Part shown: one piece after another, positions 1 through 64,000 of the stretch | Layout of the letters: every line of letters begins with the position of its first letter | Position numbering within the stretch: the first letter of the stretch is position 1 | Source of the DNA: Chrysophaeum taylorii | Taxonomy: Eukaryota > Sar > Pelagophyceae > Pelagomonadales > Pelagomonadaceae | NCBI GenBank assembly: GCA_029834535.1 | Contig: JAQMWT010000415.1 | Coordinates: 62,001 to 126,000, forward strand | DNA: 64,000 nt | Reading direction: 5' to 3' | Position numbers and translations under genes: made by a program | Notes under the pieces: generated by a model | Database searches by the model: none | What the model saw: the letters and a program-made list of their open reading frames with translations, nothing else | What the model was told of the DNA's origin: nothing

Positions 1-2520
1 CTCTCATCCTCAGAGGGGGCACTCCCCACCTCCTTCCTCAGCTCCTTCTTCGTCCCCTACTCCGGCATCTTCTCCATCTTCTGACGCTACCGCCGACGAA
101 TCTGGCTCTATGTCACCGCCGCCCTTGTTTCTTACAAAGATTTGCCATGACCTCATTCTTGTCCCAGGTTCCAAACAGCCTAACACTCGCAAGGCCACTT
201 TATGAAAACTATCCGAGCCTTACAAGCGTACTATTGGTGCTTACAAGCCGCTGGTGGCAAGCTCGCCGATTTCCGCTGGGATCTTCGCCACCACTTTCAC
301 GTTCAAGTCTCCCGCCCTCTCCGCCCTTCATCTCCGTGGTGGTATCCTCTGGTCTGCTATCTGCTCAGAGGGGGAACATGCGTTGTTAGCTCGTCTTCTT
401 CTCCCGTTGCGCACTGACTTACTTGCCCGGTCCCGCACGTCGATGGTTACTTCGCCCACGCCAAGTGCGCATCCAGCATCCCAGCTGCAACCAACTGCTG
501 ATGGTTCACCTACGTGCCTATTCCTCAGCCCCTTATCTGCGTTCACTGAACACGCTGCTGCCTGGCACTTCTTCCTTACAATATGCACTTACGTACCTGG
601 CGCCGACCAGCTTTATTGATCACAACTCATCCGAGTTTGGCGCTACCTCTGCATCTCTGGCTGACTTGGAGGAATACCTTCTGGTCTCTACGAGTTTATC
701 ACCAGGTCTTACGTACCGACCCTACTATCCATATCCAACTGGAATCTGCCCCTATACTCCTACTGACGCTGTTTCCGCTTATCCCGAAGTTGCGCACACT
801 GCCTCGACCGCAACGTCGCTAAACTATAATTCACCAGCCTGTTGGTCCTGACGAATATAAGGTCCAAGAAGGACGTTTCCATTGACGAATATAAACTTAA
901 GTGCCTCCACGGTTTGTCGCCTGAAAACAGGCACGCCTACCTCAAGGCCATCGCCGGAACTCCACGACATTATCCGCTTTGGCTGCTTCAAACTTTCCTT
1001 ACCCGACGGTGTTCTCGTCCTATTGACAGCAAGATGGTGCTGAAGATTAAAACGACTCTGCAGGCAAATACGTTAAGCAGCAAGCTCGCCTGCGTACACG
1101 TGGCTTCCTAGCATCTTGGCGCGATTTTTTGGTACCTTCAGCCCCATGGCCACTATGACCGCAATCCGGGTACTCTAGCTATTGCAGCATACAAGCAATG
1201 CCTGTCTACCATGCGACGTCCCGAACGCCTTCGTTCAGTCTGACATCGATGCCAATGTCTATGTTCAGTTACCAGACGGCATCGCTTATCGACTCCGATG
1301 ACGCTAAGTACAATAAGGGCCGACGTCTACCGAAACTGCTGGAGTCACTTTATGGACTTAGCAATCACCATCCCTTTGGAACAAAGAGATAGACGGCTTC
1401 TTCCGTAGCCTTGGTTACAAACGCCTGCATTCGGACTCTTGCCTATATGCTCGAGTATCCGCACATGCTAAGTTCGTCGTATGCAGTCTGTCTGTAGACG
1501 ACATTGTTATTGTGTCCAATGACGACCTCTTCGTACTGAATAACAGGATGCCCTCCACAAACGGTATGCTGTAGAGCAGTTTGAACCTGTCCAGCCCTCC
1601 TAGGCATGCGTGTGTGTCGCACATCTGACGGCTCCATTTCTCTNGNNGNGNAAGTGACAACTCGCTGATCACCAGTCTTGCAGCAACTGACCCTGCTTAA
1701 ATATCCTATGTCATCGTCCTTCAAGTATAAAGATGGCACTCCCACTGAAACAGAGTTGTACATCAATTCACTTTGCCACCCTCCTTGGCAAGCTGGTGTT
1801 CATGCAAGTTGCCTGCAGACCTGACTTCTCGCCTTGGGCAGATGTTCGCGTGGTATGCATGCACCCACGTATGTTCACGTCCAAATGCAGAGCATTTTTG
1901 CTACCTCAAGAAGCCGGAAACCGCTCACTTCGCCTCTGGTTTCACCCTAAAGGTAACACAGCTCACCTTCGCACACTCCGCTAATCGAATTGATCTATCC
2001 ACTGTGGGACTACCAACCACAGGATGTATCTACTGGACAGTTTGACCCTTAGTTGCCATGGTTGACGCTGACAATGCCCCTTCCTTAGCACAGGATAGGA
2101 AATCTACCACCGGGTTTGTCTTCTATTTTCAACTGCCTTATTGGTTGGAAAAGCAAACCAACCGTTTGTCGTCAACCCCACCTTCTACGTCAATAATGCT
2201 AATGGTGAGAACACCGCTGACCCTGTTGACTTTGATGACAATGACAACCCAATTGCTGAAGATATGCGCTTCATCAGAAGCCTACCTCTTTGTCTGACAA
2301 TGCTGCCGCTGTTCACACCTCATAACCCAGATGGGTCCTCGATCCAAGGCACTGTCGACTGATGGTTTAAGATCCGTGAGTACATCGCTTCAGAAAATAC
2401 GAGTCCATCATGTTCCCGGCAAGCTGAACGTGGCGGATGGTTTTACAAAGCCACTTGCTGCTGAGTTTCCACTTTTCGTTTCACTATGCATCATGCTCTG
2501 ACGACAATCCCAGGATTGAT
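1..2520 (+). pseudogene. degraded Ty1/copia retrotransposon remnant (RT and RNase H)
   Basis: Broken reading frames keep recognisable copia pol pieces in the right order. About 1205-1290 reads DVPNAFVQSDIDANVYVQ, the RT segment around the first catalytic Asp. About 1340-1370 reads KLLESLYGL. About 1487-1515 reads LSVDDIVIVSND, the catalytic YVDD box with Ser for Tyr. About 1890-1960 reads like the AKHxLRYLKGT segment. At 2056-2125 DADNAPSLAQDRKSTTGFVF is the RNase H start, and about 2410-2450 (VPGKLNVADGFTKPL) is its C-terminal signature. Stops and frameshifts separate all of these, so it is dead. The integrase half is not in this part of the window. The first ~50 bases match 63950-64000, where integrase sequence of a related copy ends. 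Confidence 0.85.
1645..1653. other. ambiguous bases
   Basis: Undetermined bases (n) alternate with g inside the copia RT remnant, so the local sequence and any frame call here are unreliable. Confidence 0.99.
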
Positions 2521-5500
2521 GCCTAACCTAGTGACCGCAACGTCGTTAAACTAGCAAACTAGCCCTGGCCCTACCTTCTTTTGCCACATTTTTTGTCGTG
2601 AGTGTCACTGTGTCTTTTCTTGGCACTCCCGTGGCCGTGGCCGTGGCATCCTCCAGTCGTTCGAAGGACAATTCCACGCTCGCTCTCCACGGCCGACCTT
2701 CTCCCAAGTTGGTTCACAAGCGACACCCATAACCACTGTCCTCCTACTACCTCCCAGGCTGCTACTGTTTACCGACACCAGCTGAGCCTGTTTCTACTCA
2801 CCTAACTTTCCAGATGGCTCAACATGGATTTTACCCTGATTACGTCGATTCTTTTTGAGAGCTCGTACTCCTGCTCACGCCCTTTCTCTTCTGTTATGCG
2901 AGTGAAATCTCTACGGCACTCAACTCGATATATGAATCTGCTGACTTTTCTACTGTTTGTGGAACTTACGACCTTCATATCCATGCGCTCACCATTACAT
3001 ATTTTGGGAAGCTGCTCCTGCCGTACTTACTGGCTGCTATAAGACCCTAAACGTAATGCCGTCATCCCGTCACAGTGTCACCACCTTTGGCGCCCCCTGT
3101 CTACAGGCCCGTGATTCCACTGCTCCTGTCGGTCCGGCCTGGCTCCCATGCTCGGGCAGCCCGCCAAGAGTCAGTTGTTGTTCTCCGACATTTATACGCC
3201 TTCTACATTTCTGACCACACAAGTCACACCTAGTGAACTCCCCACTGAAGTACTGAGTCACCTCAACACAGATGACCACAAGAAGAATGGTCATATTCCC
3301 ATCTCAATATCACCACTAACATTTATGTTTGTCACAAACCGATCAGGTGCCCATACAACCTACGCAATGTACGTAATGCGCTCTCTTCCAACTCCTGTGA
3401 TGGTGTCGCACGGTCATATACGTGCAACCATCATACGCACGTATCATTTGCCAAAGGAGCTACATGTTCTCTTGACTAGAAACTCTAACGCAACACTGTC
3501 ACTTGCTCATTTAGTTTACAGTAATGATGCAGCCAAACCACTACCAATTACCATTGGCACTGATCTTCGGTTATTACTCAGATGCACCTGAGCATCTTAA
3601 CTTCTTAAACGCTCGAGCGAACACAAGCTCGTAAAACCGGCTATGTTCAAGCCCACCAAATACCACCATGTGATTTCATGCTGTTATCCAATCGGGTACA
3701 ACACCTTATTGACTACGTATCATCTCTCAGACGATACAAAGCCGCCATCACTTGGATGTAATGTTTTGTCCACCTATACTTGGCCGAAAACGTCAAGACT
3801 TTTCATTTTAAACACAATGTCCTCACTTGCTGCATGAACTGCCGCCAAATGTTCCGCCTACTTCTCATAGAACTACTCTGAATGTCTCGCCATCGACACA
3901 CTCCTGTTCCTTCTGCGTTGTCCGATGATGTCGATGCACAGGCCGCCGTCGAGTCAACCCTGCGTCCGCCATATATTCGCAAGGTCAACACCCCTGCTGA
4001 GAAACTATCTCTGACACGATCTACAGGCGCCATTGCTTTCACTACTTGGAAACGGCTCTTTCTCCTACAGCCAATGCTGCTGGTAACACTGTTCAAGATC
4101 ACGACTACTGTCTCGCTTAACGCCACGCTCATGATCAATATGCCGCCAACCATTCCTCCACGGACGATCACCTCCATCGTCGCGTGATAATTTGCTCTCG
4201 TGTATTCAAAGCTTCCGTTTGCATGTGAATTGGAAGACCAATCTTTCATCCTCGATCCGTTCGCTGAGTCCAACTTCTTGGAAAACCAATGGACACCATA
4301 CAACTTGACTCACTAGTGCCATCCCTACTGAATGCTTTACTTGCACTCACGTTTCGTATGGTACCAACCATTCTACTATTGGCGTTCACCACCTGACAGC
4401 GAAGCTGACGAAACGATACCGATACTACCTCGAACCAGTAACGTCCACTACCTCAAGATTGCACCGTCTGTCGTACCTGTGTTTCGTAATGCTCTGTTCA
4501 AAGCGTCAAGTCGACTCTCAGCTCCCACCAAGTCCAAGCCCTAAGGCACCTGTTACACTTCTTGCTCTTATGTGACCTCTGAGACCATCAAGACTGTATT
4601 CTCCTTCTTTCTTCTTTTCTTTTCTTCTTCTTCATCATCATCTTTCTAAGAGATGCTCTACAGTCGCACCTTGCGCTTAAGACACTCGAGGGGGTGCAGA
4701 GAAACCTGCTGCCTCTACCTTATCCGTCCGTTGAGAACGGATCTCTTCCTTACCCTTCTTCTTCCTTTCTACACAATCAAATAGTCCTCTGATTTGTGCC
4801 TACGCTCATCATCATGGTCTAGCGCGCCCTTGGTATCTAGCACTTCCGCGCACTTCGTCTTTCTGCGTTCTAGATGCCGCCTGTCGTTCTGGGATATAGG
4901 GAACATACCTTTCATTCCCGAATTAACCTTCAGACGTTCACGATGAGACGGGATTGCTTCCAGGTGATTCTATCGCCGCTCGTCGCAAATGCTCTATGCC
5001 ATAGTGGAATTGACATCACCACGCCACCGCAACACAATCAATGGAGATCCATTTGCCCTTCGAGCGTGATGTGAGCGATTCCGTTTCCAAAGTGCTCTAA
5101 GTGTACTTTGCTTCTAAAGCCGTTTGTTCTTTCATGGAATGACACCACCACACTCCGCATCGTATGGCACACCATATACTTGCACATTGCTAATATCCAT
5201 CTTCAACGATGCACTATACGGTGATATGTACCGATTTTTATGCTATCTGTGTGGCATTATCAAGCCAGAGCATGCATGGATCCTCGTTGCATGCAATATA
5301 ACACTGGCCCTCTTGATCTGCTTTCTGCCAATAAACGGTCACTCTTCGGGACATTGGCGCGACCACGTTGTTCCATCAGTCGCTAATAGTCGACGAACCT
5401 TGACGCGTAGTCTTTCCTGACATGCCCATTCTGTGTCACACCTAAAACTCGCTACAGTCGCGCATCCGTGCGCTTAACCGTGACTGAGCTTGAAACCTTA

Positions 5501-5840
5501 ATCATGCTGTTCTTCGTCTGCACTCTAATAAACAGTCGAACATCCCAGTCAAGACGAAATATGGCATTTCAACTTTCGCCTGGGATTCTTGATCAATTCA
5601 AGAGTCCTGCTTGCCATGAGATCCCCTATTGCAACTCAAAGCTTTCGTGTTCTCCGCGTCATTATGGACTTATTCCCTAAATTGATCACTGTCACCTGTG
5701 TCCTTTCGTATCACAAACCAATGAATCTAACTCAACATCTCTACAGGTTATTTTTAAATGTCCTACTTCCTCCATCATTTACATTACCGGTGGACGACAC
5801 ACAGGTGGGATACGCTGGGCCAAAGCTGTAATCTTCAAAT
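2521..5840. other. decayed repeat-like region, no supportable gene
   Basis: About 3.3 kb of moderate-GC sequence with only short open frames in all six frames. From about 2814 a frame opens MAQHGFYPDYVDSF and then stops. Other short stretches (about 3150-3590, 3882-4187, 4332-4544, 5589-5831) have retroelement-like composition but no motif I can name. It probably represents gag or flanking parts of old retrotransposons, and I cannot prove that. A 4600-4650 tract is a C/T-rich low-complexity run. No RNA gene or promoter is recognisable. Confidence 0.4.
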
Positions 5841-5859
5841 TATCAGGCCAACACGCTTT

Positions 5860-6870
5860 TGGCTAAACCTATCCCATTACTAATCGACGACGTTTGTCTG
5901 TCTGTCTGTTTGTCTGTCTGTTTGTCTTTGCTGTGGTGTTTGTCTTTAAATGTCGACTGCTAGCTATGGGTGTGTGTGGGTAATGCTGTTGTGGTGTTTG
6001 TCTTTAAATGATCGCTAAGAGGGGGTGGGGAGTGACGGAAGGATGTGGGTGGGTTTGTGGGGTATGAGGGATGTGGACGGGCCCCGCCCGTAGGTGGTGT
6101 TTGTCCACCGATTCAGGGTAAGGATCAGGTAGCCAGACATTGATCCTCCAAGCCGTCTACGGCGACCTCGCAGACTATTTCCACTACCCGCGGCGGCTCT
6201 TTCAGCGCGCCATTCTCACGCCCCGTCGAAACGATGTTGTCGATGCTGACAACGCGCGCATGACCGCGGCCTTTTTTTCCTGGAGACGAGGCGTCGGAGT
6301 TCTTTCGGCAGACTAGGTTGGGTCGGAAGACGACGCCTCGCTCTTTAATGTCGAGTTTTCGACTCCCTGACAACCAACGGCATGCTGACTTTGATCGCGA
6401 GCTTAAAGTCTTCGCAACCTCGACCCGTCGCACGGCCACTGCAACGGTACCAGATACATGATCGATCGTGTCGTGTCACCGAGGCTCCTCCAATAAGCCC
6501 CCTCCCGGCGTCTACACGCGCACTGTAGGTGAACTTATTGAGACCAGGTACCATTGCATTGAAGATTGCATTGTGTGAAATCGGCGATCGCGAAATCACT
6601 GCACTGCAACTTAATGGGGTTTTTAGATTAAACTCGCTGGTGGCGGCGCGTGCGGATCAGCTTGATTGGCGGGGCAGAGCGATTTCCAGCTCAAAGTTAT
6701 GTGTGGTGCCACTACTGGTTCACGCTTTCTGCACCTGCTGTGGTTACCTGTATCAAAGTTCCCCATTTCGGGATCGTGCGAAATTTATTGGGACTGGTGG
6801 TGAACTTACTGGGGTTATAGATTGCATCAGTAACCTTACTGGCCTCGCGCTTGTTAAAGACAAACTTCAT
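5860..6870 (+). mobile_element. Helitron copy A, internally deleted
   Basis: Begins with a TGTCTG/TTTG-rich tract preceded by ACTAATCGACGACGTTTGTC, the same outer end as the reverse complement of the element at 14340-15760. It continues through GTCTTTAAATGTCGACTGCTAG and a PIF1-helicase fragment, and ends in short repeats around GGTGAACTTACTGGGG. Compared with copies B and C it lacks about 200 bp that encode the helicase SQGQ...YVAL motif: the sequence jumps from GAGGCTCCTCCAA directly to TAAGCCCCCTCC. It is non-autonomous. Exact Helitron termini (TC...CTRR) were not fixed. Confidence 0.7.
6145..6480 (+). pseudogene. Helitron PIF1-type helicase fragment (copy A)
   Basis: Translates, with frame breaks, to AILTPRR-NDVVDADNARMTA, which corresponds to the conserved AILTPxNxDVDxIN segment of Helitron/PIF1 helicases. 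The rest of the helicase, including the SQGQ motif, is deleted and no Rep nuclease is present. Confidence 0.7.
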
Positions 6871-6999
6871 GTCGATTTTAAAACATACCACCACAATTTT
6901 CGCACCTGCTACCATGCAGTCTTTTTGTAAACGTTTCCACGTCGGAGAGGGGTGTGTGTGCTTCATCAGCAGTCTTCTCAGGTTTTCCTAAATTCACAC

Positions 7000-8165
7000 C
7001 CACTTGATGTTTGTCTTTGTTTGTTAGCTGATTGTCTGTTTGTTTGTCTTTAAATGTCACGTTTAAGCAGGGTGTGTGTGGGGAGCATGAAGGATGTGGG
7101 TGGGTGTTTGTCCCTCGATTTAGGGTAAGGATCATGTAGGCGCGAGAGTAAGGATCATGTAGGCGCGAGAGCCAGAAAGTGATCCTCTAAATCCCTCGAT
7201 TTAGGGTAAGGATCAGGTAGGCCCGTGAGCCTGGCAGGCATTGATCCTCCAAGCCGTCTACGGCGACCTCGCAGACTGTTTCCACGACCCGCGGCTCTTT
7301 CAGCGCGCCATTCTCACGCCCCGTCGAAACGATGTTGTCGATGCTGACAACGCGCGCATGACCGCGGCCTTTTTTTCCCGGAGACGAGGCGTCGGAGTTC
7401 TTTTCGGCCGACTAGGTTGGGTCGGAAGACGACGCCTCGCTCTCAAGAGTCGAGTTTTGAACTCCCTGACAACCAACGGCATGCTGACTTTGATCGCGAG
7501 CTTAAAGTCTTCGCAACCTCGACCCGTCGCACGGCCACTGCAACGGTACCAGATACATGATTGATCGTGTCGTTGTCACCGAGGCTCCTCCAACCTGTAT
7601 CACTTAAGGCCCGCCGACGCCAAACGATCACCAAGAGCCAGGGCCAGACGCCCCGCGAGGTCGGCGTCCTCTTGGCGAAGCCCGTCTTCTGCCACGTCCA
7701 GCTCTACGTGGCTCTCTGTCGATCGGCAACCCCGAGGATATCCTCTTCTTGGTCGACGACTCCACCCTACTCACACCGTGCTGCGCAATACCGATAAGCC
7801 CCCTCCCGGCGTCTACACGCGCACTATGTTAACTTGCTGGGACCAGGTGAACTTACTGGATCCAGGTGAACTCTTAAGGGGTTAGAGATTGGGACTAGGT
7901 GAACTTAGTGACCAGGTGAACTTACTGAGACCAAATGTGAACTTACTGGGGCTTTTAGAGTGGACTCAAAGCTTAGCGGCGTGTGCGGATCAAAGCAGCT
8001 TAGATTGGCGGGGGTGAGAGCGACGAGCTCAAAGGAGAGTGGAGTGGGTGTGGGTTTACGCCGAATTTACTGGGGTTAGAGATTGGGACTAGGTGAACTT
8101 AACGGGAACAGGTGAACTTGCTGGGGTTAGAGATTGGGACTAGGTGAACTTACTGGCCTGCACTT
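7000..8165 (+). mobile_element. Helitron copy B, internally deleted
   Basis: Second copy in the same orientation as copy A. It has the GTCTTTAAATGTC-type head (about 7045), a short tandem repeat GGATCATGTAGGCGCGAGAG at about 7130-7170, a PIF1 helicase C-terminal remnant and a long 3' block (7826-8165) of repeats such as GGGACTAGGTGAACTTACTGG and GGGGTTAGAGATT. The 3' block ends only about 60 bp before the start codon of the U32 gene, so this block may now supply that gene's promoter or 5' UTR. Confidence 0.75.
7241..7800 (+). pseudogene. Helitron PIF1-type helicase C-terminal fragment (copy B)
   Basis: Reads LILQAVYGDLADCF...RAILTPRRNDVVDADNARMTA in one frame and, after frameshifts, TITKSQGQTPREVGVLLAKP and QLYVALCRSATPRI. 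These match the AILTPxNxxVDxIN, TINKSQGQxLxxVGVxLxxP and QLYVALSRVxS signatures of Helitron/PIF1 helicases. The N-terminal half of the helicase and the Rep domain are missing, so it cannot drive transposition. Confidence 0.85.
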
Positions 8166-8222
8166 GTAAGGATTATCCAGATGTAAACAAAAACACCCGA
8201 AAGCGTGTGGTTGCAGTAGTTT

Positions 8223-11171
8223 ATGCGTTTTCTCATCGCGGTCCTCCTGCCCGTCGTGGGATGTGGTTTCACAGCAGGTCGGAGGACGCCTTCGCGGGTC
8301 GGAATGCGTGTAGAGGCGAAGTCGCGGCGCAAGGCCCCAGAGCTGTTCGAGGACGACGACCACCTTCGTGGTGATAAGGTGCCAGGACGAAGTTGTCTAA
8401 TGCCCAAGAAGAAGAAGAAGAAACCCGAGGTGATGGCTCCTGCTGGGGGGTGGCCGCAGCTTCGGGCGGCCGTGAACAATGGTGCGGACGCCGTGTACTT
8501 TGGGCTGTCCCGGTTCTCGGCACGCGCGCGCGCGGTAAACTTTGGGTACGAAGAGTTGTCGAGCGCGGTCGGTTTCTGTCGGGAAAACGAGGTGCGAGCG
8601 TACGTCGCGCTCAACACTATCGTCTTCGAGGAGGAGATGGCCGAGGTCGCCGAGGCGGTGAGGGCGTGCGAGGCGGCGGGCGTCGACGCCGTGATCGTCC
8701 AGGACTTGGGCCTCCAGCGGCTGGTGACGTCGATATCGTCGTTGCCGGTGCACGCGTCGACGCAGCAGTCCATCACGTCGGCCGAGGGCGCCGAGTTCGC
8801 GCGCATGCGCGGCGCGAACCGCGTTGTCGTGGGTCGCGAACTCTCGGTCGAGCACATTGGCCGTGTCGTCGCCGGCACGAGCGCAGAAGTCGAGGTTTTT
8901 GTTCACGGGGCGCTGTGCGTGAGCGTGAGTGGTCAGTGCTTTAGCTCCGAGGCGTGGGGCGGGCGCTCGGCCAACCGGGGCCAGTGCGCGCAGGCGTGTC
9001 GGCTGCCGTACGGCCTCGTCGTCGACGGGCGGCCCCGAGACACTTTGGATGGTGCAACCTACCTCCTCTCGCCGCAGGACCTGTGCGGCCTCGAGCACGT
9101 GCCGGCGCTCGTCGACGCGGGCGTCGCCTGCCTCAAGATCGAAGGCCGGCTCAAGGACGAGCGGTATGTCGCCGCCACCACCCGCGCCTACCGGCGCGCC
9201 GTCGACGCCTACTGCGACGAAAAAAAAGCACTTTTTGCGGAGGAGGAGGAAGTGTCGCGGCGCGACCTCGCGCAAGTCTTCTCGCGAGCGCAGGACGAGG
9301 CCCACGACGGCCTCGACGCGGGCTTCCTCGACGGCGCGCGGCACCAGGCCCTCGTCCGGGGCCTCGCCCCGAGGCACCGCGGTATTTTCGCGGGCCGCGT
9401 CGTCGCCTGGGGCGTCGACGATAAGAAAAGTGTGTGGATCGACGTCGTCCTAAGAGTCGAAGACCTCAAAAAGGGCGACGGCGTCGCGGTCGAGAAGAGC
9501 TCGGAAGAAGAGGTCGGCGGACGGCTTGCCAAGGTGTCGTCGTCGCAGACTACTAAGGGCGGTGCCACCAGGTGCTGGTTCCAGGCGCCACCACACGGCC
9601 CCCGCGCCGGCGCGACCGGCCCGCTGTGGCGGACCTCGGACGCCGCGGTCGACGCCAAGCTGCGGGCGATGGCGGCTCCGGCGGCGAGAGATCGCGTGCG
9701 GCGTTCGGCCGTCAACTGCTCGGTCGACCTCGGCGCCGGAGTCCTGCGGCTCACGGACGGCGACCACGTGGCCACGGCGACCTTTCCCGTCGTCAAAGCT
9801 GCCTCCGCAAACCACTCCTCGGCGATCCGGCGCGCGGTCGGCAGTCTGGGCGATACGCCGTGGCGCCTCGACGCGCTCGAGATCGACGCCCAGCGAGGCT
9901 CGGCGCGTTCCGCGGACGTCAAGGCCGCGCGCCGCCGCGCCGTCCGGGACCTCGCACGCATGCGCGCCGTCCCCCCCGAGGCGGCGCCGCCGCCCCGATC
10001 GACAGCAGCCCGAACCGTCGTCGAGACAAAGCTTTCCAACAGTAATAACGTCGGCGTGTCCGTGCTCGTGCGATCGCTCGAGCAGTGCGAGGCCGCGGTA
10101 TCGGCGGCGGCCTACTACCGCGAGGACCCGCGCTTTTTGATCGACGAGATCGTCCTGGACTTTTTGGAGTTAAAGGGCCTCGAGACGGCGCTCGCTTTGG
10201 TGCGGAGGGCCCGCCTGACGGCCGTCGTCGCGGCGCCGCGCGTCCTGATGCCCGACGAGCGCCAAGTCTGGCGACGCCTCGTCGCGCTCGAGCCCGACGC
10301 CCTCCTCGTGAGGTCCCCCGGCCTTCTCCATGCCCTCGTCGACGAGAACATCTCTTCGATCCGCGGCGATTTCAGCCTCAACGCGGCCAACGCGCTCGCG
10401 TTTTCCGTATTCTCGCGCGCGGGCCTCGACCGCCTCGCGCCCACCTACGACCTCTCGGGCGACGCCGTCGCCCGCCTCGCGCGCGCCGTCGACCAATCGG
10501 AAACATATTTAGAGGCCATCGTCCACTCACACCTTCCCGTCTTCCACTCGGCTCACTGCGTCTTCGCCAGACACCTCTCCGACGGAAACGACTACCGCGA
10601 CTGCGGGCACCCGTGCGAACGCCACGCGATCCACCTCCGCCGGGATGGCCAAGACCACCACGTCCTCGCCGACATGGGCTGCCGCAACACCGTCTTCAAC
10701 GCCGCCGCCCAGTCGGGCGCCAAAGACCTCGAAAAATGGCTCGACGCCGGCATAAAGCGCTACAGAATCGAGTTTGTCTCCGAGCCCAAACTTGCCGTCG
10801 CCAACATCATCGACGCCTACGCTCGTCTCTTCCGCACCCGAGGCCAAGCCCCCGAGCCCCTCTGGTCCCTCCTATCCCAAGTTCCAGACGCCAACGGCAC
10901 GCCCCAAGGCGTCCACGTCGGCTCCTTCCACAACGCCCCGGAAAGACCCCCGGGCCACGTTTCCACGCCGCCGGGAAGACCATCCTCCTCCTCAAAAAAA
11001 GCCACCGTCCCCCCAAGCGCCGCAAACGCCGCCGCCCTCCTTCGGCGCTTCGGACGAGATGACGTCCCGCGAATGAAGAAGGCAGGGCAAGGCAGGCTGG
11101 CTTTTAATATCAAAATTGATACTGTACGAGGCGGTCCTCGGGACTGTAACAGCGCCTGTGGTTCAGAATAG
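8223..11171 (+). CDS. U32-family (RlhA-like) RNA hydroxylase, plastid-type presequence
   Basis: A 982-residue single-exon gene. The first residues (MRFLIAVLLPVVGCGFTAGR) look like a signal peptide with Phe just after the predicted cut, followed by a basic stretch: the bipartite plastid presequence of ochrophyte type. The U32 core starts near residue 71 (APAGG...GADAVYFGL...FSARARAVNF). The family signature EVFVHGALCVSVSGQCFSS is at about 222-242, followed by Cys residues in RGQCAQACRLPYG. A middle region fits DUF3656. A second Cys cluster (HCVFARHL...DCGHPCERH, about 778-800, and MGCRNTVFN, about 823) resembles plant/algal U32 proteins. Bacterial RlhA and TrhP hydroxylate 23S rRNA or tRNA using a Cys-bound Fe-S centre. 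Plastid rRNA or tRNA hydroxylation is inferred. The ATG lies ~60 bp after Helitron copy B. Confidence 0.88.
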   Translation: MRFLIAVLLPVVGCGFTAGRRTPSRVGMRVEAKSRRKAPELFEDDDHLRGDKVPGRSCLMPKKKKKKPEVMAPAGGWPQLRAAVNNGADAVYFGLSRFSARARAVNFGYEELSSAVGFCRENEVRAYVALNTIVFEEEMAEVAEAVRACEAAGVDAVIVQDLGLQRLVTSISSLPVHASTQQSITSAEGAEFARMRGANRVVVGRELSVEHIGRVVAGTSAEVEVFVHGALCVSVSGQCFSSEAWGGRSANRGQCAQACRLPYGLVVDGRPRDTLDGATYLLSPQDLCGLEHVPALVDAGVACLKIEGRLKDERYVAATTRAYRRAVDAYCDEKKALFAEEEEVSRRDLAQVFSRAQDEAHDGLDAGFLDGARHQALVRGLAPRHRGIFAGRVVAWGVDDKKSVWIDVVLRVEDLKKGDGVAVEKSSEEEVGGRLAKVSSSQTTKGGATRCWFQAPPHGPRAGATGPLWRTSDAAVDAKLRAMAAPAARDRVRRSAVNCSVDLGAGVLRLTDGDHVATATFPVVKAASANHSSAIRRAVGSLGDTPWRLDALEIDAQRGSARSADVKAARRRAVRDLARMRAVPPEAAPPPRSTAARTVVETKLSNSNNVGVSVLVRSLEQCEAAVSAAAYYREDPRFLIDEIVLDFLELKGLETALALVRRARLTAVVAAPRVLMPDERQVWRRLVALEPDALLVRSPGLLHALVDENISSIRGDFSLNAANALAFSVFSRAGLDRLAPTYDLSGDAVARLARAVDQSETYLEAIVHSHLPVFHSAHCVFARHLSDGNDYRDCGHPCERHAIHLRRDGQDHHVLADMGCRNTVFNAAAQSGAKDLEKWLDAGIKRYRIEFVSEPKLAVANIIDAYARLFRTRGQAPEPLWSLLSQVPDANGTPQGVHVGSFHNAPERPPGHVSTPPGRPSSSSKKATVPPSAANAAALLRRFGRDDVPRMKKAGQGRLAFNIKIDTVRGGPRDCNSACGSE

Positions 11172-11459
11172 CATGGTGATGTTGCTGCCCATGATCTGTC
11201 TGCTGCAGAATTAAGATTGGTGTCGCCAAGCACAAATTCTTGTCAAAAGAATCTCCTTCCCCGGTGCTCATATGTTGGGCACGACTTTCTTTGAGAGGAA
11301 TCGTCACGCCTTGAGTTTCATCATATACGTGCACGGTATGTAATAAGCGCCCCCCGCGCACAATGCAACCACTACCAACCTTTTTGACGTTGTGAGGATT
11401 GCGGGTAATGATGCTCCCTTCACATATTACTTACCCCCGCGATATTATTCCGGCTTCTC

Positions 11460-14090
11460 ATGCATCATTGCGCCGAAGATCGTGGTCAGCAGCCTCGGGA
11501 GTCGCGGCGGCGCCCGGATCGACGTGGCGGATTGCACCCTCGTTCGAACAACCCACGAGCGGCCAGCGCAGAGGCGCCGCGAGCGCAACAAATAAGTTGG
11601 AGCAAGCAGATGACTGGCCGCGATGCGACTCCTGATAACATTTTGTCGCTTTTTGCCGCTCACGGTGACCAATTCGAACCGCGGAATCTAGCCACGGCCG
11701 CGCACCGTGTCGCCAAGTTCGGAGGCAGGAACGAAAGCTTGCGAAACGACCGCCGTATGAGGGCTCTAGCTGACGCGTGTCGACGTCGCGTTCGAGACTT
11801 CAACTCGCAGGAGCTCGCCAACACAGCGTGGGCCTTTGCGACGGCTGGTGTCGAGGCGTCTGGTCTCTTCGACGCGATTGCCCGCACGGCTCGGTCTCGG
11901 GTGGGCGAGTTCAAAACGCAAGAGTTTGCCAACATAGTATGGGCCTTTGCGAAGGCTGGTGCCAAGGCACCTTGGGTCGTCGACGCGATTGCTACGACCG
12001 CACTTCTGGGCGAGTTTAACGCGCAAGACCTTGCCAACACGACGTGGGCCATTGTGACGATGGGTATCAGGGCGCCTCAGACTTTCGACGCGATCGCGAG
12101 GGCGGCTATGACGCGGCTGGCTGACTTCAACCCGCAGGGGCTCGCTAACATGGCGTGGGCCTTCGCGACTGCAGGTGTCAAGGCACCTCGGCTCTTCGAC
12201 GCGATCGCGAAGACGGCGGAGCCACGGCTTGGCGAATTCAACGCGCAGGGCCTCTCCAACACGTCGTGGGCCTTCGCGACGGCGGGAGTCAAGGCACCTG
12301 GTCTTTTCCGCGCGATTTCGGACGCGGCGCGTTACAGGCTGGGCAGTTTTAACTCGCAGGACCTCTCTAATACGGCGTGGGCTTTTACGACGGCGGGCGT
12401 TAAGGCGCCCGGACTCTTCGAAGCCATCGCCAAAACAGCTCGGTCTCGATTGCGAGGATTCAATGCCCAGGACCTCGCCAACACCTCGTGGGCCTTTGCG
12501 GCGGCGGGAGTCAACGCGCGCGGACTCTTCGATGCGATCGCGAACTGCGCACTGTCGCGGCTGAGCGAGTTCAACGCGCAGCACATTGCCAACACGACGT
12601 GGGCCTTCGCGAAGTCGGGTATCAAGGCGCACGGGCTCTTCGATGCGATCGCGAAGTCATCACTGGTGCGGCTGGACGAGTTTAGTGCTCAGAATATCGC
12701 CAACACGGCATGGGCCTTTGCAACGGCTGAAGTCGAGGCGCGTGGCTTCTTCAACGCGATCGCGAATACGGCACAGCCGCGACTGATTGACTTCAACTCG
12801 CAGAACCTCACAAATACGGCGTGGGCCTTTGCGACAGCGGGCGTCGAGGCTGCGGGGCTCTTTGAAGCGATCGCGCGTACAGCCCTGTCGCGTCTGGGCG
12901 AGTTCAATTCGCAGGGCCTCGCGAACATGGTGTGGGCCTTCGCCAAGGCGGGTGTTAAGGCACCTGCACTCTTCGACGTGATCGCAAACACGGCACGGTT
13001 GCGGTTGGGCGAGTTTAATTCGCAGGACCTCGCGGAGACGGCGTGGGCCTTCGCGGCGTTGGATGTCGAGGCGGTTGGGCTCTTCGATGCGATCGCGCAT
13101 ACGGCTCAGTCGCGGCTGGGTGACTTCAATTCGCAAGACCTCGCCAACACGGCGTGGGCTTTTGCGACGGCCGGTGTCGAAGCTCCCGGTCTGTTCGAAG
13201 CGATCGCAAGCAAGGCACGGTCGCGCCTAGGCAAGTTTAACTCGCAGGACCTTGCCAACACGGTGTGGGCATTCGCGACGGCTGGCATCGATGCGCGTGA
13301 GCTCTTTGACGCGGTCGCCAACGCCGCTCGGTCCCGGCTGGGCGAGTTTACCTCGCAGAATCTCGCCAACACGGCGTGGGCCTTCGCGACAGCGAGCGTC
13401 GCGACAGCCGGGATCTTCGACGCGATCGCCGACACGGCTCGGCCGCGACTGGGCGAGTTCAACTCGCAGGACCTTGCCAATACGGCGTGGGCATTTGCCT
13501 GCTCCGACTGGACCAAGGATCCTGAGTTTTTGTCCGCGATCGTTTCCGCGCTTATGGCAGATCCGGACGCACTCAATAATCGTCAAATGTCGCAGCTCCA
13601 CCTTGTTTCGTTGCACTTTGACCTCGAGTGGCCTGACCGCAGGTTTCCGTTCTCGCGCCTCCGGCGGAGACTCCAGACTGCGTATCAAGGCCAGGATCCT
13701 GCGCCGTCCCTGCTCCAGCGTGACGTCGCGGCCGCGCTTCGCCGCGTCGGTTGGGCGCACGTCTTCGAGCACGTGACATCGGAGGGGTTGTCGCTTGACA
13801 TGGCGCAGCCTGAGACGAAGCAGGCTGTTGAGGTCGACGGACCAACGCATTTTCTCAAAAGAACAAGCAGGGAGTCTCATCAGCAGCGAGATCTGCGAGG
13901 GCACTCCCCTCGACGGGTTGCTCCGAAGGGCGCGGCGCGCTTCAAGGCTCGACTGTTGCGGCGACTGGGCTGGGATGTTGTTCACGTGCCTTTTTTCGAG
14001 TGGGATACCCTCGTTGGCGCGGTGGAGCAGGGCGCCTATCTCGAGGCCAAGCTCCAAAACGCAAAACGTGCGCCGGGAGGGGGATTATAA
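11460..14090 (+). CDS. WAFA-repeat (OPR/TBC2-like) RAP-domain protein
   Basis: An 876-residue protein. About 16 tandem repeats of ~37 residues fill residues ~110-700, each built on the pattern FNSQDLANTAWAFATAG followed by VxAPGLFDAIA, as in OPR/TBC2-like organelle RNA-binding proteins. The second repeat is two residues short and the last one is divergent. The C-terminal ~80 residues (AVEVDGPTHFL...FKARLLRRLGWDVVHVPFFEW) form a RAP domain, an RNA-binding fold with an endonuclease-like core. Expected role: sequence-specific organelle RNA processing, stability or translation. The first ATG is at 11460; an in-frame ATG at 11610 opens a more repeat-like N-terminus and could be the real start. It follows the U32 gene in the same orientation after 288 bp in which I see no feature. 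Confidence 0.9.
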   Translation: MHHCAEDRGQQPRESRRRPDRRGGLHPRSNNPRAASAEAPRAQQISWSKQMTGRDATPDNILSLFAAHGDQFEPRNLATAAHRVAKFGGRNESLRNDRRMRALADACRRRVRDFNSQELANTAWAFATAGVEASGLFDAIARTARSRVGEFKTQEFANIVWAFAKAGAKAPWVVDAIATTALLGEFNAQDLANTTWAIVTMGIRAPQTFDAIARAAMTRLADFNPQGLANMAWAFATAGVKAPRLFDAIAKTAEPRLGEFNAQGLSNTSWAFATAGVKAPGLFRAISDAARYRLGSFNSQDLSNTAWAFTTAGVKAPGLFEAIAKTARSRLRGFNAQDLANTSWAFAAAGVNARGLFDAIANCALSRLSEFNAQHIANTTWAFAKSGIKAHGLFDAIAKSSLVRLDEFSAQNIANTAWAFATAEVEARGFFNAIANTAQPRLIDFNSQNLTNTAWAFATAGVEAAGLFEAIARTALSRLGEFNSQGLANMVWAFAKAGVKAPALFDVIANTARLRLGEFNSQDLAETAWAFAALDVEAVGLFDAIAHTAQSRLGDFNSQDLANTAWAFATAGVEAPGLFEAIASKARSRLGKFNSQDLANTVWAFATAGIDARELFDAVANAARSRLGEFTSQNLANTAWAFATASVATAGIFDAIADTARPRLGEFNSQDLANTAWAFACSDWTKDPEFLSAIVSALMADPDALNNRQMSQLHLVSLHFDLEWPDRRFPFSRLRRRLQTAYQGQDPAPSLLQRDVAAALRRVGWAHVFEHVTSEGLSLDMAQPETKQAVEVDGPTHFLKRTSRESHQQRDLRGHSPRRVAPKGAARFKARLLRRLGWDVVHVPFFEWDTLVGAVEQGAYLEAKLQNAKRAPGGGL

Positions 14091-14109
14091 ATAAATAAAT
14101 AAATAAATA
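14086..14109 (+). repeat. (AAAT)n microsatellite at the RAP gene stop
   Basis: Five to six AAAT/ATAA units begin at the stop codon of the RAP protein and run into its presumed 3' UTR. The remaining ~230 bp before the Helitron arm holds a CTCCTCCTCTCT-rich patch and nothing gene-like. Confidence 0.85.
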
Positions 14110-14749
14110 CAGCCTCTTGCGATGAAACAAAAATGTCGTTGATCTTGCGACGCGACGCAAAACTTACGGAGAGCTTGGGTGGTGTGCGGCGTTGGATGGC
14201 GCGCATAGGTCGAGGAGGGCGTGCGCAGGCCTCCTCCTCTCTCTAGAGGGGTAGTTGCTACACCACCACCACCACATATTAACGCTGCTTCGGACCCCTC
14301 CCTTCGGCGTTACTACTAATAAAAATAATACTACACGTGTAGGCCAGTAAGTTCGTCTAGTCCAAATCTCTAACCCCAGCAAGTTCACCTGTTCCCCTTA
14401 AGTTCACCTAGTCCCAATCTCTAACCCCAGTAAATTCGGCGTAAACCCATTCTCTAACCCCAGCAAGTTCGCCGTAAACCCACACCCACTCTCCTTTGAG
14501 CTCGTCGCTCTCACCCCCGCCAATCTAAGCTGCTTTGATCCGCACACGCCGCTAAGCTTTGAGTTTACTCTAAAAGCCCCGGTAAGTTCACAATTGGTCT
14601 CAGTAAGTTCACCTGGTCACTAAGTTCACCTAGTCCCAATCTCTAACCCCAGTAAGTTCACCTGGTTCCAGTAAGTTCACCTGGTCCCAGTAAGTTCACC
14701 TGGTCCCAGTAAGTTAACCTATAGTGCGCGTGTAGACGCCGGGAGGGGG

Positions 14750-15300
14750 CTTATCGGTATTGCGCAGCAGGTGTGGGGTAGGGTGGAGTCGTCGACCCAG
14801 AAGAGGATATCCTCGGGGTTGCCGATCGACAGAGAGCCACGTAGAGCTGGACGTGGCAGAAGACGGGCTTCGCCAAGAGGACGCCGACCTCGCGGGGCAC
14901 CTGGCCCTGGCTCTTGGTGATCGTTTGGCGTCGGCGGGCCTTAAGGGATACAGGTTGGAGGAGCCTCGGTGACAACGACACGATCGATCATGTATCTGGT
15001 ACCGTTGCAGCGGCCGTGCGACGGGTCGAGGTTGCGAAGACTTTAAGCTCGCGATCAAAGTCAGCATGCTGTTGGTTGTCAGGGAGTTGAAAACTCTACT
15101 GTAAAGAGCGAGGCGTCGTCTTCCGACCCAACCTAGACGGCCGAAAAGAACTCCGACGCCTCGTCTCCGGGAAAAAAAGGCCGCGGTCATGCGCGCGTTG
15201 TCAGCATCGACAACATCGTTTCGACGGGGCGTGAGAATGGCGCGCTGAAAGAGCCGCCGCGGGTCGTGGAAACAGTCTGCGAGGTCGCCGTAGACGGCTT
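14750..15300 (-). pseudogene. Helitron PIF1-type helicase C-terminal fragment (copy C)
   Basis: Minus-strand counterpart of 7241-7800, with the same truncated content: DNARMTAAFFSRRRGVGVLFGR, then in another frame TITKSQGQVPREVGVLLAKP and QLYVALCRSATPRI. Frameshifts and the loss of the N-terminal helicase and Rep domains make it a pseudogene. Confidence 0.85.
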
Positions 15301-15689
15301 GGAGGATAAATGCCTGCCTGGATCATGGGCCTACCTGATGCTTACCCTACATCGAGGGAAAAAAATCGCCAACGCATTAGGCCGGGCTCGCTGTGCCCTC
15401 ACCGCCCTCACCCATGTCGCCGCCTCGGGGAACCCCACCCAGGCCGCCCGATCCCAGCAGGACGTCACCCTTCGTCGCACATACGTCCGGCGGCAGCATG
15501 CGTACGACCTACGGGCGGGGCCCGTCCTCTCTTCGCCTGCCCCACGCCTCGGCGATGACCGCGACTAGGTCCCGCGTACTTATCTCCGCCCGTCAGGCAC
15601 ATCCCTCATACCCCACAACTTGGCACAAACCCACCCACATCCTTCATTGCTCTCCCACACACATCCCCCTCTTAGCAGTCGACATTTAA

Positions 15690-15697
15690 AGACACAA

Positions 15698-15735
<38 letters not shown>
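15690..15735 (+). repeat. (CAGA)n microsatellite at Helitron outer end
   Basis: AAACAAACAGACAGACAG repeats with GACA units. The matching tract at the start of copy A (5895-5930) is the complement, so the array belongs to the element. Confidence 0.9.
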
Positions 15736-15736
<1 letters not shown>

Positions 15737-15864
15737 TCTGTCGATTAGTAGTTAGGACTACGCCGACGTTTTGAGAGACAGTCCTTACTTCCGACTCCGA
15801 CGAGACCCCACCGAGGAGAGCAAAAAGCCACTCTTGGTGCCGGAGGGGATTAAATTAAAAAAAA

Positions 15865-18800
15865 TTAGGCGGGGTTGTTGGTCAAGAGACGGACCGAAGC
15901 GAGCTTGGCTTCGGCGGCTGCGAGGGCGGCCGAGGCCTTCGAGGCGCGCTCGAGAGCGCGACCCCTTTGTTGAGCGATTCGATCCCTTTTTGCTTGTTTG
16001 GCGACGAGCGCGAGCTGGCAGCGTTGCGAGACGGTCGCGGCGGCCTTGGCGGCGAGGGTCGCCCGGTCGAAGTCGCGTCGCGCTCGGGCCTCGTTGTCGC
16101 GCTCGACGAGGGCGAAGGGGGCGATGGGGTTGGTGGGGGTGTTGGTCGAGAAGAGACGGTCGTCGTCGTCGTCGCGTAGCGCGGGGAGACGCGACTTGGC
16201 GGCCCCGAGGGCGGCCTCGAGGGCGGGCCAGTCGCCGGAATCGGCGGCATCCTTGGCGGCCGCGAGGGACCTCGCGAAGTCGACGAGGCGCTGCGAATCG
16301 CCGCCTCGGCGCGAAGCCCAGGTAGCCGCGCGGTCGCAGGCGAGTTTGAGGCGGCGGACGTCGGCGCGCGTCCAGCGCGATCCGCCGCCGCGCTTCGCGC
16401 GCGCGAGCCAGGCCGGGAGATCGCGGCAGACGCGGCGGTCGCAGGAGACCTGCTCGACGGCAAGAACCTCGGGGGCGATGAGGTCGCCGACGGTTCCATC
16501 CGGTCCGAGCGGCACGGAAAACACCGACTTGGCCGCGTCGACGGCCGCCTCCACCTTTAAGTCCTCGTCGTCGCCGCCGCCGCCGGCCGAGGAGGCGACG
16601 GCCTCGCGGAGCGCGAGCGCGGCCTCGGCGGCGATGCGGAGCGCCGCGCCACCGGGTCGCGCGAGGGCCGCCCGGAGCGGAACGGCCGCGCGCTCGCACC
16701 GGCGTCGAAGTTCGTTCCACTCGACGACGCGCGGCTCGAGCGCGGATATCGCCGCGCGGAGGGTCGAGGCGGCGCGGCGGGCCTCGGCGGCCGAAAGGAT
16801 CCCTCGGAGCTCGGCGAGACCCTGGTCGTAGAGGTGCGAGGCTGGGGGGGCGCGATTGGCGAGCTTGTTTGCCCGACGCCGGAGGGCGGCGACGTCTAAT
16901 TCCGGCGCGTCTCTGCGGCCGGCAACGGCGCGGCGCGTCGTCTCGAGGACGCTCACGAGCTCGAGGAGGCGCCGGAGCCGCAGCGTCTGGACATTGAGCG
17001 TCTCGGCGAGGGCGAGGGCCTCGGAGCACGCGGCGGCCGCGCATTCGGTCGTTTCCCCGTTGGTCGCCGCGGCCGAAGCGCCGATCGCGCGCTCGACGGC
17101 GCGCAGCACCGCGCGCTCGTCGGCCTCGGCGCGGAAGAGCGCGAGCTCTTCGCGGACAGCCTCCTCCTCCTTCTCCAATGGAAGCGGGCTGTCTCTGAGG
17201 ACGCGGTCGACTTGGAGCCAGTCGTCGCGCGCGGCGGCCTCGCGACACGCGAATACCGCGTTCCCGAGATCTGCGAGCGCGCCGGGGCTCCATCGCGAAG
17301 CTTCGCGCGCCGCGCGGCCGAGGCGATCGATCTCTCGCGCTTCGAGCCGCACGTTTCCGACCCGGCCCTCGAGCCGGCCGGAGAGGAGCGCGGCCGAGAG
17401 GTCGCGCGCGGCGCGCCGGCGGCGGGCGTCGGCCTCGATCAACTCGACTTCGGCGGAAATGAGCGGCACGCCCTTGGCAGCCGCGACGGCCGCGAGCACG
17501 TCGTCGTCGTCGTCGTCGTCGTCGTCTTTGTTATGAGCAGCAGCAGCAGCAGCGCGGCAGCGGCGGATCGCCGTCGCGGCCCGCGCGAGGTCCCTCGCCT
17601 CGGGCGGGCTGACCTCCAGCGCGGCCTCGGCGTCGAGGGCTCTGTCTAAGGGCTCGACGTTCGCCGGTCCCGAACGAGTAGAAGAAAAGTCGAGGGCGCC
17701 GGGCTCGCCGCGCACTCGAAAGCGCGAAATGGCTTCGCCGAGAAAGGCGATCGCGCGGTCGGCGGCGACGCTTCGGCGCACGAGCGAGAGCTCGCTTTCG
17801 GCGCCCGGGCAGCCCGCGTTTCCGGCGAGGCGCGCGGCGTTCCGGAGGTCCTCGAGGCAGAGGGCGTCGGGTTTGGAGCGTTTGAGGGCGTCGCGGGCGG
17901 CCGCGAGAACCGCGCACGCGGCGACCAGCGCCTTGGTCGCGGGCGAGAGGAAGGAGTCGTCGCCGCACGAACCCTGGACCTCGAGGAGAGGGTTGGCGTC
18001 GCAGCGCGTCAAGTCGAGGTCGCCGACGACGCCGGAAATTCGCGACGTCGAGTCCGCGAGGGCGAGACGAGCCGTCTCGCACGCGTCGCGGTCCGAGGCG
18101 AGGGCCCGGAGCTCCCTGAGCTCGGCCGCGAGCTGGTTTCTCCGGCGGCTGGGGATTCGCGATTTCTTCTCGACGTCGAACGCTCTTTCGAGGCGAAACG
18201 GCACGTCGTTCTCGAGGCCCTCGCGAAGCGCGCGCCAGGCGCCGGCGGCGCGAAGGGCCCGCGACGACCTGACGAGAGCGCAGCTCGCGACGACGAGGCG
18301 CGCCTCGTCGGACTGGGGCGCCGACCACGAGCCCGACGCGTTACCGCCGCCGCCGTAGCCGCCGTAGAGCGCGAGAGGCGGCTCGAAGATGCACGACGCG
18401 TCGCGCTCGTGTGCAGAAAGAAGATCCAACTCGTCGCCGCACGCGGCGCGGACGGACGAGGGGCACTCGTCCTCCCAGTCGTCGCCGCCGCTGCTGCTTT
18501 GGAGCTCGACGTCGGCCGCGCGCGAAGCGCGGCCCAGAGCCGTCCGGAGGTCCGCGAGCGCGGCCGCCGACTCGGCCTCGTCGTCGACGGACGTGAGTTC
18601 GAGCACGACCACGCGCTCTCGCAGGGACGCGAGGTCCCGGGCCGCGGCGACGACTGGCCCGACGTACGGCGCGAAGGTTGCCAAAGCCGCCGCCTCGTCC
18701 GCCGCCCCGCGCAGTGCCTCGCAGTGCACTCCGTCGATCGAGAGGCGACCGGGCCGCCCCGTCGCGCGGCCTTCTCCCATGGCGCGACACGCGGCGAGCG

Positions 18801-21800
18801 CGAGATGCCGCGCCTCGGCGCGGTCCGCGAGGAGCACGAGCTGGCTCGCGACCTTCTCCAAAGCTGTTGCCGTGGATTTCTGGCCGTTCTTTGCCGCGGC
18901 AGCCCGGCACTCGGCGGCGACGGCGCGCAGGTTCTTCGTCTCCTCGGAGATCGCGGTCCAGTCGCGAGGGGCCTCGAGGGCCGCGCGGCACCGCGAGAGC
19001 GCGGAGGCCCCTCGAACAAGCGCCACCGTTGTCTCCGATTGTGGGTGTGGTGGTAGCTCGAACGGCCCTATCGGATCGGTCGCGCCACGCCGGAATGCGC
19101 CGCCGGCGTCGACGAAGGCGCCGCCAGACCGGAGAATTGCGGCGACCGCTTCCGTCCGCACGACGACGTCGCAGGCTTCGCGCCGCAGCAGCGACGCCTC
19201 AACCCGGTCCTCGTTGTCCAAAAACTCCTCGAAATCTTTCGGAGGACCAGAAAAGACGGGATCGCGCCAGGCGTTGGCCGCCGCCTTGGTCCGTAGAGTC
19301 TCGAGGGTCTCGGCGGCGGCGATGGCGCGGGCCGTCGCGCGGGACGCGAGTCCCGCCGCCTCGCGCGCCGCCTCGAGAAATAATGCCGCCGCCTTTTCCC
19401 CCTTTGGCCGCGGCGGCGGCGCCGCGAGGTTTCCGACGTCGCCCGAGAAGCGGCCGCCCGATCTCCGCCAGGAATGGAGGGCTCGGCGCGCGTCGTACTC
19501 GGCGCCCTCGGCCCGCGCGATGCGCTTCTCGCGCCGCGCAACGGCCAGCGCCTCCTCGTACCGCGGCGGGTACGGCCAGGCTCGAGTATCCGCAAACTCT
19601 TCTTCTTCTTCTTCTTCTTCTCGGACGTCGAGCGCGGCGCGATCGTCGGACCCGAGGGCGCAGCGTATTCGCGACACAGAAATCGCCGCCGCCAAGAGCC
19701 TGCGAGCGAGTAGTCTCGAGACAAAAGAAACCGTACCTCCTCGTCGCGATCGAGGTGGTGAGCTTCTTCTTGACCTCGTCGTCGTCGTGTTCTTCTTCTT
19801 CGAGGAAACGCGCGTGCTCGGCATAGAGGTCGAGGCAGTCTTTGGGGAGAGGGGCGCGATTGCCCGGCTCCTCCGACTCGTCGGGTAGTGGTCTGATGAG
19901 AATAATTTCGCAGAGACGGGTGGCGAGCGACGCGTCTGTGGCGAGAAGCGTTGACTCGGAGATTTCGGTTCGTCGGAGGTCGGTCACAAGCTCGGCCTTC
20001 TTGCATTCGTTTATCGCGCGGTCCCAGTCGGCGTCGCGGAGCGCGCGCCGGAGACTCCCCATCGCGAAAACTGCCTCGAGGCGCCTCTCGACCCCGCGAT
20101 ACTTCCGGACCGTCGCGTCGACGCAGCGCGAGGCGCGGTCCATTCTCGCCTCGACGGCCTCCCATTCGTCCTCCGACAGGGAGTAGGCCGTTTTTTTTTC
20201 CCCCGGTAAACCCAAGTCGGCGTCTCTCAAAAATCTCTCGAAATTCAGGGAGGCCTTCGCGGCAGCAACCTCCTCGACGATAACGTCCGGCGGTTTTGGG
20301 GACACGACCGGCTGCGCGAGGTAAGATTCGAGACGTTCGATAGCTTCAATCGCGGCTTCGTCGTCCTTCGCGAAGAGCGCGTCTCTTAGAGAAACGACCA
20401 ACCGCGCGCCGCGCTCGAGGGCGTAGGCGGTTGGGTCGAGGGCGCGCCGCGGCAACGTGGCCGCGTCGCGCCTATCGTCGGCGCGAACGAGGGCCGCCCG
20501 CACGGCCGACGCGTCCTTCCGGCACGCCGGCGTCTCGTCGTTATCAACATCGAGTGGTTCGGTGCCCAGGGCTTCGAGAAGATCGGCCCTGACCTCGTCG
20601 TCGGCCGCGAGACGCAGCAGGAGGCCGACCTCGTCGCCGGCCGCCGGCGCTTTCTCGGCGACGCGAGGTTCTGCCTCCAACAGCTTCAAGACGGCCGCGC
20701 GCGCTCCGCGAAAGTCGTAGCACCGCGAGGCCTCGCGGGCCTCGGCGATGCGCTTGGCGGCCGTCGAGTACACAATCGCCTCGGCGCTCTGGTAGTTGTT
20801 GTTGGAAGAACCATTCTTATTATTATTAATATGGAGGAGGAGCGCCTCGGCGCACCACGTGTCTGGGGCCCGGGCCCGGTCGAAAAAAGCGCGCGGATCC
20901 GCGAGGAGTTCGTCGCTCGTCGTAGTCACGTCGACGCGCAAGAACTTTTTTTCCAAGGGCGCGACCACGGTCTCGAGCTCGGCGACTAACGCGTCCTTCA
21001 GGTCCCGCGCTCGTTTCTCGACCTCGGCGCAAAACGCGTCGTCGACGACCCCGCGAGATCGCAAATTAACGAGAAGCGCGAGTCCCTCGGCGATATCAAC
21101 CCCCGACTTGAAAGCGGTTCCCCTCTCGAGAAGCTCCGAGGCGCGGGTCGCGGCCTCGGCGTCGGCCAGCGCCTTTTTCGCGGCAACGATAGCCCTTCGC
21201 AGCCGCTGCGAAGACGGCGCCGTATTTTTTGATAAAACGGTCTCGGCGAGGAAGCCCCACCGCCGCCGCCCCGTACGAGCTGCCGACACCATGCAGCCTT
21301 TCGTGAGGACGACGGCTTCCAAGATCTCGCGGATATTGCCTTTGGCGGCGGCGGCGGTCTCGAGGCGGTCGGCGTCCGCGGTCTCGCCCGCCTCGCGCAC
21401 TCTGGCTTCCCCGAGCCGGTTCGCGACCCACGCGGCCGCGCGCGCCTCGGCCGCCACCAACTTCGCCGCCGCGACGCGCGCCGCCTTGAGCCGCGGACCC
21501 AGCCTCGAGGCCGCTGCTTTGCTCGCGTCCAACGGCAGAAACGTAGCGGCGGTCGCGAGAGCGGCGGTCGCGGCTCGACAGGTCGAAACGAGTCCAGCCA
21601 AGTCGTCGTAGTGCGTCGCGTCGAAACGCCGCGACGCCTCCTTGAGAGCCCGCGCCGCCGAAGACGCCAGGGCGCGCCGCGACCGGGTCTGGAAGATGAG
21701 GACGGCCGCGAGACGCGCGCCCTCGCGCGTCGCCTCGAGCGCGGCCGCCGCTTTTGAGCGAGCGAAGATCCGCGTCTTCCCGACGGCCAGCTGCTCTTCC

Positions 21801-24384
21801 CCGAAATCCGACCTCAGCGCCCGGACGGCCGCGCGGCAAAAGGCACGAGTGTCGCCGTGCTCGAGGTCTAGGAGCAGCCGGAGTCCGTGCCCGTATCGGG
21901 CGGCAAAATCCGGAAACGAGTACCTGAACGGCCAGCCCGACCTCTGGATCGCGACGGTCTCGAAGACGCCCGAATATCGGAGCTGCTCGAGGACGAGCCG
22001 GGAGGTGAAAATATCCCTCACCTTCTCGGCGTTGGGCTTGATGCAACGGACGTAGTGGGCGTCGGTCGCGTCGAGCGTGCCCATCAGCGACGCGAGCTGC
22101 GCTCGAAACTTCTTGCTCGCGCTCGTCTTGTGGGATTTTCGCGGAGACTTTGGTGTCGTCGTGTGCGCCGCCTTCGTTTGCGTCAAAAATGCCTCGTCGG
22201 GGGCTTCCTGGTCAAACCCGAGCAGATTTTGGAACCTGGGGTCGTCCGACGCGTCCAGACACTGCTGCAGGTCCGCGCTCAGCCGGTCGAGATTCTTTTC
22301 CAGAAAGTCGCGAATCTCGTAAGCGACCTCGCCCGCGTAGTGCCGGATTCCAAACCGGTCGCTCCGTCGACGCTTGTCGAGGGTGAACCGCGGGTGCGAC
22401 GCGTACGTCTTCGCGAGCTTTCCGTGCCATCCCTTGTCCGACCCGCGGGGCAGACGCCCCTCCTCGTCCAAAGCGTCGAAGATGCCCGCGACGCACTTCA
22501 GGATGTCGCCGTTGTCGTCGTACCGCACGTCCGCGCACGACACGCCTTCCTCGGCGTACAACAGCATCTCGGTCTCGAATATGTCCCGGTTGAACTTGTT
22601 CTGGAGGTGCTCGTTGGCCAAATTTATGCACAGCTGCTCGAAAGAATTGCACTTGAATATCTCGAACCCAAAGACATCCAGAATTCCGATCTCCCGCGCT
22701 CCTGGTGTTGGTGTTGGTGTTGTTTTTGTTGTTGTTGCACTACCATCATCATCATCATTTGTTTGGTGGTGGTGTTGGTGGTCCATCTCGCGGTTCACGC
22801 GCCACACCAGCACGTCGAAAAGCTTGGCGTGGATGGCTTTGGCCAACGCGTCCCGCCCGTCCGACGCTTCCGTCGCCGTCAGTCCTTTCGTCGCGAACGA
22901 CCGCCGCCGCCCCGAACCGATCTTGCGCGACACGAGCGCCAGCGACAATATTGCCGGATCCACGCGCAACGCCGAGGCGGCGGGACCGGCCCGGCCCTCC
23001 GCGATCCGACACGTCTCCTCGTCTTGCGTCGCCTCGAACTCGATGTTCCCGAGGTGCAACACGGCCGCCACGACCCCGAACACGAACGCCGTCTCTTCCG
23101 AAGAAAACTTCAACTTGGCCACCGCCGACGCCACCTCCCGCAGCTCGTCGCCGTCGTCCTTCCCGGGAATCTTCGAGCACCCGGAGATGGCGAGGTAAGA
23201 GAACGTGGAGCACACGTCTGAGTCGCCCTTTCTCCACCACGGCTCGCACACGCGCGACGCCGTTTCGCCGACAAACCTTCTCAACTCTTCTTCCTCGAAA
23301 GCCGCGAGCGTCTGGTAGTAGCAGTGGTAGTTCCGCTCCCCGGCCGACTGGAACACCACCCGCGACTTTTCGAGGAGGTAGTTCGTGTTTGCGGCCCCCA
23401 ATATCTGCCCGACCTCGCTCACCTTGATCTCCGTATACTTGCCAAAACGACTCGAGTTGTTGTTCCGGAGCGTTTTCGCGTTCCCAAACGACTCGAGGAT
23501 CGGCGACGCCGACAGGATCATCTCGGGCGTGATCGCGTGCGACGACTCGCCCACCACCAACTTGGAAGTCCCCGCGAGAAGTTGGAGCACAAGCTTGGCC
23601 GTTTCCGTCTTGCCTTTGTTCGAACGCGTCACGAGACACTAACTAAGTAAGCGCCGCCGGCGGCGGCGGCGGCGGAATCCACGACAACACACGATACGGC
23701 GGTTTATTCTTACAAAGCCGCGCAACAATCATCGCGATGATGATGATGATGATCATCGCAACAACAACGAGGTTTCCTTGACCTTTCGCGAGTCGAGTCC
23801 ACCTCTCGATTCCTCTTGAGATCACGCACCCCGCACCACCACACAATAACAGTGTTGTGAACAAAAACAAAACGAGACGTACCCGCCCCCGACTCGCCCG
23901 ATATGATCAACGACTGCGGCTTGGCGGCCCTCAACGCAAACCGGCACGCGCGCGCCGCGACGTCCCAGACGTGCGGCATCGCCTCGTCTTCCTCCTTCCC
24001 CAACGCGCGCCGCGCGAAGGTCTCCAGCGTCGCGCCGTCGTACAGCCGAGCGATTTGCTTGAACGGGTTCAGCGCGACCAACACCGTGCCCATCGCCGTG
24101 TAGATCTCGTCCTGTCCGAACCGCGCGCGCAGCACGTGCAGGATGGTGGCGGGGTTCACCTCGGCCAGCATCGCCAGGTCCGCGGTTACGCTCTGCGCGC
24201 GCGCGATGTCCCGCACAACGAAGCATTCGTCGCCGGCGGCGGTGACGACGCTCTCGCCCACCTCCACGCGCAGCTTGCTCTCACCCTCGACGCTTGCCAC
24301 ACGCCCGATCTCGTACACGGCCTCCGACGATGCCACCGGCACCCAGCACGTGTCCCCCGCTTTTAGTTGGGCGGCGCCCGCCAT
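15865..24384 (-). CDS. giant unconventional myosin heavy chain, three exons
   Basis: Exons 24384-23883, 23613-19737 and 19699-15865 join to 8214 nt, exactly 2737 codons plus stop. An SH3-like N-terminus (CWVPVASSEAVYEIGRV) leads into a full motor: P-loop GESGAGKTETA (~163-173), switch I NNNSSRFGKY (~218), switch II DVFGFEIF (~476), the actin-site segment AHYVRCIKPN and GVFETVAIQRSGWPFR. One weak IQ-like segment (FQTRSRRAL) follows. The remaining ~1900 residues are Ala/Arg/Glu-rich and probably helical, with no domain I can name. Intron 1 (269 bp, GTACGT...AAAG) splits the P-loop codon region; intron 2 (37 bp, GTACGG...GCAG) is needed to stay open. ATG 24384 is the first in frame. Role: actin-based transport or organelle movement; class undetermined. 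Confidence 0.92.
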
Positions 24385-24477
24385 CGCGTCTTGACTGACA
24401 CCAGATCGATTTTGTGGCAATCAATCAATCACCCTTGCCCCGTCCGTCGACCCTGTGGCAAGTTGAGGGCCGAACAC

Positions 24478-24504
24478 CTTTGTACTGATGACATCAGTAC
24501 AAAG
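24478..24504. promoter_or_regulatory. 27-bp palindrome in the myosin/glycosyltransferase divergent promoter
   Basis: Perfect 13-bp arms (CTTTGTACTGATG and its complement) around a single A. It sits in the 385 bp between the divergent ATGs of the myosin (24384) and the glycosyltransferase (24770). The core TGATGACATCA resembles a bZIP/CRE-type dyad. A regulatory role is inference. Confidence 0.5.
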
Positions 24505-24769
24505 TTTTTTTGCGGCTTTCTCAGCCGAACTACTACGCCAGTGCGGGGATTGAGGATATCTGGTTGACAGCTGATCCCGTTTCATGGCTCCAAGAGATGT
24601 TCGGCGACGACACGTGATCAGGCCATTCGGGGCCAGCGTCGCGCTCTTCCCCTGTTGACTCGGTGCATGCTGCTGCTGCTGCCCTCAGCTTGTTTTCACC
24701 CCCCGCCGCCCCGAAAAGGGGTAAGTCTTCTATTCTTTGCTCTTCCGGCGCGGCCGTCGCGCAAGAGGG

Positions 24770-27700
24770 ATGCGGCGGCCGTCGTCGTCCTTTCTAGTGA
24801 CCAGCCTGCGGCTGAGCGACGACGCTTTGGTGGCGCTCAACTTGCGGATGCAGGCCCTCGGGCCGGACCTAACTAGGATCCGCCGGATCCGCAACGTGAC
24901 GTGGCTGCATAACTTGCTGTGGACGGGCGAATTCGATGGGCTGGAAGCGTCGGGCGAGGTCATGGGCGCCGTGGACGGGCCGGCGACGGTGGTCAAGGCG
25001 TACGCAACACACGGCTCGGAATCGCTTTTGCAGCGTGACGACGATTGGTCGGCGGCGTTGGTCGACTGGCGGCCTCCGGGAAGGGTCGTGGTCGGCGCCC
25101 GCTCGCGTCCGATGTGGTTCGCGGCGCGGGACGGCGAGTGGGCCGCCGCGAGCTGCGCGTCCGCAATCCCCGTTTCGCTCAGACCAGCGTGGAGCGTCGA
25201 TGGCGTTGTTGTCGCCTCGCTCGACGGTCGGCGGCTCACGACCTACGAGTCTCGGTGGACCGAGAGCGACAACGACAACATTAGTGCTGCGGCGGCGTTC
25301 TACTGTGTTTCGGAGATGTCGTCGTGCACGGAGTCGGCGTTGCTGGCGTCCTCGTCAGCTTTTCTTCTAGATGCGCCAGAGCGCGAGGCGCACGACGTCC
25401 ACGCGCGCGACGTCCGCAGCAGAGGCAGCCTCGCGTGCGGCGTCAACGCGACTCGCGACTCGTGCGACGACTGGACGCGATTGGTGGTCGAGGGTCTCGA
25501 CACCGCTGCGGCCCGTGCCGTCGAGACGGGGGCGGGGTGCCGGCCGTTTAGAGCCTTTGCGAACTTCTTCAAGGGCCAGGCGGCCCCGGCGCTCCGGGGC
25601 CTCGCGCGTTGCCCTGGCGCGTACACCCCGATCAGGCGCGCGCTCGCTCTCGCGCGCGACGAGCACCCTAGCCAGGCGTGGCGCGACCTCGCGACCTACG
25701 CCTTGGCTGCCGTTGCGCACGCCGGCGCGGGGGGTTGGGATCTGCGGGTCTTCCCGAACAAGCCGCCCACGCTCGCCGGCGACGAGGACCAGTCCTGGCT
25801 CGGGAGCCTTTTCTCGACGACTCGCGACGACTCGGAGGATTGGGCGGGTGAACAACCACCACCACCGCACAGCCAAGTCGTCCGCGTGGTCGCGACCGCC
25901 TCTGCATGGCGACCGGAACTCGAGAGGCTGCGCGTCTCGTGCCGCGCGGCCAACCTGAGCCTGGACGTGCTCGGCCTCGACCACCTCGAGCTCGCGGTCC
26001 AAGGCTACGCGCACGATTGGAAGCTGCGACTACTGGCCAAATACTTGGCGGACGTCGAGGACGCGGACGGCGTGTTGGTAGTGGACGCCTACGACGTCCT
26101 ATTGGCGCCGTCGGCGCGCGAGCGCTTTATCGCCGCGCGAAGAGACTTCGTCCTTTTCTCGTCCGAGGTCGACTGTTGGCCGGACGCTGCCGTCTGCCGT
26201 GACTTCCCCCACTTCGGGTCGCTAAATTCTGGGGCCTTCTTTGGGTCTGCCGCCGCACTCCGCCGGATGCTCGCCACGATAGAAGCCAAGTACGGCGAGA
26301 TGGCGCTTTGCGGTAATGACGATCAACGCGTCTACCAGCGATTCGCCGTCGAGCATCCCGGTGCCGTAGAGCTCGATCGCGAGCTTTTCCAGTCCATGCA
26401 CGGCTACAACTGGACGGTCCACTTCGACGACGGGGGTAATCCACGTCTCGAAGGATCTCTCCTCCGAGACTTTGAAGTGATCGTTCGGCCAGCAGTCCTC
26501 CACTTCAACTCGCACGACGGGAAGGCCATGTACGAAGCGTACTCGGCCGCGATCGGTCTTCCAATTTTCGTCGTGAGCCTGGGTCGTCGTGCGACAGAGC
26601 GGCGCGAGCACATCTTCCGCGCGTTGGCTGGCGTCGGGCTGCCGCGCGTCGTCGATGCCGTCGACGGCGACGACCTCGTGCGCAGGACCACTAGTACGGA
26701 CAACCTCGTCGCGACGTGGCAGTCTAAGAGCGATAGGAGGACTGTCGCGCGCGCCTTCGACTGGACGGACCCGCTCTTAGGAGGAGCGGCGATGCCCGAA
26801 CGCCTCACGAAGCGGATCCTCGCGTGTGCCGTCTCGCACCTCCGCGCCGCAGCCGCCGCATTGCGCGCCGACAGATGGCCGGCGCTCGTCGTCGAGGACG
26901 ACGTCGACGCGACTCGCCTCTCGGCGGACGTCTTTACGTCGCACGTGCCGAAAGATGACCCCAACTGGACCGTAGTCCAGCTCTCATATCTCATCGATGA
27001 CCCGTGGCTCGCCGGCGACCTCGTCGCACGCCGCTGTGCGCGCGGCGAAACGCTCGTCCTCCGGGATTGCTGCGCGCCGGCGAACCGCTTGGTCGGCGCG
27101 CAGGCCTATCTCCTCAGCCGCCGCGGCGCGATGCTGCTCGTCGACACGTTCGTCCGCAACAATAATAATTTTTTCGATCTCACCGCGCGTAGCACGCTCA
27201 ACTTCGCCGCCGACTACCTCGTATACAACCTTGACGGCGTCTACGTCGCCACTCGCCCGGTCGTCGTCGAAGACGAAAGCATCGAGCCGCGGTCCACGAT
27301 CGGCCAAGGTCACGTCGCCCTCGCCCAGAGCACGCGAGCCTTGACGCGCAACGTTCTCGACGCACCCTGCGACGCTGGCGTCATCGCCGCCGCGTCCTTG
27401 GTCCTCCAACACGAAGAAGACGCGAGGCGCGACACCAACAGACGAGACCGGGGTCAACTCGTCGTCTTGATCGGCGACTTCCTCGTCCGAACGCCGCGGG
27501 GAATTCAGAAGGACCTCGCGTCGCTCTTGCCAACTATCCTCCGAGCGCTCGAGGTCACCGATCTAAAGGTCCGACGCCTTCTTGCCCAGGCGCTCGCGCA
27601 GTGCGACGCGTCGTGCGCGCCGTTCCCTTGGCAAAAAGCGGTCGTCTTCCCTTCACCCATGAGCTGCTTCGTCGTCGTCGTCGACGACGATCCGATGGTC

Positions 27701-28024
27701 TGCGCTCGACTCGGGCTCCTTCGAGGGGGTCCTGAATGCGCCAGAGTGCGCGACGCCCTCGCGCAGAACGGATCGACGTTTGTGCCTTGTGGCGAAGACC
27801 TCTGGTGCGCGCCTCTCCACCGGCGCGCCGCCCAAAGTGCGGCGAATGCCCCCCGCGTACCCACGATTATTGATGATGATGATGCCGGGGAGGACAACAA
27901 CCCGAGACTTCGCGCCGCATCATTTTTGAGCGCCCTCGCGGCGCATTCGACGGCCCCTCGCGCAGCCCTCTTTGTGGCCATTGCCAACGCCTGGAAGAAG
28001 AAGAAGGGTTATGAATTAGAGTGA
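24770..28024 (+). CDS. double glycosyltransferase: PLOD-type GT plus GT25
   Basis: 1084 residues from the first in-frame ATG. Residues ~1-365 are unassigned. Residues ~370-590 match the glycosyltransferase domain of lysyl hydroxylases (PLOD/LH3): VVDAYDVLLAPS (metal-binding D..D), FPHFGSLNSGAFFGSA, NDDQRVYQRF and VLHFNSHDG. Residues ~596-840 match family GT25 (COLGALT-like): IFVVSLGRRATERREHI, VDAVDGDDL, LACAVSHLRA and ALVVEDDVD. In animals GT25 enzymes add Gal and the LH3 domain adds Glc to hydroxylysine, so one protein here could build a disaccharide; no hydroxylase domain is present. The C-terminal ~240 residues are unassigned. No clear signal peptide starts at this ATG. A hydrophobic ATG reading (24667, MLLLLPSACF) lies upstream but I could not splice it in frame. 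Confidence 0.85.
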   Translation: MRRPSSSFLVTSLRLSDDALVALNLRMQALGPDLTRIRRIRNVTWLHNLLWTGEFDGLEASGEVMGAVDGPATVVKAYATHGSESLLQRDDDWSAALVDWRPPGRVVVGARSRPMWFAARDGEWAAASCASAIPVSLRPAWSVDGVVVASLDGRRLTTYESRWTESDNDNISAAAAFYCVSEMSSCTESALLASSSAFLLDAPEREAHDVHARDVRSRGSLACGVNATRDSCDDWTRLVVEGLDTAAARAVETGAGCRPFRAFANFFKGQAAPALRGLARCPGAYTPIRRALALARDEHPSQAWRDLATYALAAVAHAGAGGWDLRVFPNKPPTLAGDEDQSWLGSLFSTTRDDSEDWAGEQPPPPHSQVVRVVATASAWRPELERLRVSCRAANLSLDVLGLDHLELAVQGYAHDWKLRLLAKYLADVEDADGVLVVDAYDVLLAPSARERFIAARRDFVLFSSEVDCWPDAAVCRDFPHFGSLNSGAFFGSAAALRRMLATIEAKYGEMALCGNDDQRVYQRFAVEHPGAVELDRELFQSMHGYNWTVHFDDGGNPRLEGSLLRDFEVIVRPAVLHFNSHDGKAMYEAYSAAIGLPIFVVSLGRRATERREHIFRALAGVGLPRVVDAVDGDDLVRRTTSTDNLVATWQSKSDRRTVARAFDWTDPLLGGAAMPERLTKRILACAVSHLRAAAAALRADRWPALVVEDDVDATRLSADVFTSHVPKDDPNWTVVQLSYLIDDPWLAGDLVARRCARGETLVLRDCCAPANRLVGAQAYLLSRRGAMLLVDTFVRNNNNFFDLTARSTLNFAADYLVYNLDGVYVATRPVVVEDESIEPRSTIGQGHVALAQSTRALTRNVLDAPCDAGVIAAASLVLQHEEDARRDTNRRDRGQLVVLIGDFLVRTPRGIQKDLASLLPTILRALEVTDLKVRRLLAQALAQCDASCAPFPWQKAVVFPSPMSCFVVVVDDDPMVCARLGLLRGGPECARVRDALAQNGSTFVPCGEDLWCAPLHRRAAQSAANAPRVPTIIDDDDAGEDNNPRLRAASFLSALAAHSTAPRAALFVAIANAWKKKKGYELE

Positions 28025-28048
28025 GTTTTTTTAGCGCCTCCTGCTGCG

Positions 28049-28732
28049 ATGACGACAACAACAAGGTCCGAGGCACCTTTGACGGGCCTCGCCGAGAGGC
28101 GAGCAGGGCAGACGATCAATCGGTTCCGGGAGGTCAAGACGGAGCGCGAAGCGAGCGAGGCAGCCGCGGTCAAGGCGGCGGTCAAGGCGGCGGCGGCGGC
28201 GGCGAACCGGCCGGTGCGCGCTGGTAATTGGGCTGTCCCGCTCTCAGCCGCGGAAAAGAGTGTGGACCAGTGGAGCCGCCGGGAAGTGGAGGAGTTTATG
28301 CGCGAGTTTTGCGGTTCGCGGGATTCCCAAGCGCTGCGGCATAAACTCGAATTCATCTCGCGATCTACTTTGGTCGACGCGCGGGCGCCCGTGGAGAGGT
28401 GCGCCGTTCGAACAGAGGTCAACCGCGCCGTCGCCGCCCTCGCCTGCCACCGCACCCAAGCCAAGGCCGAGAGTTGCCTTGTCAAGCGCCCCGAGGACTG
28501 CAAGTTTTTCATTCCGAGGTACGGCATCCACCAGGTCATAAAGAAGGTCGCCGAGTCTCGCACGAACCAGACCATGTTTGAGCGGCTCGCCCACCTCGAC
28601 AAAGTAGTCACTGGTGGGGGAGGTCTGGCAAGGCAACAAGGCGACGCCGAGGAGGAGGGAAAATATGCAGCGGCAGCCAATTCGCACGACGACGAGGCTC
28701 CTCCTCCTCCTCCTCCTCCTCCTCCGTCGTGA
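28049..28732 (+). CDS. hypothetical protein, possibly last exon of the PLOD-GT25 gene
   Basis: A 227-residue reading with an Ala/Lys/Glu-rich N-terminus (~25-55), a compact middle region (VDQWSRREVEEFMREFCGS... and KRPEDCKFFIPRYGIHQVI) and a poly-Pro end. I recognise no family. Its ATG is only 24 bp after the stop of the preceding glycosyltransferase. A GTGAGT at 28021 and ACAACAAG at 28058-28065 would define a 45-bp intron that joins the two readings in frame as one longer protein, in which case this ATG is not a start. Both models are open. Confidence 0.5.
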   Translation: MTTTTRSEAPLTGLAERRAGQTINRFREVKTEREASEAAAVKAAVKAAAAAANRPVRAGNWAVPLSAAEKSVDQWSRREVEEFMREFCGSRDSQALRHKLEFISRSTLVDARAPVERCAVRTEVNRAVAALACHRTQAKAESCLVKRPEDCKFFIPRYGIHQVIKKVAESRTNQTMFERLAHLDKVVTGGGGLARQQGDAEEEGKYAAAANSHDDEAPPPPPPPPPS

Positions 28733-28795
28733 GATTATAAATATACATCGAGCATCGCCGATCGCCCGCGGTTTACAACCCGAACCCAACAGCCA

Positions 28796-29905
28796 CTAGC
28801 GTGTGCGGAGGCGAGGATTGAGGAAGGAGAGGGCGCCGTCGCCAAAGTGGACGGGGCCGTATGGAGTCATGGTCCTGTGGCCGTGGTCGAAGTCCCAGAC
28901 GACGCGCCAACCGCGCGCAAGGAAGAGGCGCTTAATCGGCTTGGTGAGGTTGTGGGTGTCGCGGAGATGTGTCCCAATGTGGACCCGTTTGGTAGTTTTG
29001 GTGAGGAGGTCGATGACGCTCGGGTCGGCCAGAATGTCGTACTCGGCGCGCTGGACGTCCATGTCGACGATGTCGACGACCGGGGGGAAATCGTAGATTC
29101 GGAAGAGGGTGTGAAGCGAGACCGGCTGGCGGCCCCTCGATGGGTCGAGAGCGCGGCCGACGCCCCAGTCCTCCCCGTAGATGCGCAAGTTGGCGTCGGC
29201 GCGTTCGCGCCGAAACGGCGTGCTCGCGTCGGTGGCCGCGACGAAGCCCACGTGAAAGTGGAGGCGTTGGGGGTCGAGGTCGTTGAGCATCGAGAGGTTC
29301 CGGGCCGTATCGACGAGGGTGTCGAGGACGTCGACGAGGAGGTACCGGTAGTCGGGGGTTCGGTGTTTCTGGAGAAGTGCCTTGTGCGCGGCGAGCGTCC
29401 AGTGGCCGTAACCCGCTCCAAGTTCGACCGCCGCGAAGGGCCGCCCGCCGGGATACTCTCTCACGGCGTCGAGGATGTCGGCATATTCGAAATACTCCTC
29501 GGCCACCACGGGCCAGACCGTCTGCACGATGCCGACGCGTTTGCGCCCGAGCGCTCGGAAGAGGCCGCACTGCCGAGTGCGAATGGCGTGCGCCTCGACC
29601 TGAAAGCTGTACGCTGCGTTGCAGTACAGCCGGTACGGGATCACGACGCCCAGGAAGTCAACGACGAGCATGTCGCGGGTCCGTGCTCGGCCGCTCCAGG
29701 GCTCGAAGGCGAGGAACGCGGGGTGATGTTTGGGGGGGATCGGGAAAAACGGCGCGACAGCATTGATCGGCCGCAGCGCCCCGGCCGGGGACCGGCTCCC
29801 GCACCTCAACGATAGATAGTTCGAGCTGTACCACCACACGCACGACCGGGACACGGTGGTGGTGGACAACAACAGCAACAAAACACGTCCGAACAATAAT
29901 GTCAT
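28796..29905 (-). CDS. FkbM-like SAM-dependent methyltransferase, secretory
   Basis: 369 residues. The N-terminus (MTLLFGRVLLLLLSTTTVSR) is a signal peptide or anchor. The SAM site is AAVELGAGYGHWTLA (~155-170) and the later VDIVDMDVQRAEYDIL (~280) matches the FkbM signature (DIDVxGxExxxL). This family O-methylates sugars or other small hydroxyl groups, so a lumenal glycan substrate is plausible but unproven. It ends 63 bp from the convergent hypothetical ORF and starts 88 bp after the stop of BCAS2 on the same strand. Confidence 0.75.
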   Translation of the reverse strand: MTLLFGRVLLLLLSTTTVSRSCVWWYSSNYLSLRCGSRSPAGALRPINAVAPFFPIPPKHHPAFLAFEPWSGRARTRDMLVVDFLGVVIPYRLYCNAAYSFQVEAHAIRTRQCGLFRALGRKRVGIVQTVWPVVAEEYFEYADILDAVREYPGGRPFAAVELGAGYGHWTLAAHKALLQKHRTPDYRYLLVDVLDTLVDTARNLSMLNDLDPQRLHFHVGFVAATDASTPFRRERADANLRIYGEDWGVGRALDPSRGRQPVSLHTLFRIYDFPPVVDIVDMDVQRAEYDILADPSVIDLLTKTTKRVHIGTHLRDTHNLTKPIKRLFLARGWRVVWDFDHGHRTMTPYGPVHFGDGALSFLNPRLRTR

Positions 29906-29966
29906 TTGTATAACTATTTGTATAATGAATTCAATCGTTGTTATTTATATTCTGGGGCGCCCAGAG

Positions 29967-29990
29967 TCCGTCCGTCCGTCCGTCCGTCCG
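29967..29990 (+). repeat. (TCCG)6 microsatellite
   Basis: Six exact TCCG units between the FkbM-like gene's start and the stop of BCAS2, three bases before the BCAS2 stop codon. Confidence 0.95.
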
Positions 29991-29993
29991 TTA

Positions 29994-30629
29994 TTAGGTG
30001 CGGTCCCGCCCCCGGAGGCGCGCTATTGCGCGCTCGAGGTCGAGATGCTTGCGGACGAGGCGGTCGTAGTCGCGGTCGCAGCGCAAGATCTCGGGGGCGA
30101 TCGCCTCCTGGTCGGCCTTGCGCTTGAGGTTGATCGTCTCAGCCCTTCGCTCGGTCGCAGAAGCGAGGGCCTCGAGTTGGCGGTGGAGGTTCTCGAGGTC
30201 CTGGACGTGGCGCTTCCACGTGGCCTCTGCGAAGGCCTCAGCGAGCTCGAGGTTGACGACGCGGTTCGCCTGATGTTCGAGCTGCGCCCAGCAGTTGTGG
30301 AGCGCGCGGGGCCACTCGGTGCTCCTGTCGCGCGGAGGGTCGCAGTTGTACCGTTCGATCGAGAGCGGGGCGGGGGCCTCGCCGCGGTCGATGCGCTCGA
30401 GTTCGGCCAGTACCATCGGCCCGAACTGCGGGGGGCGCGAAGGGGGTAGCGCGGGCGCCGCCGCGCTCCCCATTTCCGCCTCGATCAGCTTGTTGACGAC
30501 GCCGCCCGTCGCCGGGGGCTCGACGTAGGCCATCGCGTCCATCAACGCCGCCTTCTCCCGCAGCGACGCGGACCATACGTCGTCGTCGTCGTCGTCTTTG
30601 GTGGTTTTGGGGACAATCATCGTCGTCAT
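29994..30629 (-). CDS. BCAS2: pre-mRNA-splicing factor SPF27/BCAS2
   Basis: 211 residues, the usual length of the family (human BCAS2 is about 225). The conserved C-terminal half is clear: LSIERYNC, then WPRALHNCWAQLEHQANRVVNLEL (read in two parts), WKRHVQDLENLHRQLEAL and DYDRLVRKHLDLERAIARL, corresponding to the AQLEHQAVRIENLEL and LVSKNYEIERTI blocks of BCAS2. It is a coiled-coil subunit of the Prp19/NineTeen complex that activates the spliceosome in the nucleus. The ATG follows a short acidic N-terminus (DDDDDD). It is divergent from the DEAH helicase gene with 78 bp between start codons. Confidence 0.88.
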   Translation of the reverse strand: MTTMIVPKTTKDDDDDDVWSASLREKAALMDAMAYVEPPATGGVVNKLIEAEMGSAAAPALPPSRPPQFGPMVLAELERIDRGEAPAPLSIERYNCDPPRDRSTEWPRALHNCWAQLEHQANRVVNLELAEAFAEATWKRHVQDLENLHRQLEALASATERRAETINLKRKADQEAIAPEILRCDRDYDRLVRKHLDLERAIARLRGRDRT

Positions 30630-30707
30630 GTCATCATAACCCCTCTTAACAACACAGTACAGTCGTCGTCGGCCTTTTGCTTGAAAACCCTAAGAAAAAA
30701 AGAAAGG
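30630..30707. promoter_or_regulatory. bidirectional promoter between BCAS2 and the DEAH helicase
   Basis: Only 78 bp separate the two divergent start codons. The segment includes an AACCCCTCTTAAC-like patch and a CTAAGAAAAAAAGAAAGG run before the helicase ATG; no TATA box is evident. Shared control is inferred from spacing alone. Confidence 0.55.
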
Positions 30708-33700
30708 ATGCAGGAGGCCAAGTTCGTGACGGGGGGCACGGAGAAGTGGCGGATCGCGGTGGTGGCAAAGCTCGAGGAGTGGCTCGCGAGCGACGAGCCC
30801 TCGCTGACCTTTCCGTCCGACCTGAGCAAGGAGGAAAGACGGTATCTCCACGAGCAGGCCCCGCGACTGGGTCTGACGACAAAGTCGACGGGTTCGGGGG
30901 AGGCGCGGTTCATCACGGTGTCCAAGCCCCGCGACGCCTCCCGCGACGGCGTGCTCGAGCTGACACGGGGCGTCCTCGATGCCCTCGCGGCTCACATGCA
31001 GCGGTTCCCGGCATCGACGACGACCGAGTTGGGGTCGTACCCGGAGCCGGTCGAGCCGGCGAGGCGCTCGGAGCGCCGCGCCGGAGCCAAAAAAAGTACA
31101 CCGCCGCCGCCGCCGCCTATGCCGTCGCGAGCCGCGAAATCGGTGTCGAAACAGCAGCAACGGTCCAAGCTTCCGGCGTGGGCGTTCCGGGGCGAGGTGT
31201 CGCGGCTGGTGCGGGAGTCGCCGGTCGTGCTGATCACCGGCGAGACCGGTTGCGGCAAGTCGACGCAGGTGCCCCAGTTTATCCTTGACGACGACGACAA
31301 GGACGAGGAAAGTAGTAGTGTTCCGAAAAAGAAGATCGCGTGCTCGCAGCCGCGGCGGCTGTCGGCGATCGCGGTGGCCGAGCGCGTCGCGTGGGAGCGG
31401 GGCGAGGCGGTCGGCAAGTCGGTGGGCTACGAGGTGCGGTTCGAGTCGCGGGTCGAGAAGAGCAGCGAACTGATATTTATGACACCCGGGACCCTCCTCC
31501 GCAAGGACTTGCGGGAGTACAGCCACGTCATCCTCGACGAAGTCCACGAGGAGGACGCCGATACCGAGTTCTTGCTGATCGCGTGCCGCGAACTCGCGAG
31601 ACGACGCGAGGTAAAACTCGTACTCATGTCGGCGACGCTGGCTTCGGAGAAACTCGCCGACTACTTTTCGGACATCTCCGACAATGCGGGGTGTCCGGTG
31701 GTCTCGATCGGCGCCAAGGTGTTTCCGGTGTCGACGTTTTACCTCGAGGACGCCCTCGAGCACGCGGGCCGCGTCGATTCGCTCGTCGAGAAAAAGAAGA
31801 AAGCGCCGAGACTATCACCCGAAATGCTCGCGTCGCTGCCCCCGCCCCCCACTCTCCGGTGCGCCTTGTGCGGGAGGGACGGGTTCGTGTCGCCCGAGGA
31901 GCTCGGGGACCACGCGGCAGCCTGCGAGGGCGAGGCCGAGCTCGTCGACGTCGAGGCCGCGCGCGACGACCTCGCCGTCGTTGCCGACGTCCTCTCGACC
32001 TCGCGCGCTTCGGTTGTTGTTGTTCCGGCGGCGCCGGAGCGGACGATGACTGCGAGCATCGAGGAGGAGGAGGAGGGGGAATGTTTCGAGGAGGCGGTCA
32101 GCGTGCTCGCGTCGCGTCGCGACTCTCCGAGCTCGCGGCGCGACCCGGCCGCGATCGAGGCGGCCGTGCGCGCCTACCAGCGCCGTACCGACGACGACGC
32201 GGTCGATGTGGAGCTCGTGTGCGACCTCGTGCGGTACATCATGGGCTCGAGCTACGAGAAGGGCGCGATTCTGGTCTTCGTGCCGGGGTGGGCCGACATC
32301 GTCGACGTCGTCGCCAAGCTCGAGGAAGATTCGCGGTGTCACTGCGTCCCGCTCCACTCGTCTTTGGAGGCTTCGAAGCAACGCGCGGCCTTCGCTCCGA
32401 CGCCAGACCACCACCACCACAAGTGGAAAATCGTCGTCGCGACGAACGTCGCCGAGACTTCGATTACGATTCCCGACGTCTCCTTCGTCGTAGACGCGGG
32501 CCTCGAGAAGACCCTCGGCTTCGACCGACTTCTGGGCGCCTCGGTCCTCCGCGCGCAGCGCGTGTCGGCGGCGTCGGCCGCGCAGCGCGAGGGCAGGGCC
32601 GGCCGCACCAAGCCCGGCGTCTGCTTTCGGCTCTGGACGCGGCGCCGCCACAAAGCTCTCGCGCCGCGACGCAAGTCGGAGCTTTTGCGCGCGAACCTCG
32701 ACGCCCTCTGCCTTCGCGCGGCCACCCTCTGCGCTTCGACCGATTACGCCCGCGACGCGCGAGCCTTCCTCGGCAAAGCCCTCAACCCTCCCCCCGAAGC
32801 CTCCGTCGACATGGCCCTCCGAGACCTCGCGAACATGGGCGCCCTCGTCGTCGACGACGAAACCCCCTCGGCCCTCGGCGAGCTCCTCGCGAGGCTCCCG
32901 CTCTCTCCGCGACTCGGCCTCGCCGCGCTCTACTCGAGGCTCCTCGGCGCCTCGCCGGCGCTCGCGTGCGCTCTAGATGCGAAGGACCCCTTCCTCAAGG
33001 GCTCCCACTCGCGCGCCGTCATGGCGGGAGCTTCGTCTTCGGACGTCGTCGCCCTCTACGAAGCCGCCTCGTCCTTCCGAAACGCCAAGAAGCGCGGCGG
33101 ACCCGAAGTCGCCCGCGCCTTCTGCCGCAACAACTCCCTCGCTTACTCGACGCTCGCGCTCGTCGACGCCGCGACCGTCCAGCTCGACAGCGCCCTCCCT
33201 TCCGTAAACAAACCACCCCCCGCGGTCCGCGGCCTCGCGTCCGCCCTCGCCGTCCCGGCCCTCTACCCGAACATCGCCTCCCGCCGAAAAGGCGACGCGA
33301 CCTACTCGCTCCGCAACGGCACGCGCTGTCGCCTCCACGCCGCCTCCCTCGCCGCCAAGAAAACCTCGCCCTATACGTCCTTCGCGCCCGCGCCCGCCCC
33401 CCAGATCCTCGCCTTCGGCGCCCTCCTCGAATTCCAGGATTCGAACGGTCGCGGCGGCCTCGCGATCGCGACCCTCTCTCCGGCCTCGCCCCTCTCGCTC
33501 CTCCTCCTCTGCCACGGCACGCTCGACATCCAACAACATCCCGACGACCAAACCCGTCGACTCCTTTGCCTCGACGGCCTCCGCTTCCGCGCGACCGACG
33601 CGGCCCTCGTCCGCTCCGTTCTCGTGCTCCGTACCCGCCTCCGGGCGGCCCTCGCCGATCTCGTCGCCGGCAGACCTCTCGCCCCCGAAAAAGCCGACGC

Positions 33701-34019
33701 AGCCTTGGTCGCCGCGACCGCGCTCCTCCTCGAGCACGCTTCCCTCAACAACAACGACGACCGCAACAACCCCCTGCTCAACAACGTCTCGCCGACACTT
33801 CCCGGAGGAGGAGGAGGAGGAGCCGCCAGGCAACACCATTCCGCCAGGGCAACCACTCCTCGCAAACCGACCTACGCCCCCACCCCTGCCTCCGCCCCGC
33901 GCGCCGCCGCGTCGACGCGCAACCTACGATCCTCCTCCTCCTCGGGAACCGCCAGCAAGCAAAAGCACCGCAAGCCCGCCGCCGGGGGTCCCAGACCCCC
34001 ACCGCTCCCGACGCCGTGA
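30708..34019 (+). CDS. R3H-DEAH box helicase (DHX36/DHX57-like)
   Basis: 1103 residues from the first ATG. An R3H domain (~10-80, with ERRYLHEQAPRLGL) binds single-stranded nucleic acid. The helicase core has motif I GETGCGKST (~176), Ia CSQPRRLSA, II DEVH (~276), III LMSATL (~307), IV FVPGW, V ATNVAETSITIPDV and VI AQREGRAGRTKPG. A CxxC...HxxxC cluster (CALCGRDGF...DHAAAC, ~384-406) is inserted between the two RecA lobes and reads as a C2HC zinc finger. Winged-helix/HA2 and OB-fold regions follow (RANLDALCLRA, ALGELLARLPLSPRLG). The C-terminal ~100 residues are low-complexity. Role: ATP-dependent RNA or G-quadruplex remodelling; exact orthology undetermined. Confidence 0.9.
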   Translation: MQEAKFVTGGTEKWRIAVVAKLEEWLASDEPSLTFPSDLSKEERRYLHEQAPRLGLTTKSTGSGEARFITVSKPRDASRDGVLELTRGVLDALAAHMQRFPASTTTELGSYPEPVEPARRSERRAGAKKSTPPPPPPMPSRAAKSVSKQQQRSKLPAWAFRGEVSRLVRESPVVLITGETGCGKSTQVPQFILDDDDKDEESSSVPKKKIACSQPRRLSAIAVAERVAWERGEAVGKSVGYEVRFESRVEKSSELIFMTPGTLLRKDLREYSHVILDEVHEEDADTEFLLIACRELARRREVKLVLMSATLASEKLADYFSDISDNAGCPVVSIGAKVFPVSTFYLEDALEHAGRVDSLVEKKKKAPRLSPEMLASLPPPPTLRCALCGRDGFVSPEELGDHAAACEGEAELVDVEAARDDLAVVADVLSTSRASVVVVPAAPERTMTASIEEEEEGECFEEAVSVLASRRDSPSSRRDPAAIEAAVRAYQRRTDDDAVDVELVCDLVRYIMGSSYEKGAILVFVPGWADIVDVVAKLEEDSRCHCVPLHSSLEASKQRAAFAPTPDHHHHKWKIVVATNVAETSITIPDVSFVVDAGLEKTLGFDRLLGASVLRAQRVSAASAAQREGRAGRTKPGVCFRLWTRRRHKALAPRRKSELLRANLDALCLRAATLCASTDYARDARAFLGKALNPPPEASVDMALRDLANMGALVVDDETPSALGELLARLPLSPRLGLAALYSRLLGASPALACALDAKDPFLKGSHSRAVMAGASSSDVVALYEAASSFRNAKKRGGPEVARAFCRNNSLAYSTLALVDAATVQLDSALPSVNKPPPAVRGLASALAVPALYPNIASRRKGDATYSLRNGTRCRLHAASLAAKKTSPYTSFAPAPAPQILAFGALLEFQDSNGRGGLAIATLSPASPLSLLLLCHGTLDIQQHPDDQTRRLLCLDGLRFRATDAALVRSVLVLRTRLRAALADLVAGRPLAPEKADAALVAATALLLEHASLNNNDDRNNPLLNNVSPTLPGGGGGGAARQHHSARATTPRKPTYAPTPASAPRAAASTRNLRSSSSSGTASKQKHRKPAAGGPRPPPLPTP

Positions 34020-35073
34020 TCCTCGAGCGCGCTTTTTTTTGCCTCCTCCATCATACCTCATAATAAATAATAATAGCGTGCTGAAATTTTTTGTTTTTGT
34101 AAGTATGTCGCCTGCCTGCTGCCACTACGAAGAGGAATGAAGTAAGATGAGATCGCACGCGAGTCGCGCATCAAACAACGTGAGCTTGCAGTTCGAAGGA
34201 AGGAAGAAAGCAGGCCCGTGCATGCGTGGCGCTTGGCCATCCTCGCTCACCGTGCCAGAATGAATGGTCTTTCTTTCTTTCTATTAAGAGAGCCAATGCG
34301 CACCTCGGACGGACGGACACACACTTCGCCACTGGCGAAATCTTCTACTCTCCCGGAGTCGCCCATTCGCTCTCGAGTCGTGAAAAAAACTAGCACTCGG
34401 GTTTCAAGGACGAGGTCGCCGTCGTTACTGACCTCTCGTCACATGTGAAGGCACTTTAGAACCATCACCGACTGCGTCGTATTTCGCTTGGAGAAAAACG
34501 CGCACCCACGCACCTGGTAGTTGAGCCGACGGTGCCCAATGTTTTCAACGGCTCAACACCCTTGCCGAGTTCGATCGACGCAAAAGACCCGAGAGAATGT
34601 GCGGCGTTCGATGCGCGTGTCGATGAGCTCGAGACGCCTCTCCAGTGCCGCGGACGTCGAGGCGCTCACACCCTCTGATGAGCAGTTTTGAAACGGTGGA
34701 CGCCGGCGATACAAAGGCGACAACAACGAACGTCCAAGCGGCGGACCTGCCTCCAACGTCCGCTCTAGAATGCGCCACGAGGTTCTATCTGCGCTAGCTA
34801 ATAATCACTGTGCTCAACGAAAACGACTCGATACTTCTCGGAATTGGGGCACCGTACATTCTAAATAGCCATGCGGCGCCTAGGCCGCTGCGATGCCGGG
34901 CGTCAACGCGCATCTTGCTGATTCGCCCGTTCTCACCGGTTTTTTATCGGTGCTCACCATCAACATGTAGCCGCGCAGTCACAGTGGTTGCCTACAACCG
35001 ACACGCTGGACACGTCTTCGCCAGCGTTTAATTTCGACGACGAACTTCAAAAAAGTACAACAGCACAACTAAT

Positions 35074-35121
35074 TACGTAGTACGAGAACAATACGAGTAC
35101 GTAGTACGAGAACAATACGAG
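35074..35121 (+). repeat. 24-bp tandem duplication (2 copies)
   Basis: Two exact copies of the unit TACGTAGTACGAGAAC plus AATACGAG; a third partial copy (TACCTAGAG) follows. Confidence 0.95.
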
Positions 35122-36080
35122 TACCTAGAGCGTATCACCCGGGTCTACTTGTCGCCGCGAAGCCTTACCCGTCCCTCCCCGCGGGGCGAACCCGTCCCGC
35201 TAAACGGAAGCCGTCCCAACTTTTCGGAATCCGAGGTATCGCGTCCTCAGCCCCTCGGTCCGCGTCGAGGCGCCCGACCACCCCCGGGGCGGGCGACCGC
35301 CGAGGGCCGCCGCGCGCCCCGACGTCGCCAGCTCTGGCCAATGCCGGGCGGCGCGACCGGGCGGCCGCGCCGAAGGCCTTCGCGCGACGACGTCCGAGAA
35401 GCCCGAATTCTGCGCGGCCGCTGCCTGCGCGGGCGGCGAGGAGCAGGCGAAGTGTTTCGGAGCGTTGTGGGTCCCGTCGATGTTGGGCGTACCAACCCCG
35501 TCGACCACCGACGCGCGGTTCGCGCGACGGTCGAGGGCTCGGCGACCCGCCGCCGACATCGACCGCAGCTCGTGGTCGCGCGTCCGAGCACGCGCTCTCG
35601 CGCGCTCTCGGTGTTGTTGCGGCTTGCTGCTCGCGCGTCTCGCCGACGGTCGGTTGCGGCGGCGTCCGACGTGCAGGGCTTCCTTGTCGCCCTCCTCTTG
35701 GGTGCTGATCCGGATCGAGGAACCCGAGAGCACGTGCGGCAGACCTCAACCCGCGCGGAGAACACGTCGCCGCGAGTGTAGCGTAGTGTAGCTTCCTAAC
35801 CGCCTGCGCTCTTGCGACCGATTCGGTAGAGGAAGGGGCGCTTGCGCTTTTCTCATCGGTGTCCTTGGCGCGGGAGGGAGGGTGCGGCCCGAGTAACCGA
35901 AGCCGAATTTTGTACTAGTATAACCAAGATCGCCGGCACGAAGCGCGGCAAGGTGCACCCGCACCACGGAAAGCTCTCCGTATCCTCGAGGGTATCCTCA
36001 TAGTGAGCCCCTGGAGCTTGTGGCTTTGGAGATCAACGAGCGAGGGGTCGCTGTTAGGCGGCCTCGAGCCTCGGAGAACG

Positions 36081-36225
36081 ACAGAAAACTTTCAAGCACG
36101 TTAGACAGAAATGTTACTGAGTACCCAAGTATTCTATCACATTCCTGTCGTATTTTGACAGGAATGTGATAGAATACTTGGGTACTCAGTAACATTTCTG
36201 TCTAACGTGCTTGAAAGTTTTCTGT
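36081..36225. repeat. perfect 69-bp inverted repeat with 7-base loop
   Basis: Arms 36081-36149 and 36157-36225 are exact reverse complements, separated by GTATTTT. The arms start with ACAGAAAACT and are more AT-rich than their surroundings. No open frame uses it. It could be a foldback or MITE-like element, a small-RNA hairpin, or a palindrome produced by inverted duplication or by library preparation. Confidence 0.97.
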
Positions 36226-37475
36226 TACGTGTGCACCGGGGCATAACATAACACTTAGGCGCCAAGCCCTACACGTGCGCCGCGCGGGCCCTATCAGCGC
36301 GACGTAACGCCCAGGAGCCTCCTCCCTTCAACGCCCGGCTCATTGCTACGAGGCTAGCGAGTTACCCGAACCTAGCGAGTCCCTGGATCTGCCCGCAAGG
36401 AGCAAGCTGTGGTCACGTGGTATATTCTTGCTCGAGGGCTGGACGAGGAAACGGGGCGACAGGCTGTGCCGATGTTGTCGAGTGCGCTGCTCGACGTGAA
36501 TCACGACACTAGTCAAGGAGGAACTTGGACCCGAGGCGCGCTCGGCACGCTTGAGCCTGGCATCGACGCACGCGCCGCTTCGCTTCACCAACGACTCGAA
36601 CCATAAGAAAGGGACCAAAGCAGCCATCTCGTGCAGATGCTCCGGCAATCGCGTCTAGACGCCAAGGCCCACCCATAACTGTCGAACGAATGCCCCGCGA
36701 TCATGCCGCTCGATGTGGGAACTGGAAAGAATATCGAGCGATGATCCCGTACGTGCACTACGCTCAAGGTCTCGAAGCTTCGACGGGAGCCTTCGTACTT
36801 GACATCAGGTGTCCCAGTCAATCCTTCAGTCTCGGTGCTTCCTATTCGGCTTATCGCTGGACTTCGACTTCTCCAGCGCGTCTCACCAGGAATGTCTCTT
36901 GAGACTTGGCCGAGTCGTGACTCCGTCCAGGAGGACTCACGGCGGTTAAATCCTGCTCGTTCCTCCTCGGCACGGTGAACGTCGAGTCGATGATACACGA
37001 ACCGCCGCTGTCGCCTTCGTCGTTGTTCCCGCAATCGAACGCCGCGCCCCTCCCATCGCGCTCCGAACGCACCCAATCTGTGAGAACGGTTTCTGGGAAC
37101 ATTCTGGACATTCTGGTTGCGCCCTTTCTTTCGGCGCTGGGCTTGCTAGGGGTCCGACTCTCGCTGCAGCGATTTGCCGTCGACCCCGGCGCCAGCACTC
37201 AGGACTTAGAGCAGACCCAAAAACTCCTCATCCTGGGCCGAGACTGGGCCGAGACCAATATGCTGACGAACTACGCCTCCTCTGGTCCCCCGATCCCCTC
37301 GTGGCTTCGCCACCACCGCGCACCCACGGATGGTCAACTCTCCCGACCCATTGCTAGTTGGAGGGCGAGGCCCAGCCACTCGTGGCACAAGCGCCCGCCA
37401 GTTTCACAAAATGAACGCCAGTTAACAAGACTAGGTCGCCTTATCCGGGGCTATTTGCGTCGACCACGCAAAAGC

Positions 37476-40145
37476 TCAGGTCGGCAGGTCGTCGTCGTTG
37501 TTGTCGGCGTTCGTGGATTTGTCGTGGGTGGCAGCGCCATCGACGAGTCGTTGCTTCTTACTTGGGCCCCCATCACGGCCCTTTTTGCCACGGGCGCGGT
37601 TCTTGGCGTAGTTGGGCCTTCGCTTTGAGAGCTCCTTCTGGGGCCAGACGAGGTGGGAACTCTCGGATTTGCGGGAGTGGGGGAACTGGTCCTTGATGAG
37701 TCCGTCGAGGAATGCGACGCCCGCGTCCTCGCCCCTCGCGTCTAGGACCTCGTAGATCACGGCGCGCTTGCTGAACGCTTTCTCGAAAGCGCGGTTGTCC
37801 TTGCGGGTGCCATTCGAGCGCCACGAGTGCTTGCCGTTTTTGCCCATCCCGGACCGCTTTTTTGGACCGTAGAAGCGCTCGAGCTCCTTGACCGGCGGGC
37901 CCCAGTCGACGCCGCGAAAGTACTCTTGGGCCACCTCCTGGGGTGACTCGCACGGTCGTAGCTGATAACACGACGCGAATTTGGGGAGCGGGTCCTCGTC
38001 CCAGGTCGACGAGTCAGCAACGACGAGAGGTCGCATGCCAAACATGAGCTCGTCGTCCGCCATGTCCTCGGTGGCAAGACGACGTGGTGGCGTCGCAGGC
38101 GGATCGGCGTGGCCACTTCGAGCGGTCGAGCGCCCGGCGGGCACGACGGTAGCCTCGGGACGAGACTGGGCGTCGCATACGCGGCTGTGGATCTCGCTGA
38201 GCTGGCGCGCGGGCGTGTTCGCGAGCCGGACGGCGGTCGTCGTCGAGGGGACGGCCGCGGCGGCGACCTTGTGGTGGGTGTCGCAGAGCGAGGCGTAGAT
38301 CGCGTTGATGGCGGCGGCAGTCAGCGTGTCGCCGCGCTCCTGCGCCGCCGCCGCCGTCATCCGCAGGCGCTCGATCGGCATGTTCTTCATGGCGGCGTCT
38401 TGGCGCTCGACGTAGTCGGCGAACTCTTTCGTGTTGAACGGCGCGAAGCCCCACATCGGGTGGTCGTCCATCTTCCCAAGTTTGCGCATGAGCGCCGCAT
38501 CTTGGACGAGGCACTCGGCGAGGTGATCGAGCATGTCGAGGTGGTTGCGCGTATTGCGATCGAAGGTCGCCTCGTCGGAGCGCATCATCGCTCGAACCGG
38601 GTCGACCACGGAGCCGAAGACCATATTCCTGAGTCGGTCCGGCACGGGCTCGAGCGATCGCGCGACGTAGTAACACCCGCCTATGATCGGGAAAGCTCGA
38701 GCGATCGCGCGACGTCGTCACACGACACCCACCGTCGATCGGGAAACCGGCGCTGTGTCGAATGAAGCGCATCGGGAAGTCGTTGCAGTACGACACGCTG
38801 AGCGCGTCCGCCTGCCGATGGTGTGCGGCTTGCCGCAGCTCGTCGCGGCCGACTCCGGCCGCCTCCGCCATCCGGAGAGCCTCGCCGCGGCGCAGGTGGA
38901 CGACGTGCTCGGGGTCTTCTATTGGAACCGCGATCCGCGCGTACATGCCCTTGGTCTCGTCGAGCATCGCCTTGTCCGAGAGCGGGTTCTTCGGGTCGGG
39001 AGGTCCCGACTTGCCGCGGCGGCCAGCAGGCTTGCCGTCGAAGACGAGGAAGTAGTCCATCCACTCGCGGACGACGATCGGCTGCCCGTCCTTCTCGTCC
39101 ACGCCGGCGTACGGCGTGTAATTGGGCTTGCGGACGCCGAGAACGGTCCACATCGTGAACAAGTAGAGCGCCATGCTGAAGTGGAGGCACCTGCGGATCC
39201 AGCGCGTGAACGGACGCGACGCGGCGGGGCGCTCACCTCTCCGGGTTCGTCGCGTGGCGCATCGCGGCGCTCACGTCGGCGTGTCCCGTGACGTTCGTCT
39301 TGCCGTTGTCGTGGAGAAAGACGAGCAGCCGGCAAGCGTGGGGCCCCTCGGCGGACCGCGTTTGAAACACGAGCCAGTCGGCGAGTTGGGCCTTGCGGAG
39401 GCTGTCGCCGCGCAGAGCGAGCACGTGCTGGACCACGTGCGCGAATCGCGCGCGAGTCCCGCGGAAGAGCTTGTTGCGCTCGGTCGGGCCCGGCGCGCCG
39501 TCGAAGAGCGCGTACTCGCAGAGCATTCCGTGCTGCTCGTCGTTGTAGCCGACCAGCAGCGCCCGCGTGTGGCGGCACAGGTACTTCTGGCGCTTGCGGC
39601 GCGCCGTGTCCTTCGCGTGATTCGACAGCACTATGGCGACGCCGTAGTGCGATCGGGGCGAGGGGATGTTGTGCTTCTGGATGCGGTGCCTGTACTTGTC
39701 GTCGGTTAGCTGCTCCTGGTAGTAGTCGACGAGGGCCTTCAGCAGCTGGCGCAGCGTGCTGATGCCGACCACGTCCCCGTCGATAGGTTTGCCGTACGAG
39801 TCGAGCTTCGCGCGCCCCGCCGTGAAGCGCAAGAACTCGAGGCACTTGTCCGGCGTGACGAGGTCGTCGCCGCCGTCGTACGCCTCGCGATCCGGATCGA
39901 TGCGGTTGCCGTAGAGCGTCGACCCCGGCGCCGCCGCCACGAACTCGCGGAATTGCTTGATCCACCGCGTCCCCGGGCCCGCCGACGTCCCGTAGGACTT
40001 CGACGTGTTCGCGGGCCGCCTCTCGAGCTGGCTCGCCCGAAGATCGCGGCTCACCTGCGCCGAACGCTCCGCCGTCGCCGTCGCCGCCGCTCCGCTCGAC
40101 GTCCGCTCGTCGCGCCTCGCGCCGGGGGGTCTCACTCGGTGTCAT
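37476..40145 (-). pseudogene. Crypton-type tyrosine recombinase, copy 1 (frameshifted)
   Basis: Three consecutive minus-strand frames encode one protein homologous along its length to 41968-44775. The N-terminal part (40145-39233) ends with LRGDSLRKAQLADW, the first catalytic Arg region, and SAAMRHATNPE. The middle part (39174-38750) contains FIRHSAGFPID. The C-terminal part (38680-37476) contains GGCYYVARSLEP, the presumed Tyr, and a GCR1_C-like DNA-binding tail (SPQEVAQEYFRGV...SWRSNGTRK...FSKRAVIYEV). Frameshifts fall near 39235, at a 47/52-bp duplication (38648-38746), and possibly at a C6 run close to the ATG at 40145. The Tyr recombinase plus GCR1_C architecture is that of Crypton DNA transposons. 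Assignment of individual catalytic residues is my reading. Confidence 0.7.
38648..38746 (-). repeat. imperfect tandem duplication inside Crypton copy 1
   Basis: 38648-38694 (47 bp) and 38695-38746 (52 bp) both begin GCTCGAGCGATCGCGCGACG and end ATCGGGAAA on the plus strand. The extra unit separates HSAGFPID from GGCYYVARS and shifts the frame at the presumed active-site Tyr region. Confidence 0.9.
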
Positions 40146-41967
40146 GCCGGCGGGTCGCCTTCAACGCGCGATTCAACTTTCGAATCTCTTGGGACGCCCG
40201 CCCGCGCCCGCGGCCGCCACGCCAGAACTGCACCCGAACTCCAACGGACCGTCGTTCCGGACCTGTCTCGCCCGAGACGCGAATCCCGTCTTTCCGGACG
40301 CGTGCCGGTCTCCGAGTCGGTGATACCTACGTAATACTGCTATGTCGTAAAATAAGGTCTCTGGAGTATTATGGGGGGCTCAAGCAACGGGATTGGACAC
40401 GGTGCTCACCAACGCTGCCTGCACGACACATAGTACTAGCACGCGCGCGCGCGTGCAGACTGCACTAAACCAGACCCACGCCGACCCTCCCCGAGCTCCC
40501 CCAATTCCCACTTCCCTGGAGTAGTCGGTGCTTAGCATATTATTTGTCGGTAGTCTCGAGTGGAGTGAGCTGTGGTTGGCGCTCGCATGGAAGCCCCTCG
40601 GGCAGAGCAGAGCAGGCCGTTTAAACGCGCCACGATGATCAACTTACACGACGACATCACGACATCGTCCTGGTTCAACGCGAGTTCAGCCTTCTTGACC
40701 TTGGGCTTGAGGCCAGGATTGGCTCGCTTGACGTCGGATTCAACACGCGTGGCGGGAATCCGGTTGCGACAAGGCCCGATAACGACAGCCAGCCTCCCTG
40801 GGCGGCCATTGCACGACGAGGACTTGTGCATGGTGTTGTGCTTTTGGAGTCGAGAGGACGGATCGTATGAGGATCCACTGTACACCTAGTGGTGGTGGTT
40901 TTCGAGGACGAAGACGTAGTAAGAACCGTTGTTTACGGACTCATCGTTCATCATGCCCAAGTCGGCTCGACGAGAGCGGCGCGGCATCCTTCGTCGCTAT
41001 GGCGGCGTACCTTCATCGCATCGCAGTCGGTCGCCTCGGCTACAGGTTTGCGCTTGGAGAGCTTGATGCAAAGGCGCAAACACGCCAGCAGTGCGATAGA
41101 GTCGTCGCTTCGCTGGGGCGCTCGTCTTCGTTATCGACGAATGTGCAGTCATCACCCTTATAACATCGTCGACATCGCTATCACGGTCGCTCCATTTAAT
41201 GGAGTCCATACTGCTGTCAAATCGAAGCGCTCTGGATCCCCCATATCTTCTTCTCTGAAACGGCGTCCGTTGCGCCAAGAAGCCGTGGGTTTTTTTAAGT
41301 CGACTACTCAGAGGGGGGGCAAGAGCGTCGAGGGGTTTTGGTTGATTGCGCGAAGACGTGAGGGATGCGGGAAAAGCGAAGGTATCTCGTGCACGGGTGG
41401 GGTTCTGCAGACCCGGCTTCAGGACCGTAGCTACGAGCTGGATTCCGCCAAGGCAGCATGGACCAGCGAATTCCTCAGAGGCGGTCCAGAGAGTTATTAT
41501 GTTTATATTCGTGTATGACTTTCTGGAACTCCGACACTTCACTCCTGATGCCCTAGACCAACTTCAACCTCTCTTTCTTTGCGGATTTTCTCTCCGTTCA
41601 GTACGGCTTTCCCTCGATTCATACCCCGGCCCTTCCTTCCCGTTTTCCACTTTTAAACTAGGCATTTAGCCCGTCTGGCCCTTCCTCCTTTTCGAAGCGT
41701 TCCACCATGCTTGCCGAAAGATGCAGAGTCCTCTCGTGAAGATGACGGTAGCTATGTGTCTCTCTGACAGTGTGAAAGCTAGCAGGTCACTGTGTACCTG
41801 TGATGTCAGGCACTCTATTTGCCCCTCGCACGTAGCATGTGGTGAGGCGGAATGGTCTAGTGCCACCCAAGACCGCACGCGGTCGCTACCTACCTCTCGG
41901 GAAGCGGGAGAAGAAGGATCTATCGCCGTAATGACGGTAAGGAATCCCAGGCTAAAGAGCCAGCAGT
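40146..41967. other. interval between the two Crypton copies
   Basis: About 1.8 kb without a supportable gene. Short frames exist on both strands (for example minus 41540-41000) but show no motif and several have no ATG. A (CG)n stretch lies at about 40440-40455. It probably contains the non-coding ends of both Cryptons, but I could not define termini. Confidence 0.45.
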
Positions 41968-44775
41968 TTAGTCGTTCGTGCTCGACGCGTGCGGCACCAC
42001 GCGCTGGCGCTTGGCATCCCGCGTCTTGGCTCGCGCCACCTGAGCACGCATGCTGTTCTTTTCGAAGGATTCGGGACGAAGTTCCTTGATAATCTCCGGG
42101 AGGAGATCACAGATGGCCTTCCAGTTGGATTCTTGACCGGGTTGCAGACGCGCGTTAACGCGATCCTCGAGCAGTTTGACACCCTGCTGCTCGCCGTGCT
42201 TTTCGAGATAGTCGAAGATAGGCTTGCGCTTCTCGTACGCCGTGTTAAACTTGCGGCTTTTGCCTCTCGGATCGCGCGCTCTGGCGCTGCGCCAGGAGAA
42301 ACCCGTTTTGCCGGTACCCGGGCGCCTGATGGGACCGTAGTACTCGTCAAGGTACTTGAGAGGAGCACCGATGCCGACGCCGCGGAAGTACTCTTCGGCC
42401 AACTCCCCTATGGTCGCTGGGCATGAGGCGAGCTTCGTCGCAAGAGCGAAGTTTGGAAGCGCGGGGGGGGTCAACCGGCCAGGTCGATTTATCCGACACA
42501 ACCAGTCTTTGTTGACCAAACAGAAGGGCGTCGTCTGAGGCGTCGTTTGAGTCGGCGGCCGAAGCCCGTGGCGGTGTCTCTGGAAACAATGCGGGAGTGG
42601 TCGCAGGGGGGTCCGATATCGCGCCGGTGAGACGCCGCGGCGCGTCATAGCCACATATTTGGTCGTGGATCTCGCTGATGTGCCTAGCAGGCGTTCCGCT
42701 TAATCGCATCTGGATTGGCTGCGCAGGTGGACCGCTGGCCGAGCCTGTGACCTTGTGCTGCTCCAGCATCGTCGCGACCGAACCAAGCACCTCGCGAGCG
42801 AAGGCGGCGCACTTCTCATCTCCCCGTTCCTGCGCTGCCTCCGCAGTGCGCTGCAGCTGGTTGGCGCCTTGGTCCGTCATGGCATGGAGGAGCTCCTGCC
42901 GGAATGTTAAGAAGCCGTAGGCGTCGTCGTTGAAAGGTGCGTGAGAGAAGACGTGGAAGTGCTTCATATTCCCGTAAAGGACCACGAGGTCCTGGCAGAG
43001 TACGACGGCGAGATGCTCGACGACCTCGACAAACTGCTTCGTGGCGAGGTCGAGGTCGTCCTTATTAAAGTCGGGCGATTCGAGCCACTCGTAGTATGAG
43101 TCCAGCAATGTCGCGAAAACCTTCTTCACCAACGGCTCGGGAGGTTGGACCAACGCACGCAACAAGAAGAAGTATCCGGATCGGGTCGGGAACCCGGCGG
43201 TATGCCGGATCATATCCCACGGCAGGTCGGTGAGGTAGCTTCGGTTCAGCGCCGTGAATCCACGATAATTCCCGGCGCGCCCAACTTGCTGCTCCGAGAC
43301 GCCGCTGGCAATCCCGTCTCGCAACGACCTCCCGCGATTGAGGTGGACTTTCTTCGGGGCATTCACCAGCGGGTTGCGAATGTTCGCGTACATCCAGCTG
43401 GAGTGGTTGGACATCGTCTGCGGCGTGAGGCTTGTGCGCACGTTAAAAATGCCGTTGCGACAGTTGCAGCCCGGGAGCACGTGGAAGGAATAAAAATCTC
43501 GATGGAGGCGACCCTCCTCGTCGCGTTCGTGTCGCCACCGGGGCACGTCCACCTTAAATACGACGTACAATTCGAAGAACGACAGCGCCAAGTGGAATTG
43601 CAGGCACAGCTCGGGCTTCGTCGCGTGTCGCATCGACGCGCTTAACATAACCTTGCCGTCGAGGTTGGATTTTCCGTTGTTGAGCGCAAAGACAACTACC
43701 CGGCACGGTTGCGGTCCCTCTCTCGCCATCGCGCACGCCAGAAATACGTCGGCCAGCTGGAGTTTCCTCGCGTCGTCCCCTCGAAACGAAAGCGAATCGC
43801 GAAGCAGCTGCGACACGCGCATGAGCATCGCCTGCTTTTCGGCAAGCTTGTGAGGGCGAGCGGAGTCCTCGAACAGCCCGATCGCGCTCAACTGGTCCTT
43901 TTGCTCGTCGTCGTAGTCGCCGTTGATGTTACGACCCGAGGCCCTATCTCCGCAGAGCTCCTCGCGCCGCATTGCCGTCTGGTGCGCGTGCTGCTCGAGA
44001 ATGGCTTTGAGCTGCGAGGACGAGACGCTGTCAAGACGACAGCTGATCGGCCAAAACGCGAGGCGTACCCGGCCACCAGCGCGAGGCGCGGGGACGCCTT
44101 CCAGTTCCGCGCGGAACTCATCGTCGAGCCTCTGAGCCGCTTGCAAGTCGGTGACCGCCTTGATGGCCTGGCGCACGGATTCGATCCCGACCCCCCTCCC
44201 GGCGCCGCCCGTGCCGGGCGCGGGCTTGCCGTTCTTCAGCTTCGGCCGAACCGTTACGAACACGGCGAGCCAGAGCTCGACCGTCGACGGCACCGCGGCG
44301 CCGGAGTACACCTGCTTGTCGACGGGCATCGTCATGCCGCGGACGACGTCGCCCGGCCTCGCGTGACACCAAGCATACCACTGCCTCGCCCAGAGGTCGT
44401 ACGCCTCCGCCGTGCCCTTATTCTTTCGATGCGCCTCGACAACTTCGCGGCGCGCGAGACGCGACGCGCGGAGAGCGTCGTCGGTCGGCGCCGTCGCGGC
44501 GTCCGTCGGCGCCGTCGCGGCGTCCGCCGGCCGCTGGCCGCTCGCCGCTTTCGTCCATCGCTCGAGCGGGGGCGGTTCTCGTTGACTGCGCGTTGAAGTG
44601 TCGCCGACGGCATCAACCACTGGCCGCCCGCGCCGCGTCAGCACTGCAAGTTTCTCGTTGTCGCTGGGACTCTGGGTCTCGGACCGGTCGCCTTGGGACG
44701 CCTCAACGGCTCGAATGCGACGCGTCTCCCAGGAGACAATCCGTTGGTTTGGGAGACGCGCCGCGCGTCTCCTGG
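41968..44775 (-). pseudogene. Crypton-type tyrosine recombinase, copy 2 (one frameshift)
   Basis: A long open frame from about 44775 to 42470 holds TAEAYDLWARQWYAWCH, LSFRGDDARKLQLADVF (first Arg region, ~43760), MIRHTAGFPTRSGYFFLLRALVQPPEP (read in two parts; His..Arg and presumed Tyr, 43200-43150) and a long helical tail. The frame breaks at a run of eight G (42463-42470, plus strand). The next frame carries the GCR1_C-like tail: CPATIGELAEEYFRG, TGFSWRSARARD and AYEKRKPIFDYLEK. Apart from this single shift the protein is complete at its 3' end. No ATG precedes the first conserved block, and the open region runs up to a CTAG/GTAAAT boundary near 44789, so a 5' exon is possible. It may encode a near-intact Crypton integrase. 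Confidence 0.72.
44721..44775. repeat. nested short palindromes upstream of Crypton copy 2
   Basis: CGCGTCTCCC (44721-44730) pairs with GGGAGACGCG (44751-44760). The latter also pairs with CGCGTCTCC (44764-44772), and CCAGGAGAC (44729-44737) pairs with GTCTCCTGG (44767-44775). The three arms allow mutually exclusive hairpins close to the recombinase 5' end. Confidence 0.9.
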
Positions 44776-45192
44776 CTTTATTTACCTAGTTGTAATATTA
44801 CACGAGAGTGCAAAGTATGAAGAAGAAGAAAAGGCCGTGCGAGGACACAAGAACGGCCTCTTAGCAGTCGACATTTAAAGACACAAGAACGGCATCATGC
44901 AGGGTCTCCATCGAGAGGGACGGTGTGTTGGTCGTCGTCACGATTTTTTTCTTGGTGAGTAAGTCAAGAGGTACACTTTGGATCGACGTCGTGTTGTTTG
45001 TTCGAACGGACTTGAGTCCCAGGTTCGATGGCTGCTGGGTTGATCTCCGATCGCGAGCGCAACGTTACGCGGGGACTCTCGACGCCAGACATCGTCAAAC
45101 ACCCGTCGCAATACTGACTACAATAGACTTATTTTTTACACACGCCGGAAGCCTGTACCGCTCTGCGCGTCCAAACGGATATCAATTATTTT
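44776..45192. other. spacer with a Helitron-derived fragment
   Basis: A 417-bp stretch with no gene. At 44857-44886 thirty bases (CCTCTTAGCAGTCGACATTT, then AAAGACACAA) are identical to 15668-15697 in Helitron copy C. GACACAAGAACGGC occurs at 44844-44857 and again at 44880-44893, flanking most of that fragment. Confidence 0.7.
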
Positions 45193-45514
45193 GAGCGTTG
45201 GGAATTCACTTCAGCAAGTGAACGTGAACCACTTCACCAGCCACGCAATATTGGTGAAGTGATTTGAAGTGAACACGTCACCCTACGTGGCCACCATGAA
45301 CCTTTGTGAAGTGAACGCCACTTTTTTTTAACACCAGCGGCGATCCCTGCCGCGCCCCGTCAGTTCCGTCCCCCCCGCGCGCTATTGCCTAGGTCTTGTG
45401 CTCTGAGATTCATTCGCGTTTCGGGGCGAAGGAGGAGTTACCGTGGATGGGGTTCAGTGTTTCTTACTTTAGGTAATGTGAACGACCTCGGTATCTTCGT
45501 CTGGTTCTTCCTCA

Positions 45515-47107
45515 TCAACCTCCATCTCCAAAGAGTCTCGGGATGGTGCTCTCGGCGTTTTTGAAAAACTCGGTCTCGTATCCGAGGTCCCTGTACTTAA
45601 TCCGGGCCGCCGCAATGAAATTCTTGTTCATGCGCAGTAGGGCAACTTTGTCCGTCTCGTCCGCGCCGAGCAACGTGTTTCCCTCGGTCAGGACAAGATT
45701 TCCAATGCTCAGGCAGCGCTCACAGTAGCTCTGCGCGCGATGTGTACCAATTGAACCCTTAGAGGCTCTCGCCATGTCCGGAAGGAACCCATACTGCTCC
45801 TTGGTGAACGGTCGATACAGCTTTCCAACGTCGAGCACGCCGGCAGTTGATAGTCCGAAAGTCAAGAAGGAAGGCAATCAGCTCGCGATCGTTGAATTCG
45901 TAGTCGAAGTGACGCACGTAATTTTCATTATTCCCGCAAAACCGACGCTCACATTCGAGTATAGCCCGCTGAAGACAGATTTTGCCGGTCTCGCTGAGGT
46001 CGTCAACATCGACAGTCTTACGTGGCATGGATTTCGCAGTTATGTTCGGGAGATCAATGACTTCTAGCGTCCCAGCTCGCAGAGACTCGATCATGTTGTG
46101 CCTGATCAATGCGGCACACGCCCCCAGGTATAAGTGTTCATGTTTCACGAAAATAACAGGGTCATCCGTTAAAGCAAAAATCGCCTCGATTTCAGCCAAC
46201 GCCACCCATTGCTCATCACTGATTGTCCAGGGGAGTCCAATGTTGGTAGCCGTGTACAGTTTGAGCACGTGGTGCATACGCAGCAAGGAACGAATAAGTT
46301 GGTATCGCACCCGGAACCTCGTCTTATTGAGGTCGAGCTTGAGCTTCGGCGATTTGTTTCCCCGGCTATGATGGCAAAAGCGCATGCAGGTCCTTCAAAC
46401 GTGTGCCGTAAGAAAAGTACTTGGCTCCATCGTGGGCACTGTTCAGCAGCTCCTGGCGAGCTGGGAATAGATTGATCAACTGCTTGCCTCTGGATCGTGT
46501 CAAGTCGCCACATGCCGCTGCCGAGATTTTTGAGATATCATGCATGTCACACACGCTTCGACCTCAACAAAAATTTCTTCGGCGACGCCAATTGCAGCCG
46601 GGTCTTGAACATTGGTTGCGGCCGCCAAATCGATACCGATTCTCGCACGCTCCGCGACCACAGAACGGAGCAGAGAAGCCGTGCCGGAATCGGTTCCGTC
46701 GTCAGCTGGAACAAGGCCCACGCACAACGTCTCAACGCCACTCCAATCGGGCCACATGAAGGGTAGGCCAATGGCCTGTCGCTTGAACTTATCCTTGAGT
46801 GTCCCGCCGTCATGCAGCACCTTATCTTGGCTGTCTTCTGTTTCTTGGTGAGCTGTTGACGTCCCAGCTCGTCCTCCTCCGGATGCGCAGCCTTGAAGTG
46901 GGCCGGCCCCAAAAGGGCTTGGTCGCCTGCCACGTGCCTTTCTTGAAGTCTCTCGTCACCTTCAGGCGCTCCCAGCACCGGATACACATATGCGTCGCGT
47001 TCCCACTGACGCGGCCAGGATGATTTTCCTTCAGTCGACGCACGCAGTCCCACACCTTGGAAAAACCTGGTTGATCGTCCACTTTTGCCGGATGTGTTCC
47101 ACGTCAC
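45515..47107 (-). pseudogene. hAT transposase, frameshifted
   Basis: Minus-strand pieces in several frames. A BED-type zinc finger is at about 47030-46890 (MCIRCWERLKVTRDFKKGTW, then in another frame HFKAAH). A middle fragment is at 46385-45759 (LPWTISDEQWVALAEIEAIF and LYLGACAALIRH). The dimerisation segment is at about 45780-45600 (SYCERCLSIGNLVLTEGNTL, then LLRMNKNFI, matching the hAT C-terminal SxxERxFSxAGxxxT...LLxLNxN pattern). Multiple frameshifts and stops mean no functional protein. Confidence 0.8.
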
Positions 47108-47223
47108 GACATCGACGTCGCAATCGGCTTGTTCTTGTGCTCCTCCTGTTCCGCGTGTTCCTCCTCATCATGAACATTATCCTCCACCTCCAGGTAGCGC
47201 GGCTCGACTTCGCTCATCATACT

Positions 47224-47357
47224 TGGCCGTCAGCCAAAGTGAATGAACGTGAAGTGAACATTGGACTTCGGACGGAAATTTTCGGTGAAGTGGCCGTCAG
47301 CCAAAATGAATGAACGTGAAGTGAACATTGGACTTCGGACGGAAATTTTCGGTGAAG
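47224..47357 (+). repeat. 67-bp tandem duplication inside the hAT right end
   Basis: 47224-47290 and 47291-47357 are nearly identical (start TGGCCGTCAGCCAAA, end TTTTCGGTGAAG; one A/G difference noted early in the unit). Confidence 0.92.
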
Positions 47358-47407
47358 TGCAAATTCAGTGAACCCAGTGAAGTGAGCCCAGTGAATTCCC
47401 AAGGCTG

Positions 47408-47492
47408 ATTATTTTTTTTACAGACGGAAAATTTCGGTGAAGTGCAAATTCAGTGAACTCAGTGAAGTGAGCCCAGTGAATTCCCAAGGCTG
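47408..47492 (+). repeat. 85-bp duplication of the hAT terminus plus target site
   Basis: Repeats 47323-47407: both copies contain TTCGGTGAAGTGCAAATTCAG and end TGAATTCCCAAGGCTG, each followed by ATTATTTTTTTTACAG. The duplicated unit therefore includes terminal inverted repeat and target duplication. Confidence 0.92.
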
Positions 47493-47572
47493 ATTATTTT
47501 TTTTACAGTAGCTGGCCGAATCATGATGATACAGATGGCCACCACAAACAAGGGACGAGAGAAGACAGGGTC

Positions 47573-47664
<92 letters not shown>

Positions 47665-47933
47665 ACTACCCGCCCAAAGACGGCACTCTCTTCACCCGGC
47701 GAAGAATCCCACGAAGAGCGGAAGAGGTGGTAGTAGCAACGTAAGACAGCCTCTTAGCACCAACAACGAGACGAGAGAGATGCCAAAAGTATCACGAGGG
47801 ACAGAAAGTCGGGCAAAGCGAGGAGACAGTAGAGCGAAGCGGGCGCCATGAAAAGAGACTGCGTTCGCCGCGCTGGAGCAAACGAAACGAAGATTGATGT
47901 GCCACACAGGAATCGGGAAGGCAAGGGTCGTCA
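47493..47933. other. spacer with (GA)n microsatellite
   Basis: A pure GA tract of about 87 bp occupies 47575-47661. The remaining bases downstream of the acyltransferase gene (47662-47933) show no gene and are probably its 3' flank. Confidence 0.9.
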
Positions 47934-49518
47934 TCAGTCGTCGCGTAGGAGGAGGTCCAAGTTTGGCGCTAGGAAGATGGGACGGACGAGGTTGTAGACT
48001 GGCTCCCACATCCAGACGTTGGCCTGGAAGACCACGACGACAAAAAGGATGAAGACTTTTGACATGGAGTAGTCATTGAATGTGCCGTACACGGTCAGGG
48101 CGAGAAAAATCTTGACGTACCAATGCATGATGTAGTTGGAGATGGAACGCTTGCCACGGGACGTGATGTCGAAAGTCCAGCCGAAAGGAAGACGGAAGAC
48201 GACGGGTTCGCGACGCGAGAGAAGAACCACGACCGAGAAAACTGCCATTAGGCGGACGGGAAAGCCACCGACGACCATGTACCACGCGTAGCTCATAACG
48301 TTGCCGGTGGCACCGCCGAGAAGCAGCTTCTGGACTGGATCGGCGAGCCTCGCGACGTCGGCGGTGAACCAGTACTTATTCTCGAGCGTATCCTTGGCAT
48401 ACATACCGAACCAGTGGCGACCAGGAATCTGGAGTGTCCAGTTCGCGTAGCAAAAGCCAAGGAGCGTGCATATGGAGGCGAGCGCGGCGTACCAAGAGCC
48501 TGGCCATTCGAGAATGGCCTGGAGTCTCTTCGAGTGCGGTCGGCTCAGGACGCCGAGCACGTACCACGGAAAAAAGGTGAACTGCGAGCCAATCGCCAGC
48601 CAGCCCGTGCCTTCCTCCCATTTTTGCGTCGGGATGTACACGTACAGGATCTGCAAGAGGATTGCCATCGTAAAAGGAAATTTGAAGCGCATCCAGAGAG
48701 GCATGAGCAGGCGCATCCCTATGAGATTCGGGAGATACCAATAGGGACCAACCGGGGTCCAGATCGTCCAAAAGTAGTTGTAGGATCGCACTTCGCTCTG
48801 CCCGTCTTCCTTGCCTCCAAAAGCATCGATCAGATTTGAGTTGGGAAGGCTCGTCGAGCTCCACGCGTTCGCGACCAGAATTTTCATCAAGGAATACGTT
48901 ACGATTTGATTCACCAAGTACGCGCCCGCGAGCGACTTCCAGATGGCGTCGTACCGCTTCTTGGTGGGTTCGGGCGTCGACAGGTACCCGGAGATGAAGA
49001 AATAAGTTTGCATGAGGAAAAACTCCTTGAACGTGTAAAACGTCTGCCACCAATTGTAAAGATAAAACACCTCGGTGATGTGTCCCAACCTGGAATTCAT
49101 ACAGATCATCTTTATAGATAGAAAGAAAATGACGGGCGCTGGATAAAGACGAAACGACCGTCGTCAGCGTCCACTTGACGGTATCCCACCGCGCCTCGAC
49201 GCCGGACACGCGGCCCTCCAAGCCCGCGAGATTCGCCCTGATCTGCGGTGCGAGCATCACGCCGGCGGTGCACCCGATGGCCAAGCTGCACGCGTGCAAG
49301 ATGAGCATGAGTGTCAGTTGGTTCTTGAATAAATCCATGCCCTCCTCGGCACCCTTGGCGCTCATCACGAGGGCAATGCCCGACACGCCGAACACGGTTG
49401 CGGAAACGCCCGCGATCACCAGCAGCGGCGTCGAGGGAGCCTTGGCCGGCTCGTGCCCGTTCATGTCCAGGGTCTTCGCAAGAAGGGGCATCTCATCGGC
49501 CATCCACGAGGGCGGCAT
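47934..49518 (-). CDS. acyltransferase 3-family membrane protein, two exons
   Basis: Exon 1 (49518-49159, 120 codons) and exon 2 (49109-47934) are separated by a 49-bp intron (GTCGTTTCG...ATAAAG) in phase 0, giving 511 residues. Exon 1 adds two hydrophobic segments (PLLVIAGVSATVFGVSGIAL and LMLILHACSLAIGCTAGVML). Exon 2 carries about eight to ten membrane spans with the family-type FFLMQTYFFISGYLS and a late SNYIMHWYVKIFLAL. Members of this family transfer acetyl or other acyl groups to surface sugars or lipids across a membrane. The N-terminal His of the bacterial motif is not obvious. A separate exon 2-only protein from ATG 49109 is the alternative, but the intron model fits frame and splice sites. 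Confidence 0.8.
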
Positions 49519-49719
49519 TATTTTGTGTCACGACGTACGTACGCCAAAAGCTAATCGTTAACTCTCAGGTCGTCTGTCTGTGGCAAAAGCGTTGCACCAA
49601 GGTGGTGACGATTGCCTTCCCTCCTCCCTCTCGGGGCTCCGCAGTGTCCTAGCCGCGCGTCATTGCGGGTAGTTCATGGCTAAAAAAATATCCCGTGTCA
49701 ATCAACAACAGCACGTGCT

Positions 49720-49785
<66 letters not shown>

Positions 49786-49999
49786 GAACAAGAAGCCTCT
49801 GCGGAAGGGAGGGACGGACGAAAAAGACCGTCGGCGTCCCATCCGGCAAGGTCTACGAACTCTCGTGCGCCTTGAGAAGGGAGGAGTGGAACTCGTCTTC
49901 GATCAACAAGTTCTTGGGGATGCACGGGGTGTTTGTTTCGTTCTGGGCGCCCCGGCGACCGTTGGTGGTTGAATCTCTCAGGAGGGTTGTGTTCCCAGG
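49519..49999. other. intergenic spacer with (TTG)22 repeat
   Basis: Between the start of the acyltransferase and the stop of the O-FucT-like gene. TTG repeats fill 49721-49786 (66 bp, 22 units). Short poly-Leu or poly-Thr frames across it are products of the repeat. Nothing else recognisable. Confidence 0.9.
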
Positions 50000-51649
50000 C
50001 TAGATATAAAAAGACGACGAATAATACGGAGGTCGCCGAGTTATAATAATAATAATAAGAGGGAGGAGTAAAGTAGGCGAGCGAGGTGTCATATGTCGAG
50101 TTGGAGGATGGGATGTGGTCTGGCGTTCTGGGAAGAGGGGGCGGGCGCGGCTCGGTGCGGATTGGTCCAGTTGATACGTCTGACGGCGATGGACCTGTGG
50201 CGCACGGGGAAGCGCGTCCAAAAATGTATAGCACGAAAGAGACTGTTGACTCCGGCAGCACCTGTGGTCTTCGACCGGGCTGAGTTTGCGAGCGTAGAGG
50301 ACGGGGCGACGGACGCGGAGGACGCGAGCAAGGGCAAGGGTAAGGAGAAGAGCCAAGAGAAGGACGATGCATATCTTGACGAGGTCGAAGGGCCGCGGGG
50401 GGGGCTGGTCGAAGACGCAGGAAGGCTTCGCGTCGAGTCGCTTCGCGTACTTATCCGACATAGCGCGGAAGGCGGCGCAGGGGTCGCGCTGGACGGTAGC
50501 CCACGAGTAGGGGAACTGGATGCGGAAGAGTTGGGCGAGGCTGTCGTCGACGTCGATGGTCTCGGGCATGAGGGTGTGCTTGCGGTCGACGGCGGCGAGC
50601 GGCGGGCGCTTCGTGTCGCCGCGGGCGACGGCGATGAGGACGGAGAACGACGAGAAGGGCGAGCCGACGAAGGAATCGACGAGGGTGCCGAGCTCGAAGT
50701 CGACCATCCCGAGGAGGTCGTCCCAGCCGTCGTACTCCTTGCTCCAGTTCATGCTCCGCAACAGCGTCTGCTTGGTGTAGAGCCTCCGCGTCGGGAGGCA
50801 GGAAGCCGAATAATTCGAAACGCGGCGAATATCGCAGTAGGCCGCGTTCATCGTATTGAGGAGGGGCCGGAGGCGGCGCGTCGGGATGTCGCCCAGCACC
50901 AGCAGCGCGCCGCCGCAGTGGTCGAGGCTGCCGATGGCCTGGGCCATCGCTCGCGCGTACGCGCTTCGGTCGAGCTTGTGGTTCGAGACGACGAAATCGT
51001 CGTCGTCGCGCCAGTGGACGGCGCAGGTCTTGGCGCCCTTCCGCCCGAGCCGCGCCCGGTACGCGCTCAACACGAGACCCGCGTGGTCCCGCGTCCGCTT
51101 GGCGGCGACGAGCGCGTCGTTCACGCCCGCGACGAGCGTCACCGCCCGCGTCGAATCGGGTAACAAAAGGAGACAGCAATACTCGGGGTTGGCGATGGAA
51201 AACGAGACGTTCCCCTCGCCGCGGACCCACCGCGCGACGCTTGGGGCCTGCGCGGCGAGGTCCGAATGGACGAGGGGCCAACGGAGTGGAGCGACGCGCG
51301 CGTCTCCCGCCGACGGCACCTCGACGACCCGCGCGTCCCCCGCCGACGGCACCTCGACGACGCGCGCCCCGAGCTTTCGCAGACCCTCGAGGGTCGCCTC
51401 GCGGTCGAACACGTCCCAGAACCTCAGGCTCCTCTGGTAGTCGAGGTAACACGTGGATTCGTAGTGGCATCCGCGCCTCGACGACAAGGCCTGCGGGAGC
51501 CGGACGGCGAGGTCGAGCGTCATGGCCGACACAACGTCCTGGATCACGCGCATGCGCTGGTTCGACAAACCCTTTCTCACGGCGGGGATCTCCACGACCC
51601 CCAGCCGCGACGCGGCAGCGACCACGATGGCCAATTGTTGCAGCCTCAT
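50000..51649 (-). CDS. GDP-fucose protein O-fucosyltransferase-like enzyme
   Basis: 549 residues from the first in-frame ATG, with a signal-like start (MRLQQLAIVVAAASRL). The POFUT-like pattern is visible: IPAVRKGLSNQRMRVIQD (GxxNQ donor-site region), an Arg in HWRDDDDF (the HxRxxDF equivalent) and MVDFELGTLVDSFVGSPFSSFS (the Dxxxxxxxxx-FxG-xSSFS region). Residues ~425-447 are a transmembrane helix (VKICIVLLLALLLTLALA). The ~100-residue tail is low-complexity (Pro/Arg/Thr, Ile runs) and may be partly non-coding. A tandem 11-residue duplication (VVEVPSAGDAR twice) lies near residue 103. It is paralogous to the N-terminal half of the gene at 53734, in inverted orientation. Substrate unknown; role inferred in the ER/Golgi. 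Confidence 0.72.
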   Translation of the reverse strand: MRLQQLAIVVAAASRLGVVEIPAVRKGLSNQRMRVIQDVVSAMTLDLAVRLPQALSSRRGCHYESTCYLDYQRSLRFWDVFDREATLEGLRKLGARVVEVPSAGDARVVEVPSAGDARVAPLRWPLVHSDLAAQAPSVARWVRGEGNVSFSIANPEYCCLLLLPDSTRAVTLVAGVNDALVAAKRTRDHAGLVLSAYRARLGRKGAKTCAVHWRDDDDFVVSNHKLDRSAYARAMAQAIGSLDHCGGALLVLGDIPTRRLRPLLNTMNAAYCDIRRVSNYSASCLPTRRLYTKQTLLRSMNWSKEYDGWDDLLGMVDFELGTLVDSFVGSPFSSFSVLIAVARGDTKRPPLAAVDRKHTLMPETIDVDDSLAQLFRIQFPYSWATVQRDPCAAFRAMSDKYAKRLDAKPSCVFDQPPPRPFDLVKICIVLLLALLLTLALARVLRVRRPVLYARKLSPVEDHRCCRSQQSLSCYTFLDALPRAPQVHRRQTYQLDQSAPSRARPLFPERQTTSHPPTRHMTPRSPTLLLPLIIIIITRRPPYYSSSFYI

Positions 51650-52000
51650 CGTTGCCACCACGGGCTCAAACGAAGGGTGAAGTGAGGGTTTCAGAAAAGG
51701 AGAGATGATGAGGATACCAAAAGTTCCGTCACAATACGCAACACTGAGGCGGCGGTGTGATGCGGTGATGGATTATTAGTTCGCGGGTAAATCATGCAAG
51801 ACCTCAAATTACGACGACGCCAAGGTCCGAGCGATGGAGTGAAGCGAAGCAGCCCGATCTGCGCTCCATGCCACACACAAACAACCTCCTCGCGGGGGAG
51901 GTTCCGTGCTGATGACAGTAATGAAGACACGACGACGACGAGTATTTTTTGACCTTACTTTTCCCCCTAATGACGTCATAATAATAATAAGTATCCGTTG
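51650..52000. other. divergent intergenic region
   Basis: 350 bp between the O-FucT-like ATG and the TrmH-like ATG. It is AT-richer than the flanking genes, with TAATAATAATAAG just before the TrmH start. It probably holds both promoters; no specific element is recognisable. Confidence 0.5.
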
Positions 52001-52765
52001 ATGATGACTATGTTCTTCACACTCGTTATTATGAGCCTCACAGGCGACCGGTTCCGGTCGGTCCTCTCGCGGCGCCGCGGCGGCATCACCCTCGCGCTCG
52101 AGAATGTCCGCAAGGAGAACGTAGCTCTCGTCGCGCGGACGGCCGAGGCCCTCGGCGTGGCGAGCCTCCACCTGGTCTACACCCGTGACATGGACGCGCA
52201 TCTAAGGGGCTTTGGCATGGTGAGCGAAGCAACGCGCGCGGCCCAGCTTTCGCGGGTCTCCCGCAGCGCGACCGACTGGCTCGACATCACCGCTCACTCC
52301 TCGGTCGATGCTTGCGTCTCGCGGCTAGGATTGGATGGATTCGATAACCTCGTCGCCACCGCGCCCGACGCCGACACGAGTTTGTACGACGAGGCAGCGG
52401 ACGATTGGGCGCTAGACCGCGTCGCGCTGCTCTTTGGCTCGGAAGGCCACGGGCTTTCGCGCGAGTTTCTCGGCTTGGCGACGCATCGCGTTTCCGTCCC
52501 GCTCTCCGGCATGACCCAGAGCCTCAACGTCGCCGCGTGCGCGGCCATCGTCCTCGGCGAGTGCCTGCGTCGCAGAGACGCCGCCGGCGCCGAACGCCCT
52601 CTCGCGCCCCCAGAGCGCCACCGCCTCGAGGCGACCCTGCTTCGCGGGCCGGGGGTGCCACTCCGATATCACAACAAGGCCTCTGTTAAAGCTCAAGCGA
52701 GGCGGTACAAACCCATCTTCGAGGCCCAGAAACGACGGGAAGAAGATGAAGATCGCCCCTCGTAG
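52001..52765 (+). CDS. SpoU/TrmH-family RNA 2'-O-methyltransferase
   Basis: 254 residues. SPOUT motifs are complete. Motif 1 is ITLALENVRKENVALVARTA, where the ENVRKENV Asn and Arg match the DNxRDxxN block. Motif 2 is VALLFGSEGHGLS. Motif 3 is VPLSGMTQSLNVAACAAI, containing the SLN loop of the trefoil knot. The family methylates the ribose of tRNA (TrmH, Gm18) or rRNA. The C-terminus is charged (RREEDEDRPS). Start is uncertain: ATG 52001 gives a short hydrophobic leader (MMTMFFTLVIM) while ATG 52031 starts at MSLTGDRF, nearer the family's usual start. Localisation cannot be decided. Confidence 0.88.
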   Translation: MMTMFFTLVIMSLTGDRFRSVLSRRRGGITLALENVRKENVALVARTAEALGVASLHLVYTRDMDAHLRGFGMVSEATRAAQLSRVSRSATDWLDITAHSSVDACVSRLGLDGFDNLVATAPDADTSLYDEAADDWALDRVALLFGSEGHGLSREFLGLATHRVSVPLSGMTQSLNVAACAAIVLGECLRRRDAAGAERPLAPPERHRLEATLLRGPGVPLRYHNKASVKAQARRYKPIFEAQKRREEDEDRPS

Positions 52766-52823
52766 TCTCGTGTCGGTGCTTGCATTTGTATATATGTATG
52801 AGAAACCGCAAATAACGCGCGTG

Positions 52824-53543
52824 CTAAAAAGACACCGTCGCCGCCATATCCAGGGAGTCTCGTTGGAAGATGCAATCCTCCTCCTCCTCCTCCTCGTCTT
52901 CCGATGAGCATTCGGCCTCGTGCGGAACGAGGGCGACTTCGATGGGTGCGCCGCCCGCGGGCATCTCCGAGTCGGCGGTGGTGGTGTCTTTCCAGCAGGC
53001 GAAGGGCGCCGCGGGAAGGTCGCCGCAGACGATATCGCCTCGGAAGTCGCCGCAGTTGCACAAAAGAAAGGCGAGGGTATCGAGGTAGGTATCGATGTCG
53101 GCGTCGGAGGCGTCGTCCGACGACGACGCGACGGGCGGGTCGTCGATCTCGGCGTCGCCCGAGACGAGCTCGTTCATGTATTCCTCGCAGGAGTCGTGGT
53201 CGTGGTCTTGTCCCGGGAGCAGGTCATCGACGAAGCACGGGTTGTTTAAGACGAGAATCGGGGCCTCGAGTTCCGGTCGTTTGTGGGAGGCTTTGAACCG
53301 TCGCGACGGGGACCGCGCCCCTCCTGGCGTCCGGGGGGCCTCGCGGTCCTGGGCGTAGGCCTTGTAGGAGCTGTAGAGGGCGTCGTTGTGCCGCCGCAAA
53401 TCATCATCGCAGACCGAATCGTCGGAAACTTCAATGTCGATCGTCTTGGCAGGGATTACCTTTGTCGAACCCTGCGTGGTGCTTTTGAGCAAGAACTCCA
53501 AGTTAGAAAAGCCTCTTTTGGATGGTCTGGTGTCCCTTCTCAT
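52824..53543 (-). CDS. acidic hypothetical protein
   Basis: 239 residues from ATG 53543. I recognise no domain. It is Asp/Glu/Ser-rich with a run EDEEEEEED near the C-terminus, a Cys-containing stretch (LCNCGDFRGDIVCGD) and the segment LEAPILVLNNPCFVDDLLPG in the centre. The N-terminus is basic (MRRDTRPSKRGFSNLEFLLK). Evidence that it is real is the long ATG-started frame between two well-supported genes. It is convergent with the TrmH-like gene (58 bp between stops) and divergent from the O-FucT/TOD1 gene (190 bp). Confidence 0.55.
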   Translation of the reverse strand: MRRDTRPSKRGFSNLEFLLKSTTQGSTKVIPAKTIDIEVSDDSVCDDDLRRHNDALYSSYKAYAQDREAPRTPGGARSPSRRFKASHKRPELEAPILVLNNPCFVDDLLPGQDHDHDSCEEYMNELVSGDAEIDDPPVASSSDDASDADIDTYLDTLAFLLCNCGDFRGDIVCGDLPAAPFACWKDTTTADSEMPAGGAPIEVALVPHEAECSSEDEEEEEEDCIFQRDSLDMAATVSF

Positions 53544-53733
53544 CGAGGAGAGGACGTGCCAACACGAGGTGGCGGCGGCGCGAGGAAAGAAGAAGATATA
53601 TTAGAAACCATAACGACGTTGAAGAATAAATCTCTTGACGTCAGCCTTTTGCGTGACGCTACATGGTCAAATTTTCCAAGCGTCGTCGTCGTCGTCGTCG
53701 TGGTCGTGGCTAGTGGCTACGACGACGACGACG

Positions 53734-56574
53734 ATGTGGATTACTATTGGTATGGTGGCGACCGCGGGTTGGGCGGCGGCATACGACCCGCGATTGGTCC
53801 TATTCCAAGGAGAGGCGCGGTCGTGCGAGGACCGGGCTGTGGTGACGATCCCGGCGGTGCGCAAGGGGATCTCGAACCAACGGATGCGGATCGTCCAGGA
53901 CATGGCGTCGGCCGTTGCGCTGGGGCTGGCCGTGCGGCTACCGCGCGCCCTGACGAGCCGGCGCGGGTGCCACTACAAGTCGAGTTGTTATCTCGACTAT
54001 CACGAGGCGTCGGTGAGCTTGTGGAGCGTATACGACCGCGAGCTGACGCTCGCGGCGCTCAAGAGGATAGGGGTGTGCGTCGTCAAGGACGACATATTCG
54101 ACGACGAGCTGCGGGAGGACGACATTGGAGTGGTCGCGCCGCTCCAGTGGCCCATCGCCATGTCGGATCTCGCGGCGCACTCGGCCACCATAACCGCGTG
54201 GATCGCGGCGACGACGACCAACGCGAGCGCGTCGTCGTTCGCGCTGGCCGATTCGAGGTATTGCTGCACATTGCTCATTCCCGACTCGTCGGCGGCCGTG
54301 GCCTTGCTGTCGGAAATCAACGGGGCCTTCGTCGCCGCCGAGCGGACCCGCGAGCACGCGACGTACGTGCTCCAGGCGTACCGCGCTCGCCTGAGCCCGC
54401 GTCATCGGCGGATATGCGCGGCGCACTGGCGCGACAACGACGATTTTGTCGACTCCGAACACAACTTGGATCGGGCGGCCTACGGCCGCGTTATGGCGCG
54501 CGCGATCGCCGGCCTCGGCGACTGCGGCGGCGCCTTGCTGCTGCTCGGGGACGTGCCCGCGCGCCGCCTCGAGGGAATTCGCGTGTTGCTCGCCCAAGCG
54601 CGGTGCGCTATCGACGCCGATACGAGGACCGACGACGAGGACGTCATCCGGTACAACGAGTCGTGCCTCGCGCTCGTAAAGGAACACGAGGACGGCGCCC
54701 CGCCCGGCAAGAGCTGGGCGCCGCGCGTCTACACCAAGCAGTCGCTCATCGACGTGCGGCGGCTCAACTGGGCGGCCGAGTACGGCGGCTGGGACGACCT
54801 CCTCGCGATGGTCGATTTCGAGCTGGGGACGCGGGCCGACGCTTTTGTGGGGTCGCCGTTTTCCTCCTTTTCGGCGCTCGTCGCTTTTTCGAGGTCGACC
54901 GATACCGTCGTGCCGTCGCGCATCGACGTCGACGACCGCCTCGCCGGGCTCCTCGGGCTCCAGTTTCCCCACGACGAAAAGGCCGTCGCTTCCGACCCCT
55001 GCGCCTCGCTGGTCCTCTTGTCCCCAAAGCTCGGGAAGCGGTTGTCCCGACAATCGTGCGTCTTCGACGCCCCGCCGCCGCCGCCGCCGCTCTTCGCCAA
55101 GGAGGTCCTCGAGGACTTTGGCAGCGGCCCGCGGGCCTTCGCGACCAACCGCGACTGCTACCGCGCCGTGCTCCGGTGGGTCGCGCCCTACTGCGCCTCC
55201 CTCGCCCCCCGCGGCCTCGTCCTCCTCCTCGCCTGCGTCGTCGCCAGCCGACCCCGGCGCGCGGCCAGGCCCCTGATCGCGACCCTAATCGTCGGCCTCG
55301 TCGCCACGCTCTCGATCATGCTCGCCTGCCACAACACGTGCGCGTCATCCTCCTCCTCGTCGTCGTCGTCGTCGCCTTTTTTCCGCGACGACAAGGACCG
55401 CGACCTCACGCTCGCCCTCGCGCGCCGACCGCTCCCCGTCCACGCGCTGAACAACGCGCGCGTCCGCCTTCGCGACCCCGCCTCGCCCTACCGCCCCACC
55501 CTGCCGCCGCCGGCACCCCTGCGCGTCGCCGTGGTGTCCTCGAACTTTGGCGCCGCCGACGCCTTGAGTTCTGCTCCGCGACAGCGCGGCTCCTCCAAGG
55601 TGTCGTTCTTTCTCTTCGCGCGAAATCGCGACTTCCTCGCGGCTCTCCGCGGCTGGACTCTCGTGTTGCCGACTCGCGCGGCCCCGCGCCAACACCGCGC
55701 GGCCCCCTCCGCCGCCATCGTCTACTCTAAATCCTGGGACGACGCGATCGAACGCATCGAGATCGGCAAGCGCAAGCGAGACCACGTCGCGACCGGCCTC
55801 TACTCGCGACAGCTCGTCGAACTCCCGTTCGACCTCGAGAGCCTCGAATACACGACAAAATACGGCATCGGACCAGAGTTCGAGGAGGCTCAAAATCTTG
55901 TCGACGTCATGGCGCCCAAGTTCGTCAAACTCCAGATGTTCCGGATCGACGTCCTCGAGCCCTACAACGTCCTCGTCTGGGCCGACGCCTCTTTAGTCCT
56001 CGATACCGCCGCCGTATCCAGAGCGCTCAGGCCCTTGCTCAGACACAAGGCCGACCTCGTCGTCCAGCCCCATCCCAAGCGAAACTCCACCTTGGAAGAA
56101 CTCAAACACATCCTCGAGGTCCAGAACCAGGACCGCTTCAAGCCGATCGCGCCCTTCTTGCGAGCCCAGCGCTTTCACTACACGCGCGTCGCGAACTTCT
56201 CAGACTCCTCGGGCCTCTTCTGGATGGCATACTTTGGCGCCAGACGCAACAACAAAACCATCGCATTCTTCGACCGCTGGTGGCTCGAAGTCCGCCGCTG
56301 GCAGTACCGCGACCAGGTCTCCGTCATGTACGCCCTCAACTCGGGACCCCCCAACCTCCGACCAAAGGTCGCCACCTTTGAAAAAGACGCCGACTGCTGC
56401 AAGGCCAACGGTAGACGCCTCCCGCCCGAGCAGGTTCTCTGCGTCACCCTCGTCGGCGACTTCCGACGCTGCTGCCGCCGCTGCCGCCGCTCCATCCCTC
56501 CCAAGCCACCCGCACCTTCTCCTTCCTTTTCTAACTCCAACAACAACAACAACAACAACAACAAGCCCTGGTAA
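53734..56574 (+). CDS. fusion glycosyltransferase: O-FucT-like domain + TM + TOD1/MUCI70 (DUF616)-like domain
   Basis: 946 residues from the first in-frame ATG. The signal peptide (MWITIGMVATAGWAAA) is followed by an O-fucosyltransferase-like domain (~30-440) with IPAVRKGISNQRMRIVQD, HWRDNDDF and MVDFELGTRADAFVGSPFSS, clearly paralogous to the gene at 50000-51649. Transmembrane helices lie near residues ~490-535 (APRGLVLLLACVVA and PLIATLIVGLVATLSIMLA), then a Ser-run linker. The C-terminal domain (~590-920) resembles TOD1/MUCI70/DUF616: VATGLYSRQLVELPFDL, KFVKLQMFR, YNVLVWADASLVLD, and GLFWMAYFGARRNNKTIAFF then WWLEVRRWQYRDQVS. Two catalytic domains on either side of a membrane span would face opposite sides or be processed apart, which is unusual. 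The end is Asn-rich. Confidence 0.78.
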   Translation: MWITIGMVATAGWAAAYDPRLVLFQGEARSCEDRAVVTIPAVRKGISNQRMRIVQDMASAVALGLAVRLPRALTSRRGCHYKSSCYLDYHEASVSLWSVYDRELTLAALKRIGVCVVKDDIFDDELREDDIGVVAPLQWPIAMSDLAAHSATITAWIAATTTNASASSFALADSRYCCTLLIPDSSAAVALLSEINGAFVAAERTREHATYVLQAYRARLSPRHRRICAAHWRDNDDFVDSEHNLDRAAYGRVMARAIAGLGDCGGALLLLGDVPARRLEGIRVLLAQARCAIDADTRTDDEDVIRYNESCLALVKEHEDGAPPGKSWAPRVYTKQSLIDVRRLNWAAEYGGWDDLLAMVDFELGTRADAFVGSPFSSFSALVAFSRSTDTVVPSRIDVDDRLAGLLGLQFPHDEKAVASDPCASLVLLSPKLGKRLSRQSCVFDAPPPPPPLFAKEVLEDFGSGPRAFATNRDCYRAVLRWVAPYCASLAPRGLVLLLACVVASRPRRAARPLIATLIVGLVATLSIMLACHNTCASSSSSSSSSSPFFRDDKDRDLTLALARRPLPVHALNNARVRLRDPASPYRPTLPPPAPLRVAVVSSNFGAADALSSAPRQRGSSKVSFFLFARNRDFLAALRGWTLVLPTRAAPRQHRAAPSAAIVYSKSWDDAIERIEIGKRKRDHVATGLYSRQLVELPFDLESLEYTTKYGIGPEFEEAQNLVDVMAPKFVKLQMFRIDVLEPYNVLVWADASLVLDTAAVSRALRPLLRHKADLVVQPHPKRNSTLEELKHILEVQNQDRFKPIAPFLRAQRFHYTRVANFSDSSGLFWMAYFGARRNNKTIAFFDRWWLEVRRWQYRDQVSVMYALNSGPPNLRPKVATFEKDADCCKANGRRLPPEQVLCVTLVGDFRRCCRRCRRSIPPKPPAPSPSFSNSNNNNNNNNKPW

Positions 56575-57084
56575 AAAAACAAGTAACCGACCCTCCCCTC
56601 GATTCTTCTTACTTCTCTGTGCATCATCGCCCTTTGTTGTGTGTGTCTCTCTCTCTCTCTCAATGCCCACGTCACCCAATTTTTTTCCTATACTAGACAA
56701 TTAAGGGGCGCGTCGTCACTGTTGATGTCAGCCACGTATGATGAGTATGGAGGAGTACGCGTGTGGATAGTACATATCTTTGTTGATGGATTTATACTGA
56801 TTATTTATTATTGTCAACGGCTTGACATACCGAACCTTTTTGTGTACTTTATACTGATTTTGATTTGTTACATATTGTCAACAACAGGGTTTGAACCTTT
56901 TCTGAAGGGTTTGAAAATTCAACGAAGCTTGAACCTTGTTTTCAAACATGGCCATTTAACGGCTAGGACCATTTTTTTTGACATACCGAGCGTGTTTGTG
57001 TACTTTATACTGTTTTGTTATGGTCTCAACGACTGGCGCCATACCTTCCGTGCGGCCGCCCGAATTAGAATTCGATTGTAGCTG
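56575..57084. other. AT-rich spacer with a direct repeat
   Basis: 510 bp between the fusion glycosyltransferase stop and the copia 5-bp target site. A ~40-bp segment beginning TTGACATACCGA and containing TTTGTGTACTTTATACTG occurs at about 56822 and again at about 56978 (offset 156 bp). A (CT)n stretch lies at 56645-56660. No gene. Confidence 0.8.
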
Positions 57085-57180
57085 TGTGAGAACTGGAATG
57101 GGGCGTTAGACTAGCGATAAGGGAATGACGTAGGGACACTAGATACGTGGCGCAGGGGTAAGTGTCATAGCTTCCTCACA
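57085..57180 (-). repeat. copia 3' LTR
   Basis: 96 bp, TGTGAGAACTGG...TTCCTCACA on the plus strand; direct repeat of 62386-62481. Next to it (57181-57280) the motif CAGGTGC recurs three times in A/G-rich sequence. Confidence 0.92.
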
Positions 57181-57382
57181 CAGGTGCAAAAAAAATAAAA
57201 AAAGGGGGGGAAGGGGAAGTAACAGGTGCTGGAAAAGAAAGAAAAAGGAAAAAGGGGTAAGTGTACCAGGTGCCAAAAGAAAGATGAGAAGCGTAGTGGT
57301 GGAAATACGGCAGGAGAGGTGAAAATACGTCAGGAGGGGCAATATCATGAAATATTGTGGCATAATACGACAGGAGATGGCA

Positions 57383-60300
57383 TCATGGTAAATCAGGACG
57401 TGAGATAGCGAGCACGAAGCCGATGGAAGGGATGGGCATCCGTACTGCGGGTGAAGATATCGCTATAAGATTGTCAAGACGAGGGATATGCTGGAGGTCA
57501 ATAATTTTGTTGCGGTGATATTCAGCGGTACTATAGAAGCGGATGTCAATGTGTCGGGTGCGTCTTGTCATACATTGAAGGCGAACTTGGGTCACGGTGG
57601 TGCGGTTATCGACATACATAGGAACAGTGTGACGAGGGAGATCAAAATCGTCAAAAAGTTTGACAAGCCAGGAAAGTTCAGCAGCGGCGGCGTAAAGAGC
57701 GAGCAACTCAGCTTCAAAAGATGAACGTGCCCGCAAATACTGAGAGCGTGAGCAATAAGAAATCACAGAGCCACCAAGCAGAAAACAATAGCTAGTGGTG
57801 GAGTGGCGATCATCGGGGTTGTCGGCCCAGCTGGAGTCGGAATAACCACATAGACGAAGGGCAGAATCGCGACCAAGAACGAGGGCAAGATCTTGAGTAC
57901 CATTGAGGTAGCGGAGCGTGTGACTCAAGGCGTGCCAGTGGGGCTTACCGGGATTGTCCGAAAAACGCGCACACTGATTAACATTCCAAGTGATATCGGG
58001 GCGTGTCATAACAGAAATAAACAAGACACAACCAACAATACGACGAAAAGGGATGCGAGCCATATAAAATGTTGATCGGGGGAACCGTGGTCAGGACAGT
58101 CAGCCGCAGAAAGGCGAAGACCTTTTCGAGCGGGAGTCAATTTGGGTTTACTGTTGATGAAGCGATGTTCCGTGAGGATTTCACGGATAGCGTGTGATTG
58201 GTCGATAGCGATCGTGCGACGTGCGCTATCACGCGTAGTGTGAAGACGAACGTAAGTTTGGAGATCGATTTCGCTGACATCGGTGAAAGCGTTGAAACGC
58301 AGCATGAAAGCTTGGTAATGGCCAATGCTATGACGGGGGTGAGCCACAAGGAGGTCATCAACAACGAGAACAAGGCGCAGAACGACAGTAGAATTGAGCA
58401 TGAAATTGTAGCTGCAAGTATCACCAGATCCGCGGACAAAACCACAATCATTGACAAGGAAGCGTTCTAAGTAAAGCCACCAGTTTCGACAAGCTTGTTT
58501 GCAGCCGTACCAAGAGCGACGTAGTTTGTAAATGATTTTGGAGCCATCTTTGGGTTTGCTGGGAGCAAAGCCTTCGGGTGGCCAGACATAGATATCTTCT
58601 GCAATCGGGGCTTGTATGAAAGCAGAGCTGACATCCAGCTTATGCAAATCCCAGTCATGACGGCAACGAAGGTGAGAAAGAAGCGTATAGTGACAATGTT
58701 GGCTACAGGAGAATAGGTGTCGTGATAATCAACGCCGTGAACCTGGGTGTAACCGCGGACAACGAGGCGAGCTTTGTACGATTTGAAGCGGCCAGATTCG
58801 TATTTCTTGCGAAGGACCCACTTCAAAGTGCAGATGCTGCCAGAAAAGTAGAAGGAACGCGAACAACATCCCAGCAACCGAGCTGGCCGAGGGAATGATG
58901 ATATTCTTTGGCAATGGCTTGTAACCAGCCAGGACGTTCAGGATTTGTATGGGCTAGAGCTTCGCGTAAATGAGTGGAAGTGATAGCGCCGTCATCAATG
59001 AAAGAATAGTGAGACGATTCTTCGGATGCAGAGTAGAGGACACGATGGGCTTCGACACATTGGGGATCAACAAGGGTGTGGGCGAGACAGAGGGGAAGGA
59101 AGACATAATGAACTAACAAACGAAAACTAGCATTATTAACATACAGGGAATGACAAGATGACACAGAATCGACACGAGATGACACAGAATCAACAGTGCG
59201 TTGTGGTAAAACGCCAGAATTGTTGGTTTCAGTGACTGTGGTAGGTGTTTCAGAATAATGTGCGCTTTTGTCGACTTTGCGCGGTCGGCTCTGTTTGGCT
59301 CGACGTGATGGTGCACTTTGCGCATTTTTTGCTGGTGGTTCTGTTATTGTGTCTGGGGTGATCAGTCCCGATAAGGCCGGCTCCTGAGCATCAAAAACAG
59401 GGGACAAGGGAGCAACAGTGAAAGACTGACGAGGGTCATAGTAGAACAAATCGGGGAAAGGAGTATCCACAAGGGGAGGAGGAAGGGGTTGGGATGACAG
59501 GGACTTACGCAAAGCAAAGCTCTCGTCGAAAGTAACGTCGATAGAAGTGTGAACAACGGGACCTGTAGCCCGCTGAAGAAGGATGCGGTAACCGGGACCA
59601 GCAGAAGGATAGCCAATGAAAATATTCCAGTAATGGCTTTGGCAGGCCATTTGTCGCCAGTGAGAATAGCCGCGGGACACCCCCAAACGCGAAGAAAATC
59701 GACGCGAGGCAAGGTTTCGTGTAACATTTCGTATGGAGTCAGGTAACCAGGGTTGGAGGCGTTGGGCATCCGCTCGGAGATGAAGTCAGCAGTTTCCATG
59801 GCCCAACGCCAAAAATCAGGTGGACGATGTGCATGCACCAAAAGAGTTCGAGTAATATCTGCAGTTGCGCGATGGGAGCGTTCCACAACACCTGAAAAAG
59901 CGTGCGCTTGGGAATGTTTGGACTGAGCAGCGGGAGAGCGTTTGATGGCGATGTTATTGCCCAGACAGAGGGTTTCGAATTGGCCCATGAGAGACTTGTC
60001 ACGATCTGTGTAGATGAAGGCAATGCGATAGCCAAAGGGTCGAACCACAGTACACAGGAAAAGTTCGAGTTGACGAGCGTTTGTGAGCGCGTCGTGTCGA
60101 GGAGCGAAGTAACGCGTACGGCGGCGCGTAAGATCATCGACAAACGTAAGTATGGCACGGTCTTGGTAAATGAAAGAAGGTACGCCGGTGAACATGAGAT
60201 CAGCGTGGATGATAAGATAGGGCGCAACGGCACGTGGGCGCGGCAAAATTTCGTTTTCAGGAAGAGAGCTGGGAGCTGGATCACGTGTTTTGCGATGGCC

Positions 60301-62308
60301 AACATGTGCAGCATGCATTTTACCCAAAGCACAAGCAGGATACAATGAAAGAGACGCGGAACTTAGGAAGAATGGTGCACCTACAACGAGAGAGGACAAA
60401 CGGCGGATGTAAGAGGGACTATAATGACCAAGGCGAGCGTGCCAGAGGTCGAATGTAAGTTGGGTGCGTTGAGATACACGGTGGGAAAAGCGCAAGGGTC
60501 GTGTAGGCGAGGGCAAGAAGAAAATGCCACAAAAGGGGAAACAAAGTCCGCGTAGGGTGCAGCGGTCGTATTGCCGATCCAACAGGCGATCAAGAGGAGA
60601 CCACAGCGACGGAGCAGAGGAATGACATGATGCGTCTGGCGGTGACGCAAGATTCGTTGAGGATGAGTAGGCCCACCATCTTGGATCGTATCACAATCGT
60701 AACCAGCCTGCTCAAGGGCATGGTCATAAAGAATCCGCTTGTCACCAATGCCAGGAGAGATGAGAGTATGCGGAAAAGCGATATGGATGCCATGAGGGGC
60801 GGAAAGAGTGGGTGCTGGGGATGGAAGACCACGATTGTCAAGGGGACCGATAGAAGGGAACGCTAAGTGAGCAGTGCCCGAGCCAGAGACAGAGCCAGTG
60901 CCAATAGCAATGTTGATAGCGTGCTGGTGGGTGTTGTCGAGGTCCGTAAATCCAGAAGGGGAATTGAAGAGACTGACGTTGGCACCCGTATCGTAGACAA
61001 CAAGACGAAGGTTGTTGTAGTGAAGATAGTCGCGCTCACGGGCGGTGAGAAGAGCGTTGAGAGAGTTGGTAGAAGACAAGACTTGGTGAACTGTTGGCGA
61101 GTTGGAGAAGAGATGAAAAGTGAAAGACGGATAGGTGGGCGCAGTGGAAGGTGGGTCGGGAGGGGAAGACATGGCCGTGGAAGGCGCGACAGAGGGTGTG
61201 GTGGAGGGTGGCAACGCAAGAAGCGGCGGAGAGGGTTGAGAGAGGGGCAAGAGTGGTGTTGGGGCAGAGAGGTAGTTTTGGTATAATGGTGGATTTGGGC
61301 GAGGTTGGTGTTGGGTATGAGGGAGAGGTCGGGGTGTGGCTTGGGAGAGTAAGTAGCGCTGGCGCTTGCGACAATCTTTCTTGTAATGACCAGGAATGCC
61401 ACAAAAGCGACAGAGGTCAGTAGCGCGTGGGCGCTTGGTGATAGGAGAGCCACGGTAAAATGGAGGCTGAGGCCTGGAACGGAAACTTGGGCGGGGGCGT
61501 TGGCGCGGATTGGAGCGCAAGGGAGTATGGTAACGCGAGCGGCGAATGCATTTAGCAGTTGAATGGTTGCGACCACCACAAAATTCGCAGATACGAGAGT
61601 TGGAGTCACTAGAGCGATTATGGGAATCACAGTCGCGATGGCGGGGGCCCTTGCTGATAGCAACGTTGACAAGCGTAGGCTTGGTCTGGATGTAATCATA
61701 TATTTTGCTATTGAGGCGATCAACAAAACCATTATATGTGAGCAGTTTAGGATCAAGCGCGATGAGATCTTCAGACAAGATGGAATCTGGAATTTTTGTT
61801 TGAAGCAATTGCAACGCAATAGCGTCAGGGAAATCTTGATGAAGGGCAACTTGAACTCCGGTGATGAACTTGTTGAGGAAGTTCTCAAGATCATCAATAT
61901 TGTTGCACACCAGCGAATGCAGTGAAGCAATAGCGGATTGAGCTACGCGGTCCCCGTAGCCCATGTAGACATCTGTAATGCGCTTGTAAAGCCGCGTGAA
62001 GTTCATATCGCGGTTTTCACGGATGTCTGCACGATCAGTATCATACATCGGGAGTGCCATAAATAACGCTGAGTACCAACGTTGTTGCTTGACCCGAAAT
62101 TCTCTTCAGAGCAGCCAGTTTCCGAGAGACCAGTCCAAGTATCATGGGTCAAGATAGCATGATCACCGGTGGAGATGATCATGTTCTCAAGACGACGTGT
62201 CCACTGATGAAAGAGATGTCGTTCACCGCTGAAGGCATCAAGTTTTTGCGAAAGCTTGCTATCTTTAATTTCGATCGAGAACATGATAGACGACAACGAA
62301 CCGAACAC
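57383..62308 (-). pseudogene. copia gag-pol polyprotein, multiple frameshifts
   Basis: Gag starts near 62284 (KLDAFSGERHLFHQWTRRL), shifts frame near 62090, then continues MALPMYDTD... Its zinc knuckle is CRFCGIPGHYKKDC (about 61415-61370) and another Cys/His cluster is CEFCGGRNHSTAKC. The protease has YDTGANVSL (about 61000). The frame changes near 60450 into integrase: HARLGH...CALGK zinc site and the D-D-E triad HADLMFTG, YTDRD and GVVERSH. After another shift, IFIGYPSAGPGYRILLQ and RT pieces follow: WVLRKKYESGRFKSYKARLV, KLDVSSAFIQAPIAEDIYVW, VLVVDDLLVAH (catalytic VDD). RNase H reads YSDSSWADNPDDRHSTTSY, SSFEAELLAL and TRRTRHIDIRF. At least five frame shifts; not translatable as one protein. 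Confidence 0.92.
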
Positions 62309-62365
62309 GTAGCAATGAACCGAAGCCGATGAGAAGTCGCCGCGAAGTCAAGCACAGGGTCGATC

Positions 62366-62385
62366 GTGGACGACACCTGCTGCCA
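62366..62385 (-). other. putative primer-binding site
   Basis: Immediately inside the 5' LTR the minus strand reads TGGCAGCAGGTGTCGTCC, beginning with the TGG that pairs with a tRNA 3' CCA. The tRNA was not identified; the TGGxAGCAG start is like initiator-Met-type sites. Confidence 0.65.
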
Positions 62386-62481
62386 TGTGACGACTGGAAT
62401 GGGGCCTTAGACTAGCGATAAGGGAATGACGTAGGGATACTAGATACGTGGTGCAGGGGTAAGTGTCATAGCTTCCTCACA
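62386..62481 (-). repeat. copia 5' LTR
   Basis: 96 bp, TGTGACGACTGG...TTCCTCACA on the plus strand; about five substitutions relative to 57085-57180. Reading on the minus strand it precedes gag. Confidence 0.92.
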
Positions 62482-62486
62482 AGCTG

Positions 62487-62961
62487 TCTCTGGAACTTCG
62501 TTCCATCAACAGTATAATAAGCAAGTGCAGTGCCAGTAAGTACACTTGGTCCCAAATCTTTAACCCCACGAAGTTTCGTGCTGCGCTCACTGCGACCCGG
62601 ACCCTCGCAAACACTCGTCCTTCTAAGGGTGTTCCACCTCTTCGTTCTCTGTTCAACACGCATGAGTCGGTGCTGCAGCCTGCTATGCTCAACACAGGAA
62701 TCGAAGCGTAACTAACCCGCGTTCCAGGAGCTATAATCTTGATTAATTTTGCGGTACCCCTTTTTTCAAGTTCGCGCGGAGGGGCGGCGAAGCCGCCCGG
62801 CGAAATTGGGGGTTCTTCGCCCCGCGATAAAATGGGTGGTTGGGGGGGGGCGAGGCGAATTTAAACTTGATTTCGTGCTTGTTTAGTGGTTTTCTCAGAC
62901 ACCCGCCCCTCTTGGCCAGGCCAGAGGCCTCAACAACCCTTTCTCCCAACCCGAACCGCGG
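62487..62961. other. spacer with a Helitron 3'-end fragment
   Basis: At 62521-62570 (CAGTAAGTACACTTGGTCCC, then AAATCTTTAACCCC) the sequence is the reverse complement of the Helitron repeat GGGGTTAGAGATTGGGACTA plus GGTGAACTTACTGG, including the flanking CTGCACTTG. So a Helitron fragment was present where the copia inserted. 62743-62960 is GC-rich with GGGCGGCGAAGCCGCCC, a short hairpin, at about 62783-62800. No gene. Confidence 0.75.
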
Positions 62962-64000
62962 GTGAAACCACCATGCACCGACTGCATCGCACACAACAAA
63001 CGCCACCCGCACAAGCATTTCAATGCGACCAAGCCTTCTTTTGAGCAAACTCACAAAGCCGGCGAAGTCTGGGCGTGCGACGGCGGCTATGTGACCATCC
63101 CATCCGAATGGGGAGGCTTCACACATATCATCGTCTTCAAGGAACTCATTTCGAAATTTCTCTTGGTGTACTTTACACGTACCACCAACGCCACGGAGTT
63201 CACTCAAGCTCTGGATTTTGTGTATGACTTCTGTCGTACACTACTCAACGTGCACATGCGCACCCTCTACTCCGATGCCTTCAAGCCCTACTTTAGCCAG
63301 CACATTACCTCCCCGTACCGCGTCGATAAAGGCATTCAACTCGTCGCTTTCCCGCCGTACATGCACCACTTTAACTTTGAAGTTGAGTCCGCCATCGGTT
63401 TCATCGCCTCCGCCTCCTCAACTCGCCTTCGTTCTCTCCTTAATGCTCACTATCGTGGCGCCAAGATCGTGGAACCAGCCATCATGTTTCCGTGGGCGGT
63501 GATACACACCGTCCAAAGCTACAACCTTCTCCCGAACGCCACGCTCGAGCGCATTCATCATGCTATCCTGAGTCCGCAACAGCTACTCTACAACCAACTC
63601 AACACTCCCCAACATGACATGCTCAAGATTTTTGGCGCTGAATGTTGCCTTTTATTGGAGCCCCACGAACACCACAAGTGGGAACCGTGCCGCCGCAAAT
63701 ACTTATATCTATGTTGCGCCAACGCGCAAAAACATGCTCGTCTCCCCACGAGTCGACCATCTCGCTGACGTCGTCCTCAACCCTGAAAACGGACAAATTC
63801 GTGTTTCGTCCAAGCTGCAATTCCTCTACATGCTTCAGCATCCTACTCCTGATCCTGAACTTGCTCCTCCGCCTCACGCTCCTCCCGCGCCTTTCTCGCT
63901 CACACCCCACGCCGCTATCCAAGACCATGTCATTCAGAGGGGGACACGGACTCCTTATCCTCAGAGGGGGCACTCCCCACCTCCTTCAGCTCCTTCTTCG
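62962..64000 (+). pseudogene. copia-type integrase remnant, runs off the window
   Basis: Open reading (no ATG at its start) with CTDCIAHNKRHPHKHF and an rve-type core: ACDGGYVTIPSEWGGF (first Asp), TLYSDAFKPYF (second Asp) and FNFEVESAIGF (Glu). A frame shift near 63735 leads into SPRVDHLADVVLNPENGQIR and a Pro-rich linker ending QRGHSPPP at the window edge. That linker continues, by similarity, in the first bases of the window, where the RT half of a related copy follows. Both lie on the plus strand. The element's 5' end was not found. Confidence 0.8.

Follow-up and report, generated by a model that had tools for sequence, protein, structure and literature searches.

Animals build Glc-Gal-hydroxylysine with two separate enzymes, LH3 and COLGALT1. 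The human proteins form one complex, and in that report the N-terminal GT-A domain of COLGALT1 is described as catalytically dormant and its GT25 domain as active (PMC13382579). The window, that is, the whole stretch of 64,000 nt that was analyzed and to whose positions all coordinates refer, encodes an algal protein in which a PLOD/LH3-type glycosyltransferase (GT) domain and a GT25 domain lie on one chain. Such a fusion bears on whether the Glc-Gal-hydroxylysine glycan exists beyond animals and giant viruses, and, as a naturally occurring chain that holds transferases of both types, it is a compact system for testing whether the pair hands its intermediate on. The features of the locus are given below, with residues counted from position 24737 (protein P0001).

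24667..24720, + strand: putative first exon, MLLLLPSACFHPPPPRKG, running up to a GTAAG donor (sequence inspection, hand reading)
24725..28024, + strand: fusion protein in a single, uninterrupted open frame, 1095 aa numbered from 24737
24770, + strand: first ATG of the fusion frame (aa 12)
25874..26515, + strand: PLOD/LH3-type glycosyltransferase domain (aa 380-593)
25988..25990, + strand: Glu418, in a column of alignment A8 where 17 of 18 viral rows carry Trp; the column lies in a variable loop
26084..26095, + strand: D450-A-Y-D453, metal site (DXXD) in the PLOD half; both Asp invariant in A8
26318..26326, + strand: D528-D529-Q530, matching the Asp190/Asp191 loop of LH3; invariant in A8
26567..27274, + strand: GT25 domain (aa 611-846)
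26894..26902, + strand: E720-D721-D722, GT25 metal motif; in alignment A3 the E and the final D never vary and the middle D hardly does

Joining the candidate first exon to the AG that ends at 24853 would preserve the frame and give the protein a short hydrophobic start. The GC content at the three codon positions of the fusion frame (0.685/0.508/0.785) resembles that of the adjacent frame, which is myosin-like by eye (0.657/0.508/0.770), and is similar across the N-terminal, PLOD, GT25 and C-terminal parts of the fusion. The N-terminal ~370 and C-terminal ~230 residues gave nothing above cut-off, and the NCBIfam search of the fusion protein returned matches far below cut-off and no others. 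The lysyl hydroxylase (LH), which an earlier note made from the sequence alone had reported missing, is indeed absent from the algal chain, as judged by a phage LH profile (0 matches) and by Pfam (0 oxygenase matches). On the opposite strand, myosin-like reading frames (by eye) lie just upstream (19199-24420), and downstream are a frame with a hydrophobic start that appears FkbM-type methyltransferase-like by eye and has no Pfam match (28796-29905) and a member of the BCAS2 family (29994-30629, 123 bits). The genome searched comprises 70.8 Mb in 697 contigs, and the light-harvesting protein family matches 84 places in it, bearing out the algal host. It contains 6 GT_PLOD and 11 GT25 places, and the two families occur together on the contig of the window alone.

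Both family assignments made in the earlier note, and the order of the two domains within one open frame, were upheld by profile searches. The Pfam models GT_PLOD and Glyco_transf_25 (PF01755) match aa 380-591 at 60.7 bits (cut-off 27) and aa 609-734 at 29.4 bits (cut-off 24), respectively; since the latter score is modest, profiles were built from the other PLOD and GT25 copies of the genome, leaving out the window, with 500 shuffled copies of the protein as control. These profiles gave 102.6 bits over aa 380-593 (best of 500 shuffles, 6.4) and 62.9 bits over aa 611-846 (best of 500 shuffles, 11.1), so that both domains are complete and are separated by 17 residues. Of the structure model made for both domains, only the PLOD half can be used, the GT25 half being mostly under pLDDT 50, and in a fold search the predicted GT-A fold of the PLOD half was closest to LH3 and R699; COLGALT1 is absent from the 50 rows listed, except for entry 8zgc, which is present by way of its LH3 chain. 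Against PDB sequences, the PLOD profile retrieved LH3 and R699, plus one unrelated entry at an E value of 0.88, and no COLGALT1 at E values up to 1, which argues that the first half of the algal protein is not the N-terminal domain of COLGALT1.

The two domains were aligned apart (A7 and A8), a joint alignment of both phage domains with the two-domain stretch of the algal protein (A6) having been dropped because phage GT25 pieces fell on the PLOD half. In line with the earlier note, metal motifs are kept in both halves: DAYD in the PLOD half, the LH3 counterpart of which is Asp112/Asp115, and EDD in the GT25 half, equivalent to the Glu435-Asp436-Asp437 core of COLGALT1; the Asp190/Asp191 loop of LH3, from the same account as the DXXD counterpart, is matched by DDQ (PMC6082870 for LH3 and PMC13382579 for COLGALT1). 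Trp481 and His589 are also kept in the PLOD half (A8). The column of Glu418 is taken to be that of the UDP-stacking Trp75 of LH3. Subject to the alignment of this variable loop, the algal PLOD half has Glu in place of the UDP-stacking Trp expected of a galactosylhydroxylysyl glucosyltransferase, and on this point the reading of the earlier note is not supported. Mutation of Trp75 is reported to nearly abolish LH3 activity (PMC6082870). By eye, the corresponding region in the other PLOD copies of the genome has Trp in three (L015, L017 and L019), Tyr in L016 and Phe in L018.

The GT25 half is divergent in sequence, being the weakest among the 11 GT25 matches of the genome (27.9 bits in the genome-wide search). 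COLGALT1 was not found by phmmer from this half alone, and the COLGALT-like phage GT25 profile gives it 8.0 bits; phrog_2835 matches aa 621-860 with an E value of 1.3e-5. On the other hand, a profile of all 11 GT25 domains of the genome, the window included, finds COLGALT1 (E value of 7e-28) and R655 (2.1e-22) in the PDB, so membership of the family is well founded despite the divergence of the copy in the window. A weak model of the GT25 half alone (mean pLDDT 57.7) has only GT25 proteins in its ten best fold rows, the top one being a bacterial beta-1,4-galactosyltransferase tied with COLGALT1; the other 15 rows of the alignment behind this model are phage GT25 sequences, and the fold matches may lean that way. 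At a Trp shared in the paralog alignment A3, from which COLGALT1 is absent, the window's protein reads N743-W744-T745, where by eye 7 of 10 paralogs have the final Asp and 4 of 10 have E/D-x-D. This site may correspond to the D461-W-D463 motif of GLT25D1; D461-x-D463 is described as essential and as located in the C-terminal domain (PMC3244457), unlike in PMC13382579, which puts it in the N-terminal domain. Glu418 and N743-W744-T745 are the principal findings that count against taking the protein to be simply LH3 plus COLGALT1. Taken together, the missing phmmer match, the low score with the phage profile and the tie in the fold search do not support the specific sugars that the earlier note had named.

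The earlier note had also proposed a search for the fusion in other algae and giant viruses; in following PLOD relatives, the same pair of domains was found in marine phages, in the other order. Synechococcus phages and a Roseobacter phage carry GT25, PLOD GT and LH-like 2OG domains on one chain, for example, in Synechococcus phage S-8S53 (L040:2359-4221) and Roseobacter phage CRP-6 (L042:2470-4236). GT25 and PLOD GT occur together in 74 ORFs of 73 loci (L040-L113), with one fusion counted twice, L040 and L045 being one record; near copies are frequent among the phage contigs (65 PLOD domains, 63 from fusions and 2 stand-alone, reduce to 20 at <80% identity). The LH-like part is present in 69 of the 74, always in the order GT25-PLOD-LH; of the remaining five, four are truncated at a locus end and one is a second gene in L043. 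This second, adjacent GT25+PLOD gene without LH lies at L043:3763-4944 in marine virus AG-345-L05. A scan with another phage fusion added 39 ORFs with the triple fusion, most of them on contigs that the earlier scans had also returned. The order PLOD-then-GT25 was found in no ORF of at least 100 aa in the viral loci examined; no relative was confirmed by tblastn in viral-contig scans with the window's two-domain stretch and with A4, or in two genome-contig scans (A4 and L039), and a tblastn search of phages with the whole algal protein found nothing.

The three parts of the S-8S53 fusion match, from start to end, COLGALT1 (E value of 1.8e-20), LH3 (1.4e-34) and the mimivirus LH 6ax6 (2.9e-9) in the PDB; the phage 2OG domain stays below its own Pfam cut-off. 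PHROG 61, named only "2OG-Fe(II) oxygenase," covers nearly all of this fusion, and in the records examined the phage fusions are annotated as 2OG oxygenase or hypothetical. Runs of at least 8 Gly-X-Y triplets with Lys at Y were found upstream of 35 of the 36 full fusions having at least 3 kb of upstream sequence and downstream of none of the 43 having at least 3 kb downstream, and in the annotated records of S-8S53 and CRP-6 they sit in genes named tail fibre. The phage fusion has the look of an enzyme with all the activities needed to glycosylate hydroxylysine on the fibre of the phage itself. As the probable acceptor, with its Gly-X-Lys repeats, is encoded just upstream, and in a tail fibre gene where annotated, the question of whether this glycan extends beyond animals and giant viruses is directly testable in phages.

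The algal fusion looks to have arisen independently of the phage one, judging from the different domain order, from the lack of a hydroxylase and from the PLOD half, which scores 102.6 bits with the profile of its own genome's copies versus 54.5 bits with the phage PLOD profile. A pair that has apparently been joined more than once argues for the two domains working together; its recurrence in phages in the other order, along with the human LH3-COLGALT1 complex (PMC13382579), is the best argument for such cooperation. Our preferred, still tentative reading is that the algal protein is a bifunctional glycosyltransferase carrying out two steps on one protein acceptor, to which we assign a probability of about 40%. 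It would work as follows: (i) the protein would enter the secretory pathway, where the two GT-A modules, both presumed active, would act successively on the same protein acceptor; (ii) the GT25 half would probably add the first sugar, a galactose-like one by analogy with the animal pathway; (iii) the PLOD half would add the second, glucose-like by the same analogy; and (iv) a short side chain would be made without release of the intermediate. In favor of this reading are the two complete domains, the single frame and the intact metal motifs; against it are Glu418, the weakest GT25 of the genome, N743-W744-T745 and the existence of other GT chimeras in the genome. The single-enzyme route to a Glc-Gal disaccharide suggested by the earlier note stands in part, by analogy: marine phages join the same families to an LH-like domain next to Lys-bearing Gly-X-Y repeats, the genome's GT25 profile leads to COLGALT1 and R655, and the human enzymes associate.

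The GT chimeras just mentioned raise the possibility that the pairing reflects module shuffling, with both GT domains serving to make a polysaccharide of the wall or surface, or some other glycan on a glycoprotein, and with no connection to hydroxylysine. One chimera joins GT41 to GT25, both over cut-off (L025:4303-7092, - strand), and another has a GT-like part (phrog_13126, E value of 5.5e-9), a PLOD GT and sub-cut-off TPR matches (L016:3975-7619, - strand). GT25 is also, by its Pfam name, a bacterial LPS family, and a bacterial beta-1,4-galactosyltransferase is tied with COLGALT1 at the top of the fold search made with the weak GT25 model. Moreover, a second PLOD scan, together with L038 and L039, gave 50 viral PLOD ORFs (L130-L177 and L038, L039), of which 46 carry neither GT25 nor LH and 4 are triple fusions; in L039, the PLOD GT shares its chain with a methyltransferase. 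Members of the PLOD GT family are not confined to modifying collagen, and a PLOD GT by itself does not imply collagen. However, chance shuffling does not predict the recurrence of this very pair with an LH-like domain in phages, and we regard this explanation as rather unlikely.

A broader proposal, which we hold to be unlikely when all its parts are taken jointly, is that GT25 and PLOD GT form a module that recurs in evolution, builds a peptide-linked disaccharide in two steps and was fused separately in the alga and in phages; the phage polypeptide would perform lysine hydroxylation, galactosylation and glucosylation on its own collagen-like tail fibres, and the algal one would act on hydroxylysine of a non-collagen wall protein.

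It is improbable that the algal protein works specifically on hydroxylysine and makes Glc-Gal-Hyl on a collagen-like protein of the alga, one of the acceptors that the earlier note allowed for. Several lines of evidence fit this explanation: (i) the animal pathway uses these two families; (ii) the phage analogue has Lys-bearing Gly-X-Y repeats upstream; (iii) diatom cell walls contain trimethylated hydroxylysine (PMC4557024); and (iv) on C466 the genome encodes a 2OG oxygenase that has distant similarity to the LH domain of the phages (E value of 5.3e-6), C684 giving a weaker match (0.003). The C466 oxygenase, however, resembles by eye the generic prolyl-hydroxylase type, and no collagen-like acceptor with Lys was seen in the runs read. 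There are 53 matches to the Pfam collagen model in the algal genome; at the 15 that were read (14 overlapping loci on 7 contigs), the runs have no Lys at X or Y and are simple repeats such as GQT, GLS, GRL, GVV and GTR, and three consecutive Gly-X-Lys triplets occur 4 times in the genome versus 2 for the reversed control pattern. The lost Trp (Glu in the column assigned to Trp75), a divergent GT25 half that is on its own not close to COLGALT1, and the lack of a visible acceptor all argue against hydroxylysine on collagen. The target of the algal fusion is probably not ordinary collagen; hydroxylysine supplied by an oxygenase on another chain may be the acceptor but is not favored over other acceptors.

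A catalytic GT25 half with the PLOD half as scaffold would accord with Glu418 and with the dormant N-terminal domain described for COLGALT1 (PMC13382579), but it is equally improbable, since the PLOD half retains DXXD, Trp481, DDQ and His589, none of which a domain in decay would need, and since the PLOD profile finds LH3 and R699 and, at E values up to 1, not COLGALT1, which would set this half apart from the COLGALT1 N-terminal domain.

To conclude, the bifunctional algal glycosyltransferase that we favor can be compared with several known systems. Human LH3/PLOD3 consists of a PLOD GT, an accessory GT-A domain and a lysyl hydroxylase; in the alga, GT25 replaces the accessory domain, the hydroxylase is absent, and Glu is found in the Trp75 column. 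Human COLGALT1/GLT25D1 consists of a GT-A scaffold followed by GT25, whereas the first domain of the algal protein is PLOD-type and its GT25 half is divergent. In Mimivirus, R699 and R655 are two separate genes, whereas the alga has one chain; Mimivirus L230 (glycosyltransferase-lysyl hydroxylase) likewise joins a GLT25D1-like glycosyltransferase to another step of the pathway, but that description (PMC9614988) has no PLOD GT, and the alga has no hydroxylase. GT25 and PLOD GT on one chain are also found in the marine phage protein of PHROG 61 (S-8S53, S-CAM9, S-PRM1 and CRP-6, with membership demonstrated for S-8S53 only). The phage order is GT25, PLOD GT and LH-like oxygenase, with a COLGALT1-like GT25 part (S-8S53) and the fusion gene following tail-fibre genes, whereas in the algal chain the PLOD GT comes before GT25 and the hydroxylase is missing. 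Among the open-access literature matches listed, whose titles and abstract beginnings were covered, there is no description of a PLOD-GT/GT25 fusion or of the phage triple fusion. Set beside these systems, the algal chain unites known families in a domain arrangement, PLOD-GT25, that is new.
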